Assembly: GCA_029561255.1 (NCBI GenBank)
Contig: JAKQJH010000134.1
Span: 1 to 64,000, forward strand
Direction: 5' to 3'
DNA: 64,000 nt
DNA from: Bacteroidota bacterium
GTDB lineage: Bacteria > Bacteroidota > Bacteroidia > Chitinophagales > Chitinophagaceae
Shown piece by piece: positions 1 to 64,000 of the stretch; within the stretch, counting starts at the first letter, position 1, and the number at the start of each line of letters is the position of its first letter. A program made the position numbers and the translations under genes. A model generated the notes under the pieces. That model worked only from the letters and a program-made list of their open reading frames with translations, was not told the DNA's origin and made no database searches.

Positions 1-71
1 TCGATTTCCTCGAGCAGGTCCTTAATAGGCTTCTCAAAGTCAATATATTGCCGGTTTTTATCGGATGGCAT
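1..71 (-). CDS. accA: Acetyl-CoA carboxylase carboxyltransferase subunit alpha, N-terminal fragment
   Basis: Only the first 23 codons lie in the window; the gene continues beyond its left edge. The peptide starts MPSDKNRQYIDFEKPIKDLL, and the 'DFEKPI' stretch is typical of the N-terminus of AccA, the subunit that with AccD transfers carboxyl from biotin to acetyl-CoA in fatty acid synthesis. The call rests on this short motif alone. The 212 bp between it and nhaA show no obvious terminator; a promoter for accA must lie there or upstream. Confidence 0.6.
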   Translation of the reverse strand, partial: MPSDKNRQYIDFEKPIKDLLEEI

Positions 72-283
72 AGGCTTATTTATAGGCGGCTAAATTAAGG
101 ATTATCTAATAATAAGCCGCTGATACACAAATAGTGAAATAAAATCACTTTTCCCCAGATTATCAAACAAAGAATAAGATCTTAATCAAAAGGTATTTTT
201 GAAATTCAAACTTTTCATTTTTTTGTATTATACTATTTTTATATATAACTGATACCTTCTATCTCAGGCAACAGGAAATGAAC

Positions 284-1462
284 CTAATCTGTCTTGGTTT
301 TATTCCCGGACACACTCTTCAAATAGAAAAACCCGGCAACGCCGCTGATAACAGAAGCCAGCAGCACGGCTATTTTTGAATTGACGATCAGGAAAGGATC
401 TTTAAAGGCCAGAAGGGTGATAAAAACGGACATGGTGAACCCGATACCTCCCAACATTCCGGCTCCTAAAATCAGTTTCCAGTTTAATTCAGCTGACAAC
501 GAACTTAGCTTCAACTTAACTGCAGCCCAGGCGAACAAAAAGACACCAACCGGTTTACCTGCCAACAAACCCAATAATATACCCAGGCTGTTCTTAGTTG
601 ACATCTGAGAAAACCATCCTTGCGTGAAAACAATACCGGTATTGGCCAGGGCAAACAGCGGTACAATGATAAAGGCAACCGGTTTATGCAAAAAATGTTG
701 CAACCGGTAGGATGGTGTCTTTTCATCGCCATTCCCAAATGGCAGAGCAAAGGCAAGCAATACCCCGCTGATCGTGGCATGCACACCGGACTGTAACATG
801 CAATACCACATTACCACGCCCGGAATCAGATACCACCATAAACTGTAAAACCTTAACCGGTTAAAAACGAGTAATAAACCAAAAATGCTTATTGATATAC
901 CAAAATAAAGAAGCGAGAACGTCTTTGTATAAAATAAGGCGATAATCATGATCGCGCCCAGGTCATCAATAATGGCAAAGGCGGTAAGAAATACTTTGAG
1001 TGAAACGGGCACTTTATTCCCAAGGAGTGAAAGGATGCCAAGTGCAAAAGCAATATCCGTTGCCATTGGAATTCCAAAGCCAACCTGGCTGTCTGTTCCC
1101 TGGTTAAAAAAGAAATGGATTAAGGCAGGTATGGCCATTCCGCCGGCAGCTGCCACAAATGGCAACGCGGCATTTCTTAAACTTGACAATTCACCGCTGT
1201 AGAGCTCCCGTTCAATTTCGAGTCCTACGAGCAGGAAAAAAAAGGCCATCAATCCATCATTGATCCAGTACTCAACAGAATGCCGCAGGTGAATACCACC
1301 AGTATCAAACCCGATGTTGGAATGCCAGAAGTGCAGGTAACTTTCTCCGAAACTGCTGTTCGCTATAATAATTGAAATAAGCGTACAGGTGATGAGAGTG
1401 AATCCTCCTGCTTTTTCGCTATTAAAAAATTCGTTAAATAACCTGGAAACAGTCTGTTTCAT
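284..1462 (-). CDS. nhaA: Na+/H+ antiporter NhaA
   Basis: A 392-residue polytopic inner-membrane protein of the NhaA family, which exports Na+ in exchange for protons and serves pH and salt homeostasis. Seen: about 11-12 hydrophobic segments; the family motif ATDIAFALG (about residues 133-141) and FAIIDDLGAIMIIALFY (about 161-177) with the paired Asp residues of the ion-binding site; a conserved GxGFTMSVFI segment near the C-terminus. Length matches the family (about 390). It is a single gene; the next gene downstream on the same strand is accA, and upstream lies the tRNA-Asp repeat array. No NhaR-like regulator is nearby. Confidence 0.95.
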   Translation of the reverse strand: MKQTVSRLFNEFFNSEKAGGFTLITCTLISIIIANSSFGESYLHFWHSNIGFDTGGIHLRHSVEYWINDGLMAFFFLLVGLEIERELYSGELSSLRNAALPFVAAAGGMAIPALIHFFFNQGTDSQVGFGIPMATDIAFALGILSLLGNKVPVSLKVFLTAFAIIDDLGAIMIIALFYTKTFSLLYFGISISIFGLLLVFNRLRFYSLWWYLIPGVVMWYCMLQSGVHATISGVLLAFALPFGNGDEKTPSYRLQHFLHKPVAFIIVPLFALANTGIVFTQGWFSQMSTKNSLGILLGLLAGKPVGVFLFAWAAVKLKLSSLSAELNWKLILGAGMLGGIGFTMSVFITLLAFKDPFLIVNSKIAVLLASVISGVAGFFYLKSVSGNKTKTD

Positions 1463-1660
1463 TCAATTTATTTTAATTTATAAATCCGAAACCCGTTAAG
1501 GTGATAAAACGGCTAATGAAATTTAAACAAGGATCACAGTAAGACCGGATTAGACTTCGCTTTTGTATGCTACCTTCTGCCGAAAATCAAATACAATAAT
1601 AAAACTCTTGATATTGGTCAGATGAAGGGTACCCGGCAAAACGGAAGAATTGTAAAAATA

Positions 1661-1693
1661 AAAAAAGACTGCCTGAATATTCAAACCGTCTTT
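1661..1693 (-). terminator. Intrinsic terminator ending the tRNA-Asp repeat array
   Basis: Imperfect hairpin (AGACGGTTTGAA / TTCAGGCAGTCT, minus strand) followed by a run of T. It is the last of four consecutive hairpin/T-tract terminators downstream of tRNA-Asp and has a sequence different from the other three. Confidence 0.7.
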
Positions 1694-1698
1694 TTCTT

Positions 1699-1942
1699 GC
1701 GGACCGGATCCCGAATCGGTTCGGGACGACCTCCGCCGTGACAGGTACACGCCATAGACATAAAAAAAGCTCCACATTTTTGTGAAGCTTTTTTCTTGCG
1801 GATCGGATCCCGAATCGTTTCGGGACGACCTCCGCCGTGACAGGTACACGCCATAGACATAAAAAAAGCTTCACATTTTTGTGAAGCTTTTTTCTTGCGG
1901 ACCGGATCCCGAATCGGTTCGGGACGACCTCCGCCGTGACAG
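1699..1942 (-). repeat. Three tandem copies of the tRNA-Asp 3' half, each with a terminator and with the T-arm replaced by a palindrome
   Basis: Three copies begin (plus-strand view) at 1699, 1798 and 1897 with a 99-bp period; the intact tRNA-Asp follows 84 bp later at 1981. Each copy keeps the tRNA 3' acceptor strand (GCGGACCGG or GCGGATCGG on plus) and the anticodon/variable region (CGACCTCCGCCGTGACAG on plus), but the T-arm is replaced by TCCCGAA-N4-TTCGGGA at 1709-1726, 1808-1825 and 1907-1924. Copies at 1699 and 1798 are followed by the 17-nt spacer GTACACGCCATAGACAT and a hairpin identical in design to the tRNA-Asp terminator (1762-1794, 1861-1893). Open reading frames across it are chance products of the repeat. 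The rest of the 1463-1981 spacer (1463-1660) holds nothing I can assign. Confidence 0.9.
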
Positions 1943-1946
1943 GGCA

Positions 1947-1977
1947 CAAAAAAAGCTTCACATTTCTGTGAAGCTTT
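1947..1977 (-). terminator. Intrinsic terminator of tRNA-Asp
   Basis: Perfect 10-bp stem AAGCTTCACA / TGTGAAGCTT with loop GAAA (minus strand) and seven T after it, starting 5 nt past the tRNA 3' end. Near-identical copies recur at 1861-1893 and 1762-1794 in the repeat array. Confidence 0.9.
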
Positions 1978-1981
1978 CTTG

Positions 1982-2055
1982 CGGACCGGACGGGACTCGA
2001 ACCCGCGACCTCCGCCGTGACAGGGCGGCATTCTAACCAACTGAACTACCGATCC
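1982..2055 (-). tRNA. tRNA-Asp(GTC)
   Basis: Full cloverleaf on the minus strand: acceptor GGATCGG/CCGGTCC with one T-G pair, D-arm GTTC..GAAT, anticodon arm with loop CTGTCAC (anticodon GTC), T-arm CGGGTTCGAGTCCCG, discriminator G. CCA is not encoded. It is preceded by a good promoter at 2141-2173 and followed by its own terminator and by three partial copies of its 3' half. Confidence 0.96.
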
Positions 2056-2140
2056 TTCCAACCCTTCCTCTCTTTACCCGCTCTGGTTGCCAGCCTGACA
2101 ACTTATTGTGAGCAAAGCGATTCAGCGATTTTTAGGACGG

Positions 2141-2173
2141 CAAAGATAGGCCTGCCGCCTTTTTTATCCAAAA
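2141..2173 (-). promoter_or_regulatory. Bacteroidota-type promoter for tRNA-Asp
   Basis: Minus strand: TTTTG (2173-2169), 20-nt spacer, TATCTTTG (2148-2141). This matches the Bacteroidota sigma-A consensus TTTG-N(about 19-21)-TAnnTTTG. Predicted transcription start is near 2135, giving a leader of roughly 80 nt before the tRNA. The remaining part of the 2056-2410 spacer contains the heptamer repeat at 2343-2410 and nothing else recognisable. Confidence 0.75.
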
Positions 2174-2342
2174 GTTTTTTCTCAAATTTTGGTCTTTTTT
2201 AACCCCCTGATCAGCTAACTCCCGGTTTTCGATGAAATTTCCCCCATTCCCTCCGCAAAATCCTCCTTTTCACCTGTTTCAACGACCGCATTTTAAGCTA
2301 CCGCGCAATTATTTAGTGCTTAGAAGTTCCCCTTAGTAGAGG

Positions 2343-2410
2343 CTGTTGACTACCGACTCCCGACTGCCGACTACTGACTGCTTACTGCCGACTGCCAACT
2401 GCCGACTGCC
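2343..2410 (-). repeat. Heptamer (7-bp) degenerate tandem repeat abutting a stop codon
   Basis: Read on the minus strand directly after the TGA stop of the lipoprotein gene: GGCAG, then TCGGCAG, TTGGCAG, TCGGCAG, TAAGCAG, TCAGTAG, TCGGCAG, TCGGGAG, TCGGTAG, TCAACAG. Period is exactly 7 and the consensus is TnnnnAG. Similar arrays occur at 9553, 22326, 28382, 33035, 54743 and, with a different consensus, 55924. Confidence 0.9.
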
Positions 2411-2845
2411 TCAAATCCCCTCCGTCGACATCACCACAAAATCTCCGGGAAACTGAACGGTGCCATCTTCCTCCGCAGTTATAAATACTTTGTCAGGCTT
2501 TGCGGAAGATACCGTGTGAAAATCGGCGGTCAGCTTTTTGGAAAATTGCTTCGTTGAACTATTGATCAGGCCAACATTCTTCGGATACTCATTGTTTGAA
2601 ACCAGCCAGATCACATATACTTTCTTTCCGGCCTGTAATCTTTCTGCTTCGGCCAGGTTATTGACTTTCACGTCGATTGCGTAATTAGAATTCTTGTCTT
2701 TTTTTACCTTGATAAATCCACGGGCGGCTGGTACTTTAGAAGAAGTATTGAGGGTAATTTTTTTGGCACAGGCACTGAGCAGGAGCACTGCCATTGAAAG
2801 GAAAATTCCTGCTGCAATTGTTCGCTTTAAGGTAACTGAATGCAT
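2411..2845 (-). CDS. Putative lipoprotein, unknown function
   Basis: A 144-residue protein with a signal peptide ending in a lipobox (LLSAC, Cys at about 26), so probably a lipid-anchored envelope protein. The mature part is rich in beta strands and Lys; residues about 70-140 (YVIWLVSNNEYPKNVGLI ... VFITAEEDGT) resemble the secreted C-terminal domain of anti-sigma-K (RskA-like) proteins, but no transmembrane or sigma-binding part is present, so I do not name it. It is upstream of tRNA-Asp on the same strand and its stop codon is the first unit of a 7-bp repeat array. Start ATG gives a well-formed signal peptide. Confidence 0.7.
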   Translation of the reverse strand: MHSVTLKRTIAAGIFLSMAVLLLSACAKKITLNTSSKVPAARGFIKVKKDKNSNYAIDVKVNNLAEAERLQAGKKVYVIWLVSNNEYPKNVGLINSSTKQFSKKLTADFHTVSSAKPDKVFITAEEDGTVQFPGDFVVMSTEGI

Positions 2846-2927
2846 AAATTGTATTTAAAATGAATAAAATTGTTGTTTGATGAATAACATTTGTATGATC
2901 TGTTTCCGACCTGAAAGTAAGAGGACA

Positions 2928-3431
2928 TCACGGCAAAGTAGCAGCCTCGCTACCGGTCTGCTGCCCTTCCTTTCCGGTTGGCACAATTAATACCGGAATA
3001 CGGGTATGATGCAATACATATGTTGTGATGCTACCCAACGGTATCATTTCCAGCCATCGCCGGCTGTGGGATCCCATAATAATCAGGTCCACCTTCATCT
3101 CTTCGGCTGTCGATATAATAATTTTTCCGGGATCACCTTCCTTTACCAGGGTTCTCATCTCCGGATGTCCCAGGTGTTGCCTTGTCTTTTGAAGGTATTT
3201 CTCCGTGCCCCCGAGAATCTGATCAAGTTCCAGAGGTCCGGTTTGTTCCGGATTCATATAGCCGGTAAAGCCCATAATCGGATTGTAACCTTCCGATACA
3301 TAATAGGCCGGACTATCAATAACATGAAGCAACGTCCCCACATCACCGGATTCACTGCACAGCGACACCCCGGTTTCAGCAACTTTTTGTGCACTTGGAT
3401 CATAATCCAACGCGATTAATATTTTTTTCAT
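2928..3431 (-). CDS. Universal stress protein (UspA family)
   Basis: A 167-residue single-domain Usp: MKKILIALDYDPSA at the N-terminus and VDLIIMGSHSRRW..PLGS..YVLHHTRIPVLIVP near the C-terminus. Usp proteins are cytoplasmic nucleotide-binding stress factors. The ATP motif G-2x-G-9x-G(S/T) is altered: the second Gly is Ser (GSHS), so nucleotide binding may be changed; this is inference. Its ATG overlaps the stop of the upstream 79-residue gene (ATGA), which indicates translational coupling, and it belongs to a minus-strand stress group with Old Yellow Enzyme and Dps. Confidence 0.9.
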   Translation of the reverse strand: MKKILIALDYDPSAQKVAETGVSLCSESGDVGTLLHVIDSPAYYVSEGYNPIMGFTGYMNPEQTGPLELDQILGGTEKYLQKTRQHLGHPEMRTLVKEGDPGKIIISTAEEMKVDLIIMGSHSRRWLEMIPLGSITTYVLHHTRIPVLIVPTGKEGQQTGSEAATLP

Positions 3432-3667
3432 GTTAAATTATTTTTTTCAGGCAACGGTTCAGCCTCGTGTTGTGTGGAATAGTTTTCTAACAGCTTCTTT
3501 AATGAATCACGATATTCCTTCAGGCTTTTAATCGTTATTTCCTGATCGCTGTTTACAGGATGGGCAACAGGCATCTCCGGCATAAACTTCGTTAACTCCG
3601 GAAATTGTTCCTGTATCCGCATGGTAGTGCTTAAAATATCCGCCATTATGCTTTTGTAAGTTGCCAT
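3428..3667 (-). CDS. Hypothetical small protein coupled to UspA
   Basis: A 79-residue protein with no family I recognise. Predicted mostly helical, with acidic and Lys-rich C-terminal third (EYRDSLKKLLENY) and a central Pro-rich turn (MPEMPVAHP). No signal peptide or membrane segment. Its stop overlaps the usp start by 4 bp and it lies 23 bp downstream of the Old Yellow Enzyme gene, so it is very likely in the same transcript. That tight packing is the main reason to accept it as real. Confidence 0.7.
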   Translation of the reverse strand: MATYKSIMADILSTTMRIQEQFPELTKFMPEMPVAHPVNSDQEITIKSLKEYRDSLKKLLENYSTQHEAEPLPEKNNLT

Positions 3668-3690
3668 AATTTTTTAATTAATGATACTAT

Positions 3691-4800
3691 TCAGATGCCT
3701 GCCGCAACGGGCTCCTCCTGATGTACCGGATAATCAGTATACCCTTTATCTTCCGCCGTATAAAATAAATCCGTTTTCAACTCTTTTTCCAGGGGCCAAT
3801 GATTGATGAATCTTTCCACGAGGTCAGGGTTATTAATAAACGGCCTCCCAAAAGCCACCAGGTCCGCCATTCCATCTTCAATTACATCCCTCGCCCTTTC
3901 AAGGTCATACCCTCCACAAACGATCAGCGTTTTGGAAAAGTTCTTGCGGATCATCTTTTTAATAAGAAACGGAACTACCGGTGCCCCCATGGAAGTATGA
4001 TCCACCAGGTGGATATAGGAAATACCAATCTTGTTTAATTTCTTTGACAAGTGCTGGTAAGTGGGATCTGTTTCCGGATAGGGTGACATATCACCCGCCA
4101 CTCCATAAGGTGATAAACGGATGCCTGTTTTATCCTTCCCGATCGCAGCAGAAACCGCATCAACCACTTCCAATACAAACCGGCAGCGGTTCGTAATACT
4201 GCCTCCATATCCATCTTCACGGATATTAGTGACCGGTGAGAGAAATTGTTCCAACAAATATCCATTGGCCCCATGAAGCTCCACCCCATCAAATCCGGCG
4301 GCAATAGCCCGCTTGGCGGCAGCCACATATTCAACAATGACTGTTGAAATATCATCCTCAGTCATTACTTCCGGTACAGGATAATCCTGTAACTGCTTTG
4401 CATCGGTCCACATCTTACCCGCGGGTTGTACGGCAGATGGAGCAATAATACGGCTGCCTTCCGGCATATTCAACGGATGACTGATCCGGCCGCAATGCAT
4501 TAACTGAATAATTATCTTTCCTCCATTTCCATGCACGGCCTGGGTAACCTTATTCCAGCCTTCCTCCTGTTGGGAAGTAAAAATCCCCGGTATACGTGCA
4601 TAACCCAGCCCATTTGCAGAAGGTGAAGTGCCCTCAGTGATTATTAAACCGGCTCCTGATCGTTGCCGGTAATATTCAGCCATCATTTTATTGGGAATAT
4701 TACCTGTTGCCCGGCACCGGGTCATAGGAGCCATGACGATCCGGTTATGCAAAGTTCCCTCGCCAATGAATAAGGGATCAAATATGTTTTGCTGTTTCAT
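3691..4800 (-). CDS. nemA: NADH:flavin oxidoreductase / Old Yellow Enzyme (alkene reductase)
   Basis: A 369-residue FMN-dependent TIM-barrel ene-reductase, which reduces activated C=C bonds of electrophiles (enones, N-ethylmaleimide, nitro esters) with NAD(P)H. Seen: FDPLFIGEGTLHNRIVMAPMTR at the start, IIIQLMHCGRISHP (about 97-110), the family signature FDGVELHGANGYLLEQF with substrate-binding His-x-x-Asn (about 170-186), ADLVAFGRPFINNPDLVERF near the end (phosphate-binding site). Length is typical. It lies 11 bp downstream of dps and 23 bp before the small protein gene. The symbol is by similarity to the NemA-type class; the physiological substrate is unknown. Confidence 0.9.
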   Translation of the reverse strand: MKQQNIFDPLFIGEGTLHNRIVMAPMTRCRATGNIPNKMMAEYYRQRSGAGLIITEGTSPSANGLGYARIPGIFTSQQEEGWNKVTQAVHGNGGKIIIQLMHCGRISHPLNMPEGSRIIAPSAVQPAGKMWTDAKQLQDYPVPEVMTEDDISTVIVEYVAAAKRAIAAGFDGVELHGANGYLLEQFLSPVTNIREDGYGGSITNRCRFVLEVVDAVSAAIGKDKTGIRLSPYGVAGDMSPYPETDPTYQHLSKKLNKIGISYIHLVDHTSMGAPVVPFLIKKMIRKNFSKTLIVCGGYDLERARDVIEDGMADLVAFGRPFINNPDLVERFINHWPLEKELKTDLFYTAEDKGYTDYPVHQEEPVAAGI

Positions 4801-4811
4801 TCTTCCGTCTT

Positions 4812-5282
4812 TTAATCCAGGTGTGCCCGTAAAAACCAGGCCATCTTCTCATGTACTTCCATAATACCGGTTACAAAATCACTGCTGCCCGCGTCTTTAT
4901 ACTCCTCCGCAAACCGGTGAATATTTTCCCGGCAGCGGATAATGATAGTTTCATGATCCATCAGTAACTCTTTTATAAATCCCTGGCTGTCATTCTTATC
5001 ACCACTCTCGGTCAGCTGGGTTAGTTCCAGGTATAACTTCAGTGAACCCGCCGCATAATGCCCGATCGTACGGATCCGTTCCGCCACTTTATCAATAATG
5101 TCATCAAGTTGAGTAAACTGACCTTCAAAAAAAGTATGCTTCTCAAAAAAGTCAGGCCCTTCCACATTCCAGTGCGCATTCTTTGTTTTGGTATAAAGCA
5201 CATACTCATCTGCCAGGATTACATTTAGTTCATTAGCTACCGCCTTCAGGTTAAGCCCGGTAACTCCAATTTCTGCTTTCAT
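4812..5282 (-). CDS. dps: Dps/ferritin-like DNA-protection and iron-storage protein
   Basis: About 156 residues from the start MKAEIGVTGLN; an upstream in-frame ATG at 5312 would add ten residues, but the chosen start matches the usual Bacteroidota Dps N-terminus. Ferroxidase-centre residues are visible in NAHWNVEG and in FEGQFTQLDDIIDKVAERIR, with the dinuclear iron site formed between subunits of the dodecamer. Function: oxidises Fe2+ with H2O2 and stores it, and shields DNA under oxidative stress. It is the first gene of the stress group dps - Old Yellow Enzyme - small protein - usp, divergent from the lipoprotein gene at 5544, with about 260 bp of shared upstream DNA. Confidence 0.93.
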   Translation of the reverse strand: MKAEIGVTGLNLKAVANELNVILADEYVLYTKTKNAHWNVEGPDFFEKHTFFEGQFTQLDDIIDKVAERIRTIGHYAAGSLKLYLELTQLTESGDKNDSQGFIKELLMDHETIIIRCRENIHRFAEEYKDAGSSDFVTGIMEVHEKMAWFLRAHLD

Positions 5283-5543
5283 TTTATTTGTTGTTTTAAT
5301 CATTGTAGTCATACTATAAAGTTCGATCTAAAGCGTTGGTTTCGTATTGTATGGTATTCACAAATAGTATCATCTTTCACAGGTATACCTCTGAGAAGCA
5401 CTTGTTTAAACCGGATGGAAAAAAAATAACCCGGAAATCTGCAACATTCCGGCAAAGTGGTATAAGTATTGGCTGGCTCAGATTGATCAATTTTGCATAG
5501 ATCGATTTCTTTTTCCCGGCAACATCGTTTAAAACAAATTTTT

Positions 5544-6155
5544 ATGAAACCGTTGATCCTTATTTCAGCAGCCACGCTGCTTGTTTTTACTTCCTGTACC
5601 TCTACCAAAATTGTCAGTAGCTGGAGAGAACCTGACAAACAGGTGACCGTTGACAAACTGAATAAAGTACTTGTACTGGCTTTATTCAAGGACGAAACAA
5701 GCCGCTATAAAGCGGAAGACCAGATGGTACAATACCTGGATGGTAAAGGAGTGGCCTCCTATAGTTATCTCAAAACCAGTTTCAATGAAAACAATGAAGA
5801 AGCCCTGCGGAGAAAAATAAAAAACGATGGCTTTGACGGAGCAGTGACGATGCGGCTCGTGGATGTGGACAAGGAAAAAACCTATACGCCCGGCATCGGC
5901 TCTTCCTATCCCAACTACTACCGCAACTTCAGTGGCTACTATTACCGCAGTTGGTCCTATTTTTCCAACCCGGGTTATTACTCCACTACAAAAACTTATA
6001 CCGTTGAAACCAATGTGTATTCCATCAAAGAAGACCGGATTATCTGGACCGGACTTACTGAAACCACTGATCCGGATGGTGTCGATAAAATGACCGCTGA
6101 AATCACCAAAGTGGTTTTTAAAAAAATGATCAAAGAAGGTTTTATCAATAAGTAA
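5544..6155 (+). CDS. Putative lipoprotein, unknown function
   Basis: 203 residues from ATG 5544 (an upstream in-frame start at 5493 would spoil the signal peptide). MKPLILISAATLLVFTSC is a clear lipoprotein signal with Cys at 18. The mature part begins with TSTKIVSSWREPDKQ and contains a Tyr/Ser-rich stretch (GIGSSYPNYYRNFSGYYYR, about 114-132) and a final domain with alternating charged residues. It resembles Bacteroidota lipoproteins of the DUF4136 kind, but I am not certain. Divergent from dps; single gene. Confidence 0.75.
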   Translation: MKPLILISAATLLVFTSCTSTKIVSSWREPDKQVTVDKLNKVLVLALFKDETSRYKAEDQMVQYLDGKGVASYSYLKTSFNENNEEALRRKIKNDGFDGAVTMRLVDVDKEKTYTPGIGSSYPNYYRNFSGYYYRSWSYFSNPGYYSTTKTYTVETNVYSIKEDRIIWTGLTETTDPDGVDKMTAEITKVVFKKMIKEGFINK

Positions 6156-6241
6156 ACCGGTGATTCAAGTCAATTTTATAAAAATATAACACATAATATA
6201 ATTTTAACATAAAGGGGGGCTTTTATATCCATTATGCGGAT

Positions 6242-6324
6242 AAGTAAGGCCCTTCCCGTTTTCTTGATGCTAAACATCTCCCCTAAGGCAAGAAAGGCCC
6301 TGTTTTTGCGTTAATTGGGCCTTA
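6242..6324. other. Inverted-repeat region upstream of the transpeptidase-like gene
   Basis: TAAGGCCC at about 6245 is the reverse complement of GGGCCTTA at about 6315, and a further AAGGCCC copy lies between them (about 6291). This could form a leader structure for the gene at 6346. No riboswitch class is recognised and no promoter motif is convincing. Confidence 0.4.
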
Positions 6325-6345
6325 GGTTTTGATTAATTAGCAGCT

Positions 6346-7098
6346 ATGAAAAATAAGTTCAGGGGCCTCTATCTCTTTATTTCTTCTATTGTCATCAGTG
6401 TCATCCACTTATCATTTGGATTTGCAAAAAACACCGGCCACCTGGCCCGGCAGTTATTCAATTCAGGTGACTCCGTTATTCATACGACCTCCGATTCCCT
6501 CTTTTTCAGCCCTGAAATAAAGTCAGTTTATGACAGTTTGCAACTGAATCTGAAAGGACTTAGCCGGGAAGCCTACGATTATGCAAAAAAAGGACTGGAC
6601 CAGTTGCTGGCACAGGGACGAATCATGAATCAGTCCATTATTTCAATTGTGGATTTTAGTCTGCCCAGTACCGAGAAAAGACTCTTTGTGATTGACCTGA
6701 ATCATTATAAAATTCTATTCAACACGCTGGTGGCCCATGGCCGCAATAGTGGAAAAGAAATGGCTTTCGCCTTTTCCAACCAGCCTTCTTCCTATAAAAG
6801 CAGTCCGGGGTTTTACACCACTTCAGATACGTACATGGGGAAAAACGGCTATTCCCTGCGGCTGGAAGGACTGGAAAACGGGATCAATGACAAAGCCCTG
6901 GAAAGAGGGATTGTGATCCATGGAGCCGGGTATGTAAACCAGTCGTTGGCCAATGAGCAGGGCTATATCGGCCGCAGCCAGGGTTGTCCCGCTGTTCCTG
7001 CCCGGGAAGCCCTGCCGATCATCAACCGGATCAAAAACGGCACCCTGCTTTTTATCTACCACCCTGCTTATATTAAACGGTCCGCCTTGCTTAATTAA
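6346..7098 (+). CDS. L,D-transpeptidase catalytic-domain (YkuD_2-type) exported protein
   Basis: 250 residues with an N-terminal signal sequence (KNKFRGLYLFISSIVISVIH..SFGFA). The C-terminal half carries the murein L,D-transpeptidase fold: HGAGYV (about 191-196) and GRSQGCPAVP (about 208-217), giving the His and nucleophilic Cys of SxGCxxx motifs. Such proteins form or edit 3-3 peptidoglycan cross-links or attach proteins to the wall in the periplasm. The family in Bacteroidota is usually annotated as 'murein L,D-transpeptidase catalytic domain family protein'. The start is the first ATG after a spacer with inverted repeats. Monocistronic; the next gene has its own promoter-like box. Confidence 0.87.
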   Translation: MKNKFRGLYLFISSIVISVIHLSFGFAKNTGHLARQLFNSGDSVIHTTSDSLFFSPEIKSVYDSLQLNLKGLSREAYDYAKKGLDQLLAQGRIMNQSIISIVDFSLPSTEKRLFVIDLNHYKILFNTLVAHGRNSGKEMAFAFSNQPSSYKSSPGFYTTSDTYMGKNGYSLRLEGLENGINDKALERGIVIHGAGYVNQSLANEQGYIGRSQGCPAVPAREALPIINRIKNGTLLFIYHPAYIKRSALLN

Positions 7099-7139
7099 CC
7101 GCTGTTCATAACTCTCCATAGCAGGCTCAACTCATTGTG

Positions 7140-7147
7140 TATCTTTG
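7140..7147 (+). promoter_or_regulatory. -7 box (TATCTTTG) for the oxidoreductase/sugar transferase pair
   Basis: TATCTTTG fits TAnnTTTG exactly. No good -33 TTG is present at 17-21 nt upstream. The box ends only 12 nt before ATG 7160 and 18 nt before ATG 7166, so the mRNA leader would be very short; this favours the second ATG as the start. Confidence 0.5.
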
Positions 7148-7165
7148 CACAATTAATAAATGGTT

Positions 7166-8140
7166 ATGCTTAAGATTGGCGTTATTGGCGTAGGTCACCT
7201 GGGAAAATTTCACCTGAATAACTGGAAAGAAATTGCCGGGGTGGACATCGTTGGCTTTTATGATCCCCATGATGAAAATGCAAAAGAAGTAGCCGAAAAA
7301 TACCAGCTCCCCCGCTTCCTGGATGCGGAGGCCCTGATCGAATCCTGCGACGCCGTTGATATCGTGGCGCCCACCAATTTTCACTTTGAATGGTGCGAAA
7401 TGGCCATTAAAAAAGGGAAACACGTATTCGTGGAAAAACCACTGGCTAATACGATGGAGGAAGCCCGGCAGCTGGTGAAACTGGCTGCTGAATCCGGTAT
7501 CAAATTCCAGGTGGGACATGTGGAACGCTTCAACCCCGCCTTCCTTGCCCTGAAGGACATGGACCTGAAACCCATGTTCATCGAAGTTCACCGCCTGGCC
7601 CAGTTTAATCCCCGGGGCACTGAAGTGAGCGTGATCCTCGACCTGATGATCCACGATATCGATATCATCCTGAGTATTGTAAAAAGTGATGTGAAATCCA
7701 TTTCTGCCAGCGGCGTAGCCGTAATGACCGAAACTCCGGATATTGCCAACGTGCGGATCGAATTCCATAATGGATGTGTGGCCAACCTGACCAGCAGCCG
7801 TATCTCCATGAAAAAGATGCGGAAAGTGCGGCTCTTCCAGAAAGACTCCTATATCGGCATCGACTTCCTCAATAAGAAAACAGAAATCATCAAACTCAAG
7901 GAAGAGACCGACCTCAATGTTTTCGCTTTCGATATTGAAACCCCTTCGGGCAAAAAAACGATCGCCATGGCCAATCCGGCTGTACCTGAGGTAAACGCTA
8001 TTAAACTGGAACTGGAAGAATTCAGGGATGCCATTAAAAATAACAGCCGGACCGTAGTAAATGAAATGGATGGACTGATGGCCATGGATGTGGCCCACCA
8101 GATCCTCGAAAAAATCGGCCACAATGTGATCGCCCATTAA
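7166..8140 (+). CDS. Gfo/Idh/MocA-family NAD(P)-dependent oxidoreductase
   Basis: 324 residues from MLKIGVIGVGHLGKFH; an ATG two codons upstream is also possible. N-terminal Rossmann fold with GVIGVGHLG, the family EKPLANTMEEA motif (about 93-103; Lys of the catalytic site), and a C-terminal alpha/beta substrate domain with LDLMIHDIDIIL (His/Asp). These enzymes oxidise or reduce sugars or their nucleotide conjugates. Its stop TAA overlaps the ATG of the sugar transferase by one base, so a role in supplying or modifying a sugar for surface glycan synthesis is likely, but the substrate cannot be read from sequence. Confidence 0.88.
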   Translation: MLKIGVIGVGHLGKFHLNNWKEIAGVDIVGFYDPHDENAKEVAEKYQLPRFLDAEALIESCDAVDIVAPTNFHFEWCEMAIKKGKHVFVEKPLANTMEEARQLVKLAAESGIKFQVGHVERFNPAFLALKDMDLKPMFIEVHRLAQFNPRGTEVSVILDLMIHDIDIILSIVKSDVKSISASGVAVMTETPDIANVRIEFHNGCVANLTSSRISMKKMRKVRLFQKDSYIGIDFLNKKTEIIKLKEETDLNVFAFDIETPSGKKTIAMANPAVPEVNAIKLELEEFRDAIKNNSRTVVNEMDGLMAMDVAHQILEKIGHNVIAH

Positions 8141-9555
8141 TGCAGTCCGGCAAACAAATATCAGCAGGATGGTATGTGGCAGCCGATTATCTCACTGCCG
8201 CACTTGCCTGGTTTTGTTATTATCACTGGCGTAGCTGGATGCTCAATGATGCCGGAGCTTACCCGATCAGCCAGACGTCCTGGACCCTGATTTTCCTGAT
8301 AGTGCCAGCGGGCTGGCTGATGTTGTATACGCTTGCCGGCACCTATAATCACCTGTATAAAAAATCAAGACTGGCCGAATTCACACTGACCTTTGTCTGC
8401 AGCCTGATCGGTGCCATTGCACTCTTTATCACTTTTGTTTTTAATGATTATGATCCGAAAAACGGGTATACCTATTTCTATTATGCGTTCTTCGTTTTGC
8501 TGGGTATCCATTTCTTCCTGACCTTCATCGGCCGCTGGCTGATCCTTCGGAAAGTAAAACGCCAGCTCCTGAGCGGCAACGTCTTTTTCAATACACTGAT
8601 GATCGGCAGCCAGGAGAGTGCGATCCGGATCTTCCGCGAAACCGAACTGAATCTCCGTGACGGAGGCTACCGCTATACCGGTTATGTTACCCATGACCAT
8701 AACGGGAAAAACGGCATTAGTAAATTGTTACCCAGGCTCGGGGAAATAGAAGAGATCGAACGCATCATCGATAAAGAAGATATAAAACTGGTCGTGCTCG
8801 CCCTCGAAAAGACAGAACAGCCCTTACTGGAAAACCTGATCAACCGGCTCAGTGAAAAAGATGTGGAAGTAAAGATCCAGCCAAGCACCCTCGATATTCT
8901 TTCCGGCTCCGTGAAGACAATGAGTGTAATGGGTGCCGCACTGATCGACCTGCAGACAGGACTCATGCAGCAATGGGAACAAAATATAAAACGCCTGATC
9001 GATGTACTGGCTTCCCTGATCAGCCTGATCCTGCTCTCCCCATTCCTGCTCTATTTAGCACTACGTGTAAAACTTTCTTCGGCAGGTCCCATTTTTTATT
9101 CACAGGAACGAATAGGCTTCAAGGGCAGACCATTCCGGATGTATAAATTCCGCTCGATGGTGAAGGATGCGGAAAAAGATGGCCCGGCCTTGTCTTCTGA
9201 AAATGATTCCCGCATCACCCGCTGGGGCAAAGTCATGCGCAAATGGCGCTTCGACGAATTACCCCAGCTCTGGAATATCCTGATCGGTGAAATGAGTCTT
9301 GTAGGCCCCCGCCCCGAACGCCGCTTCTATATCGACCAGATCATTGCCCGCTATCCCTTCTACAAATACCTGCTCAAAGTAAAACCGGGTCTGACCAGTT
9401 GGGGCATGGTTCAATACGGCTATGCCGAAAATGTGGATCAGATGATCGAACGCAGCAAATTTGATTTACTGTACATCGAAAACATCTCATTGATCCTCGA
9501 TTTCAAGATCATGATCCATACGGTGAGGATTATCTTCAAAGGAAAGGGGAAATAG
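8140..9555 (+). CDS. Polyprenyl sugar-phosphate transferase (exopolysaccharide/O-antigen initiating enzyme)
   Basis: 471 residues. N-terminal four to five membrane segments (about 10-140), a cytoplasmic Rossmann-like domain (about 145-270) and a C-terminal bacterial sugar-transferase domain: KRLIDVLASLISLILLSPFLL, the conserved YSQERIGFKGRPFRMYKFRSM (positions about 319-339), LPQLWNILIGEMSLVGPRPE and a final amphipathic region. This architecture (WcaJ/WbaP-like) transfers a sugar-1-phosphate from a nucleotide sugar to undecaprenyl phosphate at the inner membrane, the first step of capsule, exopolysaccharide or O-antigen assembly. Translationally coupled to the oxidoreductase. Its TAG stop is the start of a heptamer repeat array. 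Confidence 0.92.
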   Translation: MQSGKQISAGWYVAADYLTAALAWFCYYHWRSWMLNDAGAYPISQTSWTLIFLIVPAGWLMLYTLAGTYNHLYKKSRLAEFTLTFVCSLIGAIALFITFVFNDYDPKNGYTYFYYAFFVLLGIHFFLTFIGRWLILRKVKRQLLSGNVFFNTLMIGSQESAIRIFRETELNLRDGGYRYTGYVTHDHNGKNGISKLLPRLGEIEEIERIIDKEDIKLVVLALEKTEQPLLENLINRLSEKDVEVKIQPSTLDILSGSVKTMSVMGAALIDLQTGLMQQWEQNIKRLIDVLASLISLILLSPFLLYLALRVKLSSAGPIFYSQERIGFKGRPFRMYKFRSMVKDAEKDGPALSSENDSRITRWGKVMRKWRFDELPQLWNILIGEMSLVGPRPERRFYIDQIIARYPFYKYLLKVKPGLTSWGMVQYGYAENVDQMIERSKFDLLYIENISLILDFKIMIHTVRIIFKGKGK

Positions 9556-9583
9556 TCGGGAGTCGGCAGTAGGGAGTAAACAG
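9553..9583 (+). repeat. Heptamer tandem repeat starting at the sugar-transferase stop codon
   Basis: After the stop TAG the plus strand reads TCGGGAG, TCGGCAG, TAGGGAG, TAAACAG with period 7 and consensus TnnnnAG, the same consensus as on the minus strand at 2343-2410. Confidence 0.85.
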
Positions 9584-9650
9584 CCCCTTCTGGGGAAGAC
9601 TGGTTGAAATATCTACAACTCATAGACTTTCATGTCAACGACAATTTCTT

Positions 9651-9720
9651 AACCCCGTTAGGGGTGTAATTTCATTAGCCCAAGTGCGAAGAAAATGCCC
9701 GGAGCCCCTTTAGGGGTGAA
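9651..9720. repeat. Two REP-like palindromes (AACCCC..AGGGGTG type)
   Basis: AACCCCGTTAGGGGTG at 9651-9666 and AGCCCCTTTAGGGGTGAAAT at 9703-9722 are short palindromes with the same TAGGGGTG arm. They belong to the same style of repeats as at 27429-27787. They sit in the 303-bp spacer 9556-9858, which also carries heptamer arrays at both ends and no gene. Confidence 0.7.
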
Positions 9721-9782
9721 ATATTAATTGCTGCAATAAAACGCCTGATTAGATTTTTCCAGATATACGATTCTCAGTCTTT

Positions 9783-9812
9783 TTACTTTTAAATTTTGAC
9801 TTTTGACTTCTT
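9783..9812 (-). repeat. AT-rich heptamer repeat before the M1 peptidase
   Basis: On the minus strand TCAAAAG, TCAAAAT, TTAAAAG, TAAAAAG repeat with period 7. It is oriented opposite to the array at 9553-9583, so the spacer is bracketed by heptamers pointing inward. Confidence 0.75.
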
Positions 9813-9858
9813 GCAATACCCCCAAGAAAGAACTACTTTTGAGAAACTGTCTATCCCA

Positions 9859-12768
9859 TTGAAGAAAATACTTCTCCTGCTTATTCTATCCGGTCTCCTT
9901 ACGAGGTCTTTCTGCCAACTGCAGACCCCTTCCGTTAAAACTTCAGAGGTCAAGGCTGGCGACTGGCGACTGAGCTACTGGCAACAAGAAGTCAACTATA
10001 CTATCGACGTTTCCCTCAACGACGTTGATCACAGCCTCACCGGTTTTGAACAACTCGAATACATCAATAACTCCCCCGACACCCTGCGCTTTATCTGGTT
10101 TCACCTCTGGCCAAATTCTTATAAAAACGACAAGACTGCTTTCAGCGATCATATGCTGGAGAACGGCAGCACAAAATTCTATTTCTCCAATAAAGAAGAA
10201 CGGGGCTATATCAACAAACTGGATTTTAAAGTCGATGGGGTCACGGCACAACTGGAAGATCATCCCCAGCATATCGATATCGCCAAACTGGTATTACCCG
10301 CCCCACTCGCACCCGGACAAAAAATTGCAATCAGTACTCCTTTCCATGTAAAACTGCCGTATAATTTTTCCAGGGGAGGACATGATGGACAAAGCTACCA
10401 GGCTACCCAATGGTATCCCAAGCCGGCGGTATACGACAAAGAAGGCTGGCACCCGATGCCTTACCTGGACCAGGGAGAATTTTACAGTGAATTCGGAAGT
10501 TTTACTGTAAAGATCACGGTGCCCAAAAACTATGTGGTGGCAGCCACCGGTGAATTGCAAAACCAGGATGAAAAAGATTGGCTGAAAACAAGAAGTAGTT
10601 ATACCTGGGAACCCATTAAACAACGAATCAAAACAGCCGGCGGTCAATTCAAGACAACCTACCAGCTTTTTCCGGATTCAGAAAAAGAGATCAAGATCCT
10701 GACTTATAAACAAGACCGGGTCCATGACTTTGCCTGGTTTGCGGATAAACGTTTTATCGTCAACACAGATACTTGTCGCCTGGCAACCGGAAAGATCATT
10801 GACGTGTACAGTTATTACACTCCTGCTGAAAAAGAAACCTGGCAACACAGTGTGGCATTTGCAAAAGCAGCTACCCGTCACTATTCAGATTGGGTGGGAG
10901 AATACCCCTACACCGTGGTCAGCGTGGTACAGGGCCCTGAGAGCTTTGGAGGCGGCATGGAATATCCGACGATTACTGTTCTTTCGCCCTCAGATACCCC
11001 CCGTGACCTGGATTATACCATTGCCCATGAAATTGGCCACAATTGGTTCTATGGTATCCTGGCCAGTAATGAACGTAACTATCCCTGGATGGATGAAGGA
11101 ATTAATTCCTATTACGAATACCGCTACCAGCAAAAAAAGAATGATCATTTCATGCTGATCAATGAACAACGAATGCTGGAAACGCAGGTAGCAGAACTGA
11201 AAGATCAGCCCATAAACACACCGGCACCCGAATTCACAGAAAATAATTACGCCCTGATAGCTTATTATAAAACAGCTAAATGGATGGAATTACTCAGTAA
11301 AGAGCTGGGGGAGGATGTTTTCAACAAAGCAATACAGGCCTATTTCAACCAATGGAAATTCCGTCATCCTGCACCGGCTGATTTTAAAATAGCTCTTGAG
11401 CAGAGCAGTGGCAGACAACTTGATTCTGTTTTCGCTCTCCTGGATAAAAAAGGGAACCTTCCCAATGTTATAAAAAAAGGAATCGCCGTCCAGGATCCCT
11501 TTTCCGCCTTTGGCAATGCGTTATTGGGCGGGATTACAGATAAAAAATCAGTTACCACATTTTATCCTTCATTTGGGCTCAACAACTATGATAAACTGAT
11601 GGTTGGCGTGATGGTCACCAATCTTCGCTTCCCACCCAACAAATTCCAGTTCTTGCTGGTACCACTTTACGGTCTGAACAGTAAAGCACTGAACGGAATC
11701 GGATTTGTCAATTACAGTAGTTATCCCAAATCGGTCTTCCGTAAAGTGGATATTGGCATCAGTGCGGCCAGCTTCAGTGGCGATCGTTTTGTTGACAAGT
11801 CACAGTCCTTTATCAGTGACAACCCGGATCCATTTCTGCGCTTTACCAAATGGGTACCCGGTATCCGGCTCACCCTGGCCGAAAAGAAAGCCCGCTCCAC
11901 ATTCAACCGCTATTTTCAATTTAAAACTTTCCTGATCAATGAAGACCAGTTGCAGTTTTTCCGTGACACAGTAATAGTTGGCATTGACACCACCATACTT
12001 TCCAAATACCGCACCAACCCCGAAAGCCGCGTCCTCAATCAGTTTAAATTCGTGGTGGAAAATAACCGGGTATTGTATCCCTATAGCGGAGAGTTGAAAG
12101 TGGAACAGGGTAAGGATTTTCTCCGTACCGCATTCACCGGGAAATATTTCTTCAATTACGCCAAAGAAGGCGGTCTCAATCTCCGGGTATTTGCCGGTAA
12201 GTTTTTTTATACGGGTGCCAAAACCTTCAGCAAACAATTTGCCACGGACCGGTATCACCTCAACATGACCGGGGCTAATGGTTACGAAGATTACACCTAC
12301 AGTGATTATTTCTTCGGCCGGAATGAATTTGATGGCACCGCAAGCCAGCAGATCATGGAGCGGGACGGGGCCTTCAAGGTAAGAACGGATCTGCTCGCTG
12401 AAAAAGTGGGACGTACCGACAACTGGTTGTTTGCGGCTAATTTCAGTACCACGATCCCTAATTCCATTAATCCGTTGAGTATCCTGCCGGTTAAAATTCC
12501 GTTGAAGTTATTCTTTGATATCGGTACACAGTCTGGTGCCTGGGAAGCTGGTGCCACTACGGATCGTTTCCTCTTTGATGCAGGCTTACAGATTCCGCTG
12601 CTGAAAGAAATCGTGAATATCTATATCCCGCTGCTCTACAGCAATGTCTATAAAGATTATTTTCAGTCCACCATTGCTAAAAAAGACCGGTTCTGGAAAA
12701 AAATCTCCTTCAGTATTGATATCTCTAATTTCAGTTTCCGTAAAATCGACCGCAACCTGGATTTTTGA
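9859..12768 (+). CDS. Exported M1-family metallopeptidase with C-terminal beta-barrel-like region
   Basis: 969 residues from a TTG start at 9859, chosen because it begins a normal signal peptide (KKILLLLILSGLLTRSFC); the frame has no ATG there. Residues about 20-540 form an M1 aminopeptidase: GGGMEYPTITV (substrate-binding GAMEN-like loop, about 362-372) and the zinc motif HEIGHNWFYG with HExxH at H390 and the third ligand Glu 19 residues later (WMDEG). From about residue 560 to the end the protein has repeated alternating strands with aromatic girdles and ends in a strand with terminal Phe (ISFSIDISNFSF..NLDF), resembling an outer-membrane beta barrel; this is inference from pattern. Stop overlaps the next ATG (TGATG), so the two are coupled. 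Confidence 0.88.
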   Translation: MKKILLLLILSGLLTRSFCQLQTPSVKTSEVKAGDWRLSYWQQEVNYTIDVSLNDVDHSLTGFEQLEYINNSPDTLRFIWFHLWPNSYKNDKTAFSDHMLENGSTKFYFSNKEERGYINKLDFKVDGVTAQLEDHPQHIDIAKLVLPAPLAPGQKIAISTPFHVKLPYNFSRGGHDGQSYQATQWYPKPAVYDKEGWHPMPYLDQGEFYSEFGSFTVKITVPKNYVVAATGELQNQDEKDWLKTRSSYTWEPIKQRIKTAGGQFKTTYQLFPDSEKEIKILTYKQDRVHDFAWFADKRFIVNTDTCRLATGKIIDVYSYYTPAEKETWQHSVAFAKAATRHYSDWVGEYPYTVVSVVQGPESFGGGMEYPTITVLSPSDTPRDLDYTIAHEIGHNWFYGILASNERNYPWMDEGINSYYEYRYQQKKNDHFMLINEQRMLETQVAELKDQPINTPAPEFTENNYALIAYYKTAKWMELLSKELGEDVFNKAIQAYFNQWKFRHPAPADFKIALEQSSGRQLDSVFALLDKKGNLPNVIKKGIAVQDPFSAFGNALLGGITDKKSVTTFYPSFGLNNYDKLMVGVMVTNLRFPPNKFQFLLVPLYGLNSKALNGIGFVNYSSYPKSVFRKVDIGISAASFSGDRFVDKSQSFISDNPDPFLRFTKWVPGIRLTLAEKKARSTFNRYFQFKTFLINEDQLQFFRDTVIVGIDTTILSKYRTNPESRVLNQFKFVVENNRVLYPYSGELKVEQGKDFLRTAFTGKYFFNYAKEGGLNLRVFAGKFFYTGAKTFSKQFATDRYHLNMTGANGYEDYTYSDYFFGRNEFDGTASQQIMERDGAFKVRTDLLAEKVGRTDNWLFAANFSTTIPNSINPLSILPVKIPLKLFFDIGTQSGAWEAGATTDRFLFDAGLQIPLLKEIVNIYIPLLYSNVYKDYFQSTIAKKDRFWKKISFSIDISNFSFRKIDRNLDF

Positions 12769-13676
12769 TGACGGACGGTAACACGATACAATACCTGACA
12801 AGGTTACAAATTGATACAGCCAAATGGGATCAGTGCATCAGCCGTGCTTCCAATGGCCGTATCTATGCGTTTGCCGTTTATCTGGATACGATGTCTGCGA
12901 ATTGGGATGCCCTGGTGCTGAACGACTATGAAGCCGTGATGCCACTCACCTGGAACAGCAAATACGGAATCCAGTATCTATACCAGCCCTTCCTGGCTGC
13001 ACAGCTGGGTGTATTTGGCAGTGAAGAGGTAGAGGCATTCATTGAAGCCATACCCGGTCATTTTCGTTACATTGACATTTACCTCAACAGCGCGAATACA
13101 AACGCAGTAAAAGGCGACGATGTTCAGTTACGGGATAATTATGTGCTCGCCCTGCATCATCCCTATGAAAAATTAGTGACTGATTACCGCGAGAATATCC
13201 GACGCAATATTAAAAAGGCAAAGCAGGCCGGCTGCATTGTTGAGAAAGGTTTTGAAGTAGAAACCGTTATTACACTCGCCACTGCACAAATGCAATTGCA
13301 TGATAAAAATGTGGAAGAAAATACCGGTCGTTTCCGGCAGCTCTACCAATTACTGAAAGCGGTGAATAAAGCCACTACTTATGGCATTTCCCTGCATGGT
13401 GAAATGATCGCTTCCTGTGTATTCTTCTTTTCGAATAACAGGGCTTATTATATTCTTGTCGGTAATCATCCAAACGGAAAAACGATCGGGGCCTCGCATG
13501 CTTTGATCGATGCGTTTATTGCGGATCATGCCGGGCAAAACCTGCTCCTTGATTTTGAAGGATCGGATATCCGTAACCTGGCCTTCTTTTACAGCAGCTT
13601 CGGTGCCACACAGGAAATCTATCCGGCATTGAAGATCAACCGGCTTCCCTTTTATCTCAGGTGGTTAAAAAAATAA
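12768..13676 (+). CDS. GNAT/FemAB-like acyltransferase, unknown substrate
   Basis: 302 residues; ATG at 12768 overlaps the M1 peptidase stop by one base. The pattern YRENIRRNIKKAKQAGCIVEKG (about 141-162, a basic helix before the fold) followed by LHGEMIASCVFFFSNNRAYYILVGNHPNGKTIGASHALIDAFI and LDFEGSDIRNLAFFYSSFGA is typical of FemAB/BioF2-like GNAT proteins that transfer acyl or aminoacyl groups, often in cell-envelope or glycan modification. No signal peptide. Ends 1 bp before the convergent ispD stop codon, leaving no room for a terminator between them. Confidence 0.75.
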   Translation: MTDGNTIQYLTRLQIDTAKWDQCISRASNGRIYAFAVYLDTMSANWDALVLNDYEAVMPLTWNSKYGIQYLYQPFLAAQLGVFGSEEVEAFIEAIPGHFRYIDIYLNSANTNAVKGDDVQLRDNYVLALHHPYEKLVTDYRENIRRNIKKAKQAGCIVEKGFEVETVITLATAQMQLHDKNVEENTGRFRQLYQLLKAVNKATTYGISLHGEMIASCVFFFSNNRAYYILVGNHPNGKTIGASHALIDAFIADHAGQNLLLDFEGSDIRNLAFFYSSFGATQEIYPALKINRLPFYLRWLKK

Positions 13677-13677
13677 A

Positions 13678-14352
13678 TCAGGCTTCTCTTTCTGCCAGTA
13701 TCTGCTCTGCCAGCAACAGATCTACCGGGCGGGTGATCTTGATATTCGTTTCCTCGCCTTCCACCAGGGAAACCTTAATACCATATGCTTCGGCTACAGT
13801 GGCTTCATCCGTGAATTTATCTTTGTAATCGATCTGGAAAGCCGGCACAATGATCTTACTATGAAAAGTCTGGGGTGTCTGGATCAGCATCACCCGGTTG
13901 CGGTCAAAAGCGGCATTCCCTTCATCAGTAATCAGGCGTATACTGTCTTTAGATGGAATGGCCGGGATCGCCGTTCCCGTTTCCGCGGCCTGTTTGTAAC
14001 AACGATGAATAAGTTCTTTGGTCAGCAGACAACGGACTCCATCATGTACAAATACCACGGACTCTTCTTCCACCAGGGCCAATCCGTTCTTCACGGACTG
14101 AAAACGGGTATCACCCCCGGCCGTAATCCGGATACGGTCCTTATCAAAAAATGCATCAATGATTTCCTGTCCCATATCGGTATAATCCATGGGCAATACC
14201 AGGATTACCTGCAGGTCCTCGTAGGACTCTATAAATGCTTTGAGTGTATAATAAAGCACCGGCTTATCCCGGAGCAGCATAAACTGCTTGGGAAGATTTC
14301 CTCCCATCCGGATACCTGAACCGCCGGCAACAATGATTGCGTATTTTTTCAT
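13678..14352 (-). CDS. ispD: 2-C-methyl-D-erythritol 4-phosphate cytidylyltransferase
   Basis: 224 residues. N-terminal nucleotide-binding signature AIIVAGGSGIRMGGNLPKQF (about 5-24, with the GG..R..G...PKQ residues that hold CTP), VFVHDGVRCLLTKELI (Asp of the metal site, about 100-115) and TDEATVAEAYG (about 182-192). Catalyses formation of CDP-methylerythritol in the non-mevalonate isoprenoid pathway. It lies 30 bp downstream of the isoaspartyl peptidase gene on the same strand, but a TACATTTG box sits directly before its ATG, so it may also be transcribed alone. Confidence 0.95.
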   Translation of the reverse strand: MKKYAIIVAGGSGIRMGGNLPKQFMLLRDKPVLYYTLKAFIESYEDLQVILVLPMDYTDMGQEIIDAFFDKDRIRITAGGDTRFQSVKNGLALVEEESVVFVHDGVRCLLTKELIHRCYKQAAETGTAIPAIPSKDSIRLITDEGNAAFDRNRVMLIQTPQTFHSKIIVPAFQIDYKDKFTDEATVAEAYGIKVSLVEGEETNIKITRPVDLLLAEQILAEREA

Positions 14353-14357
14353 GGGCG

Positions 14358-14365
14358 CAAATGTA
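14358..14365 (-). promoter_or_regulatory. -7 box directly before ispD
   Basis: TACATTTG on the minus strand (TAnnTTTG) ends 5 nt before the ispD ATG. If used, transcription would start at or within a few bases of the ATG, giving a leaderless mRNA. No -33 TTG at the right distance is evident, so support is moderate. Confidence 0.4.
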
Positions 14366-14382
14366 GGGAAACCGGTGAATTA

Positions 14383-15375
14383 TTATTTATAGATTAATGT
14401 TTCATTCAATCCTTCACTGTCTCTGCGTCCGCGGTACATGCCTTCACTGTTAAACACCATGGCCGTATTGCCGGCCGCGTCCACCCCGATCATGCCTCCT
14501 TCCCCGTCGATCTTCAGTAATTTATCATGTACCACGATATGCATGGCTTCCTGCAGCGAAAGGCCTTTGTATTCCATCAGGCAACTCACATCATAGGCGG
14601 TGACGGCCCGGATAAACGGTTCTCCGTGTCCGGTGCAACTGATGGCACAGGTCATATTATTGGCATACGTACCTGCACCGATGATCGGACTATCCCCCAC
14701 CCGTCCCCATTGTTTATTGGTCATACCGCCTGTACTGGTGGCAGCCGCAATATTGCCATACTGATCCAGCGCCACTGCACCAACGGTTCCGAATTTCTTG
14801 TCCTCCGAAACTTTAGTGAAGGAGGGCTTACCTTCTGCGAAATCGTCAGAGGAAGCCGTTGCCGGTATTGTTACAGAATGATCCAAAGCCATTGCATCCG
14901 TATCCTGCATTTGTTTCCATTGCTGATGGCGGAATTCGGAATAAAAATATTCATCAGGCTCGGTTTTCAAACCATGAATTTTGGCAAACTCCTGTGCCCC
15001 TTTCCCATTGAGCATCACGTGCTGGCTTTTAGTCATCACAACATAAGCCAGTTCCACCGGGTTCCGGATATTCCGTACAGCCGCAACCGCACCGGCCATC
15101 CGGTTTGATCCGTCCATTATGGAGGCATCCATTTCCTGGCTGCCGTCTTTGGCAAATACCGCTCCCCGGCCTGCATTGAATAAAATACAATCCTCCAGTG
15201 ACATCACCGCCGCTTTCACAGCTTCAATGGAAGTACCCCCTGCAGTCAGGCAGCGGAACCCGGCATCCATTGCTTCCTGCAGCGCCGCTTTATAAGACTG
15301 CTCCAATTCAGTGGTCATAGCTGCTGGAAGAATGGTACCTGCTCCTCCATGAATGACAATTGCATAACTGGACAT
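14383..15375 (-). CDS. Isoaspartyl peptidase / L-asparaginase (Ntn-hydrolase, type III)
   Basis: 330 residues. Starts AIVIHGGAGTI, the signature of plant-type asparaginases. The autocleavage and nucleophile Thr is T197 in FGTVGAVALDQYGNIAAATS, followed by TGGMTNKQWGRVGDSPIIGAGTYA (Arg/Asp that bind the alpha-carboxylate). The precursor cleaves itself before this Thr to alpha and beta chains. Known reactions are hydrolysis of beta-aspartyl dipeptides and asparagine; together with the cyanophycinase and CphA at 54.8-60 kb it could finish cyanophycin breakdown by splitting beta-Asp-Arg, though it is not linked to them. No signal peptide. Head-to-head with the membrane protein gene at 15441 (65 bp). 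Confidence 0.93.
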   Translation of the reverse strand: MSSYAIVIHGGAGTILPAAMTTELEQSYKAALQEAMDAGFRCLTAGGTSIEAVKAAVMSLEDCILFNAGRGAVFAKDGSQEMDASIMDGSNRMAGAVAAVRNIRNPVELAYVVMTKSQHVMLNGKGAQEFAKIHGLKTEPDEYFYSEFRHQQWKQMQDTDAMALDHSVTIPATASSDDFAEGKPSFTKVSEDKKFGTVGAVALDQYGNIAAATSTGGMTNKQWGRVGDSPIIGAGTYANNMTCAISCTGHGEPFIRAVTAYDVSCLMEYKGLSLQEAMHIVVHDKLLKIDGEGGMIGVDAAGNTAMVFNSEGMYRGRRDSEGLNETLIYK

Positions 15376-15440
15376 ACGTGTTACTGGGTATTTTAATTAC
15401 TGACGAAATTAGGTATTTTGTATCCGAAACACCTGACAAC

Positions 15441-16109
15441 ATGTTCACGAGAAAACTGACTCAATCGGATATTTTTATTATTGCCGCCAACTTATTGCCG
15501 GTATATGGTGTATGGTTCCTGGGCTGGCCGCCGGTGGAAGCCTTTACGGTCTATGCCATGGAAACCATGATTGTGGGTATAATGACGGTGTTAAAACTAC
15601 TGGTATGTACCATCGCCAAAGGAAAGGATGACTGGAGCAATAACGGGACCGTGACAAAAATGAGTGGCTTTTTCTTTATCTTTTTCTTTATCGTGCATTT
15701 TGGCCTTTTTGCCCTGGTCCAGACTTCTATTTTCGCCGAGACGGCTAAAATAGGTCCGCCCGGTAGCGGCATGTTTCATTTCTTCTTTAATTGGTACAAG
15801 TATATTAATACAGAGATCGGCTATATGTTGCTGGCCTTTATCATCGGCTATTTAGCAAAGAGTTTCATCCCCTTTCTGCTCAACGGGGATTATAAAAGAC
15901 AACCAATGATGCTGATTATGTTTATGCCTTACGGAAGAATATTTGTACAACAGTTTACCGTGATCCTTGGCAGTATGTTCCTCAGCCTTGGAGCCGGAAA
16001 AATGTTTATCCTGATATTTGTATTGGCAAAACTCGCCTTTGAATTGCTGATGAACTTTGAGGCTTTACTGAAAAAGACAACGGAAGAAATGAATAAAGAG
16101 AAAAATTAA
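15441..16109 (+). CDS. Integral membrane protein (DUF6498-like)
   Basis: 222 residues from MFTRKLTQSDIFI; an upstream in-frame start at 15360 would overlap the divergent asparaginase gene and is not preferred. Five to six hydrophobic helices, with short charged loops (AKGKDDWSNN) and a C-terminal cytoplasmic tail KKTTEEMNKEKN. The pattern of Trp/Pro in the first helices (YGVWFLGWPPVEAFTVYAME) fits the uncharacterised DUF6498 membrane family; function unknown. Its stop overlaps the convergent heptose kinase gene by 4 bp. Confidence 0.75.
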   Translation: MFTRKLTQSDIFIIAANLLPVYGVWFLGWPPVEAFTVYAMETMIVGIMTVLKLLVCTIAKGKDDWSNNGTVTKMSGFFFIFFFIVHFGLFALVQTSIFAETAKIGPPGSGMFHFFFNWYKYINTEIGYMLLAFIIGYLAKSFIPFLLNGDYKRQPMMLIMFMPYGRIFVQQFTVILGSMFLSLGAGKMFILIFVLAKLAFELLMNFEALLKKTTEEMNKEKN

Positions 16110-17095
16110 TTCAGCAGCAATTCACACTCCTGCATTAGTTTTTCACTATTGATCGGTGCAGTTCCCACTTCTTCACATACCAAACCGCCGGCAATATTGG
16201 CAGTTTCCGCCATCAGCTTTACATCCCGGGTAACCGCGTATACCAGCGAAGCCACTGCGATCACCGTGTCACCGGCACCGGACACATCCGCAATGTTCCG
16301 GATGTGGGATGGAATAATATACCCCACATTTCCCTGCTGGTAAAAAACCCCTTTCTCCGACAAAGTGATAAATGAAATATCATGTTGTAACTGACGGTTC
16401 AGTTCCTGGTGAATGGAATGCATGACCGCTTCTCCGGCGCCCTCTGTTGTGATATTCAACGCTTCTTTAACCTCTTTCAGGTTGGGTTTGAATATATCCA
16501 CCCCGGAATAAGAAAAGAAATTACGGCGTTTAGGATCCACCGTGACAATGATTTTTTTCTCTTTACACCAGTCAATCACCTGCCTGATTACCCTGGCCGT
16601 TAGTACGCCCTTATTGTAATCTTCCAGGATGATGACCTGCGGCCTTTCCTTTTCCAGGTATAATGCCACTTGTTCAAGAAAACGGGTCTCTTCACCGGCA
16701 TCCAGGTCATGGGTCACTTCTGCATCCAATCGCATCATCTGCTGGCTGCGGCTGATGATCCGCATTTTATTAGTGGTAATGCGTCCGCTACTGGACAGCA
16801 TATAAGTGGTATTAATTCCATACTGCTCAAAAAGTCCCCTCAGCACCTGCGCATCCGCATCATCACCGGTAACCGTCAGCAGGGTGGCCTGTGCTTCCAA
16901 AGATCGGCAGTTCAGGGCTACATTGCCCGCGCCGCCAATCCGGTATTCCTTATTTTGTAAAGTAACTACGGGCACCGGTGCTTCCGGAGATATCCGGTCA
17001 ACCTTCCCCCACATATAAGTATCCAGCATCACATCGCCGATGATACCCACCCGCAGGGAAGAGAAACCGGCAAAGAGTTTTTTGAAGTCAGTCAT
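16106..17095 (-). CDS. D-glycero-beta-D-manno-heptose-7-phosphate kinase (RfaE1/HldE kinase domain)
   Basis: 329 residues of PfkB/ribokinase fold: VGIIGDVMLDTYMWGKVDRI (about 17-36), RIGGAGNVALNCRSL (about 52-66) and the catalytic DVSGAGDTVIAVAS (about 269-282, Asp base). It phosphorylates heptose-7-phosphate to the 1,7-bisphosphate for ADP-heptose and LPS inner-core synthesis. Only the kinase half of HldE is present; the nucleotidyltransferase domain must be encoded elsewhere, as is common in Bacteroidota. The next gene upstream (ompH) ends with its own terminator, so this gene has a separate promoter in 17096-17136 or none recognisable. Confidence 0.88.
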   Translation of the reverse strand: MTDFKKLFAGFSSLRVGIIGDVMLDTYMWGKVDRISPEAPVPVVTLQNKEYRIGGAGNVALNCRSLEAQATLLTVTGDDADAQVLRGLFEQYGINTTYMLSSSGRITTNKMRIISRSQQMMRLDAEVTHDLDAGEETRFLEQVALYLEKERPQVIILEDYNKGVLTARVIRQVIDWCKEKKIIVTVDPKRRNFFSYSGVDIFKPNLKEVKEALNITTEGAGEAVMHSIHQELNRQLQHDISFITLSEKGVFYQQGNVGYIIPSHIRNIADVSGAGDTVIAVASLVYAVTRDVKLMAETANIAGGLVCEEVGTAPINSEKLMQECELLLN

Positions 17096-17136
17096 GGCTC
17101 AAAATAACGCAATATTTCTTTTGAAAAAAAGGACCC

Positions 17137-17160
17137 GAAAAAGCCCCTTCCGGGGCTCTT
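17137..17160 (-). terminator. Intrinsic terminator of the OmpH gene
   Basis: Minus strand hairpin AGCCCC-GGAA-GGGGCT at 17142-17157 followed by TTTTTC, immediately after the stop of the OmpH-like gene. Confidence 0.85.
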
Positions 17161-17164
17161 TGCT

Positions 17165-17785
17165 TTAGTTCTTTTTTGATTTATAACTGGCATTCAGTCC
17201 CTTTACCACATCCGAAGTGATGTTGTAAGCGGTATCCCGATAATAAAAAAGTCCCTGCTCATACGAAACGATATAGGAATAGTCTTTTGTCTTATTGTAC
17301 TCCTTCAGGAAGGTTTCAATTTTTGTCTTGATTTCATTCTGGCGACGCATTACAAAATCACTGTACTCTGAATCAAGGGCTTGTTTACGGTTCTTGATCT
17401 CATCATCCATATTCTTCATTTCGCGGCTGGCCGCTTCGGACTGTTCCTGGTTGAGGGCTCCCGAAGTAGCCTGCTGCTGATAGTAGTTGAATTTCTGCTG
17501 CAGGTTCTTGGACATCCGTTCCATTTCCCCGTTTATTGATTCTTCCCTTTTCAGCATTTCCGATTTCAGTTCCTTCACCATGTCAAAATTGGCGGCCAGG
17601 GAATCCATTTCAAAATAAGCAATTTTAAAAACACCTTTATCCCCGGCACCAGGCTGACTTTCACCAGCAGCAGCTTTTTTTGCAGCACCCGGATTCTTTC
17701 CGGTGAAATGTGCAAAAAACAAATACCCGCAACCCAGGGTCAGGGCCAGATTCCATATCAGCAAACCATTTTTCATCCAATTCAT
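17165..17785 (-). CDS. OmpH/Skp family periplasmic chaperone-like protein
   Basis: 206 residues with an N-terminal membrane/signal segment (MKNGLLIWNLALTLGCGYLFF) and a Gly/Ala-rich linker. Residues about 55-160 are long charged helices (a coiled coil: MVKELKSEMLKREESINGEMERM..LQQKFNYYQQQA), with the OmpH opening KIAYFEMDSL. Skp-like proteins hold unfolded outer-membrane proteins in the periplasm as trimers with tentacle-like helices. Here the N-terminus may stay as an anchor. A TATATTTG box (17820-17813) lies 28 nt before the ATG. It is not beside bamA/lpxD in this window, as is usual for skp. Confidence 0.82.
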   Translation of the reverse strand: MNWMKNGLLIWNLALTLGCGYLFFAHFTGKNPGAAKKAAAGESQPGAGDKGVFKIAYFEMDSLAANFDMVKELKSEMLKREESINGEMERMSKNLQQKFNYYQQQATSGALNQEQSEAASREMKNMDDEIKNRKQALDSEYSDFVMRRQNEIKTKIETFLKEYNKTKDYSYIVSYEQGLFYYRDTAYNITSDVVKGLNASYKSKKN

Positions 17786-17864
17786 TTTACAAAATAACTA
17801 CGAATAAGCGGGCAAATATAAGGAATCGGCTACTTTATGAAAGCCTTAACAGGGCTCCGCTTTT

Positions 17865-17895
17865 TAAAAAAAAGGAGTAAGAAAACTTACTCCTT
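17865..17895 (-). terminator. Intrinsic terminator of rpoC
   Basis: Perfect 10-bp stem AAGGAGTAAG / CTTACTCCTT with a TTTT loop on the minus strand, then a run of T. It follows the rpoC stop codon by 25 bp and ends the rpoBC transcript. Confidence 0.9.
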
Positions 17896-17920
17896 ATAGT
17901 GAATCATTTAACTATTTATC

Positions 17921-20900
17921 TTACTCCTCTTCGTCAAAAGACATGGCTTCGCGGGTGCTCTGGAGCAGTTCATACTCCTCTTTGCTACCTACAATCATGC
18001 TTTCAAATTCGCGGAGACCGGTACCAGCCGGGATCGGATGACCCGTAATGACGTTCTCCTTCAGTCCCAGCATTAAATCGGTTTTACCGTTAATTGCCGC
18101 TGAAGAAAGGACTTTCGTTGTTTCCTGGAAGGAAGCGGCGGAAATCCAGCTCGGTACACCCAGTGAAGCCTTGGTAATTCCCAGCAGCGTCGGTGAAGAC
18201 GTAGCGGGTTTAGCATCCCTGTATTCCACCAGTTTCTTGTCGCTCCGGCGAAGGATGGAGTTTTCTTCCCTCACTTCACGCAGGCTTACGATCTGGCCGG
18301 CACGCAGATGGGCGCTGTCACCGATCTCAGTCACTACTTTCTTATCAAAGATATAATCGTTCTCTTCCACGAAGTCAAACTTGTCGGTCAGGTCATCTTC
18401 CAGGAAGCGGGTATCACCCGGATCCACGATGTTCACCTTACGCATCATCTGACGTACGATTACTTCAATGTGCTTATCATTGATCCGCACACCCTGTAAA
18501 CGATATACTTCCTGGATTTCATTCACTACGTACTCCTGTACAGCGAAAGGACCTTTAATGGAGAGAATATCGAACGGAGCTGTTTGTCCGTCACTCAGTG
18601 AAGCACCGGCTTTTACAAAGTCGCCGTCCTGTGCCAGGATCTGGCGGGTCAACGGTACCAGGTATTTCTTCTGAACACCGTCTTTGGCTTCAATGATGAT
18701 CTCCCGGTTACCACGTTTGATCGCACCCATTACCACTACCCCGTCGATTTCAGATACCACGGCAGGATTACTGGGGTTACGGGCTTCAAACAGTTCAGTT
18801 ACACGGGGCAGACCTCCCGTGATATCCCTCAGCTTGCCGAGGATACGCGGGATCTTCACTATCACCTGTCCGGCTTTCACCTCTTCCGCCTCATCAATGA
18901 TGATATGGCTTCCGGTGGGCAGGTTATATGATTTTTTATCTTTTCCTTCTACAATGATCGAAGGAATCTTTGTTTTATCACGGGTTTCAATAACCACTTT
19001 CTCACGGTGTCCGGTTTGCTCATCCGACTCTTCCCGGTAAGTGATACCATCCAGTACATTTTCAAACTTCACGGTACCGTTGATCTCGGCCATGATCACG
19101 TTGTTAAACGGATCCCATGTGCAGAGAATCGTTCCTTTGTTTACATGCTGGCCATCTTTTACATTCAGGGTAGCACCGTATGGAATATTGTTGGTGATCA
19201 GCAGACGGTCATTCTTCGTATCAATGATACGAACCTCACCGGTACGACCAATTACCACCTGATTTTTGGCTCCTTCATTGTTCTCGACAATTACGGTACG
19301 CAGACCATCAAACTGGATCGTACCATCGAACTTCGCCAATAAAGTAGATTCTACGGAAGCAGATCCGGCCACACCACCCACGTGGAAGGTACGGAGGGTC
19401 AGCTGGGTACCCGGTTCACCGATGGACTGGGCCGCAATGATTCCGACCGCATCACCCTTCTGGGCAATATTTCCGGAAGCCAGGTTCTTACCATAACATT
19501 TCACACACACACCACGCTTGCTTTCGCAGGTCAGTACAGAACGGATCTCAACCGTTTCAATTCCGGCCTCTTCAATTTTGCGGGCAATATCTATGGTGAT
19601 CTCATCACCACCAGAAACAATCAGGCTGTCATTGATCGGATCGTACACATCATGCAATGAGGTACGTCCGGCCAGCCTGTCGCTCAATGGCTCGATCACA
19701 TCTTCATTATCTTTTAAGGCTGAAGTGGCAATACCACGCAGGGTACCACAATCTTCTTCGGTGATCACCACATCCTGGGCCACGTCCACGAGACGACGGG
19801 TCAGGTAACCGGCATCGGCTGTTTTAAGGGCCGTATCCGCCAGACCTTTACGGGCACCGTGGGTGGAGATGAAGTAATCCAATACGTTCAGACCGCCTTT
19901 GAAGTTGGACAGGATCGGGTTCTCGATGATCTCGGAGCCGGTAGAACCAGACTTCCTTGGTTTGGCCATCAGACCCCGGATACCAGCCAGCTGTTTGATC
20001 TGTTGCTTGGAACCACGGGCTCCGGAATCCAGCATCATGTATACAGAGTTGAATCCCTGTTTGTCATTCGCCAGTTCACGGATCAGTGTTTCTGTGATAC
20101 GTGTATCCACACGGCTCCAGATATCCACGATCTGGTTGTATCGTTCGTTGTTGGTGATCAGACCCATGTTGTAGCTGTCCCACACTTCATCTACTTCCCC
20201 TTTCGCGTTATCCAGCATTTCCTCTTTCTCATCCGGAATGATCAGGTCATTGATGTTGAAGGAAAGTCCACCCTGGAAGGCGGTACGGAATCCAAGCTGC
20301 TTGATATCATCCAGGAACTTGGCCGTTTTCGGAACGTTGGTGATCTTGATGATATCACCAATGATCTCGCGCAGGTTCTTCTTCGTCAGCAGGGCATTTA
20401 CAAATCCCACTTCAGCAGGTACGTGCTGGTTAAACAGTACGCGGCCAACAGTAGTTTCAATCAGTTTATGTTCGAGCAGACCATCTGAATTCCGGATATT
20501 GGCTTTCACCTTGATCCAGGCATGCAGGTCTACAACTCTTTCATTGTGTGCAATGATCACTTCTTCCGCCGAGTAGAAAATCTTACCCTGGCCGCGAACG
20601 GTTTCGGTATCAGTGGTTTTCTTTCCTTTTGTGATATAATACAGACCAAGTACCATGTCCTGTGAAGGCAGGGTGATTGGCGTACCATTCTGCGGGTTAA
20701 GGATGTTATGAGAAGCCAGCATCAGCAATTGGGCTTCCAGGATCGCGGCATGGCTCAGGGGCACGTGTACCGCCATCTGGTCACCATCAAAGTCGGCGTT
20801 GAACGCGGACGTTACGAGCGGGTGCAACTGGATCGCTTTACCTTCAATCAGTTTGGGCTGGAAGGCCTGGATAGACAGACGGTGAAGCGTCGGGGCACGG

Positions 20901-22213
20901 TTCAGCATGACAGGGTGACCTTTCAGAATATTTTCCAGGATATCCCATACCACCGCTTCCTTCTTATCCACCAGTTTACGGGCAGACTTCACGGTTTTAA
21001 CGATACCTCTTTCTATCAGTTTACGGATGATAAACGGTTTGAATAATTCAGCCGCCATATCTTTTGGAAGACCGCACTCATGTAATTTCAGTTCGGGACC
21101 TACCACGATAACAGAACGACCGGAATAGTCTACCCGTTTACCGAGCAGGTTCTGACGGAAACGTCCTTGTTTACCTTTCAGCACATCACTCAGTGATTTC
21201 AGGGCACGTCCGCCTTCTGCTTTAACGGCATTGGACTTACGGCTGTTATCAAACAGTGAATCCACGGCTTCCTGCAGCATACGTTTTTCGTTACGCAGGA
21301 TCACCTCAGGAGCTTTAATTTCCAATAACCTTTTCAAACGGTTATTCCGGATGATTACCCGGCGATACAGGTCATTCAGGTCAGAAGAAGCAAAACGGCC
21401 ACCATCCAGGGGAACGAGGGGACGCAGTTCCGGCGGAATCACCGGGATATATTGCATCACCATCCACTCCGGACGGTTGTTGATTCTTGTATTGGCATCA
21501 CGGAAAGCTTCCACCACACTCAGGCGTTTCAGCGCATCGGCCTTACGTTGTTGGGATGTTTCAGTGGCAGCGGCATTCCGCAGGTCAAATGATAACTGAT
21601 CGAGATCGATACGGGCCAGCATATCATGCACGGCTTCCGCACCCATCTTGGCGATAAACTTATTGGGATCATCGTCCGGCAGGTATTGGTTATCCTTCGG
21701 TAAGGTATCCAGGATATCCAGGTATTCCTCTTCAGTAAGGAGGTCACCCATATTCTGGCCCTTGTCAGTACGGATACCCGGCTGAATCACCACAAAACGT
21801 TCGTAGTAAACGATCGTCTCGAGTTTCTTAGAGCTAACCCCCAACAGGTAACCGATTTTATTCGGGAGAGATTTGAAATACCAGATATGCACAACCGGCA
21901 CTACCAGTTTGATATGTCCCATTCTTTCGCGACGTACTTTCTTCTCTGTTACTTCCACTCCGCAACGATCGCAGACGATGCCTTTATAACGGATACGTTT
22001 GTATTTGCCGCAGGCACATTCATAATCTTTAACTGGTCCGAAGATTCTTTCGCAGAACAAACCATCTCTTTCGGGTTTGTACGTACGGTAGTTGATCGTT
22101 TCGGGCTTTAAGATCTCACCATAACTTCTTTCGAGAATGGTATCCGGAGATGCCAGGCCGATGGTGATTTTTGAAAAAGCCGCTTTGGGACGATTTTCTT
22201 TTCTGATAGCCAT
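17921..22213 (-). CDS. rpoC: DNA-directed RNA polymerase subunit beta'
   Basis: 1430 residues. N-terminal zinc site C66/C68/C81/C84 (CACG..CDRC), the catalytic magnesium loop NADFDGD at 472-478, the region [16 protein letters not shown] before it, the second zinc cluster around [13 protein letters not shown], and an extended C-terminal part with [15 protein letters not shown] (trigger loop/bridge helix region). Forms the RNA polymerase core with RpoB and alpha. Preceded by rpoB with a 140-bp spacer that contains an inverted heptamer repeat; followed by a strong terminator. Confidence 0.99.
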
Positions 22214-22264
22214 AATTTACTTTATAGTTGTTAGACCCTGATTAGTTAATTCAAAATGAAAAAG

Positions 22265-22345
22265 TCAAAAGTAAAATTCCTTTATTCGAACCTGCCGGAT
22301 AAATGGATTGAATCTTACAGCAGGATTTTTAATTTTTACTTTTGA
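22265..22345 (-). repeat. Inverted heptamer-repeat stem-loop in the rpoB-rpoC spacer
   Basis: TCAAAAGTAAAATT at 22265-22278 is complementary to AATTTTTACTTTTGA at 22331-22345, with an inner CCTGC (22291-22295) / GCAGG (22320-22324) stem. The rpoB-side arm continues the 7-bp repeat that begins at the rpoB TAA (minus strand: TAAAAAA, TCAAAAG, TAAAAAT, TAAAAAT); the rpoC-side arm is the same repeat inverted. No T-tract follows, so it is more likely an RNA structure than a terminator. Confidence 0.7.
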
Positions 22346-22353
22346 TTTTTTAC

Positions 22354-25300
22354 TTATTCAAATTTGAGATCCAGACCCAGTCCTCTCAGTTCATGCACCA
22401 GTACGTTGAACGATTCTGGTACACCGGCTCTAGGTACGTTCTCCCCTTTCACAATAGACTCGTAAGTCTTCGCACGTCCGATGATATCATCCGATTTGAT
22501 CGTAAGCAGTTCCTGGAGAATATTGGAAGCACCGTAGGCTTCGAGGGCCCACACCTCCATCTCACCGAAACGCTGACCACCGAACTGGGCTTTACCACCC
22601 AACGGCTGCTGGGTAATCAGACTGTACGGTCCGATCGAACGGGCGTGCATTTTATCATCCACCATGTGGTGCAGTTTGATCACATAGATGATACCCACGG
22701 TTGCTTTCTGGTGGAAACGCTCCCCGGTCTCCCCATCATACAGGTAGGTGTGACCATACATCGGGATATTGGCGTCTTTACAGTAAGAAGCGATCTCATC
22801 CACGGAAGCACCATCAAAGATGGGCGTCGCGAATTTCAATCCCAGTTTCTCACCGGTCCAGCCAAGGATCGTTTCATAGATCTGTCCGAGGTTCATACGG
22901 CTTGGTACCCCCAGCGGATTCAATACCACATCCACCGGTGTTCCGTCTTCCAGGAACGGCATGTCTTCGTGACGAACAATCTTGGCCACGATCCCTTTGT
23001 TACCGTGACGGCCCGCCATCTTATCACCCACTTTCAGTTTACGTTTCACCGCGAGGTATACTTTCGCGAGTTTCAGTACACCGGCAGGTAATTCATCCCC
23101 GATACTGATGTTGAACTTCTCCCGCTTGTAACGCCCCAGTTCTTCGTTGAACTTGATATTGTAGTTGTGGAGCAGGGTATTAATCTGATCATCCACTTTT
23201 TTATCACCGGTCCAGCCCAGCGGATTGATGTTTGCGTAATCCAGTCCGCGCAGGTTTTTCTCTGTAAACTTGGCACCTTTACCGATCTGTACTTCACCGA
23301 AGTTGTTGCTCACACTGGCGGATACATGATCCTTCAGCAGGGTGGTCAGTTTTTCCAGCAGTACTTCCATCAGGTCGGTCTCGTTCTTCTCGTGGATCTT
23401 TTCCAGTTTCTCGATTGCAGCCTTCTCACGCACTTTCGCGTTCTTGTCTTTCTTGGCGCGCTGGAAAAGTTTTTTACCAATCACCACCCCTTCTACTCCA
23501 TTCGGTGCTTTCAGGGAAGCATCTTTTGCATCACCGGCTTTATCACCGAAGATGGCGCGAAGCAGTTTCTCTTCCGGAGTTGGATCACTTTCTCCTTTCG
23601 GGGTGATCTTACCGATCAGAATATCACCTTCTTTCACCTGGGCACCGATGCGGATAATACCGTTCTCATCGAGGTCTTTGGTGGCTTCTTCAGAAACGTT
23701 GGGGATATCCGGCGTCAGTTCTTCTTCGCCGAGTTTGGTATCACGTACTTCCAGTTCATATTCAGAAATGTGAACGGAAGTAAACATATCTTCTTTTACG
23801 ACTCTTTCGCTGATTACAATCGCATCCTCGAAGTTGTATCCTTTCCAGGGCATGAAGGCCACTTTCAGGTTTTTACCAAGTGCCAGTTCCCCGTTCTGGG
23901 TGGCATATCCTTCCGTCAGGAAGTCGCCTTTTTTCACCCGCTGACCTTTCTTCACCGCAGGGGAAAGATTGATACAGGTTTCCTGGTTGGTCTTGATAAA
24001 CTTCGTAAGACGATAGATCCGCAGGTCATCTTCAAAACTCACGAGTTTTTCAGAAGCATCCCTTTCATAACGGACGTGGATTTCATTGGCATCCACAAAT
24101 TCAACCACCCCTTCTCCGTCAGAGTGGATCTGGATCCTTGCATCACGGGCTGCTTTTCCTTCAAGACCGGTACCTACAATAGGTACATCCGGACGAAGCA
24201 GGGGCACTGCCTGACGTTGCATGTTTGATCCCATCAGCGCACGGTTGGCATCATCATGTTCCAGGAATGGAATCAGGGAGGCACTCAAACCCACAATCTG
24301 GTTGGGGGCCACGTCCATATATTCCACTTCATTCTTGTCGAGGATCGGGAAGTCCCCGGTTTCACGACTTTGAATTCTTTCATCTTTAAAATTTCCTTTT
24401 TCATCCAGCTGGGTATTGGCCTGGGCGATTTTTGCCAGATCCTCTTCCTCAGCACTCAGGAAATTCAGTTCTTTCATGTTCACTTTACCTTCATGCACTT
24501 TGCGGTATGGGGTTTCAATAAAGCCCATATCATTGATCTTCGCATGTACGCAAAGGGTGGAGATCAGACCGATGTTTGGTCCCTCCGGTGTTTCAATGGT
24601 ACAGAGACGCCCGTAGTGGGAATAGTGTACGTCACGTACCTCGAAACCGGCGCGCTCCCGGCTCAGACCACCGGGCCCGAGTGCGGAAATACGACGTTTG
24701 TGGGTGATCTCGGAAAGCGGGTTGGTCTGATCGAGGAACTGGGACAGCTGTGATGTTCCAAAGAAGGAGTTGATCACAGAAGAAAGGGTCCGGGCATTGA
24801 TCAGGTCAACCGGGGTAAATACTTCATTATCGCGGACGTTCATACGCTCACGGATGGTACGGGCCATACGGGCCAGACCTACACCGAACTGAGCATATAA
24901 TTGTTCACCTACAGTCCTTACACGACGGTTACTCAGGTGATCGATATCATCGATCTCTGCTTTACCGTTGGTCAGACGTACGAGGTATTTAATGATGAGG
25001 ATAATATCATCTTTAGTCAGTGTTTTCTTTTCCAGCGGCAGGTCTACATTCAGTTTGCGGTTGATCTTGTAACGACCTACTTCGCCGAGGTCATAACGTT
25101 TGTCGCTGAAGAATAATTTGTCGATGATACCCCGGGCGGTCTCATTATCGGGTGCATCCGCGCCACGGAGCTGACGGTAGATAAATTGTACCGCTTCCAG
25201 CTCACTGTTGGAAGTATCCTTGTTCAGGGTATTGTAGATGATAGCATAGTCGCCACCCACATCTTCGCGCTGAACAAACACACTGGCCACTTCCATTTCG

Positions 25301-26157
25301 GAAATCGTCTCAATGGCTTCTTCATCCAGCACGGTATCCCTTTCCATTACGATCTCATTCCGCTCAATGGAAACCACTTCACCGGTGTCTTCATCCACAA
25401 AATCCTCTACCCAGGTACGGAGTACACGGGCAGCAAGGCGTTTGCCGACATATTTGCTTAAGGTTTTCTTTTCCGCTTTTATTTCATCGGCCATTCCGAA
25501 TAGTGTCAGAATGTCCTTGTCTGTTTCAAATCCAATTGAACGAAGCAGGGTGGTAACCGGAAATTTCTTCTTCCGGTCAATGTAGGCATACATCACGTTG
25601 TTGATGTCGGTGGCAAACTCCATCCAGGCTCCTTTGAAAGGAATCACACGGGCGGAGTAGATCTTGGTGCCATTCGGGTGAACGGACTGACCAAAGAAAA
25701 CACCCGGTGAACGGTGAAGCTGTGAAACCACTACACGCTCGGCCCCGTTGATCACGAAGGTACCGCGGGGAGTCATGTAGGGAATATTGCCCAGGAACAC
25801 GTCCTGCACGATGGTCTGGAAATCCACGTGCTCTTCATCGTTACAGCTCAGACGCAGTTTCGCTTTCAGCGGCACCGCATAGGTCAGACCTCTTTCCATA
25901 CACTCTTCGATAGTGTACCGGGGCGGATCGATGAAGTAATCCAGGAATTCCAGGACGAAAATATTCCGGGTGTCCGTGATCGGGAAGTTATCCTTGAATA
26001 CACGGAACAAACCTTCGATATTTCGCTTATCCGGGGTTGTTTCTAACTGGAAAAATTCTTTAAACGATTGAATCTGTACTTCAAGCAGATCGGGTGTTTC
26101 AGCCAGGTGCTTGATTTTACCGAAATCCACTCTTGAGTTCACTTTTGTTGAAGACAT
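22354..26157 (-). CDS. rpoB: DNA-directed RNA polymerase subunit beta
   Basis: 1267 residues. Recognised by the rifampicin/fork region [20 protein letters not shown] and [19 protein letters not shown], the SIQNGLIST-like stretch [18 protein letters not shown], the active-site segment [19 protein letters not shown], and the C-terminal clamp [24 protein letters not shown]. All are collinear and full length. An own promoter is present at 26301-26330, because rplL and rpoB are separated by a divergent gene and 1.7 kb here. The TAA stop begins a heptamer repeat. Confidence 0.99.
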
Positions 26158-26300
26158 ATGCGTAAAACCGGTTTTTACAACGTTGAGGACACACCAATCA
26201 TGTTCATGCTCTCACTTTAGAAAAAATGAAAGTGCATGAAATTCAGCTACTTACACATGGATTGGGATGTCAAAATATATTTGGCCAAAATAAAGGATTG

Positions 26301-26330
26301 CAAAGGTAGGGATTATATGTTCTCAACCAA
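26301..26330 (-). promoter_or_regulatory. Promoter of rpoBC
   Basis: Minus strand CTTG (TTG at 26330-26328), 19-nt spacer, TACCTTTG (26308-26301). Matches the Bacteroidota consensus well. The transcript would have a leader of about 135 nt before the rpoB ATG. The 265-bp interval 26158-26422 is divergent with the helix-hairpin-helix gene. Confidence 0.75.
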
Positions 26331-26422
26331 GAAAAGTTTGCTCACAATAACCCGGCCAAAAAACCGGTAAATCAGGGGGTTTTACCCCTTCCAAAAACCC
26401 CGTTTCTGGTTAAAATTGGGCC

Positions 26423-27391
26423 ATGAAAATGAAGGAAAAACTGGCGGGTTACCTGACCCTGAGCCGGAAGGAAAGAACCGGGGTTATACTACTCGGGCTG
26501 CTTATTATTTCCCTTTTTTTACTCCCCCCGCTCCTTCCGGTACCGGGCCCTCCCCCGGTCAGTCCGGCCGATACCGCGTGGATCGTGGCGATGAAAAAAC
26601 TGGAACAAAAAGAAGAATCTTATCCACAGGGCGTCCCATCGTCCCGTGAAGACCCGGTCCGCCCCCCAGCCCGAGCCGGGTACGGGTATCCGGCAAGATC
26701 CGGAACACCCTCACTCTTCAACTTCGACCCCAATACGTTGAGAGAAGAGGGGTGGCAGCAACTGGGGTTGCGGGAGAAGACGATTAAGACGATTTTAAAC
26801 TACTTGTCCAAAGGAGGGAAATTCCGTAAGCCGGAGGACCTGCAACGGGTTTATGGCCTGTTTCCGGACGAATACGAGCGTTTGAGACCCTATATCCGTA
26901 TTGGGGAAGTAACCTCTTCCCCATTACCGGCATGGACCAATGAAAAACGGGATTTTGAAAAGCCCGCTAAGGTCACTGCTGATACAAGACGGGTGATCGT
27001 TGAAATTAATACGGCGGATACCAGTGCGTTGATTGCCCTTCCGGGAATTGGGTCAAAACTCGCCCAACGAATCATCAGTTTCCGGGAAAAGCTGGGAGGA
27101 TTTTATTCGGTGAAACAGGTGGCGGAGACTTTTGGATTGGCTGATTCGGTATACCGGAAGATCGAACCCTTATTAAAGCTGGAAGTGAAAACATGGCGGA
27201 AGATCAATATCAATACCGCTACAGCCGAAGAGTTGAAGGTTCATCCATACCTGAAATGGAATGTGATCAATGCCTTACTGGCCTACCGGAAGGAACATGG
27301 TTCATTCCGGAATACAGATGAGCTGAAACAGGTCATGGCGGTGACGGATGAAATATACGGGCGGATCGTACCTTACCTGGTTACAGAATAA
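26423..27391 (+). CDS. Helix-hairpin-helix (ComEA-like) membrane-anchored protein
   Basis: 322 residues. One N-terminal membrane helix (GVILLGLLIISLFLLPPLLP, about 19-38), a Pro-rich linker (about 35-100) and three ComEA-type helix-hairpin-helix repeats: FNFDPNTLREEGWQQLGLRE (about 97), INTADTSALIALPGIGSKLA (about 194) and ININTATAEELKVHPYLKWN (about 257). Such repeats bind DNA backbone without sequence specificity; family members act in DNA uptake, but in Bacteroidota the role is mostly unknown. The gene is alone on the plus strand between rplL and rpoB and is followed by a block of palindromic repeats. Confidence 0.85.
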   Translation: MKMKEKLAGYLTLSRKERTGVILLGLLIISLFLLPPLLPVPGPPPVSPADTAWIVAMKKLEQKEESYPQGVPSSREDPVRPPARAGYGYPARSGTPSLFNFDPNTLREEGWQQLGLREKTIKTILNYLSKGGKFRKPEDLQRVYGLFPDEYERLRPYIRIGEVTSSPLPAWTNEKRDFEKPAKVTADTRRVIVEINTADTSALIALPGIGSKLAQRIISFREKLGGFYSVKQVAETFGLADSVYRKIEPLLKLEVKTWRKININTATAEELKVHPYLKWNVINALLAYRKEHGSFRNTDELKQVMAVTDEIYGRIVPYLVTE

Positions 27392-27428
27392 AAAATTATA
27401 CTGAACTGCTACAAGCTAAAATTTAGTT

Positions 27429-27787
27429 CAACCCCTTTGGGGTTGTTAGGATCTCTACACAACTTTACCCCGGGTTGCACCCGGGGCTATTAAAAGTTTA
27501 AGCCCTGCGGGCTATACATTCATTTCCAAAACCCATACCGCTGAAAAAAAAGTATGGATAACCATAGAAGTAATGTTCCTCTTGAAGGAATTACAGAACC
27601 TCTTTGAAGCTGGAAAATAGTATTCAGAAAAGTGAAAAAATCCCATATGGTTTTGTTTGCATCAATCAGACTGATGCACAGTTAAAAGTCAGGTTACTGA
27701 TAACCCCGGAGGGGTTGAACAATTCATAGCCCCGGGTGCAACCCGGGGTTAGTTGAAGGTATGATTCTCCCAACCCCAACGGGGTTG
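27429..27787. repeat. Cluster of REP-like palindromes between the HhH gene and rplL
   Basis: CAACCCCTTTGGGGTTG at 27429-27445; CCCCGGGTTGCACCCGGGG at about 27468-27486; AGCCCTGCGGGCT at 27501-27513; AACCCCGGAGGGGTT at 27702-27716; CCCCGGGTGCAACCCGGGG at 27730-27748; CAACCCCAACGGGGTTG at 27771-27787. The CCCCGGGT element at 27730 is the reverse complement of the one at 27468 apart from nothing in the arms, so the cluster looks like two inverted-type groups flanking 190 bp of unassigned DNA. No gene lies in 27392-27894. Confidence 0.85.
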
Positions 27788-27846
27788 AATTAAGCTGGCT
27801 GGCAGTGAAACTGCTGGCCATCCGATAAGCCGAAATCCCGGATAAA

Positions 27847-27880
27847 TAAAAAAGGGTGCCGTATCGACACCCCTTTTTTA
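27847..27880 (-). terminator. Intrinsic terminator of the rplKAJL transcript
   Basis: Minus strand GGGTGTC..GGCACCC hairpin (27854-27872) followed by TTTTTT. It lies 15 bp past the rplL stop, so rplL transcripts probably do not run into rpoB, unlike the usual rplJL-rpoBC arrangement. Confidence 0.85.
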
Positions 27881-27894
27881 TCAGTCAGTTGAAA

Positions 27895-28269
27895 TTAAGC
27901 AATTTCAACATCAGCACCTGCTTCTTTCAGTTTAGCGGCGATTTCTTCAGCTTCTGCTTTAGATACACCTTCTTTTACATTCTTCGGAGCGCCATCAACG
28001 AGGTCTTTGGCTTCTTTCAGACCGAGACCAGTCAGATCTTTAACGATCTTAACCACGTTCAGTTTGGAAGCACCACCACTCTTCAGTACTACGTTGAATG
28101 CTGTTTTTTCTTCAGCAGCAGCAGCACCACCACCATCGCCGCTGGCTACAACTACTGCAGCAGCTGCGGGTTCGATACCGTACTCTGTTTTCAGGAAATC
28201 AGCTAATTCCTGTACTTCTTTTACTGTTAAGCCTACCAGGCTTTCTGCTAATGCTTTTACGTCTGCCAT
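27895..28269 (-). CDS. rplL: 50S ribosomal protein L7/L12
   Basis: 124 residues: N-terminal dimerisation helix ([30 protein letters not shown]), Ala/Gly-rich hinge ([20 protein letters not shown]) and the C-terminal factor-binding domain ([20 protein letters not shown] ... [21 protein letters not shown]). Forms the ribosomal stalk with L10 and stimulates elongation-factor GTPases. Last gene of rplKAJL; 151-bp spacer to rplJ includes the heptamer array 28382-28423. Confidence 0.99.
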
Positions 28270-28381
28270 TTTGTTTGAATTTTTACCGTCTTCATTTCCA
28301 TAATGGGATCCGACGGCGGTTTTTAAAAAAATTGTTTATATAGTAAAGTGGCGGTAGAACCGGGTGGTCCGGGCTCAGGCC

Positions 28382-28423
28382 CTCGCCGCTCGCGACTCAT
28401 TGCTCGCCCCTGTATACTCCTTA
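28382..28423 (-). repeat. Heptamer tandem repeat starting at the rplJ stop codon
   Basis: Minus strand from the stop: TAAGGAG, TATACAG, GGGCGAG, CAATGAG, TCGCGAG, CGGCGAG. Period is exactly 7 and the TAA stop codon itself forms the first unit. Confidence 0.85.
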
Positions 28424-28948
28424 CTCTGCAGCAGCAGCCACTTCCGCGCCGCCTGCTTTCTGCTCGTGGTGGTGCAGTAACGCAGCCAGTACACGTTTGG
28501 CAGGTGATTGCAGCAACCCGATAACCTCACCAATGAGTTCATTCTTGGTTTTGATCTGGGTCAGTGCTTTCAGGTTGTTATCGCCCATGTATACATCACC
28601 GTTGATGAAAGCCGCTTTCAGAACGGGTTTATCACCGTTGCTTTCTTTACGGAAAGAACTGATGATCAGCGCCGGTTCCTTGGGGTTCTCAGAGAACATC
28701 AGGGCCGTCACTTTGTGCAGTGAATCATACATACTTGCGTATTTCTCACTGTCCAGTGATTCCAGCGCCTTTTTAATCAGGGTGTTTTTGGCCACTTTCA
28801 TTTCCACCTGTTTGCTGAAACAGGCACGGCGGAGTTTACCCACCTGCGCTACTGAAAGAGATTCAGTATCGGCAATATAGAAGTTGTTGTATTGAGCAAA
28901 CTTGCCTTTCAGCAGTTCAATCACTTCGTTTTTTTGATCTTTAGTCAT
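28421..28948 (-). CDS. rplJ: 50S ribosomal protein L10
   Basis: 175 residues starting MTKDQKNEVIELLKGKF, with the conserved FYIADTESLSVAQVGKLRR and KVAKNTLIKKALE segments; C-terminal helix for L7/L12 dimers (about 145-165). Anchors the stalk to 23S rRNA. Between rplA (77 bp) and rplL on the same strand; no obvious L10 autoregulatory leader is identifiable in the 77-bp gap. Confidence 0.98.
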   Translation of the reverse strand: MTKDQKNEVIELLKGKFAQYNNFYIADTESLSVAQVGKLRRACFSKQVEMKVAKNTLIKKALESLDSEKYASMYDSLHKVTALMFSENPKEPALIISSFRKESNGDKPVLKAAFINGDVYMGDNNLKALTQIKTKNELIGEVIGLLQSPAKRVLAALLHHHEQKAGGAEVAAAAE

Positions 28949-29025
28949 TTTACTTAAGTTTTTTATCGGTCAGGCCGTTTGGCCCCGTTAAAAATTACCT
29001 GGCCGGATTAAACGGCCAGACCGGT

Positions 29026-29721
29026 TTAGTGAACAAATGCTTTGGTGTCAATAGCAATACCAGGACTCATCGTGCTGGCCATGCTGATACCTCTCAGGTA
29101 TGTACCTTTTGCAGAAGAGGGTTTCGCCTTGATGATTGCATTCAGCAGCTCCAGGCTGTTTTCAGCAATTTTCTCAGGAGTGAAACTTACCCGTCCGATA
29201 GAGGCATGGATGATACCTACTTTATCCACTTTGAAAGCGATCTTACCGCCTTTTACATCATTGATAGCGTTTGCCACATCATTGGTAACTGTACCGGTCT
29301 TGGGGTTCGGCATCAGGTTACGGGGGCCCAGTACTTTACCGAGTTTACCAATCTTAGGCATAACAGAAGGAGTAGCGATGATTACATCCACATCTACCCA
29401 TCCGCCTTCAATTTTGGTAACATACTCGTCCAGTCCGACATAATCCGCACCGGCTGCTTTTGCTTCGGCTTCTTTATCCGGGGGACAAAGAACGAGTACT
29501 TTTTTAGTTTTACCAGTACCATGGGGTAAACTTACCGTACCACGGATTGCCTGGTCAGCTTTTTTAGGATCCACACCCAGACGGATGTGCAGGTCCACGG
29601 AAGCATCGAATTTGCAGGTGGAAATTGTTTTCACCAGCGTGGAAGCTTCTTTTAAGGAATATGCTTTGTTTGCGTCAACTTTTGTATCGGCAACTTTTCT
29701 TTTTTTACTAATGAATGCCAT
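29026..29721 (-). CDS. rplA: 50S ribosomal protein L1
   Basis: 231 residues. Conserved motifs [20 protein letters not shown] (about 39-58), VRGT-like [13 protein letters not shown] and [20 protein letters not shown] (about 126-145). Binds 23S rRNA near the E site and can repress its own operon by binding mRNA. Follows rplK by about 50 bp; that gap contains a CCCCTTCAGGGGG palindrome (about 29749-29765). Confidence 0.98.
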
Positions 29722-29771
29722 TTTAATTTCTTTTAAGGATTTCAGAAAGTCCCCTTCAGGGGGTTAAGGGA

Positions 29772-30215
29772 TTAATTCTCCCAGGGAGCTTTACCTTCCA
29801 CGTTGAGGCCCATGCTGCGGGCGGTACCGGCTACCATTTTCATGGCGCTTTCGATAGTAAAACAGTTGAGGTCAGGCATCTTGTCTTCTGCAATTGCCTT
29901 TACCTGTTCCCAGTTTACTTTACCCACTTTAACACGGTTGCTTTCTTTGGAACCCTTTTGAATTTTTGCGGCTTCCATCAGCTGAATAGCTGCGGGAGGC
30001 GTTTTGATTACAAAGTCAAAACTCTTGTCTGTGTAGACGGTGATTAATACGGGAAGTACTTTTCCCATTTTGTCCTGTGTTCTAGCATTGAACTGCTTAC
30101 AGAATTCCATGATGTTGATACCCTTGGAACCCAGCGCAGGACCGATCGGAGGTGCAGGGTTGGCCTGGCCACCCTTACACTGCAGCTTTACAAAGCCGGA
30201 GATTTCTTTTGCCAT
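29772..30215 (-). CDS. rplK: 50S ribosomal protein L11
   Basis: 147 residues: [20 protein letters not shown] (N-terminal domain that binds stalk-associated factors), [13 protein letters not shown] and the rRNA-binding C-terminal domain with [12 protein letters not shown]. First gene of rplKAJL, behind its own promoter at 30322-30352 and separated from nusG by the nusG terminator. Confidence 0.98.
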
Positions 30216-30321
30216 TTTCTTTAATTTATTGGTTCTAGCGACCTTTCGATTTGTCTACTTGGTCTCCCAAATTCCTTGTTGTCCCATTTCCGGGATTTCT
30301 CTAAAGAACTAATTGGGGCTG

Positions 30322-30352
30322 CAAAAGTAAGCGGAAAAGCTTTACTGGCAAA
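30322..30352 (-). promoter_or_regulatory. Promoter of rplK-rplA-rplJ-rplL
   Basis: Minus strand TTTG (30352-30349), 19-nt spacer, TACTTTTG (30329-30322), a very good fit to TTTG-N19-TAnnTTTG. Located just downstream of the nusG terminator, so the ribosomal operon is transcribed separately from secE-nusG. Confidence 0.8.
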
Positions 30353-30385
30353 GGTTTTCACCCTTTTTTTCGATCAACAATGCCA

Positions 30386-30420
30386 AAAAAAAGCCATCCG
30401 TGTGAGGCGGATGGCTTTTA
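30386..30420 (-). terminator. Intrinsic terminator of nusG
   Basis: Minus strand stem AAAAGCCATCCG / CGGATGGCTTTT with a 7-nt loop (30391-30418), followed by TTTTT. About 18 bp after the nusG stop. Confidence 0.9.
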
Positions 30421-30437
30421 CTATTTTATAGTACCGG

Positions 30438-31019
30438 TTAACTGATCTTCTCTACCTGCATGTAGTTGAGTTCCACAGGAGTAGAACGACCGAAAATCTT
30501 CACCGTCACCTTCAGTTTCTTTTTCTCATCATTCACTTCCTCGATCACCCCGTTGAAATCGTTGAATGGCCCTTCAATGATCTTGATGGTTTCGCCTACG
30601 ATAAACGGCTCACTCATGCTCATACCGCCTACTTCTGCCATTTCATCCATTTTACCCAGCATCTTGTTTACTTCGGCTTTACGGAGGGCAATGGGATCTT
30701 CTTTCCCCAGGAAATGGATGACATTGGTCGTATTCTTGATAATGTCTCTCAGGTCGTCGTTTAATTTTCCATCCGCTATCTCAATCATCACATAACCGGG
30801 ATAATAGTTACGTTCCCGCATTACTTTTTTACCACTGGCTACTTTGTACACCTTTTCAACCGGCAGGAAAACCTGCTTCACGATCTCACTCCAGCCACCA
30901 CGGGAGATTTCCTTATCCAGGTATTCCTTCACCTTCTTTTCCTTGCCGCTCACCACACGCAGTACGTACCATTTGGTTTCGGCCTGCTTGACATTCTCGG
31001 TATTCGGTGTTGTTTCCAT
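30438..31019 (-). CDS. nusG: Transcription termination/antitermination factor NusG
   Basis: 193 residues: N-terminal NGN domain (KWYVLRVVSGKEKKVKEYLD, FLPVEKVYKVASGKK, YYPGYVMIEI) and C-terminal KOW domain (GETIKIIEGPFNDFNGVIEE..FGRSTPVELNYMQVEKI). Bridges RNA polymerase to Rho or to ribosomal S10. 27 bp downstream of secE. Confidence 0.98.
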   Translation of the reverse strand: METTPNTENVKQAETKWYVLRVVSGKEKKVKEYLDKEISRGGWSEIVKQVFLPVEKVYKVASGKKVMRERNYYPGYVMIEIADGKLNDDLRDIIKNTTNVIHFLGKEDPIALRKAEVNKMLGKMDEMAEVGGMSMSEPFIVGETIKIIEGPFNDFNGVIEEVNDEKKKLKVTVKIFGRSTPVELNYMQVEKIS

Positions 31020-31045
31020 TGAAAAAAGTTTGAATATAAATTAGA

Positions 31046-31246
31046 TCAGGCTTTGTAAAGTTGGTTATAGACAAACTTAAGCCCGTTACCGATGGCAGAA
31101 TCCATTGCCAGTACAATGAAAGTTATAACAATGGTGGCAGCCAGTACAATCATGGTAGATTGCTGTAATTGCTGCCAGGTCGGCCAGGATACTTTCTCCG
31201 TCAGCTCCTTAAAGCTCTCTTTGAAGTAGGTTGTGATTTTATTCAT
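31046..31246 (-). CDS. secE: Preprotein translocase subunit SecE
   Basis: 66 residues, the short single-helix form: amphipathic YFKESFKELTEKVSWPTWQQ followed by one transmembrane segment (TMIVLAATIVITFIVLAM). Part of the SecYEG channel. Lies between tRNA-Trp (13 bp upstream) and nusG. Confidence 0.95.
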   Translation of the reverse strand: MNKITTYFKESFKELTEKVSWPTWQQLQQSTMIVLAATIVITFIVLAMDSAIGNGLKFVYNQLYKA

Positions 31247-31259
31247 AATACGCTGTTTG

Positions 31260-31330
31260 CACGGGCAGAGAGATTCGAACTCCCATCAACGGTTTTGGAG
31301 ACCGCTATTCTGCCATTGAACTATGCCCGT
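31260..31330 (-). tRNA. tRNA-Trp(CCA)
   Basis: Minus strand cloverleaf: acceptor ACGGGCA/TGCCCGT, anticodon stem GCGGT/ACCGT with loop CTCCAAA (CCA), discriminator G. 71 nt. Located between tuf and secE, the standard Bacteroidota position. A partial copy with hairpin insertions precedes it. Confidence 0.95.
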
Positions 31331-31350
31331 TTTTAATACTTTATTTTAAG

Positions 31351-31456
31351 AACTCCCATCAATCCCGGAGGTCCGGGACTATTCTGCCATTGAATGCTGA
31401 CGAAGCTGCGCTTGTCCGCATCCCGACAGGCTTTGCCTCGTCGGGACTATGCCCGT
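31351..31456 (-). pseudogene. tRNA-Trp partial copy with palindromic inserts
   Basis: Retains, in order on the minus strand, the 5' acceptor and start (ACGGGCATAG), the D-side TTCAATGGCAGAATAG and the TTGATGGGAGTT after the anticodon arm. The anticodon arm is replaced by TCCCGGA-CC-TCCGGGA (31363-31378), and a 52-bp insert (31395-31446) between acceptor and D-arm consists of two adjacent hairpin-forming units: TCCCGAC..GTCGGGA (31421-31446) and TGCGGAC..GTCAGCA (31395-31420). No anticodon remains, so it cannot serve as a tRNA. Confidence 0.85.
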
Positions 31457-31461
31457 AAGAA

Positions 31462-31510
31462 TCAAAAGTCACCGGTCGTTCGGAAAATCCGGCAGACCAA
31501 TGACTTTTGA
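31462..31510 (-). other. Large inverted repeat between tuf and the tRNA-Trp region
   Basis: TCAAAAGTCA (31462-31471) and TGACTTTTGA (31501-31510) are perfect complements, with inner GGTC/GACC and CGG/CCG pairings. It lies 19 bp past the tuf stop. No T-tract follows on the minus strand, so it may be a processing or stability structure between tuf and the tRNA rather than a terminator. Confidence 0.6.
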
Positions 31511-31528
31511 AGTATCAAATATAAAAGA

Positions 31529-32716
31529 TTATTTAATAATCTCAGTAACCTGTCCTGCACCTACTGTACGACCACCTTCGCGGATCGCGAATTTCAGACC
31601 CTTTTCCATCGCGATGGGCTGAATCAGTTTTACATTCAGTGAAGTGTTATCACCAGGCATAACCATTTCAGTTCCAGCGTTCAGTTCAACTTCTCCGGTT
31701 ACGTCAGTAGTACGGAAATAGAACTGGGGACGATATTTCTGGAAGAACGGAGTATGACGTCCACCTTCTTCTTTGCTCAGTACGTAAACCTCAGCTTTGA
31801 AATCAGTGTGGGGAGTGATAGAACCGGGTTTTACGATTACCATACCACGACGGATCTGGGTTTTCTCAATACCACGGAGCAGCAGACCTGCGTTATCACC
31901 GGCTTCACCTTCATCCAGCAGTTTGCGGAACATTTCCACACCTGTACAGGTAGAAGTCAGGGGCTCAGCGATAAGACCAACGATCTCAACAGGCTCACCC
32001 ACTTTAATACGACCTCTTTCGATACGACCTGTGGCAACAGTACCACGACCTGTGATAGAGAATACATCTTCCACAGACATCAGGAACGGTTGGTCAACCG
32101 GGCGGGGAGGCAGGGGAATATATTCGTCAACTGCAGTCATCAGTTCTTCAACCTGCTTAACTGCTTCAGCATCACCTTCCAGGGCTTTGATAGCTGAACC
32201 TTTGATGATCGGTGTGTTAGCACCATCAAAACCGTAGAAAGTCAGGAGGTCACGGATTTCCATTTCCACCAGTTCCAGCAGTTCGGGGTCATCAACCAGG
32301 TCAACTTTATTCATGAATACCACAATCTTAGGTACACCCACCTGGCGGGCCAGCAGGATGTGCTCTTTAGTTTGGGGCATAGGTCCGTCAGTAGCGGCAA
32401 CCACCAGGATCGCACCATCCATCTGGGCAGCACCGGTGATCATGTTTTTAACATAGTCAGCGTGACCGGGACAGTCAACGTGTGCGTAGTGACGGTTAGC
32501 CGTCTGATACTCAACGTGAGCTGTGTTGATGGTGATACCCCTTTCTTTCTCTTCAGGAGCCGCATCAATTTCATCATATTTTTTTGCAGTCGCCATACCC
32601 TTAGAAGCTAAGATGGTGGTAATGGCTGCGGTCAAAGTTGTTTTACCATGGTCAATGTGTCCGATGGTACCAACGTTAACGTGGGGTTTGTCCCTCTTAA
32701 AGGTCTCTTTTGACAT
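31529..32716 (-). CDS. tuf: Translation elongation factor Tu
   Basis: 395 residues: G1 loop [10 protein letters not shown] (19-28), DCPGHADY (G3), NKVDLVDD (G4), [10 protein letters not shown] (G5), then the beta-barrel domains 2 and 3 with [17 protein letters not shown] and the closing [10 protein letters not shown]. Delivers aminoacyl-tRNA to the ribosome. 126 bp downstream of tRNA-Thr(GGT); no separate promoter box is obvious, so it is probably co-transcribed with the tRNA cluster. Confidence 0.99.
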
Positions 32717-32841
32717 TGTTATCGGTTTTAAAGTTGTGTTTTACAATTATTGTTTTTTTATCAGGAAGCCTTCAGTATTGTTACCACCGGCCATCTTTCA
32801 ACACATTGTTTTTCAATTTTTTAACTGCCTCAAAAAAACTG

Positions 32842-32913
<72 letters not shown>

Positions 32914-32929
32914 TTCTTTACACGTTTAG

Positions 32930-32984
32930 CTGGCAGACCTCTTCTCCCGTACCTACGGGATGCTCCACCACTGAGCTACAACGG
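32930..32984 (-). pseudogene. tRNA-Thr(GGT) partial copy with palindrome in place of the anticodon arm
   Basis: Minus strand: GAAGCCGTTGTAGCTCAGTG, then GTGGAGCA (real: GTAGAGCA), then TCCCGTAGGTACGGGA (32960-32945) in place of the anticodon arm, then GAAGAGGTCTG as in the real tRNA. The T-arm and 3' acceptor are missing. Also repeats the short 5' flank GTAAGAA (real: GTAAAGAA), so a duplication of the gene start is indicated. Confidence 0.87.
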
Positions 32985-33034
32985 CTTCTTACAGCCGGCA
33001 GCCAGCAGTACACAGTATTCAGCCAGCTGAGGCT

Positions 33035-33077
33035 GACTGCCAACTGCCAACTGCCAACTGAAGGCTGATTACTGACA
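33035..33077 (-). repeat. Heptamer tandem repeat after tRNA-Gly
   Basis: Minus strand from 3 nt past the tRNA-Gly 3' end: TAATCAG, CCTTCAG, TTGGCAG, TTGGCAG, TTGGCAG. Three perfect TTGGCAG units with period 7; same consensus as at 2343-2410. Confidence 0.85.
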
Positions 33078-33079
33078 AG

Positions 33080-33152
33080 AGCGGGAGACCGGGCTCGAAC
33101 CGGCCACCTGAAGCTTGGAAGGCTACCGCTCTACCAAATGAGCTACTCCCGC
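33080..33152 (-). tRNA. tRNA-Gly(TCC)
   Basis: Minus strand: acceptor GCGGGAG/CTCCCGC, D-arm GCTCATTTGGTAGAGC, anticodon loop CTTCCAA (TCC), T-arm GGCCGGTTCGAGCCCGGTC, discriminator T. Third gene of the Thr-Tyr-Gly-Thr cluster. Confidence 0.95.
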
Positions 33153-33156
33153 TTTT

Positions 33157-33266
33157 ACCCACCGAAGCTTTAGCGAAGGTGGGTTTGTTTCTAAGAACTT
33201 TTTATGATGTCCTACTTCACCGAAGCTAGGTAGGACGCTTCCCTCTTTCGCTAAAGCTATAGAGGG
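33157..33266. repeat. Three hairpins with different stems and a shared 14-nt loop
   Basis: 33157-33184 has stem ACCCACC/GGTGGGT with loop GAAGCTTTAGCGAA. 33209-33236 has stem GTCCTAC/GTAGGAC with loop TTCACCGAAGCTAG. 33241-33266 has stem CCCTCT/AGAGGG with loop TTCGCTAAAGCTAT. Loops 2 and 3 are in the opposite orientation: reverse-complemented they read CTAGCTTCGGTGAA and ATAGCTTTAGCGAA, so the consensus is nnAGCTTyrGyGAA. They fill the spacer between tRNA-Gly and tRNA-Tyr. Confidence 0.85.
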
Positions 33267-33271
33267 CACTG

Positions 33272-33354
33272 TGGGCAAGGATGGATTCGAACCACCGAAC
33301 TCCGAAGAGGACAGATTTACAGTCTGTTGCCGTTGGCCACTTGGCTACTTGCCC
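33272..33354 (-). tRNA. tRNA-Tyr(GTA)
   Basis: Minus strand class II tRNA of 83 nt: acceptor GGGCAAG/CTTGCCC, anticodon loop CTGTAAA (GTA), a long variable arm (CCTCTTCGGAG), T-arm GGTGGTTCGAATCCATC, discriminator A. Confidence 0.95.
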
Positions 33355-33360
33355 GCCCTG

Positions 33361-33433
33361 AGCCACCTGCCAGAATCGAACTGGCGACCTACTGATTACA
33401 AATCAGTTGCTCTACCAGCTGAGCTAAGGTGGC
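33361..33433 (-). tRNA. tRNA-Thr(TGT)
   Basis: Minus strand: acceptor GCCACCT/AGGTGGC, D-arm GCTCAGCTGGTAGAGC, anticodon loop TTTGTAA (TGT), T-arm GCCAGTTCGATTCTGGC, discriminator T. First gene of the tRNA cluster. Confidence 0.95.
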
Positions 33434-33506
33434 GGTTTTTATTACCGGCGACGCTGGATGATCCGCCGGATCGGGCAATAAAGAACTACCCCATTTTTTG
33501 GGAAGG

Positions 33507-33537
33507 CAAAGGTAAGGGAATTATGATATTGCAAAAA
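33507..33537 (-). promoter_or_regulatory. Promoter of the tRNA-Thr/Tyr/Gly/Thr-tuf unit
   Basis: Minus strand TTTTTG ending at 33532, 17-nt spacer, TACCTTTG (33514-33507). The -7 box is perfect; the spacing is a little short. Start would be near 33500, giving a leader of about 65 nt before tRNA-Thr(TGT). Confidence 0.65.
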
Positions 33538-33580
33538 TTTTAAAGTGAATTTTTCTGCTGAAAATCAAGAAATAGTTATA

Positions 33581-33632
33581 AAGCCGGGAAGTCCGGAAAG
33601 ACGGAAAGTCAGAAAGAAGCCATGTCGGAAGT
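33581..33632. repeat. Octamer-like degenerate repeat
   Basis: Plus strand AAGTCCGG, AAAGACGG, AAAGTCAG, AAAGAAGC, CATGTCGG, AAGTCTGG with an 8-bp period, followed at 33650-33675 by inverted CCGGCATTTC..CCGGACTTC pieces. A relative of the 7-bp repeats in style, but with a different unit length. Confidence 0.6.
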
Positions 33633-33680
33633 CTGGTCCATTACAACTTCCCGGCATTTCAGACGCCCGGACTTCTTCAT

Positions 33681-33712
33681 AAAAAAAGGGCGGATCTTTC
33701 GATCCACCCTTG
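33681..33712 (-). terminator. Intrinsic terminator of the HPF gene
   Basis: Minus strand GGGTGGATC-GAAA-GATCCGCCC (33688-33709) followed by TTTTTTT, starting about 10 bp after the stop codon. Confidence 0.9.
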
Positions 33713-33719
33713 TAGCTTT

Positions 33720-34019
33720 TTAAGCGGCTTGTTTTTCTTTTTTTCTTTTTATCTGGCTCACGAGCGAGTCGAAAGCACTGTCGAAAGATTCTTCAAATGA
33801 TTTACTGGTTGATTTTACAAAAAAGTCGTGTCGTGGCACATGGACCCGGATTTCAGCAATTTTGTCTTTAACGGAATGTACCACATTGTCCAATTTCAAA
33901 AACACATGTACCTGGATGATGCGATCGCTAAATACTGTCAGCTTTTCCAGCTTTTTGTTTACATACTCCATCAGCTTGCTGTCAGCATTGAAATGAACAG
34001 TTTGAATTTTTACATTCAT
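33720..34019 (-). CDS. hpf: Ribosome hibernation promoting factor, short form (HPF/RaiA/YfiA)
   Basis: 99 residues from MNVKIQTVHFNADSKL; ATG 34025 two codons upstream is also possible. Single S30AE domain (beta-alpha-beta-beta-beta-alpha) with DKIAEIRVHVPRHDFFVKS and basic C-terminus IKRKKEKQAA. Binds the 30S decoding site and stops idle ribosomes in stationary phase. It lacks the long C-terminal dimerisation domain. Same strand and neighbourhood as xerC and rpsU, a typical Bacteroidota arrangement. Confidence 0.93.
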   Translation of the reverse strand: MNVKIQTVHFNADSKLMEYVNKKLEKLTVFSDRIIQVHVFLKLDNVVHSVKDKIAEIRVHVPRHDFFVKSTSKSFEESFDSAFDSLVSQIKRKKEKQAA

Positions 34020-34175
34020 GGTCATCAATTTTTAACTGTGAAACAATAAATAAAGAACTTAAACGGAAAGGTTTTTCTTAGGGGTTCGGTTCTTATATCG
34101 TATTCAAGTTACAAAAAAAGGAAACGTATTCCAATAAAATAAACCCTTAAAATTTATTGTGCTGTTTCCGGTAAA

Positions 34176-35078
34176 TCAACCCCGGGGATGCGCCTTTTTA
34201 TGGATGTCTTTCAACTTCCCGATTGTGTTGTGAGTATACACCTGCGTGGCCGCCAGGCTGCTGTGACCCAGCAATTCCTTCACCGCATTCAGGTCAGCCC
34301 CGTGATTCATTAAATGAGTGGCAAAACTATGACGCAACACGTGTGGACTTTTTTTATCAAGCGTACTGGCCTCCCCCAGTGCCTGATTAACCAGCGCCCA
34401 GGCATACCTTGGGTACAGTTTCTTTCCCTTTTCCGTAACCAGCAAGGTCTCCCCGGTTTGTTCAAATTCCTTTCGTTTCAATTGCTGATACTCGCGGATA
34501 GCCGCCATCAGCTCCGGACTTACCGGAATCACCCGCTCTTTATTACCTTTCCCCAGGACCTTGATCTGTCCCCTCGATTCATCCACCTGTGTCTCCTTTA
34601 GGCCTGTAAGCTCGCTCAGCCGCATCCCGGTGGCGTAGAATATCGCCACCAGCATTTTCATATTCAGGCTCTTCCAGTCCTCCGCAGCCCCGCTGAGGGT
34701 CTGTACCAGCTCGCGCACTTCCTCTTCTTTCACAAAAACCGGTAATCTTTTGCTTTTCTTCGGACTGATGACCTGCCCCATGGGCGATTGTTCTACCCCT
34801 CCCGTTTTTAACTGGTATTTGAAAAAGGATTTCAGACTCGAAATTTTCCGGTTCAGCGTGACCGCCCCCAGCCCCTTGTCTTTTAACGACGCCAGCCAGC
34901 TCCGGACAATGCCGGATTGTATCTCCCGGAGTTCCCGGATCCCGTATTGTATTTCAAGAAAATCAAAAAAGTCGGTAAGATCATTCGTATAGGCCAGCAG
35001 GGTATGCGCCGAATACCTTTTTTCAAATTTCAGGTAATCCAGGAAGGTCTGTATGTTGGCACGTTCTTGTACAGGCAT
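34176..35078 (-). CDS. xerC: Tyrosine recombinase XerC/XerD-type
   Basis: 300 residues. N-terminal SAM-like DNA-binding domain (FLDYLKFEKRYSAHTLLAYT) and C-terminal catalytic domain with the R-H-R-H/Y set: ATGMRLSEL (Arg), VLRHSFATHLMNHGAD (His, Arg), LLGHSSLAATQVYTH (His, Tyr). Length and motifs match chromosomal dimer resolution recombinases at dif, rather than phage integrases. Flanked by hpf and rpsU; no integrated element is next to it. XerC and XerD cannot be separated by eye; the neighbourhood favours XerC. Confidence 0.88.
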   Translation of the reverse strand: MPVQERANIQTFLDYLKFEKRYSAHTLLAYTNDLTDFFDFLEIQYGIRELREIQSGIVRSWLASLKDKGLGAVTLNRKISSLKSFFKYQLKTGGVEQSPMGQVISPKKSKRLPVFVKEEEVRELVQTLSGAAEDWKSLNMKMLVAIFYATGMRLSELTGLKETQVDESRGQIKVLGKGNKERVIPVSPELMAAIREYQQLKRKEFEQTGETLLVTEKGKKLYPRYAWALVNQALGEASTLDKKSPHVLRHSFATHLMNHGADLNAVKELLGHSSLAATQVYTHNTIGKLKDIHKKAHPRG

Positions 35079-35116
35079 AAAAAAAGACAGCTACAAAGCT
35101 ATTAAACTTTGCAGCT
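35079..35116 (-). terminator. Intrinsic terminator of rpsU
   Basis: Minus strand AGCTGCAAAG / CTTTGTAGCT (35116-35089, one G-U pair) with an 8-nt loop and a T-tract to 35079. It overlaps the region just upstream of the xerC ATG. Confidence 0.8.
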
Positions 35117-35148
35117 ATCTCAAGAGTATATTATCCGTCAGGGATTAA

Positions 35149-35343
35149 TTAGTCAAACTTACCAGTGGCCAGCTGCTGTTTGTAGATGGCTTTCAGTACT
35201 TGACCCCTGCGCCTTACAGAAGGCTTAATGAAACTCTGGCGCTCACGCAGTTGCAGGAGCACTTTGGACTTTTCGAATTTCTTTTTGTACTTCTTTAAAG
35301 CTTTGTCGATGTTTTCGCAGTCTTTTGAGTCGATGATCAGCAT
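35149..35343 (-). CDS. rpsU: 30S ribosomal protein S21
   Basis: 64 residues from MLIIDSKDCENIDKALKKYK; an open frame extends 14 codons further upstream, but the chosen start matches S21 of the phylum. Basic, helical: KKFEKSKVLLQLRERQSFIKPSVRRRG. S21 helps pair the anti-Shine-Dalgarno region in other phyla; in Bacteroidota it takes part in hiding it. A TATCTTTG box at 35390-35383 lies 40 nt before the ATG. Confidence 0.95.
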   Translation of the reverse strand: MLIIDSKDCENIDKALKKYKKKFEKSKVLLQLRERQSFIKPSVRRRGQVLKAIYKQQLATGKFD

Positions 35344-35382
35344 AATTAAATGATACCCCCTTCGGTATTTTTTTAAGGATGG

Positions 35383-35390
35383 CAAAGATA
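35383..35390 (-). promoter_or_regulatory. -7 box for rpsU
   Basis: TATCTTTG on the minus strand, exact fit to TAnnTTTG. The -33 element is not clear. The leader includes TACC..GGTA with a following A/T tract. Confidence 0.55.
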
Positions 35391-35443
35391 AGTGGGATTA
35401 TTGAAATGAAGAAATGAAAAAAGAAATGATTTAACTTGCCTCC

Positions 35444-36034
35444 ATGTTTACAGGTATTATTGAACACATCGGCGAAGTTAAAGAGGTCATTTCCAATGGT
35501 TCCAACCGTAGTTTCTGGATCGAATCCCCCATTTCAGACCAACTGAAAACTGATCAGAGTGTCAGCCATAGCGGGGTTTGCCTGACCGTGGAAGAGGTAT
35601 CGGGCAACCGGCACCGTGTCACCGCCATCGATGAAACCCTGAATAAAACCAACCTGGGCAGCTGGGGGCCCGGCTCCCTTGTAAACCTTGAACGCTGTCT
35701 GCAGATGAACGGAAGACTGGATGGTCACCTCGTACAGGGACATGTGGATGCCACCGGCACCTGCACCGGTAAAACGGTCAAGGAAGGCAGCTGGGAATTT
35801 GAAATTGCCTTCCCCCGCCCCTTTGCTGAACTGGTGATCGAAAAAGGATCCATCTGCCTGAATGGCATCAGCCTGACCGCTTTTGAGGTAAAAAAGAAAC
35901 ATTTCAAAGTGGCCATTATCCCCTACACATTTGAACATACCAACCTGAAAACACTCGAACCCGGTCAAACCGTTAACCTGGAATTTGATATGATTGGCAA
36001 GTATCTGCTCAGAAGGTTATCTTTGAAAGACTAA
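35444..36034 (+). CDS. ribE: Riboflavin synthase alpha chain
   Basis: 196 residues made of two lumazine-binding repeats: MFTGIIEHIGEVKEV ... VCLTVEEVSGNRHRVTAI, and GRLDGHLVQGHVDATGTC ... ICLNGISLTAFEVKKKHF. It converts two 6,7-dimethyl-8-ribityllumazine molecules to riboflavin. The FMN riboswitch is absent. The gene starts a run of six plus-strand genes with very short gaps or overlaps, of which the others look glycan-related, so its place here is likely by operon extension. Confidence 0.97.
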   Translation: MFTGIIEHIGEVKEVISNGSNRSFWIESPISDQLKTDQSVSHSGVCLTVEEVSGNRHRVTAIDETLNKTNLGSWGPGSLVNLERCLQMNGRLDGHLVQGHVDATGTCTGKTVKEGSWEFEIAFPRPFAELVIEKGSICLNGISLTAFEVKKKHFKVAIIPYTFEHTNLKTLEPGQTVNLEFDMIGKYLLRRLSLKD

Positions 36035-36054
36035 CACTAACCCCGGTCTTCCTG

Positions 36055-37140
36055 ATGAACCCTGCACCTGCGCACAGGCAATATTACCCTGCACTGGACG
36101 GCCTCCGGGGACTCGCCATTCTGCTGGTGATCGTGTATCACAATTTCGGCTTTATCAATTATTTCTTTTTCGGTTGGCTGGGCGTTGATTTGTTCTTCGT
36201 GCTTTCCGGTTTCCTGATCACGGATATTCTCCTGAATACTGCCGGACAACCGAACTTCCTGAAAAATTTTTATACCCGCAGACTCTTGCGCATTTTCCCA
36301 CTCTATTACCTGGCCTTAATTCTTTTTATTTATATCATCCCCGGGGTGTTCCAAACCTTTCCAACCGGATATTACCGGGAAAACCAGTTCTGGATGTGGA
36401 CCTATCTCCAGAACTGGTTGTATATTTTTAAACCGGCCGGCGAAACCACCGGACTGCATCATCTCTGGTCACTGGCCGTGGAAGAACAATTTTACCTGCT
36501 TTGGCCCCTGATAATACTGCTGCTAAAAAAGCCGGGTCGTTTGCTTCTCTTTATTTCCCTGGTATTATTGGCGGTTATCGGGCTGCGGATTTGGATCTGG
36601 AATTCGCAGGTGGAAAACCTGGCCTATTTCAACCTCTATACTTTTAGCCGGATTGACGGCCTGTGTATTGGCTCCATGGTCGCCCTGCTGCACCGGATCA
36701 ACCCGGGATTTCTATCCAAAAACACGTCTGTCGTGGTCCTGTGTTTTGCCCTGGCTAATTTTGCATTTTATTTTATCAACCAACAATACGCATTCAGTTT
36801 TCCTTACCTGGCCATCGCTGGTTATACCACATTTGCCATGACCTTCGGTCTGCTGGTCAATGAAGCTGTCACCAATGGCACCCGGCTGATCACCACTGTT
36901 TTCAGCTGGCCGGTATTACGGTTCTTCGGTAAAATTTCTTACGGCCTCTATGTTTTTCACTGGCCATTGTACCTGATTCTGAACCCCGTGCTGACCCAGG
37001 TGATCAGTATACCTGGTAACAGCACCCTGACCAGTTTTCTAGGCTCCCTGCTGTCCACGGGTATCGCCATTGGAATCAGCCTGCTGAGCTTTCATTATTT
37101 TGAACAACCTTTCCTGAAACTAAAACAACGGTTCAACTGA
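36055..37140 (+). CDS. Membrane acyltransferase 3 family protein (OafA/YrhL-like)
   Basis: 361 residues with about ten membrane helices. Family signatures: YYPALDGLRGLAILLVIVYH (residues about 8-27; the catalytic His at the end of the first helix), LFFVLSGFLITDILL and HHLWSLAVEEQFYLLWPLII (about 139-158). Such proteins O-acetylate or otherwise acylate surface polysaccharides. 20 bp downstream of ribE, 14 bp upstream of the methyltransferase gene. Confidence 0.9.
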   Translation: MNPAPAHRQYYPALDGLRGLAILLVIVYHNFGFINYFFFGWLGVDLFFVLSGFLITDILLNTAGQPNFLKNFYTRRLLRIFPLYYLALILFIYIIPGVFQTFPTGYYRENQFWMWTYLQNWLYIFKPAGETTGLHHLWSLAVEEQFYLLWPLIILLLKKPGRLLLFISLVLLAVIGLRIWIWNSQVENLAYFNLYTFSRIDGLCIGSMVALLHRINPGFLSKNTSVVVLCFALANFAFYFINQQYAFSFPYLAIAGYTTFAMTFGLLVNEAVTNGTRLITTVFSWPVLRFFGKISYGLYVFHWPLYLILNPVLTQVISIPGNSTLTSFLGSLLSTGIAIGISLLSFHYFEQPFLKLKQRFN

Positions 37141-37154
37141 ACCTTTCCACCTCC

Positions 37155-37919
37155 ATGGATCTTGTAGAATATAATCTGATAAAAGAAAAGTCGTTCAGGA
37201 GACATCCCTGGGAACAGACCCGTATGCAGTTTCTGTTTTACCTGTTGAATCGTTTACCCAATAAAAATAATTTAGCCGATACCGGAAGTGGTGACGGGTA
37301 TCTCGCATCGGGTATCGCCACCCGGTACCCCGAAGCCAGGGTAACCGCGATCGATATTAATTATACAGATGAATTGCTGGAAGCACTCCATACTGGAAAA
37401 CCGGCCAATCTCAGGTTTACCAGGGATTTACATGTTATCCCCGATGACCCACCCGCCGATGCCATAATCCTGATGGATGTCCTGGAACATATTGAAAAAC
37501 CGGAAGAACTCCTGAAAGAACTGCTGCAGCTGAAAGCGGTGAACAGTGAAACCCGGTTTATCATTACAGTGCCGGCCTTTCAAAAACTCTTTTCCATGCA
37601 CGATAAAAATCTCGGCCACTACCGGCGATATAACCTGAAACAACTGGAAAAATTACTGTCCCCGTTATCGCTGCGGATGGAAAACAGTGGTTATTTCTTT
37701 AACAGCCTGCTGCCGGTCAGGTACCTGCAGAAACTGGTTGAAAAAAATAAACCGGTGAAGGACAAAGACAGTATACACAACTGGAAAGGCGGTCCTCTTA
37801 TCACATGGATACTCCGTACCGGCTTTTGGATTGAATTTAAAATTACTTGGTATCTTGCCCGCCTCGGAATTAAAATACCCGGGCTCACCTGTTATTGTAT
37901 ATGCCGGTACGCTCCATAA
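37155..37919 (+). CDS. Class I SAM-dependent methyltransferase
   Basis: 254 residues. Motif I LADTGSGDGYLASGIA (about 41-56), a second acidic strand VTAIDIN and motif with ILMDVLEHIEKPEELLKELL (about 105-124). C-terminal half is basic and hydrophobic (about 175-254), with a likely membrane-proximal helix. Methyl acceptor unknown; context of a glycosyltransferase and acyltransferase suggests a surface glycan or lipid carrier intermediate. Its 3' end overlaps the glycosyltransferase gene by 19 bp. Confidence 0.85.
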   Translation: MDLVEYNLIKEKSFRRHPWEQTRMQFLFYLLNRLPNKNNLADTGSGDGYLASGIATRYPEARVTAIDINYTDELLEALHTGKPANLRFTRDLHVIPDDPPADAIILMDVLEHIEKPEELLKELLQLKAVNSETRFIITVPAFQKLFSMHDKNLGHYRRYNLKQLEKLLSPLSLRMENSGYFFNSLLPVRYLQKLVEKNKPVKDKDSIHNWKGGPLITWILRTGFWIEFKITWYLARLGIKIPGLTCYCICRYAP

Positions 37920-38635
37920 TTATACCCTGTCATAATGAAGCCCTGCGGCTGGAACCCGGAGCCTTTTCCGCTTTCCTCCAACAATCAGCCGGCACTCATT
38001 TACTGTTTGTCAATGATGGCAGCACAGATAATACGCAGCAGGTACTGGAACAGATCCGGAATAATAATCCGGACCAGGTAACAATTCTGTCATTGACCAG
38101 CCAAAGTGGTAAAGGGGAAGCCGTGCGACGCGGCATGATGGAAAGCCTGTCCCTGTTTCCTGCTGTTACGGTTTCCGGTTATATGGATGCGGACTTATCC
38201 GTCAGCCTGGATGAAATGACCCGTCTCTTCGGATGCTTCAGCCATGCAGAGAAACGTTTCATTCTGGGAAGCCGGGTTAAAAAAATCGGTGCACAGATCA
38301 GCCGGAATGAATGGCGGCACTTTTACAGCCGTATTATTGCCACTATTGTGGGTTCCATCATCCGGCTGGATGTATACGATACCCAATGCAGTGCCAAGCT
38401 GTTTCGCCAGGATAGTATTGAAACTGTTTTCAACAAACCATTCAGAACAAAATGGTTGTTTGATGTGGAGATTATCTGCCGTTTGCACAAGGCCTATGGA
38501 CCGTTAAATGATAACGGGCTGGAAGAACCCCTGCTTGAATGGACGGAACGAAAGGGTTCCAAACTCCGCTGGTACAGTATCTTCCGGGTAATCCGTGAAG
38601 TCTTCATTTTAAAGAAATACTATACCGGCAAATGA
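37901..38635 (+). CDS. Glycosyltransferase family 2 (polyprenyl-phosphate hexosyltransferase-like)
   Basis: 244 residues from ATG 37901. GT-A fold: RSIIIPCHNEALRLEP, LFVNDGSTDNTQ (about 38-49) and YMDADLSVSLDEMTRLF (DxD-type Asp pair, about 94-110). Closest pattern is dolichyl/undecaprenyl-phosphate glucosyl- or mannosyltransferases (Alg5/DPM1 type), which charge the lipid carrier that a GT-C enzyme uses outside the membrane. The next gene encodes a YfhO membrane protein, a plausible acceptor of such a sugar. The ATGA overlap at 38632 shows coupling. Confidence 0.88.
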   Translation: MPVRSIIIPCHNEALRLEPGAFSAFLQQSAGTHLLFVNDGSTDNTQQVLEQIRNNNPDQVTILSLTSQSGKGEAVRRGMMESLSLFPAVTVSGYMDADLSVSLDEMTRLFGCFSHAEKRFILGSRVKKIGAQISRNEWRHFYSRIIATIVGSIIRLDVYDTQCSAKLFRQDSIETVFNKPFRTKWLFDVEIICRLHKAYGPLNDNGLEEPLLEWTERKGSKLRWYSIFRVIREVFILKKYYTGK

Positions 38636-40821
38636 CTGAATCCGGAAATAATAAAAAATACCAGGACTACCTGTTTATTATCGTTCTGGCCCTGTTGGCA
38701 TACTGGCCGGTTTCCTTTATGCTGTTCAGCGTAAAGAACGACGCGATCAATTATTTCCTGGCGATGCGCTACAATACCAGCGAAGCCATTCAATCCGGGC
38801 ATTTCCCTTTATGGTCTCCCTATATTAACCTCGGCTATCCGCTCCATGGCGATATGCAATCCGGCACCTGGAATCCGGTGGTACTGGTGATGAGCCTTGT
38901 CCGTAAGTATGATATATACTGGCTCCAACTGGAAACTATCATCACCATAATTATTTCAGGATGCAGTTTCTATAAGTTGTTATCGCATTTCCAACTCAGC
39001 CGGGTCATCTTATTGGCTGGCAGCGCGGCCTATATGCTCAATGGTTATATAACGGATGCGGGTCAGTTCCTGAACTGGCTCTATGCGGCCGCTTACCTGC
39101 CCCTGGTAGTACTCTATGCTATCCGGAGTTTTGAACAGTTCAGCACCCGGGATGCCTTTTTACTGGGAGTCAGTTTTTCACTGATGTTATTATCTGCTTA
39201 CCCTGCCGATTTTATTTTATTGGGATACTTACTGACGGCCTATTTCCTGTTCTCCGTTTTCCGTTATAAAAAAGATTCGGGCCTGATTAAAAGTTTTACA
39301 CGTTGTTTGAAACCAGCACTGATTGCTGTCGTGAGTTTTGCGTTGATTTGCCTGCCAGCTATTCTCTCCTACCTGCCCTTTCTGGCTTCCATCCGGCGGG
39401 GAAACGGCGTGGAATTGGATGTCGCGTTGTCCAATTCATTTTCGCCCGTCAATTTTATTTCAGTTTTAACCCCCTGGCCCACCCAACGGCTTAACTGGGA
39501 ACAATATACGGATCCGCTGATCCGTAACAGTTACATGGGCCTGATTCCCCTGGTGTTTCTTATTACGTATTTCCGGCAAAAAAGCAAAAAAACATTTGTT
39601 CAGTATTTCTTTACCGGCACCCTGATTTTCTTCCTCCTGTTTAGCCTGGGTAAAGCCGGAGGACTGAGGGTACTCAGTTATTACACATTGCCGCTGTTGG
39701 ATAGTTTCCGTCACCCGGCCAATGCAAAACTCTTCGTTCTCTTTGCCGCCCAGTTATTGTCCTTTCTTACACTTGATAAGTACCTGAAAGAGCCGGGTTC
39801 TTTACAGCCGGCCATCAAGCGGATCGTGAATATTTTACTGGTGATAACCGGTCTCTTACTGATCACCGGACTTTTTAAGACCCGGATATTCCAACTGGCA
39901 GGGAAGCTGAATGTAACACATGGACGTTTAGACCTTAAAACCATATTTGATGCTATTAGCTTTTATGACTTCCTGTTTCTAAACGCAACCCTGGCATTCA
40001 TCATACTCCTTATGCTGCGTTGGACTTTAAAGAAGAACCGTCTGCAGCGATGGTTGTTGCCGGTGCTCTGTGCCGAAATGATACTGGCTGCACAATTCAT
40101 GCTCCCATTGACCTATTTCAGGACTTCTTCACCACAAACGGTACAAAATATACTGAACGCACAACCGAAAGGTTATCCGGCTCCTGACGGGTTTACTTCT
40201 ATACGTGAGATGTCCGCAGATGGAATGAATTATTTTAATGAAATCGGTTGCCTCAACCCGTTTAATAAAAAGCCGGGACGCTCCGATTATATTATCACCC
40301 CGGCCAATCTTTCCTGGCAACTGGATTTCTGGGAGGACACGGCTTTCCGTGAAAAAATAATTGAATACCCTTTCTATTATTTAGCGGATACTATTTACCA
40401 GGTTCCTGATAAAAAAGATTTTATAAGGGATACCCTGTCCCGGAAAGCTGCATTAGCCAATCTGTCTTTATATGCAAAACCGCTGATTCCTGATAACCAG
40501 GATGCCCTATCCGTCATTGAATCATTCGGCCCCGAACATATTCGCTTTAAAGTAAATTCAGCCGGACCAACTTTCCTTGTTTTATTTCAGAATCATTACC
40601 CGAATTGGGCCGTCAGAATAAATGGTCAAAAAACGGATATCATTCCAACCAATCATGCATTTATGGGGGTGGTGGTTCCGGGTGGGGAACAAGTAGTGGA
40701 GTTCCGGTATGAAGCCCCCGGTATTCTATACATGGCCATGGGTTCACTACTCTTTACTCTTGCCGGTTTAGTGTACTTTAGCCGGAAGAAAAAAAATACC
40801 CGTGAACAGAAAGCTGACTAA
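38632..40821 (+). CDS. YfhO family membrane protein (GT-C-like)
   Basis: 729 residues with about twelve to thirteen membrane helices, and a large non-membrane C-terminal part ending with FRYEAPGILYMAMGSLLFTLAGLVYFS. YfhO-type signature FQNHYPNWAVRINGQ (about 647-661) and the N-terminal external loop with SPYINLGYPLHGDMQSGTWN. In Firmicutes YfhO is required for glycosylation of lipoteichoic acid; here it likely transfers a lipid-linked sugar in envelope glycan assembly. Overlaps its neighbours at both ends (4 bp upstream, 20 bp downstream). Confidence 0.85.
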   Translation: MTESGNNKKYQDYLFIIVLALLAYWPVSFMLFSVKNDAINYFLAMRYNTSEAIQSGHFPLWSPYINLGYPLHGDMQSGTWNPVVLVMSLVRKYDIYWLQLETIITIIISGCSFYKLLSHFQLSRVILLAGSAAYMLNGYITDAGQFLNWLYAAAYLPLVVLYAIRSFEQFSTRDAFLLGVSFSLMLLSAYPADFILLGYLLTAYFLFSVFRYKKDSGLIKSFTRCLKPALIAVVSFALICLPAILSYLPFLASIRRGNGVELDVALSNSFSPVNFISVLTPWPTQRLNWEQYTDPLIRNSYMGLIPLVFLITYFRQKSKKTFVQYFFTGTLIFFLLFSLGKAGGLRVLSYYTLPLLDSFRHPANAKLFVLFAAQLLSFLTLDKYLKEPGSLQPAIKRIVNILLVITGLLLITGLFKTRIFQLAGKLNVTHGRLDLKTIFDAISFYDFLFLNATLAFIILLMLRWTLKKNRLQRWLLPVLCAEMILAAQFMLPLTYFRTSSPQTVQNILNAQPKGYPAPDGFTSIREMSADGMNYFNEIGCLNPFNKKPGRSDYIITPANLSWQLDFWEDTAFREKIIEYPFYYLADTIYQVPDKKDFIRDTLSRKAALANLSLYAKPLIPDNQDALSVIESFGPEHIRFKVNSAGPTFLVLFQNHYPNWAVRINGQKTDIIPTNHAFMGVVVPGGEQVVEFRYEAPGILYMAMGSLLFTLAGLVYFSRKKKNTREQKAD

Positions 40822-41509
40822 TACGATTCGTTTTGTAATGGATGAAGGCCTCCCTGCTTTTATCCGCGACAGCCGCTGGTTCATGTACCCTTTCTTCTGG
40901 TATTGGTTCAAGGGAAAGAACCTGGCTACTTATATGGACTTTAAGAAGATTGCCTGGGGTTTATCAGAAGCCGCTTTCAACCGCGTATACCAGGAACTGG
41001 ATTGCAGGGCCACCGACCGCCCTACCGACCTGAATGAGAAATGTATCCGGCTTATGCTGGAAAAACTTCATCCCGAAGCTAAAACTATGCTGGATGTAGG
41101 TTGCGGAAGAGGACATTGGCTTTCATTAGCCGGCGGGGCCCGGAAAGATCTGCTGCTTACCGGCTGTGATGTATTCGAAGAATCCACCGTTAATAAATCC
41201 TTTACTTTCAAACAGGGTTCAATCTACCAGCTGCCATTTGAGGACCGGTCTTTTGATATTGTCACCTGCCATCATACGATCGAGCATTTGCCCGATATCC
41301 ATAAAGCCATATCAGAATTGAAAAGAGTAACCCGTAAACAACTGATTATTGTTACACCCCGGCAACGTTACTTCTACTATACCCTGGACCTTCACCTGCA
41401 TTTCTTCCCTGAAAAGGAATACCTGCAACAGGTCACCGGCATACCCAACGGTGATTATATGGATTGCGACGGAGACTGGTGCCTGATCGCCAATACCGGT
41501 TCTATTTAA
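40802..41509 (+). CDS. Class I SAM-dependent methyltransferase
   Basis: 235 residues from a GTG at 40802 that overlaps the YfhO gene; an ATG at 40838 would also work. Motif [18 protein letters not shown] (about 97-113), later [20 protein letters not shown] (about 149-168). The rest is short helices. Last gene of the ribE-linked run and convergent to hscA with 8 bp overlap of the coding regions. Substrate unknown. Confidence 0.85.
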
Positions 41510-43361
41510 TGTGTTTATCTTTTAAAGCAGCCGCCACGGCCGTATCCATGAGCCTTTCTGCATAGGGTCTTGAAATGTCATTTAATTTTTCGACCCCCGC
41601 CTGTATGGCATCCTTGGTTCCCTGCTCCCGCAGACGGGTCAGCTCTTCCATGGCTTTTTCAGTTTCGGCAAGTTCCATGTCCGTGAGGAAACCGGTATTT
41701 CGCTGAATAAACTGGCGGGTGGTTTCCAGAATCTGCAAGGCTTCTGTCTGTGCTTCCACCAATGCCCGGGTGCGGATATCTTCCTTTGCATTCGTGATAG
41801 AGTCCATCAGCATTTTCTCCACTTCCGCATCTGAAAGTCCATACTGCGGTTTCACGTCAATACTTTGTTCCACCCCACTCCGTAGTTCTTTTGCTTTTAC
41901 AGTCAGAATGCCATCCGCGTTCACCAGGAATGAAACCTCTACTTTAGGTAATCCGGCCGGCATTCCCGGAATGCCCGTCAGGTTAAACTCAGCCAGTTTA
42001 CGGTTGTCTTTGACCAGGTCTCTCTCGCCCTGAAATACACTGATGCGCATACTTCCCTGGCCATCTTTCTGTGTGGTGTATTGCCTTCCGGCTTTGGATG
42101 GTATTTTTGAATTGCGGGGAATCAATACATCCATCAATCCGCCCATGGTCTCGATACCCAGGGAAAGGGGTGTGATATCAAGTAATAACAGGTCTTTATT
42201 ATTTCCGGCCAATACATCGGCCTGTACCGCCGCACCAAGCGCCACCACTTCGTCGGGATTCAAGGTATCATGTACTTTTTTTCCAAAAAAAGCACTGACT
42301 CTTTGTTTCACTAAAGGCACCCGGGTGGAACCGCCCACCATCACCACTTCATCAATATCACTGGTTGCAAGACCGGCATCTTTCATGGCACCGGCACAAC
42401 TGGTAATAGTGCGGTCAATCAATGGCGTAATCAGTTGTTCCAACTGTTCCCTGCTCAGACTGAACTCCTGTTCCGCCACCTCCCCGATATAATTGTCGCT
42501 GCTGCTCAAGGCAATTTTGGCTGTTTCCGCCAGGAGCCGGAGTTCCTGTGAAAGATTTTTATGCATCTTCAGTTCCTCATCAGTAATACCAGCCAAAGAT
42601 GCCCAATACTGTACAATCGCCCGGTCAATATCATCGCCACCCAGGTAAGTATCCCCATTCGTGGAGAGTACTTCGAAAATGCCATTACTGATCCGAAGTA
42701 TGGATATATCAAATGTTCCACCACCCAGGTCATACACGGCAATCGTCTTTATTTCATCCCGACTTAACCCAAGCCCGTAAGCCAGGCTGGCGGCGGTAGG
42801 TTCGTTCACAATACGGAGCACATCCAGACCCGCCAGTTTGCCCGCATCACGGGTTGCCTGCCGCTGGGCATCATTAAAATAAGCCGGCACGGTGATTACG
42901 GCTTTCGTAACCGGTGTTTTCAGTATATGTTCCGCTCTTGCTTTAAGTTCCTTCAGAATCAGGGAAGATAATTCCACAGGCGAGTAGAAGACCTCTCCCA
43001 CCTGAATTTTCACGAGGCTTTCTGTATGGTCATCAATCACTTTATAACTAAAGTAACCGCTGTGTTCCCGGATATCATTGTAAGATTTTCCCATGAGCCG
43101 CTTCACAGAAAAAATGGTGTGCTGAGGCTCGGTGATCAGGAATTTTTTGGCTTCTTCTCCTACAGTCACCTGTCCCGTTTCGCCGAAATGAACAATGGAA
43201 GGAACCAGGGAAACGCCGTCATGTTCTTTTAATACAACCGGTTGCCGGGTATCCGGGTGTATGATCGCGACCAGGCTGTTGGTGGTACCCAGGTCGATTC
43301 CGACAATCATTTCATGCTGTTGCAGACTTCCCGTGGCTATGTTAATTCCTATTTTGGCCAT
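41502..43361 (-). CDS. hscA: Hsp70 chaperone HscA-like (Fe-S cluster assembly)
   Basis: 619 residues from [15 protein letters not shown]; an open frame continues upstream but lacks homology-like sequence. N-terminal ATPase: [15 protein letters not shown] (about 19-33), [48 protein letters not shown]; substrate-binding domain with linker [18 protein letters not shown]. It lacks the acidic C-terminal tail of DnaK and is the same size as HscA, which delivers ISCU-type scaffold clusters. No iscS/iscU/hscB is next to it here, so the symbol rests on size and N-terminal form. Confidence 0.82.
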
Positions 43362-43454
43362 AATTGATAGTAATTCTTTTGTGATCTTATCGCAGGGCAG
43401 GCCCCTGGCTGGGATAACCATGTATCCAATCTGCAAAATTCGCTTATCCCGGGC

Positions 43455-43488
43455 GTAAAAAAAAGTCCCGCCGGGGCGGGACTTTTCG
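43455..43488 (-). terminator. Intrinsic terminator of porU
   Basis: Minus strand AAGTCCCGCC-CC-GGCGGGACTT with T-tract, 20 bp past the porU stop. The stem is perfect over 10 bp and T-runs exist on both sides, so it could work in both directions. Confidence 0.9.
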
Positions 43489-43504
43489 TTTTTTGGAATA
43501 TTTT

Positions 43505-46500
43505 CTAACGCATCAGGTACATTTTGCCGTACCCTTTGTTGAAATACTTATTGGTATCATCGCCTTGCGCCTTGTATTTATCAAGGGCTTTGCCATTCAG
43601 GTTGGTAATCACCCGGTAGAGATAGATACCATTTGCCAGTTTCTGGCCATACTGGTCAGTACCATCCCATTTGAACTCTGTGATATTACGTCCAATGCGG
43701 AGTGGCCCAAGTTCGTCCTTGGTGATTTCACGTACAATCTTACCCGTCACTGTCATGATCTCGATTTTGATATTCTGCGGCACTTCATTACCGGTAATGG
43801 TAAATACAAAGGCCGTGGAACTGGTGAACGGATTCGGGTAGTTGAGCATATTGGAGATCATCGGCTTATTGATCACCTCAAATAATACACGGTATTCTAT
43901 GGCACCGGCTTCATTGGCACTCTTATCTTCCCCTGAAACAATCAATTCATATTCCCCATCCTGCTCAAAATAAGGCCGGAAGTTGAGCGTGGCGGTATTG
44001 TCATTGACCGGCACCTGTCCTGCTGGATTAAATTGCAGGGTGTCGTTATTGAAATAGAAGCGGCGCAGGCTGCCATTGGGATAACGTACCTGTAATGTCA
44101 GCAGGCTGGTATCATCCAATGCCATCCATTTAGCTTCATCCTTCAACTTAATAATAATGTCCGGTTTGGAGGATACAATATCGCGGTTCAGGATATGCAT
44201 CCCGTCAAATGTTACATCCAGTAAAGGATTCAGGCTATCTGGTTTTACGTAAAGATTACGGAAAGCAAAATTATTAAAATGATACTGTTCCCACTGGTCA
44301 TTATCCGGGTTAGCTTCCACATATACCGTATTGGCGCCAGGTATGGTTCCGGTGGCCACCACCGCACCGATCTGCAACGTATCATTAATCGGCAGAGGCC
44401 GGGTTCTTGGCTGGGGTATAATATGCGGAATGTTATTTTTATCGGTTATTACCATCTTCACCTTGATACTGTCAAATGGCGCTTCACTCACATTCTTAAA
44501 CCCGACTTTAAACTGGTAAGGTTCACCCACATCCACCGTGTCTTTCACATTCAGGTAAAGATTTGGCGCAATGGCTCCTTCCGGAACGGGTTGATAAGTC
44601 ACTCTCCAATAACGCAGGTTGTATGGGGTGAAATGGATATTGTCTGAACTACGCATCTGGAGTTTCAGGAAGGGATATTCTTCCGCATCTACATCAGACA
44701 GGTCAAAATCCTGCTGCAGGGGTGTCAGTCCGGTATACAATGGCATTTCGTCGCCATCTGCTGTAATCCCAATTACATTTAAAGTGGTGGTATCGCCGGC
44801 CGGTTCAGCGCTTCCTCTCCATTTCAGTTGTTTCCAGGCCTTGGCCGGACCAAATAAAGGGGAAGTGATAAATCCTACGGTATCGACGGTCGGACAATCA
44901 ACAGAAAGAGTTGGATTGTCCACCACACCTGCTCCAAATACCCATTTGGGAGCAAACGACGGGTCATTCTTTTTATAAACTAAACCGAAAGGTCTGGGAC
45001 GATAGAATGAATCAATACCCGACAATCCGGCATTTTTAAGATAATGATAAAGGGAATTTCCCGCACCGTACAGCGATTCATCCGCCGCCCAATCATTCGC
45101 ATAAGCAATTGGGAAATTGGGCGCCCCGCCAAAAGTATTCGGATCCAGGGTGAAGTTTCTGACGACGACATAGTGCCCATCAGGAATAGAGTCTTTCATG
45201 AAATCCATCATGCGCTTCCTGAATTCCGGGGTGGTATAACGGTATTCGAAATTGTATGGAGTAAGTACACCAGAAAGATTCATAGGAGCATGACTTCTGA
45301 AACGCCCGTCACCCAGGTCATTCGGGAAATTAGTAGCTGCCCTGAGAACAACATTCCTCCATGGTCTGAAGCTCACGGGGTCAAAAACATTAAACACCAA
45401 CGACTGGAACCAGGAGGTTAGCCTGATATTGGCAATACCATTTATCGCAACAGAAAAGGCGGCAGCACTGGATGATCCACTGGTCACGTAGGTACCCATT
45501 TTCAGGAAGAGATTCTGGTATACATTCCCGAATTTATAGTCATGGGTGGCAGAATCCAGTTTTATCCTGTTGTAAGTTGATTTGCTCAATTGGTAAAAAT
45601 CAGATTGATTATATCCAAGATCGCTGCTGTTTGGACCCGAGTTGCTGAGATAAACAAAAGATGATTTATTCCAGGAAGGCTGCCCACTGGCAGGCACAGG
45701 CGCCACTCTCCAATGGTATACGGCACTGTCACGCAGGTTCATTCCATGTACAAATTCCATAACCCCACCTGAAGAACTCTGCGTATGGGATACCTTGAGC
45801 GGTGAATTGAAAAACTCAGTGGTGTCCATTTCCATGACATACTGTTTCAATACGCCAAAAGGATTGGCCGTGGATGCCACCAGCTTTAATGCGGGGTTGT
45901 TTACAATGGCATAATTATATGGATATACCGGACGGGCTTCGTCTTCATAGATGTAGATATCCTTGGTGATACAGTTATTGGTTTCATACAATTCATCTAC
46001 TGTATTATCTGCATCCAGGCATATAGAAATACGATTGAGCCCTTTATCCCGGGTTGCCACAATATCGATAGCATAAGACAATGAATCCATGTATCGTACA
46101 CCCGGAATTGTATCCCGGCGGATCACTTCAGTGGTCAGGTTGGGATAGGTCCGCTTCACTTCCACTACAATATTTTTATTCAACGCCTTACCCAGATTGA
46201 CAAATTTCGCATCTACTTTAAAATGTGTTTCTGCTACAGATATAAAACTGGGATTCACTTTTACCAGCGGTTCTTCTATCGCATAATCCGGTTTATCGGT
46301 AGACCCGTCAAAACGAATCGCCGGGTCACCATGCAAAGTGGCCTGTTCGGTATGGAACCGGGCATAATAATCATTTTGGGTAGTGAGGTTGTATACCTGG
46401 GCTACGGATTCACGCATCACTTCTCCCAGTGTCTTTCCATAATGTGAAACCGATGCCGCCCCCATCGTTTTGGTATTCATGATATCGAGATAATGCACAA

Positions 46501-48634
46501 TACCGAAGTGCGTACTGGCAATGAAAGCGATGGATCCCCGCTGGTCCGCCAGTACAAATTTTTCCGAAAGGGTTTCTTTGGTTAAGAAACGAAGTGTGTT
46601 GAAATTATAGAAATTACCGGCATTACAACCCATTACAATGGTAATCGGGTATTTGCCTGCATTATTATACTGATCAGGATTATCAAGGTTGAACTCAAGC
46701 GTGGTGGCGGAAGAGTGACCGAAATAAGTCATCACCCCGATACCCGTTTCAAACAGCTTGTACAGACGTTCACTGCTGGCTTGTTCCACCGGAGCAGAAG
46801 ACACTTTACTGAAGGTATTCACATTTGCACCATAGAAGGTATCGGCAACAATTGACCGGTAACGCTCCATATCTGCTGTAAGGATCGCTCCCAGCGAACC
46901 ATCAGCGGCTCCGATTACATGCACTACATTTTTCTGCCAGGCCCTGTCTGCAATCAGCGGACTGGAGAAAGCCTGAGCCTGTTCATACTGCCTTACTTTA
47001 GCAAGGTAAACCAGTACTTCATCACCTGAAATGGTCGACAGGCGGCCGATCGATACTTTTGGAATACCGTCCCCTCTTGAATCACATGCAAGTAAGTTAT
47101 CGGAAGCAGGAAATCCAAAAGAAGGTATAAACGAAAGTCGCTCCACATCCGGGTTTGATTCATAACTCCGGTACTGTGTATAATTCAGGCCTTTACCGAT
47201 CAATATAATATTCTTCACCGGGGCACTGTAACGGGCACGTGTCCAAAGAATGAAATTCCGGATAGCGGCCGGGCTTTTTTTAACGCCCAGTCCAAACTGG
47301 TCATACAGTTCATCAATCAGGTACACTTTGGCATTATGACTTCCACCGGCGGCAGAACTACGGTAGGTTTTATATTCTTCCACCGGATTGGCCCCTGAGG
47401 TAGAGGACTGCATAACAGGGTGAGTAATGATCAGGTAATTTCCCTGGTTGGCAGCAGTAAGATAATTAACAAAATTCCGGGTTTGCAGGCTGGTCACCTG
47501 GAAAATCGGATAATTAGGATACTGACCAAACATGATCAGTTTCCGCTTTACGGAGGAAGGCTCCAATACTACTTTAATCAGGTTTGGATTGGTGATATCG
47601 GTTACATACCTTTTCCCATTGGTAATGTCATAGATAACAGGACTGACTCCTCCATGGGTGAAATTTACGATCTCTAAATAGTTACCGGCTGGGTTGGCTT
47701 CCAGTTCAAAACGGAAATTACTCCCGCCGCCAAAATTGAACAAGCGGGGATAAACCAGTTCGGTCTGTGCAATCGCCATCCGGTCATTGGAAATACTGGT
47801 TGCATTCTTTACCGCTACTGAAGCTGTGCCTGCACTGATCAGCGAAGCATCAAAAGTGGTTTGAAATTTTTTGTAGTCAAAGAAATCCATGGTCTGGGTG
47901 GCCACCAGGGTATTATTTATCCTGACTTCCACCTGGCGTGGATTGAGTGCATTTCCAGAAGCATTGATCTTTATTAAAGGGGCCGGGGCACCCGCACCAT
48001 TATAGGGGTACAGGTTAGCCATGCTTTCAGTACGTGTTACATTCGTACCAATATCCGGAGAAGCCCATCCTTCACCCTGATCATAGGAAGAAGAATACAC
48101 ATACTCCCCTACAACCGCGGCATATCCATTATTAATCCTGCTCTTATAATAAATTCCCTCTGTATGAAGAAAATATGGCTCCACAGTTAAAGTGGTAGGC
48201 AGCGCATTAGCAGTCGGAACCAGCCGGAGATTGGCACTGGCCGCATTAATAGTCAGAAAGTAGGAAACTGTATCTGTTTCAAGACTCCATTTGTCATTCA
48301 GCTGGTAATCCGCATTCCGGTACAATTCATTATCCGATTTACCATCATTCATTTCTCCCCAGAACTCAAGATAATCACCCGCGCCTAAGGTACCGGTCTG
48401 CACCGTTGTGTACATGGGCACCTGTTCTCCCTTTCTCCATAATTGAAAGTCCTGGGCAGGGGTGTTACCAATACCCAGAGAAGCCAGCACAGGCTGACTG
48501 ATCCGGTAAAGTCCGTTAACACCTACTTTAAATTTATAATAGGTTTTGGAATAGTCAATCCATTCATTATTGTAGGTCTGCGACTGGGCAGCCAGACCGG
48601 AAATAAGAAGTAGCAGAAGTAAAAGTCTTTTCAT
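43505..48634 (-). CDS. porU: Type IX secretion system sortase PorU (gingipain-type C25 peptidase)
   Basis: 1709 residues with a signal peptide ([18 protein letters not shown]). The peptidase C25 core lies around residues 420-800: [11 protein letters not shown] with the catalytic His (about 640) and [11 protein letters not shown] with the catalytic Cys (about 670). PorU cuts the C-terminal signal of T9SS cargo and transfers it to the A-LPS glycolipid at the cell surface. The far C-terminus itself ([16 protein letters not shown] ... [20 protein letters not shown]) looks like a type A CTD-like domain, as known for PorU. 30 bp downstream of porV on the same strand. Confidence 0.93.
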
Positions 48635-48664
48635 GGATCAATAATTTATCGGGTACTGACAGAT

Positions 48665-49777
48665 TTAATTAGCATCGTTTTTGTTTCCCACCAGGTTGAA
48701 CCGGAGTGAAAAAACATGGGTAAATAACGGATTGGTCTGGTTGGCCAGGTTGGTAAAGGCATAATCAACCGAAAAGTTCTGGATTTTAAAACCAGCTCCG
48801 GCACTCGGCTGGTAAATCCAGACCCGCTTTTGATTCACCGTATCCCCGTCATACAGGGCTTTCTGGAAATTGTTGATACCACCGCGGAGGAAGAAAACAT
48901 TATTGATATTCAGCTCCAGTCCCAGTTTAGGATCAGCACTTACCGGATCGGCACTGATCACCGTATTCCGCTGTCCGTCAAATGTGAGGTCAATATTAGC
49001 TTCTGCCAGTAAACTGGATTTCTGTCCCACTTTAAATTCACGGGCGATACCCAGCACAACCCTGGGTGCCGTTAATTCGGTGGACTTAACCGGTATCTCA
49101 TTATTGGTCAGATAGAGTACTTCTTTTTCTTTTTCTGTAAAGGTGAAAGACCAGGCATTAAATGTGCTGGTAATATCACGGGCCGCTATACCAAAGCGCC
49201 AGTTCTTGCTTTTGATTTGCAGACCGGCATCCAGGCCAAAACCCCAGGCTTTGGCAAACTTGCCCACACTGCGGTGAATCACTTTGGCATTCAGTCCAAA
49301 GTCAATATTCTTATTTGCTTTCTCTTTTAATTTCTGGGCAAAGGAAAAAATAAAGGCATAATCTGCGGAAGAGAAAGACTGGATATTGTTGTAATTAATG
49401 GATCCATCGGGTTCCACCAGGAATAAGGTGTTCATGATATCGTCCACCGCAAAACGTAAACCGGTGATACCGATGGTTCGCTTATTTCCTGAAGTAGGAA
49501 GGGCAATGCTTGCATAATCATACTTACCGATGCCGGCAAAATATTCAGCATGCATGAGGTTTACTTGTGGATGATCTTTGATGTTGACCAGACCGGCGGG
49601 GTTCCAGTAGCCGGCAGTACCATCATTCACGGTGGCGACCTGAGAGCTGCCCATGGCCAACCCTCGTGCACCAGCCCCGATATTCAGGAATTCATTCGAA
49701 TATTTCCTGAATTGAGCATGAGTAACCTGAAACAGCGTGGTGGTAAGCAGTAGCAGGAATAAGCGGTTCGTTTTCAT
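48665..49777 (-). CDS. porV: Type IX secretion outer-membrane protein PorV (LptO)
   Basis: 370 residues with signal peptide (NRLFLLLLTTTLFQVTHA) and the PorV/FadL-like barrel opening NIGAGARGLAMGSSQVATVN..AGYWNPAGLV; many alternating strands and a terminal Phe-rich strand (THVFSLRFNLVG). PorV shuttles cargo from the Sov translocon to PorU for attachment. Close linkage to porU supports PorV over the paralogue PorQ. Confidence 0.9.
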   Translation of the reverse strand: MKTNRLFLLLLTTTLFQVTHAQFRKYSNEFLNIGAGARGLAMGSSQVATVNDGTAGYWNPAGLVNIKDHPQVNLMHAEYFAGIGKYDYASIALPTSGNKRTIGITGLRFAVDDIMNTLFLVEPDGSINYNNIQSFSSADYAFIFSFAQKLKEKANKNIDFGLNAKVIHRSVGKFAKAWGFGLDAGLQIKSKNWRFGIAARDITSTFNAWSFTFTEKEKEVLYLTNNEIPVKSTELTAPRVVLGIAREFKVGQKSSLLAEANIDLTFDGQRNTVISADPVSADPKLGLELNINNVFFLRGGINNFQKALYDGDTVNQKRVWIYQPSAGAGFKIQNFSVDYAFTNLANQTNPLFTHVFSLRFNLVGNKNDAN

Positions 49778-50025
49778 TCACTGATTTTTCAAAATAAGCA
49801 ATGGATTAAATTACTTGTTTTCGATTAGGTATTGGATAGCTTGTAAAATTAATCTTTACCCTTCTAAAATCATAACATTGTGGAGGGTTTAGACTAATCA
49901 TTGAAAACGAATATTTTACATGAATATTGCCCCGGCAGGGCCTAAATCTGCATTCTGCCTTATTTTTGCTGGATTATTAGGGGTAATTACATATCCCCCC
50001 ACATTGACAATCAATTAATTAAAAA

Positions 50026-51303
50026 ATGAACCTGATCGAAGAATTACGCTGGAGAGGCATGATTGCGGATATAATGCCCGGTACGGAGGAACAATTAAAC
50101 AAAGAAATGACCACCGGATATATCGGCTTTGACCCAACAGCCGACAGTCTGCATATCGGTAGCCTGGTCCCGATTTTACTGCTCGTTCATTTTCAGAAAG
50201 CCGGCCACAAGCCCATTGCCCTCGTTGGCGGAGCCACCGGAATGGTGGGGGACCCCAGCGGAAAAAGTGAAGAAAGAAACCTGCTCAGCGAAGAAGCCTT
50301 ACAAAAAAATGTGGCGGGCGTAAAAGGCCAGCTGGAAAAATTCCTTGACTTCAACCCGGCCCTGCCCAACGCAGCAGAAATGGCCAATAACTATGACTGG
50401 TTCAAAGGCATCTCCTTTATAGATTTCCTGCGGGATGCGGGCAAACATATCACGGTGAATTATATGATGGCCAAGGATAGTGTGAAGAAGAGAATTGAGG
50501 GCGAAACGGGCATCAGCTATACGGAATTTGCTTACCAACTGATGCAGGGCTATGATTTCTACTGGCTGCACCAGCATAAAAATTGCAAACTGCAGATGGG
50601 TGGCAGCGACCAGTGGGGTAATATGACCACCGGCACCGAACTGATCCGCCGTAAAAGCGGTGGGGAGGCTTTTGTTTTTACCAATCCCCTGATCACGAAA
50701 GCCGATGGCGGCAAATTTGGTAAAACAGAAAGCGGGAATGTATGGCTGGATCCGGTACGCACTACTCCCTACCAGTTCTATCAGTTCTGGCTCAATGCCA
50801 GTGATACCGATGCGGAAAAATGGATCCGCATCTTCACTTTCCTTACCCGGGATACCATTGATATGCTCATCCATGAACACCAAATGAATCCTTCCGCCCG
50901 GGTACTTCAAAAAACACTGGCGCAGGAAATTACCACGTTTGTACATGGAAAAGAAGAGTATGAAAAAGCCGTGGAAACCACCCAAAAACTTTTTGCCAAT
51001 CAAAACGCACCGGCCGAAAGCCTGAGCACCGAAGACCTGGAAGGCATGGAAGGTGTGATCAAAGTGGATTTTGCAAAAGACAAAATCGTGGCAGGCACCG
51101 ATATCGTTTCATTCCTGGCCGAAACAGGTATTCTCTCCAGTAAAGGGGAAGCCCGTAAATTGGTTGAGGGTGGCGGGATCAGTATCAACCGGAAAAAAGC
51201 CGATGGGGTGAAAATGACGATTGACAGCAGCCTGTTACTTCATGACAAATACATCCTGGTACAAAAAGGAAGAAAGAATTACTACCTGGTACAGGCTGTT
51301 TAA
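50026..51303 (+). CDS. tyrS: Tyrosyl-tRNA synthetase
   Basis: 425 residues. Class I motifs: DSLHIGSLVPILLL (HIGH-like, about 42-55), QLMQGYDFYWLHQH, QMGGSDQWGNMTTG and KFGKTESGN (KMSKS-like KFGKT, about 230). C-terminal S4 RNA-binding domain (SSKGEARKLVEGGGISINRKK). Charges tRNA-Tyr, encoded 17 kb away at 33272. A TATTTTTG box (49961-49968) about 58 nt upstream of ATG is the probable promoter; no T-box is visible. Confidence 0.97.
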   Translation: MNLIEELRWRGMIADIMPGTEEQLNKEMTTGYIGFDPTADSLHIGSLVPILLLVHFQKAGHKPIALVGGATGMVGDPSGKSEERNLLSEEALQKNVAGVKGQLEKFLDFNPALPNAAEMANNYDWFKGISFIDFLRDAGKHITVNYMMAKDSVKKRIEGETGISYTEFAYQLMQGYDFYWLHQHKNCKLQMGGSDQWGNMTTGTELIRRKSGGEAFVFTNPLITKADGGKFGKTESGNVWLDPVRTTPYQFYQFWLNASDTDAEKWIRIFTFLTRDTIDMLIHEHQMNPSARVLQKTLAQEITTFVHGKEEYEKAVETTQKLFANQNAPAESLSTEDLEGMEGVIKVDFAKDKIVAGTDIVSFLAETGILSSKGEARKLVEGGGISINRKKADGVKMTIDSSLLLHDKYILVQKGRKNYYLVQAV

Positions 51304-51311
51304 ATAATAAA

Positions 51312-51953
51312 TTGAAAAAGGTTTATTTTATCAGCGGATTAGGGGCCGACAAAAGGATTTTCTCCTTTCTTGACCTGTCCTTCTGTGAACCGGTTTTTAT
51401 AGACTGGATCACCCCGCTGAAAAATGAAAAGCTGGAAAGTTATGCGCTGCGGCTGCGTCAGCAGATTCCGGAAGAATCACCCTGGATTGTAGGCATATCC
51501 TTTGGCGGAATGCTGACGGTGGAAATAGCCAAGGCCGACCCTGCAGTACACGCCATTATTCTTTCAAGCAATAAAACAAAGAAGGAATTCCCGGTCTATT
51601 TCAGGGCGGGACTTTACCTGCCACTCTATAAATGGAGCCCGGCCCGTTTGTCTAAAAAATTCACATTACGTACAAGCTCCCTATTGGGCGGAACGAATGA
51701 AGCAGAGAAAAAACTGCTGCACCAGATCATCCGGGAAAGTGATATCCATTTTGTACGCTGGGCCATCAGCGCCATTCTGCATTGGAAGAATATGACTGTT
51801 CCGGAAAATATTATTCACATACATGGAACGGCAGACAAACTCCTTCCCTCCCGGTATGTAAAAGCAGATTATTTAATTGCGGGTGGCACCCATGTGATGA
51901 CACTGGATAAACACCCCGAAATCAGCCAGCTGTTACAACAATTAATTCAGTGA
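51312..51953 (+). CDS. Alpha/beta hydrolase
   Basis: 213 residues from TTG 51312, the only start that keeps the first strand KVYFISGLGADKRIF. Nucleophile elbow GISFGGML (Ser about 64), HGTADKLLPSR (acid about 178) and GGTHVMTLDKHPE (His about 194) complete a Ser-Asp-His triad. No signal peptide; cytoplasmic. 8 bp downstream of tyrS. Substrate unknown; could be a thioesterase- or esterase-type enzyme. Confidence 0.8.
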   Translation: MKKVYFISGLGADKRIFSFLDLSFCEPVFIDWITPLKNEKLESYALRLRQQIPEESPWIVGISFGGMLTVEIAKADPAVHAIILSSNKTKKEFPVYFRAGLYLPLYKWSPARLSKKFTLRTSSLLGGTNEAEKKLLHQIIRESDIHFVRWAISAILHWKNMTVPENIIHIHGTADKLLPSRYVKADYLIAGGTHVMTLDKHPEISQLLQQLIQ

Positions 51954-52613
51954 TTTTATGGTAGTCCACATCGCGTCGGCGAGAAACTGGTTCCCTTTTG
52001 CATTCATGTGGACCCGGTCGTAGGTCAGGATTTCCTTTTCTTTATTCTCCGGGTTATTGGCCAGTTCATAATCGATAAATTTCTTCCGGAGATCAATTAA
52101 GGGGAGATTGTTTTTCTTCGCGATGTCCCGGATAATATTGCTGTACCGGTTCAGGTCACCATCTAGGGGATTGCTCATATCCGTCTTCTCCCCTACCACA
52201 GCAGGTGTGCAAAGAACGGCTTTGATATTTTTCTCATTCAGTTTTCTAAGTATAGCCGAATAGAATTTTTCAAACTTATCCGGATCCGTACCCGTACCCA
52301 GCAGGGTCTTGTGCCACACATCATTCACCCCCACATAAATCACTACAATATCCGGATTCTTGGCCAATACATCCTCTTCCATACGCAGGTACAAATCATA
52401 CACTTTGTTCCCGCTGACACCTGCTCCGGCAAATTCAAAACTTCCGCCCTTCCCTTCTGCTTTACTCATACTGTCCACCCGGGTAACATACCCACCCGGC
52501 TTAACACCGAGTTCTGTGATGGAATCGCCAAAGAAAATTACTTTGCTCTTCTTTTGCGGAACAAAGGCAAGGCTGGCTATCAGTACTAAAAGTAAAAGGA
52601 TTGTTTTTTTCAT
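51942..52613 (-). CDS. Exported SGNH/GDSL hydrolase
   Basis: 223 residues with signal peptide (KKTILLLLVLIASLAFV). Blocks of the SGNH fold: IFFGDSITELG (Ser), GAGVSGNKVYDL (Gly), IYVGVNDVWHKTL (Asn) and YDRVHMNAKGNQFLAD (Asp and His). Such enzymes cleave esters of lipids or acetylated glycans. Convergent with the alpha/beta hydrolase, overlapping by 12 bp. Confidence 0.9.
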   Translation of the reverse strand: MKKTILLLLVLIASLAFVPQKKSKVIFFGDSITELGVKPGGYVTRVDSMSKAEGKGGSFEFAGAGVSGNKVYDLYLRMEEDVLAKNPDIVVIYVGVNDVWHKTLLGTGTDPDKFEKFYSAILRKLNEKNIKAVLCTPAVVGEKTDMSNPLDGDLNRYSNIIRDIAKKNNLPLIDLRKKFIDYELANNPENKEKEILTYDRVHMNAKGNQFLADAMWTTIKSLN

Positions 52614-52639
52614 AACTAACGATTAATACTGCAATATAA

Positions 52640-52675
52640 AACAAAAGCACCCTGTTAGTGCAGGATGCTTTTGGT
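52640..52675 (-). terminator. Intrinsic terminator of the S9 peptidase gene
   Basis: Minus strand AAAAGCATCCTG / CAGGGTGCTTTT (52643-52672, one mismatch-like T-G pair) with T-rich flank, about 20 bp past the S9 stop. Confidence 0.75.
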
Positions 52676-52694
52676 AGAATTTTAGTTGTATTGT

Positions 52695-54623
52695 CTACTT
52701 TTTTTCAGCTGCAGCAGGGGCAGCCAGGTGTTTGGCAAAAAAACCCTCCATGGCCTTGTAAAAATCAATCTGGTTTTTCTCATTGGCAAAACCATGACCT
52801 TCATCATCTTTTACCATATATTCCACTTCAACACCCCGCTTCTTCAATGCTTCTACCATCTGGTCACTTTCGGCTTTATTGACCCGTGGATCATTGGCTC
52901 CCTGGGCGATAAACAACGGAACTTTGATCCGTTCTGCATGTAAAGCAGGCGATACTTCTGCCAGCAATAAACTGTCCTTCACGGGATCACCCACCAGTTC
53001 CTGGAACATAGCTTTATAGGGTTCCCAATAAGGCGGAATGGTTTTCATAAATGTAAACATGTTCGATACGCCAACATAATCCACGGCACAGGCATACAGG
53101 TCGGGTGTGAAGGTCACCCCGGCGAGAGTGGCATATCCTCCATAACTGGCACCATAGATTGCCACTCTTTTGGGATCTGCTATCCCTTCTTTAATCAGCC
53201 ACTGCACGCCATCCGTTATATCATCCTGCATGGTTTTCCCCCACTGTTTGGCTCCTTTCAACCAGAATTCTTTGCCATACCCGGTGGAACCCCGGAAATT
53301 CATTTGTAAAACAGCATACCCGCGGTTGGCCAGGAATTGTATTTCCCCGTTATACCCCCAGTTGTCCCTGGCCCAGGGTCCCCCATGTGGATTGATGACC
53401 ACGGGCAGGTTTTCAGGATCCATTCCTTTGGGCAAGGTCAGGTAACCATGGATAGTCAGCCCGTCCCTTGATTGATAAGTAATGGCTTTCCTCGCGGCCA
53501 TATCGCCTTCTTTTAACCAGGGAAAAGCATCTGCCAGGAATTTGGTTTCCCCTGATTTTTTATCATAGAAATAATATTTAGCCGCCAGTTTATCATTCCC
53601 GGTCCATACTACAAATTTGTCTTCGGCATCATTATTCCCGTAAAGTCCCACTTCATATCCGCTGAATTTTTCCTTCATCTTCGTATACTCCGCTTCAGCT
53701 TCCTTATCCAGGAAATGATGTTCGCCTTTCCACGAAGTGAAGTTGACGGACTCGAGTACTTTTCTTTTGGCAGACCAGGAAAGCCCGTCTACATCATAAT
53801 CTGTATTGGTATATAATTCTTTTACTTCCTTTCTGGCCGCAAGGTCATACTCGATCACGGCTGTTTTATCCCGGCCGATATTGGATGTCGCGTACAGGTT
53901 TTTGTTATCAAAAGTAAAAAGCTGGATACCGAAATTGTCTTTATACGTAGTGGTCAGTAGAGAATCGAAAGGAGTTGTTTCCGTGGCCCGGTGATAATAA
54001 GTCGTATTCACCCCATCTGTTTTACTGGCGATCCGGATCAGCCCGGTATGATCGGTGTACCAACCATCAAAGTTTTTATCATTCTGATAAAGCACTTTCA
54101 TTTCCCCGGTTTCAATATTGATACTGTAGGGATCCATAAAGCGGGGATCCCGTTTATTTAGCTGGACAATGACTTCTTTTTCTTTACCAGGTACATACCG
54201 GAGGTCATCAAGTATTCCTGTCCTTACTTTAGGGAAAGGGGTTAGTGCTTTGGTATCCTTGCCATCCATACCCACAGAAAACAATTGGAAGTTTTCATCC
54301 CCACCCACATCCTGCAGGAATAATATCCGGCTGCCTTTCCAGCGGTAGTCATAAATATTACGGGTGGAATCATGGGTTACCGGCACACCGGTAGTATCGG
54401 TAATCTTCCGGACAAAAACATTGGTATGACCCATATGGGGTGACAGGTAAGAAATGTATGCTCCATCCGGTGAAAGCTGCCAGCCAAAATTTTCCGGATT
54501 CTTAAAGAAATTCTCCACCGGAATGACCGGGGGCTTTTCTTCTTTGGCCTTTGTGTTACAGGCGGCTGTTAACAGGAAAACAAATGCTGATAAGACCAGC
54601 ATCGTCTTTTGAAATAATTTCAT
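52695..54623 (-). CDS. S9 family prolyl oligopeptidase-type lipoprotein
   Basis: 642 residues. Lipoprotein signal with Cys in LLTAAC. N-terminal beta-propeller (about 40-380) with repeated strands, C-terminal alpha/beta hydrolase: GASYGGYATLAG (Ser about 491), GANDPRVNKAESD (Asp) and KDDEGHGFANEKN (His). Acylaminoacyl- or dipeptidyl-peptidase class; probably peptide scavenging in the periplasm. The upstream 54624-54710 spacer shows no clear -7 box. Confidence 0.9.
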   Translation of the reverse strand: MKLFQKTMLVLSAFVFLLTAACNTKAKEEKPPVIPVENFFKNPENFGWQLSPDGAYISYLSPHMGHTNVFVRKITDTTGVPVTHDSTRNIYDYRWKGSRILFLQDVGGDENFQLFSVGMDGKDTKALTPFPKVRTGILDDLRYVPGKEKEVIVQLNKRDPRFMDPYSINIETGEMKVLYQNDKNFDGWYTDHTGLIRIASKTDGVNTTYYHRATETTPFDSLLTTTYKDNFGIQLFTFDNKNLYATSNIGRDKTAVIEYDLAARKEVKELYTNTDYDVDGLSWSAKRKVLESVNFTSWKGEHHFLDKEAEAEYTKMKEKFSGYEVGLYGNNDAEDKFVVWTGNDKLAAKYYFYDKKSGETKFLADAFPWLKEGDMAARKAITYQSRDGLTIHGYLTLPKGMDPENLPVVINPHGGPWARDNWGYNGEIQFLANRGYAVLQMNFRGSTGYGKEFWLKGAKQWGKTMQDDITDGVQWLIKEGIADPKRVAIYGASYGGYATLAGVTFTPDLYACAVDYVGVSNMFTFMKTIPPYWEPYKAMFQELVGDPVKDSLLLAEVSPALHAERIKVPLFIAQGANDPRVNKAESDQMVEALKKRGVEVEYMVKDDEGHGFANEKNQIDFYKAMEGFFAKHLAAPAAAEKK

Positions 54624-54710
54624 TGTATTTTTTTAATGGTTAAGAAAGGCGGGGGCGGGTTTATCAGTTCTGAAAGGGTGGGTATAATGTCAAGTTACGA
54701 TAATCCGGAT

Positions 54711-54739
54711 AAAAAAAGCATCCCGTATACCGGAATGCC
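54711..54739 (-). terminator. Intrinsic terminator of the cyanophycinase gene
   Basis: Minus strand GCATTCCG-GTATA-CGGGATGC (54718-54738, one T-G pair) followed by TTTTTTT. It lies beyond the heptamer array that follows the cyanophycinase stop. Confidence 0.8.
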
Positions 54740-54742
54740 TTT

Positions 54743-54788
54743 CCTATTTCCCATTTTCTATTTACTATTTACTATTCCCTAATTACTC
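54743..54788 (-). repeat. Heptamer tandem repeat at the cyanophycinase stop codon
   Basis: Minus strand: TAATTAG (contains the TAA stop), GGAATAG, TAAATAG, TAAATAG, AAAATGG, GAAATAG, all with period 7. The units carry TAG, and 7-bp spacing places TAG codons in successive reading frames. Confidence 0.85.
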
Positions 54789-55679
54789 CACATCCACCTG
54801 TTTCCGGATCACGGATCCATCGCTGGCTTCCGGCAGGTACTCCCGCTCTTTGATCAGGTAACCATTGCCTTTCTCGCAGAAATGGACTTTCATATTTTCA
54901 ATACTGATCGGATTTCCATCCGGGATATCCGCAATATTACTGTGCCTGATTTCGTGACCATCCACAATCACCACCAGTCCGCTGCCAATAGCTTCCATCC
55001 GGTTGCCCCCTGTTACCAGCATGCCGGTATCCTCCCCAAGCCCGATACCGATACAACCGGGATTTCCAGCCACAGCCTGTGCCAGCCGGCCAAACCGGCC
55101 TCGTTTTTCAAAATGCGAATCAATAATAACATTACTCATAAATCCCAGTCCGGTAGTGATCTTCACTTCGCCTTTCAGGTGAGCACGGGTCGCATTCCCT
55201 TCATAGATCATCGTACTGCTCATGGCCATCGCACCGGCTGAGGTACCGGCAATCACAAAACGCTCTTCTTCCTGGTATCTTTTCTTAAGGATATTGAGAA
55301 ACTCTGTACCTCCGTCCGTTACACTCAGTCTTAACTGGTTGCCTCCGGAAAACATCACCGCATCACAAACCCGGATCCGCTCCAGGTATTCCTCAATCTG
55401 CGTATCCTGCCGGTTGCGGATATGCAACAACCCGATATTGGTACAGCCGATTTTTCCAAATGCATTCAGGTAGTTTTCCCCCACTTCGTAAGGAATGGTG
55501 GAAGCAGTAGTGATCACTTCGATCCGGGAATTGACACCCCCGGCCTCTTCCACTACACGACGGAGAATACCCAACTCGAAGAAATTGAGGTTATTGCGGC
55601 GGAATTCACCATTTTCCAGGTCCGTGCCCTTATCCTCGGCACCTCCAATGGCGATCAGTTTTCCTTTAGGATGACTCAT
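54783..55679 (-). CDS. cphB: Cyanophycinase
   Basis: 298 residues of the peptidase S51 fold: GGAEDKG at the start, VMFSGGNQLRLSV (about 108-120) and the nucleophile Ser in AGTSAGAMAMSS (S147). It cuts cyanophycin, the Asp-Arg polymer, to beta-Asp-Arg dipeptides. No signal peptide, so it acts on the intracellular polymer. A TACATTTG box (55707-55700) lies 20 nt upstream. The synthetase gene is 1.7 kb away with the aminotransferase gene between them, which supports a cyanophycin locus. Confidence 0.95.
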   Translation of the reverse strand: MSHPKGKLIAIGGAEDKGTDLENGEFRRNNLNFFELGILRRVVEEAGGVNSRIEVITTASTIPYEVGENYLNAFGKIGCTNIGLLHIRNRQDTQIEEYLERIRVCDAVMFSGGNQLRLSVTDGGTEFLNILKKRYQEEERFVIAGTSAGAMAMSSTMIYEGNATRAHLKGEVKITTGLGFMSNVIIDSHFEKRGRFGRLAQAVAGNPGCIGIGLGEDTGMLVTGGNRMEAIGSGLVVIVDGHEIRHSNIADIPDGNPISIENMKVHFCEKGNGYLIKEREYLPEASDGSVIRKQVDVE

Positions 55680-55923
55680 TCATCGGGATTTGATTCGGAC
55701 AAATGTAGAAAGAAAAATGTTTAGAAAGTACTATAGCAGAAAGAGGCTGTAAGAAGGGTTTATTGTGTCTTAAAGTAGATAGTGGTTTAGATTAGGGTTT
55801 AGAAGGTTTATAAAGGCATTAGCATTAACACGCCCTCTTTTATCCTCCGAAGCAATTGAGAGGAGGGTTTCTCTCTTTTTCTCTTTTGACCTCTTTAGTG
55901 CCGCCCGCAGGGCCTAGAAAAGT

Positions 55924-55960
55924 TAGTAGTTAACAGTTCGTTGTTAGAAGTCAACAGACC
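55924..55960 (-). repeat. Heptamer repeat 3 bp past the aminotransferase stop codon
   Basis: Minus strand from about 55960: TGTTGAC, TTCTAAC, AACGAAC, TGTTAAC, TACTAAC with period 7 and consensus CnnnTAA in a shifted phase. The 284-bp spacer 55680-55963 holds nothing else recognisable. Confidence 0.75.
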
Positions 55961-55963
55961 TTA

Positions 55964-57268
55964 TTAAGAAGATTTAGCAGTTAAGAACGCAGTAATCCCC
56001 TCCACTAAGACATCCAGCTGCTTCGTCGTAGTATACACATTCGGCGTTACCCTCACCCCTTTAATATTCTCCCATTCAATAGCCACGGTATGCACTTTGT
56101 ATTTGTCCATCAGAAAGGAGTCGAGCTCCCCGGGTTTGCGCCCTTCTACTCCCACATTACCGATAGCACAGCCCCATTTCGGATGAAGAGAAGTATTGAG
56201 CTTGACTCCCGGCAAGCCTTTTACTTTTTCCATCCAGTAATTCTTCAGGTAATGCAGCCGCTTCTCTTTCCGCTCCGCCCCTATCATTTCATGAAATTCA
56301 ATGGCTTTACCAATAGCCTGTTCAATAAAAAAAGGACGGGTGCCCAGGGCTTCAAATTTTCGGATATCATCCTTCAGCGGATTATCCACGGCAAACATCG
56401 GGTAGATGTTTTTTATTTTCTCCTTCCGTACATAAAGTACTCCACTGCCAATCGGTGCATAAAGCCACTTATGCAGACTGCCGGCATAATAATCCGCATC
56501 CAGCTCCGGTACTTTAAAGTCAAAATGAGCAAAACTATGCGCCCCGTCCACCACTACCTCAATCCCCCGCTTATGGGCTTCCTGCGCAATTTTCTTCACC
56601 GGCAATATCTGCCCATTCCAGTTGATGATATGGGTGATGTGGACCACTTTTGTTTTTGAGGTAAACGCGTTAACGAACTGGCTCACCAGGTAATTTTCAT
56701 CCTCACTGGGCAATTCCAGGTTGATCCATACCATTTTGATCCCGTCCCGTAACTCCCGTTGCTTATAGGCATTGATCATGTTGGGATAATCCTGTTTTGC
56801 AGCTACCACTTCATCACCGGCTTTCAGTTGCAAACCAAAGATCACCGTCTCCAGTCCTTCGGAAGAATTGCGGTTAATGGCTATTTCCTCGGGAGAACAA
56901 CCCGCCAGCTTCGCCAGGTTCTTACGCAAGGGTTCCCTTCCCTGGTCCAGCACCCGCCACATATAATAACTCGGGGCTTCATTGCTCAGGTCATAATACC
57001 GTTTCATGGCATCTTGCACTGTTTTTGGCGCCGGAGAAACCCCGCCATTATTGAGGTTGATCAAGGAAGGAGAGACCGTAAAGGATTGCTGGATATAATA
57101 CCAGAAGTCTTCATCGGTGGCAAGTTCTTCCGGTGATATGCCGGCCGACTGACTCAAGGCCTGATCCAGGTTACGGCTCCAGGCTGGTTTGGCCAATGAA
57201 GTAAGGAAGGCGGTGGCGGAAAATACTCCGGCCCGTTGCAGGAAACGACGACGGCTGTTGAGCGACAT
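55964..57268 (-). CDS. Tat-exported class V aminotransferase-fold PLP enzyme
   Basis: 434 residues. N-terminus MSLNSRRRFLQRAGVFSATA has the twin-arginine motif and then a hydrophobic stretch, so export by the Tat route, folded with PLP, is expected. PLP fold: DGAHSFAH (Asp 241) and Schiff-base Lys K267 in YYAGSLHKWLYAPIG. Closest by pattern is the isopenicillin N epimerase-like / cysteine desulfurase group. Substrate unknown. It stands between cphB and cphA, divergent from cphA. Confidence 0.88.
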   Translation of the reverse strand: MSLNSRRRFLQRAGVFSATAFLTSLAKPAWSRNLDQALSQSAGISPEELATDEDFWYYIQQSFTVSPSLINLNNGGVSPAPKTVQDAMKRYYDLSNEAPSYYMWRVLDQGREPLRKNLAKLAGCSPEEIAINRNSSEGLETVIFGLQLKAGDEVVAAKQDYPNMINAYKQRELRDGIKMVWINLELPSEDENYLVSQFVNAFTSKTKVVHITHIINWNGQILPVKKIAQEAHKRGIEVVVDGAHSFAHFDFKVPELDADYYAGSLHKWLYAPIGSGVLYVRKEKIKNIYPMFAVDNPLKDDIRKFEALGTRPFFIEQAIGKAIEFHEMIGAERKEKRLHYLKNYWMEKVKGLPGVKLNTSLHPKWGCAIGNVGVEGRKPGELDSFLMDKYKVHTVAIEWENIKGVRVTPNVYTTTKQLDVLVEGITAFLTAKSS

Positions 57269-57371
57269 ACGGTTGTTTTAGGTTCCTAAATGTACTGAAA
57301 AAGCAATGACCGGAACAAGGGTTGGTTACCTAACTAAAATCACTTAAATTGACGATTCAACCTGACTGTAT

Positions 57372-60008
57372 ATGACAATACTTGAAATTAAAGTACTGAA
57401 AGGACCGAATTACTGGAGTGTGCGGCGTACCAAACTGATCCAGATGAAACTGGACCTCGAAGAGAAAGAGAATATGCCCACCAATAAAATCCCCGGCTTC
57501 CGGGAACGATTGGAACAATTATTACCCAGCCTTATTGAGCACCGTTGCAGTGTGGGGACCCCCGGTGGATTTTTCCAACGGGTGGATGAAGGTACCTGGA
57601 TGGGCCATGTGGTGGAACATATCGCACTCGAAATACAAACCCTGGCGGGCATGGATACCGGCTTCGGCCGTACCCGTACACCAGAAGGCGAAAAAGAAGG
57701 CATTTATTATGTCGTCTTCAGTTATATGGAAGAAGATGCCGGCGTATATGCAGCCAAAGCAGCGGTACGTATTGCCCAGGCATTGATCGAAGGTTCCGAT
57801 TATGACCTGGCAGAGGATATTCAGCAAATGAGAGTGATCCGGGAAGACACACGCTTAGGTCCTTCCACCGGTTGTATTGTGGAAGAAGCCGCTAAAAGAG
57901 GGATTCCCTTTATACGACTCAATAAACAAAGTCTGGTTCAACTGGGCTATGGAGTCAATCAGAAACGTATCCGCGCCACGATTGCTTCCACCACGTCGAA
58001 TATTGCAGTGGATATTGCCTGCGATAAAGAAGAGACCAAGATGCTGCTCGAAGCTGCGGAAATTCCTGTCCCCAGAGGTACAGTGGTAAGAACCGAAGAA
58101 GGACTGGATGCGGCCATTGAAAAATTCGGCTACCCATTGGTGATAAAACCCATTGATGGCAATCATGGCAAAGGCAATACCACCAATATCACCAACCGCG
58201 AACAGGCCATCAAAGCCTTTGAAGCGGCCAAACATTACAGCCGCAGCGTGATCGTGGAGCGCTTTATCACCGGCTTCGATTTCCGGTGCCTGGTGATCAA
58301 TTATAAATTTATCTGTGCCGCCTTGCGTACCCCCGCTTCCGTAATTGGTGATGGCGTACATGACCTGCAATGGCTGATCGAAGAAACCAATAAAGATCCG
58401 CGCCGGGGATATGGACATGAAAAAGTGCTGACGCAGATCACCATTGACCAGTTTACCCAGAAAATGCTGGACGATGCCGGGGTGACCCTGCAACACGTTC
58501 CGGCAAAAGGCGAACTCTTTTTGTTAAAACCTACGGCCAATCTCTCTACCGGGGGAACCTCCTCGGATGTAACCGATGAAGTGCACCCGGCCAATGTCTT
58601 TATGTTTGAACGGATCGCTAAAATCATTGGTCTTGATATCTGCGGGATTGACGTAATGGCGATGGACCTTCGTACCCCCGTTTCAGAAAACGGTGGGGCG
58701 ATACTGGAAGTGAATGCCGCCCCTGGTTTCCGGATGCATATCGAACCCGCCGAAGGACTGCCCCGCAATGTGGCCGAACCGGTGGTGGATATGCTATTCC
58801 CCAAAGGAAGTGCCGGACGGATTCCCATTATTGCGGTGACCGGCACCAATGGCAAAACCACGACCACCCGGTTGATTGCCCATATCGCTAAAACTGCCGG
58901 AAAGAAAACGGGATACACCACCAGTGATGGCGTGTATATCCAGAACCAGCTGATGATGAAAGGCGATTGCACCGGACCGATCTCTTCGCAGTTTGTATTA
59001 AAAGATCCTACAGTAGATTTTGCCGTACTGGAATGTGCAAGGGGTGGTATCCTGAAAGCCGGACTGGCTTTTCAAAATTGTGAAGTTGCCGTGGTAACCA
59101 ATGTAGCCGCAGATCATATCGGGTTGGGCGGTATTAATTCCGTTGAACAAATGGCCAAGGTAAAAGCCGTAGTGGCAGAGACCGTATTCCCGCATGGGTA
59201 TTCGGTACTGAATGCCGATGATGACCTGGTCTATAAAATGAAGAACGACCTGAAATGCAATATTGCTCTGTTCAGTATGGATGAAAACAATCCGCGGATC
59301 AAGGCACATTGTGCCAACCATGGTCTGGCCTGTGTATATGAAAACGGCTATGTCACCATTATGAAAGGCACCTGGAAGATCCGGGTTTTACCGGCCCGTG
59401 ATATTCCCCTGACTTTTGAAGGAAAGGCAGTTCATAATATCAACAATTGCCTTCCGGCGGTATTGGCCGCTTATTTATACCGCGATATCAATATCGACGA
59501 TATCCGGACCGGTTTGCAAACCTTTATACCGAGCGAGAGCCTGACTCCGGGCCGGCTGAATTTTTTCCACTTTAAGCATTTCACGATGCTGGCCGATTTT
59601 GCCCATAATCCACATGGATTACGCCTGCTCTGTGATTTTATCAGTAAACTGGATTACCCGGCCAAAATCGGGGTCATTAGTGGTACCGGCGACCGCCGCG
59701 ACGAGGATATCCGGGAACTGGGAGAAATCTCAGCTGCCTATTTTGATGAAATTATCATCCGTTGTGATAAAAACCTTCGTGGGCGTACGGCCGATGAGAT
59801 TATTGACCTGCTGAAAGAGGGGATTCATAGTGTAAATCCGGATATCCCGGTACTTACGATCCCCAATGAGGACCAGGCACTGGACTATATCTATGAGAAC
59901 GCCAAACCGGGTGCTTTATACACAATTATGTGCGATGTGGTGGCCAGGGCGCTGGATAAGATTAAAGAACTGAAAGTGAGGGAGGAAAAAGAAAGCAGGC
60001 CCGCCTGA
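57372..60008 (+). CDS. cphA: Cyanophycin synthetase
   Basis: 878 residues. N-terminal small domain, ATP-grasp domain (about 160-480) with LVIKPIDGNHGKGNTTNI (about 257-274) that adds Asp to the polymer backbone, and Mur-ligase domain with P-loop GTNGKTTTTR (491-500) and DFAHNPHGLRLL that adds Arg. Length and order match CphA1-type enzymes, which make multi-L-arginyl-poly-L-aspartate from Asp and Arg. Found here divergent from a PLP enzyme and near cyanophycinase. C-terminal tail is charged (KVREEKESRPA). Confidence 0.96.
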   Translation: MTILEIKVLKGPNYWSVRRTKLIQMKLDLEEKENMPTNKIPGFRERLEQLLPSLIEHRCSVGTPGGFFQRVDEGTWMGHVVEHIALEIQTLAGMDTGFGRTRTPEGEKEGIYYVVFSYMEEDAGVYAAKAAVRIAQALIEGSDYDLAEDIQQMRVIREDTRLGPSTGCIVEEAAKRGIPFIRLNKQSLVQLGYGVNQKRIRATIASTTSNIAVDIACDKEETKMLLEAAEIPVPRGTVVRTEEGLDAAIEKFGYPLVIKPIDGNHGKGNTTNITNREQAIKAFEAAKHYSRSVIVERFITGFDFRCLVINYKFICAALRTPASVIGDGVHDLQWLIEETNKDPRRGYGHEKVLTQITIDQFTQKMLDDAGVTLQHVPAKGELFLLKPTANLSTGGTSSDVTDEVHPANVFMFERIAKIIGLDICGIDVMAMDLRTPVSENGGAILEVNAAPGFRMHIEPAEGLPRNVAEPVVDMLFPKGSAGRIPIIAVTGTNGKTTTTRLIAHIAKTAGKKTGYTTSDGVYIQNQLMMKGDCTGPISSQFVLKDPTVDFAVLECARGGILKAGLAFQNCEVAVVTNVAADHIGLGGINSVEQMAKVKAVVAETVFPHGYSVLNADDDLVYKMKNDLKCNIALFSMDENNPRIKAHCANHGLACVYENGYVTIMKGTWKIRVLPARDIPLTFEGKAVHNINNCLPAVLAAYLYRDINIDDIRTGLQTFIPSESLTPGRLNFFHFKHFTMLADFAHNPHGLRLLCDFISKLDYPAKIGVISGTGDRRDEDIRELGEISAAYFDEIIIRCDKNLRGRTADEIIDLLKEGIHSVNPDIPVLTIPNEDQALDYIYENAKPGALYTIMCDVVARALDKIKELKVREEKESRPA

Positions 60009-60035
60009 ATATTTGTATAATTTCTTCAAATTCCA

Positions 60036-60067
60036 TTTGGGAAAAAAGGCAGATAGCCCTATTTTTG
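60036..60067 (+). promoter_or_regulatory. Promoter of tRNA-Gln
   Basis: TTTG (60036-60039), 20-nt spacer, TATTTTTG (60060-60067): a near-ideal Bacteroidota promoter. Leader to tRNA is about 22 nt. Confidence 0.8.
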
Positions 60068-60096
60068 CACTCCCAAAAGCAATTTTGGTTACGGAT

Positions 60097-60167
60097 TGAC
60101 CCATGGTGTAATGGTAACACTACTGATTTTGGTTCAGTCATTTAAGGTTCGAATCCTTATGGGTCAA
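60097..60167 (+). tRNA. tRNA-Gln(TTG)
   Basis: 71 nt on the plus strand: acceptor TGACCCA/TGGGTCA, anticodon stem CTGAT/GTCAG-like with loop TTTTGGT (TTG), T-arm AAGGTTCGAATCCTT, discriminator A. Own promoter and terminator; monocistronic. Confidence 0.95.
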
Positions 60168-60172
60168 CAAAA

Positions 60173-60197
60173 AACCCCGCATCCGCGGGGTTTTTTG
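60173..60197 (+). terminator. Bidirectional terminator between tRNA-Gln and the T9SS cargo gene
   Basis: ACCCCGC-ATCC-GCGGGGT (60174-60191) with T-runs on both strands; serves tRNA-Gln on plus and the convergent gene on minus. Confidence 0.9.
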
Positions 60198-60217
60198 CAT
60201 TTATAGGTTGTTGATTA

Positions 60218-62695
60218 CTACCGGATCAGCATAATACTTCCCTTCTTAAAAATCACTTTTCCCGTATAATCAGTGCCCTGCACCATATACACGTAGTTAT
60301 TTGTATCCTGGATCAGGCCTTGAATACGGCCATCCCAACCCTCCCCGATCCGGCTGGTCTGAAACACCAGTTGGCCCCAGCGGTTAAAGACCCGGAAATA
60401 TTCCAGCCGGGCTATACCCACACAGATCGGGAATACCTTATCATTCCTGCCGTCATTATTGGGGGTAAAACCAGTGGGAACAAAAATATCCGGACCGGTT
60501 TTGAAAATAGTCACCCGGATATTATCCTCTCCATAACAACCTTCGGGATTGGTGGCTCGAACGATATAAGTGATATAATCCCCCATTTCGGGTCCCAGGG
60601 TCGCCACCGGGTTGTAAATATTGGTAGCACTGAGTCCAGTTGGCGGTGTCCAGTTATAATTCGTAGCCGTGGGATCACTGACCGTAGCTTCCAGTTGCAG
60701 GGGCTGATTGGCCACAATCGACGTGTCATTCCCGGCAAATACAACAATAGGAGGCCTGACCACTACCTTGAAAGTATCCCGGAAAATATTGGGACATCCG
60801 GCATTGGTCACACTGAAAACATAATCCGTATTCGAGCGTGGACTGGCCTGGGCATTGATCTGTTGGGGAATAGTAGTGACCGATCCCGATCCCTGGTTAG
60901 ACAATGTACTGGCATTGGACCAGGTATAACTTGTACCTGTCGTAATGGTGGCATTCAGATTGGCAGACCGGCCATAGCAGATCGTTGCAGAATCCGGATT
61001 GATAATGGCAGCCGGATAAGGAACGTTTATAAAGTTAATCGTGGCAATGGTACTGGTGTCTGCCGGACAAACTCCGCTCTTCACCACCGCCCTGTAATAT
61101 TGTGTGGTATTGACACCCAGCACCGGATGAACCGCACTGGGATTGACCGGCACCACTCCTGCCCAGTTAGTATTATCAAATGACCGTTGCCAGTTTTGAA
61201 CGGCGCCGGTATGTCCGTTTAAGGTAAGCAGGTTATCGGCATTTTGTCCAAGACAGATGGTGGTAGTGACCGGACTCACCGTACCTGCTACTGTTCGCGG
61301 ATCCACTGTGATAATGGCCGCGGCACTGGTATCGATCCTGCAGGCAGCACCATTCTGCACAAGGGCCCTGTACTGTGTGGTGCTGGTCAGATTTTGTGCT
61401 GTATAACTGGTGGTTTGGTTTCCAATAATGTTCCAGCTCAATCCATCAGTGGATGATATCCAGTTGATCACCGTTCCCCGTTCGCCGGTTAGATTAAGCA
61501 AGGTATTATTCGTACCTGAACAGACACTGTTATTGCTGTTGACCAGTCCGGGAATAGTTGCCAGTGTGGTAGTGACATCAAGGGTGTCCCGCAGATCCGC
61601 GCAACCATTAATCTCGTGGGCAATGATTTGTCCCCCGCCGGTACCGGCAATCACGTTCAGGATATTGGAATTGGCACCAGAGACAATGGTCCAGCCAGCT
61701 GGAACCGTCCAGTTATAAATCGCCCCTGCCAATGCAGGAATGGAATAGGTCATATTGGAATTGGCACAGGCCACCGGGCTGCCGCTGATTTCCAGTCCGG
61801 CACAGGTATTCCGCACCGCCACATAGGCATAAGCAAAGTGACCTCCTGGCGTACAGTTAACAGATTCAAAAGTCAGCATTACCTGCCGTCCTCGGTAAGC
61901 AGAAAGGTCAAAGGTTACTTCCGTCCATCCCTTGGTCCACACATCAAACAAAAGGGTGCCGGCATTATTGTTATTGCCGGTATGCGTTAAAAAAGGGGTC
62001 GGACTCAATGAAAAGCCATTGGCCAATGCCGATGCTGTATCTAATGTAGCCCCGGTAGAGCCGCCTCCACCACCTGCATCATTGAAAGTAGGCAGGTAAT
62101 ACTGTGGAGAAGCACAGGTTACGATACTGTCTTCGGTTGATAATGTGGCTTTGAATAGAGGTTGCTGGTTGGAATTATGGGTGCCATTTTCCAGTACCAT
62201 GGCATATGCATACGTCATGGTAAACGGAATAGCGGGTGAACCGGCCGGTACATTTATCGTATACGTTATGGCGCGCGTAAAGCCCCCAGGATTGGAGGTT
62301 GCATTTCCATTAGCAGAACGATAATCCCATGAAGTGGCCGTTGATCCCATTTTTACGGAATGACCATAAGCATAGCCGTTAATCGTTGGAATCAGTTGAA
62401 AACTACCAAAAGGATCAGTGCCCTGGGTGCTGATCACTTCGACCCCTGTGCCGGTTATGGTATATTCGGGTATGGTTCGGATACCGGAATTGGGTATGGG
62501 ATACAACTGGAATCCGCCATTGACCAGTCCGGTCCGGGCTGCCCAAAAACTGATATCTCCGGAAGCGAAATTGATATTCGAAGGACAATTCTGTAACTGG
62601 CCTGCAGCCGGAAGTACGACAATAAGCAACCCGGTAAAAGACAGGAGTCTTTTCACTGTTTTAAGAAGGGTTGCTATTTGGCAAACTGCTTTCAT
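60218..62695 (-). CDS. Secreted T9SS type B sorting domain protein with Ig-like repeats
   Basis: 825 residues. Signal peptide near residues 12-32 (VKRLLSFTGLLIVVLPAAG). The middle has repeated beta-sandwich regions with PKD/Ig-like pattern and Cys-x-G motifs (CSGTNNTLL, CLGQNADNLL, CYGRSANLN). The C-terminus is a gliding-motility/T9SS type B domain: FVPTGFTPNNDGRNDKVFPI ... FNRWGQLVFQT ... GWDG. Exported through T9SS and surface attached or secreted; a candidate substrate of the PorU/PorV pair at 43-50 kb. A CAAATGTA-type -7 box at 62797-62790 is about 100 bp upstream. Confidence 0.9.
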   Translation of the reverse strand: MKAVCQIATLLKTVKRLLSFTGLLIVVLPAAGQLQNCPSNINFASGDISFWAARTGLVNGGFQLYPIPNSGIRTIPEYTITGTGVEVISTQGTDPFGSFQLIPTINGYAYGHSVKMGSTATSWDYRSANGNATSNPGGFTRAITYTINVPAGSPAIPFTMTYAYAMVLENGTHNSNQQPLFKATLSTEDSIVTCASPQYYLPTFNDAGGGGGSTGATLDTASALANGFSLSPTPFLTHTGNNNNAGTLLFDVWTKGWTEVTFDLSAYRGRQVMLTFESVNCTPGGHFAYAYVAVRNTCAGLEISGSPVACANSNMTYSIPALAGAIYNWTVPAGWTIVSGANSNILNVIAGTGGGQIIAHEINGCADLRDTLDVTTTLATIPGLVNSNNSVCSGTNNTLLNLTGERGTVINWISSTDGLSWNIIGNQTTSYTAQNLTSTTQYRALVQNGAACRIDTSAAAIITVDPRTVAGTVSPVTTTICLGQNADNLLTLNGHTGAVQNWQRSFDNTNWAGVVPVNPSAVHPVLGVNTTQYYRAVVKSGVCPADTSTIATINFINVPYPAAIINPDSATICYGRSANLNATITTGTSYTWSNASTLSNQGSGSVTTIPQQINAQASPRSNTDYVFSVTNAGCPNIFRDTFKVVVRPPIVVFAGNDTSIVANQPLQLEATVSDPTATNYNWTPPTGLSATNIYNPVATLGPEMGDYITYIVRATNPEGCYGEDNIRVTIFKTGPDIFVPTGFTPNNDGRNDKVFPICVGIARLEYFRVFNRWGQLVFQTSRIGEGWDGRIQGLIQDTNNYVYMVQGTDYTGKVIFKKGSIMLIR

Positions 62696-62987
62696 CTGGA
62701 ATCCGGCCTTTTTGAAATTCGTAAAAAAGTGAAACGCTTTTATTAGATTATTGTTTTCCCCAAACCTTCAGGTTTAGAGACATTTCTAACAAATGTATTA
62801 TTTCCGGGCGGTCAGAAAGATGACTCTCGTTAACCGGCTGGATTGAATCGGAAAGTTCGTCCAAAAGGTTCCCTTCCATGCTGAATTTCAGCTGAATCAA
62901 ATGGGAAAAATACGAGAAATCTCCACTTCTACAGGGGGTGAATCGCAGATCGGAAGAATGGATAACAGCATTAACCAGAGTAAAAAT

Positions 62988-63848
62988 CTATACCTTTTGT
63001 AAACATACCTGCAGGCTGTCTTTCCAGTTTTTGGGAGTGCATCCGAAGGTGGAAAAAATTGTAGCAGTATCCATCACCGAATAAGCCGGTCTTTTTGCCG
63101 GGGTGGGATATTGTGAACTGGGGATCGGGTGTACCCGGCAAGTCAAACCACTGAGCTCCTTAATGGCCACGGCAAAATCATACCAGCTGATTACGCCGGT
63201 ATTGCTGAAATGATACATGCCCGGTACCCATTTATCCCCGGCAATGATCTGCATGATCACTTCGGCCAGGTCAGCTGCATAAGTAGGAGACCCAACCTGG
63301 TCATTCACCACATTCAGGTCTTCGCGTTCACTCATCAGCTTCCGCATGGTCTTCACAAAATTTTTCCCGAATGTTGAATAAACCCAGGACGTCCGGATGA
63401 TAATGGAGTCCGGATTAAATTGCATAGCTTCCTGTTCCCCTTTCAGTTTGGAGGCGCCATATACGCTTTGTGGATTTGTTGCCGCATCCGTTTTATACGG
63501 GACCGTCCCGTTTCCATCGAACACATAGTCCGTGGATATATGCAAAAACTTTGTTCCGTACTCTTTACATACCGCAGCCAGTACCCCAACTGCTTCCCCG
63601 TTTACCTGGAAAGCCAGGTCTTTTTCCGTTTCTGCTTTATCCACCGCTGTATAGGCGGCGCAGTTGACCAGGTATTGAGGTTTATATCCTTTGAAAAAAT
63701 TCCTGACCAGCTCAAAATGATGAATGGGCAGGTCTTCGCGGGATAAAAAGATAAACCGGAATCCGGGATAAGCGGATTCCAGTTCTTTCATTTCTTTGCC
63801 GAGCTGACCGTTGGCACCGGTCACCAGTATAGTAGGTAATTCAGCCAT
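62988..63848 (-). CDS. rfbD: dTDP-4-dehydrorhamnose reductase
   Basis: 286 residues. Rossmann fold TILVTGANGQLGKEMKEL, then NCAAYTAVDKAETEKDLAF and STDYVFDGNGTVPYK, with YGASKLKGEQEA carrying the SDR Tyr-x-x-x-Lys. Makes dTDP-L-rhamnose in the last step, for LPS or capsule. The start ATG overlaps the rfbC stop by one base. Confidence 0.96.
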   Translation of the reverse strand: MAELPTILVTGANGQLGKEMKELESAYPGFRFIFLSREDLPIHHFELVRNFFKGYKPQYLVNCAAYTAVDKAETEKDLAFQVNGEAVGVLAAVCKEYGTKFLHISTDYVFDGNGTVPYKTDAATNPQSVYGASKLKGEQEAMQFNPDSIIIRTSWVYSTFGKNFVKTMRKLMSEREDLNVVNDQVGSPTYAADLAEVIMQIIAGDKWVPGMYHFSNTGVISWYDFAVAIKELSGLTCRVHPIPSSQYPTPAKRPAYSVMDTATIFSTFGCTPKNWKDSLQVCLQKV

Positions 63849-64000
63849 TATGCGTCAAATTCAAAAGTATTGCTGCAATTGGCCAGCGTGGGTAATACCA
63901 TGTCTTTTTCTGAAATGATGGCTTTATCCGCCGGCACCTGCCAGTTGATATTCAGTTCGGGATCATTATAAATAATACCGCCTTCGCTTTCTTTGGCATA
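63848..64000 (-). CDS. rfbC: dTDP-4-dehydrorhamnose 3,5-epimerase, C-terminal fragment
   Basis: Last 50 codons only; the gene runs past the right edge. The peptide contains SEGGIIYNDPELNINWQVP, typical of the RmlC C-terminus, and precedes rfbD as in rfb operons. It epimerises dTDP-4-keto-6-deoxyglucose. Confidence 0.88.
   Translation of the reverse strand, partial: YAKESEGGIIYNDPELNINWQVPADKAIISEKDMVLPTLANCSNTFEFDA

Follow-up and report, generated by a model that had tools for sequence, protein, structure and literature searches.

Transfer RNA genes are classic landing sites of mobile DNA. In fungal mitochondria, mobile ORFs that carry a duplicated gene end occur at atp6, atp9, cox2 and nad3 of Glomus and at atp6 of Allomyces (PMC3630166). 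In cyanobacteria, a group I intron carries a homing endonuclease with specificity for a tRNA anticodon region (cited in PMC3984707). The prokaryotic Slx1 group consists of minimal single-domain GIY-YIG proteins (PMC1564403). Here, we describe a partial copy of tRNA-Thr(GGT) in the window (the whole 64,000-nt stretch of DNA that was analysed), in which a palindrome, called the cap below, stands in the anticodon arm. This copy is probably a displaced tRNA half left by a family of tRNA-invading selfish elements in Bacteroidota. Judged by their sequences, the elements are best read as homing-like parasites of tRNA genes that would rebuild the tRNA they invade. The window contains the following tRNA features:

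32841..32913, minus strand: intact tRNA-Thr(GGT) gene (ARAGORN and Rfam)
32914..32933, minus strand: 20-nt spacer between the Thr copy and the gene, with the duplicated 5' flank AAAGAA at its end
32934..32985, minus strand: putative displaced 5' half of tRNA-Thr (self-BLAST and reading; present in congener G027)
32945..32960, minus strand: Thr cap palindrome TCCCGTAGGTACGGGA, in place of 13 nt of the anticodon arm
31259..31330, minus strand: intact tRNA-Trp(CCA) gene (ARAGORN and Rfam)
31350..31456, minus strand: putative displaced 5' half of tRNA-Trp, with a cap palindrome at 31363-31378 and an insert (self-BLAST and reading)
1981..2055, minus strand: intact tRNA-Asp(GTC) gene (ARAGORN and Rfam)
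1699..1945, minus strand: three tandem tRNA-Asp 3' pieces, period 99 (self-BLAST and reading)

The Thr copy is 52 nt long, lies directly 5' of the intact gene and comprises the 5' strand of the acceptor, the D arm, the palindrome and 11 nt from the stem and variable loop. Read in tRNA sense, it runs GCCGTTGTAGCTCAGTGGTGGAGCA, then the palindrome TCCCGTAGGTACGGGA (a 7-bp stem with a 2-nt loop), then GAAGAGGTCTG; the same stretch of the intact gene reads GCCGTTGTAGCTCAGTGGTAGAGCA CTTCCTTGGTAAG GAAGAGGTCTG. The original prediction, made from the window alone, reported such a palindrome-bearing partial copy, which is real (32934-32985, minus strand), and claimed that the palindrome exactly replaces the anticodon arm. 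This holds for the 5' border, which is exact and falls after nt 26, but not for the 3' border, where four anticodon-stem bases (GAAG) are retained, so that 13 nt rather than the full 17-nt arm are replaced. Its claim of a duplication is borne out by the partial copy beside the intact gene and by the few 5' flank bases that are repeated (TAAGAA and AAAGAA). The copy is found in this genome and in congener G027 and is absent from G018 and from others. Between the Thr copy and tRNA-Gly, the window carries a short tandem repeat at 33035-33065 (GACTGCCAACTGCCAACTGCCAACTGA), and comparable spacers rich in CTGCC/CTGAC occupy this interval in congeners.

The two further cases implied by the prediction, the Trp and Asp copies, are likewise real, and its claim of recurrence in independent tRNAs holds. 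In the Asp pieces, TCCCGAAnCGATTCGGGA-type palindromes at 1709-1726, 1808-1825 and 1907-1924 stand in for the T arm, and each of the three units has a terminator directly followed by ATGTCTATGGCG, the position at which the ORF of complete elements starts. The window has nine occurrences of the form TCCCG N4-16 CGGGA where 0.8 would be expected; none of 100 shuffles reaches this number, and six of the nine matches fall in the Thr, Trp and Asp tRNA pieces. Away from tRNAs, most TCCCG hairpins of this genome fall in coding DNA or terminators. An Rfam scan of this incomplete genome gave 25 tRNA-like matches, each of which was examined with its flanks and with no palindrome required. Capped copies were found at six tRNAs (Thr, Trp, Asp, Asn, Ala and Arg). 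The anticodon arm is exchanged for a palindrome with exact borders in the Ala, Arg and Trp copies, and tRNA-Ala is accompanied by three or more tandem 5' copies and one 3' copy. Whole-arm replacement, which had been raised as a possible rule, describes most copies but not those of Thr and Asn, which keep part of the stem.

Two further hairpin families were seen. The Trp copy has a 51-nt hairpin insert (31396-31446) beside its D arm, with a second palindrome at 31421-31446. This two-hairpin repeat (TCCCGACGAGGCAAAGCCTGTCGGGATGCGGACAAGC...; also at L288, L062 and L296) is dispersed over the contigs of G001, and relatives are found at this tRNA position in G018 (Trp) and L062 (Thr). Separately, intergenic hairpins at 33153-33270 of the window and at L043, L024 and L035 share a centre that hardly varies (TTCGCTAAAGCTA or its complement), flanked by variable, perfectly paired outer stems of 5-6 bp; at L024, a second palindrome, CCTGCCTGCCGGCAGGCAGG, lies in the middle of one such hairpin.

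The capped arm is widespread. In the family, GAGCR followed by TCCCG..CGGGA is found in 71 of 195 genomes, counting a few matches in coding DNA, and the reversed control gives five matches in all. When tRNA-Ala was searched in 54 genomes with the D arm and variable loop fixed and the arm left free, normal arms and TCCCG..CGGGA arms were recovered and nothing else. Every variant arm is of this form and starts at the first base of the arm, as the claim of a single palindrome form in the place of the arm had anticipated. A scan of GTDB genomes returned at least 117 stretches, at least 97 of them in Bacteroidota among the matches listed. Matches in Campylobacterota, Bacillota and Bdellovibrionota proved to be genuine tRNA-Met genes and were rejected, and true capped copies beyond Bacteroidota occur, among the matches listed, in Omnitrophota, Verrucomicrobiota and several candidate phyla. 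At least four of the five bases after the palindrome match the variable loop of the gene in 125 of 140 copies among the matches listed. Annotation tools take some capped copies for tRNAs: ARAGORN calls them tRNA genes for Lys, Ser, Ile and even Stop (L067, L121, L200, L220, L075), and annotated tRNA sets of Bacteroidota may therefore be inflated or misassigned.

The starts of the palindromes are not random, as had been predicted. Among 37 copies that keep the D arm, taken from loci chosen by the nuclease protein described below, the palindrome begins exactly at the first base of the arm in 27; in the remaining 10 it starts 2-11 nt further in (six), is missing (three) or gives way to an intact arm (one). 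An earlier count of 187 of 189 starts at this base was set aside, because the script examined starts 0 and 1 only; that set was also biased, many of its loci having been selected with a start-fixing pattern, and about two dozen of its members were neighbouring intact arms. The most frequent cap has a 7-bp stem. The TCCCG form in the anticodon arm is the commonest, but palindromes also stand in the T arm, T loop and D arm, and the stems CCCCG, TTCCG, CTCCG and TCCGCC also occur. Pure insertions of a palindrome into T, D or anticodon loops are seen in this genome's own Trp and Asn and at L069, L224 and L231. The stem sequence is strongly conserved across the phylum and the loop drifts. The interior of the cap is closer to the anticodon loop of its own parent than to those of other tRNAs (z about 10, from 124 non-independent pairs). 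From its sequence, the cap looks like an anticodon arm with a rewritten stem, rather than a foreign hairpin dropped in.

Many of these loci also carry a small nuclease gene, which was invisible to the original prediction: a profile search finds no GIY-YIG ORF near the Thr, Trp or Asp copies, nor anywhere else in the 64-kb window. The ORF encodes 80-90 aa with a single GIY-YIG domain (PF01541), and the catalytic residues Y6, Y17, G19, R27, H31 and E63 are invariant. The predicted nuclease fold has a pLDDT of 94, and its nearest solved folds are UPF0213 and Slx1, which rank above UvrC and I-TevI. With its minimal single domain and nearest modelled fold, the putative nuclease is assigned to the Slx1/UPF0213 family of GIY-YIG proteins. 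Plasmid and phage sequences gave no match to the nuclease, and a defence-system library gave a weak partial match at most. No group I intron is found in the tRNA; tRNA is the sole RNA family that Rfam finds. The GIY-YIG gene is the only ORF of a unit of 70-400 bp, and no integrase lies within the element, which disfavours a tyrosine-recombinase integrative element. The flanking repeats seen at the loci are direct, not inverted.

To lessen circularity, genomes were searched by the nuclease protein profile alone. This profile derives from palindrome-selected loci, so the resulting sample of 71 ORFs is not fully independent; in it, tRNA sequence lies within 160 nt of 68 of the 71 ORFs and on both sides of 47. 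The isotypes involved are Ala, Lys, Val, Met, Arg, Pro, Asp, Ser, Asn, Leu, Phe, Thr and Glu. At most nuclease loci an intact tRNA adjoins the ORF, and from its sequence the host gene appears to stay functional. Two arrangements are found. In one, the tRNA is followed by a terminator, the ORF and a capped 3' half; in the mirror form (L241, L242, L244, L264), a capped 5' half precedes the ORF and the tRNA. At the loci that were read, the ORF lies between the tRNA gene and the 3' copy and starts right after the tRNA terminator, and its stop codon is frequently supplied by the TAG in the D loop of the capped half. Capped copies are present in 27 of 32 genomes with a strong nuclease match, compared with 16 of 65 without (p = 2e-8), and a strong match is absent from 16 of the 43 palindrome-positive genomes. 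Most capped 5' copies elsewhere are without an ORF. The Thr copy has none beside it, so its link to the nuclease rests on its anatomy and on this co-occurrence. Degraded GIY-YIG ORFs lie at the Ala and Asn capped copies of this genome. The Ala element (contig C407; L025/L040/L223) has an internal TAA and is followed by a second, truncated ORF, and the Asn element (contig C68; L019) is cut by the contig end. Related GIY-YIG ORFs and capped tRNA copies also share loci in the candidate phyla Uhrbacteria, Shapirobacteria and Magasanikbacteria (L176, L203, L210).

The nuclease tree follows the tRNA isotype. It requires 37 isotype changes, compared with a mean of 68.5 after shuffling and with none of 200 shuffles as low, a contrast inflated by near copies; the Ala and Met clades each cross several bacterial families. 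At the level of sequence, features of homing endonucleases are thus present: a catalytic domain, a site beside the target gene and a phylogeny that follows the isotype. For tandem ORF copies, dN/dS is 0.12-0.25 (four pairs only). One deep, moderately supported group of nucleases has TCCCG caps in 8 of 23 cases, compared with 66 of 80 elsewhere (p = 2e-5). Because the type of cap differs between nuclease clades, its sequence appears to be tied to the nuclease lineage and could be a substrate, a protected site or a repair scar. Congeners differ in their copies: the Trp copy faces a seamless empty site in G027 and G009, and the three-unit Asp array of this genome has a single counterpart unit in G027 and no unit in seven other congeners. 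Such presence/absence polymorphism with clean empty alleles is found for the ORF-less Thr, Trp and Asp copies only.

Alongside the observed architecture, tRNA linkage, isotype-tracking tree and polymorphism among congeners, we infer how the elements cut, copy and move, and what the cap and the mini-elements do. A complete element would consist of a Slx1/UPF0213-type GIY-YIG ORF of 80-90 aa, a spare half of a host tRNA and a cap palindrome, usually TCCCG..CGGGA. It would split a tRNA gene, in most cases at the anticodon arm; on one side of the ORF, the element's own half would restore a complete tRNA, and the displaced host half would come to lie on the other, its arm replaced by the palindrome. 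The nuclease may cut an unoccupied tRNA gene, perhaps as cruciform arms, and repair from the element-bearing copy would then install the ORF and the replacement half. The host would retain a working tRNA, and the discarded half would be capped. The palindrome may stop this half from acting as a tRNA, may be the nuclease's own substrate or scar, or both, and repeated cutting could produce the arrays. The Thr, Trp and Asp copies of the window would be ORF-less relics or mini-elements, a reading adopted because the Asp units carry ATGTCTATGGCG where an ORF would start and because broken GIY-YIG ORFs lie at the Ala and Asn copies. One observation counts against this scheme: the rebuilt tRNA retains a normal anticodon arm, so protection of the element from its own nuclease needs explanation. 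A stronger version is held only tentatively, with the balance of judgement against it, namely that the elements form a new class of selfish DNA. Here, a structure-specific Slx1-type nuclease would be addressed to the hairpins (cruciforms) of tRNA genes, would make the cell dependent on the element by rebuilding the tRNA that it breaks, and would overwrite the anticodon arm of the discarded half with a clade-specific palindrome, with ORF-less units moved in trans to build arrays.

Other explanations account for parts of this pattern. The palindrome could be a separate mobile unit, of the REP or double-hairpin kind, that enters the hairpin loops of non-essential tRNA duplicates, with the tRNA pieces arising by ordinary tandem duplication and the nuclease being unrelated. 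The pure loop insertions, including those of this genome's own Trp and Asn, and the dispersal in G001 of the 51-nt insert of the Trp D arm are what such a unit would leave. Most caps, however, substitute an arm rather than add to it, their interior resembles the anticodon loop of the parent, and their type varies with the nuclease clade, which makes this account unlikely. Slightly harder to sustain is selection by the host, in which capped halves in the leader or trailer of a tRNA serve as regulatory or decoy RNA and the nuclease ORF is a secondary colonist. Such an RNA might compete with the folding or processing of the tRNA or act as a decoy for tRNA-cutting toxins, use of the hairpin then conserving the palindrome. 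Many copies do lie between promoter and gene, where they would be co-transcribed, and a stem conserved across a phylum above a drifting loop is in keeping with a functional hairpin. Against this, presence is patchy even inside a genus, many isotypes, 5' and 3' positions alike and several stem types are involved, and a host RNA does not predict that 68 of 71 nucleases are linked to tRNAs; both forms of this explanation are accordingly judged improbable.

The classic att pattern also pairs a regenerated tRNA with a partial copy on the opposite side, and the copies could be displaced att fragments of tRNA-using tyrosine-recombinase integrative elements (genomic islands or prophages). It is very improbable that they are: the unit of about 70-400 bp has no integrase, copy and gene are mostly less than 150 nt apart, the ORF matches neither plasmid nor phage, and att duplication does not put a palindrome in the place of an arm. 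Simple duplication and decay would fit the tandem arrays and the duplicated flanks, but the notion that the caps are chance hairpins in decaying tRNA pseudogenes is refuted by the recurrence of one stem at one tRNA position in at least 97 Bacteroidota stretches, by all the variant Ala arms and by the excess in the window, and has a negligible chance of being right.

If the tRNA-invading element is the correct reading, a parasite of tRNA genes, about 300 bp in size and spread across a phylum, that splits and restores its targets seems to be undescribed in the literature searched. This search, outside which preprints and most subscription papers lay, returned no description of tRNA-linked GIY-YIG elements with capped halves. 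Such a parasite would account for partial tRNAs and for small GIY-YIG proteins beside the tRNA genes of Bacteroidota. It offers a very small nuclease family with lineages sorted by tRNA isotype, and it makes the capture of an essential gene by a selfish element directly testable.

Each described system shares a part of this design. Integrative elements and prophages in tRNA genes likewise leave a regenerated tRNA and a displaced fragment; the elements described here differ in being tiny, in having no integrase and in placing a palindrome in the arm. Mitochondrial double-hairpin and repetitive hairpin-forming elements are, in the available text, also ultrashort mobile palindromes that settle in structured RNA genes, whereas the cap substitutes one defined arm and accompanies a nuclease ORF (PMC2800124, PMC5910586). 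Phage SegB-type enzymes, as far as the available account goes, are free-standing GIY-YIG nucleases associated with tRNA genes and with segmental amplification, but they are phage-encoded and are described with no split-and-rebuild structure, whereas the elements here have no phage match (PMC13096335). The cyanobacterial enzyme is a selfish nuclease that is similarly addressed to the anticodon region of a tRNA gene; it is borne by an intron, whereas here there is no intron and the tRNA would be rebuilt by a spare half instead of by splicing (PMC3984707). The closest working counterpart is the fungal mitochondrial ORF with a duplicated gene end. The fungal ORFs are inserted in mitochondrial protein genes, are mostly LAGLIDADG and, in the available text, have no palindrome cap and no reported 5' mirror form (PMC3630166). 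As in the scheme proposed here, the same text has an endonuclease ORF (one of them GIY-YIG) enter a gene and bring a new 3' end, with the native end displaced downstream (PMC3630166).
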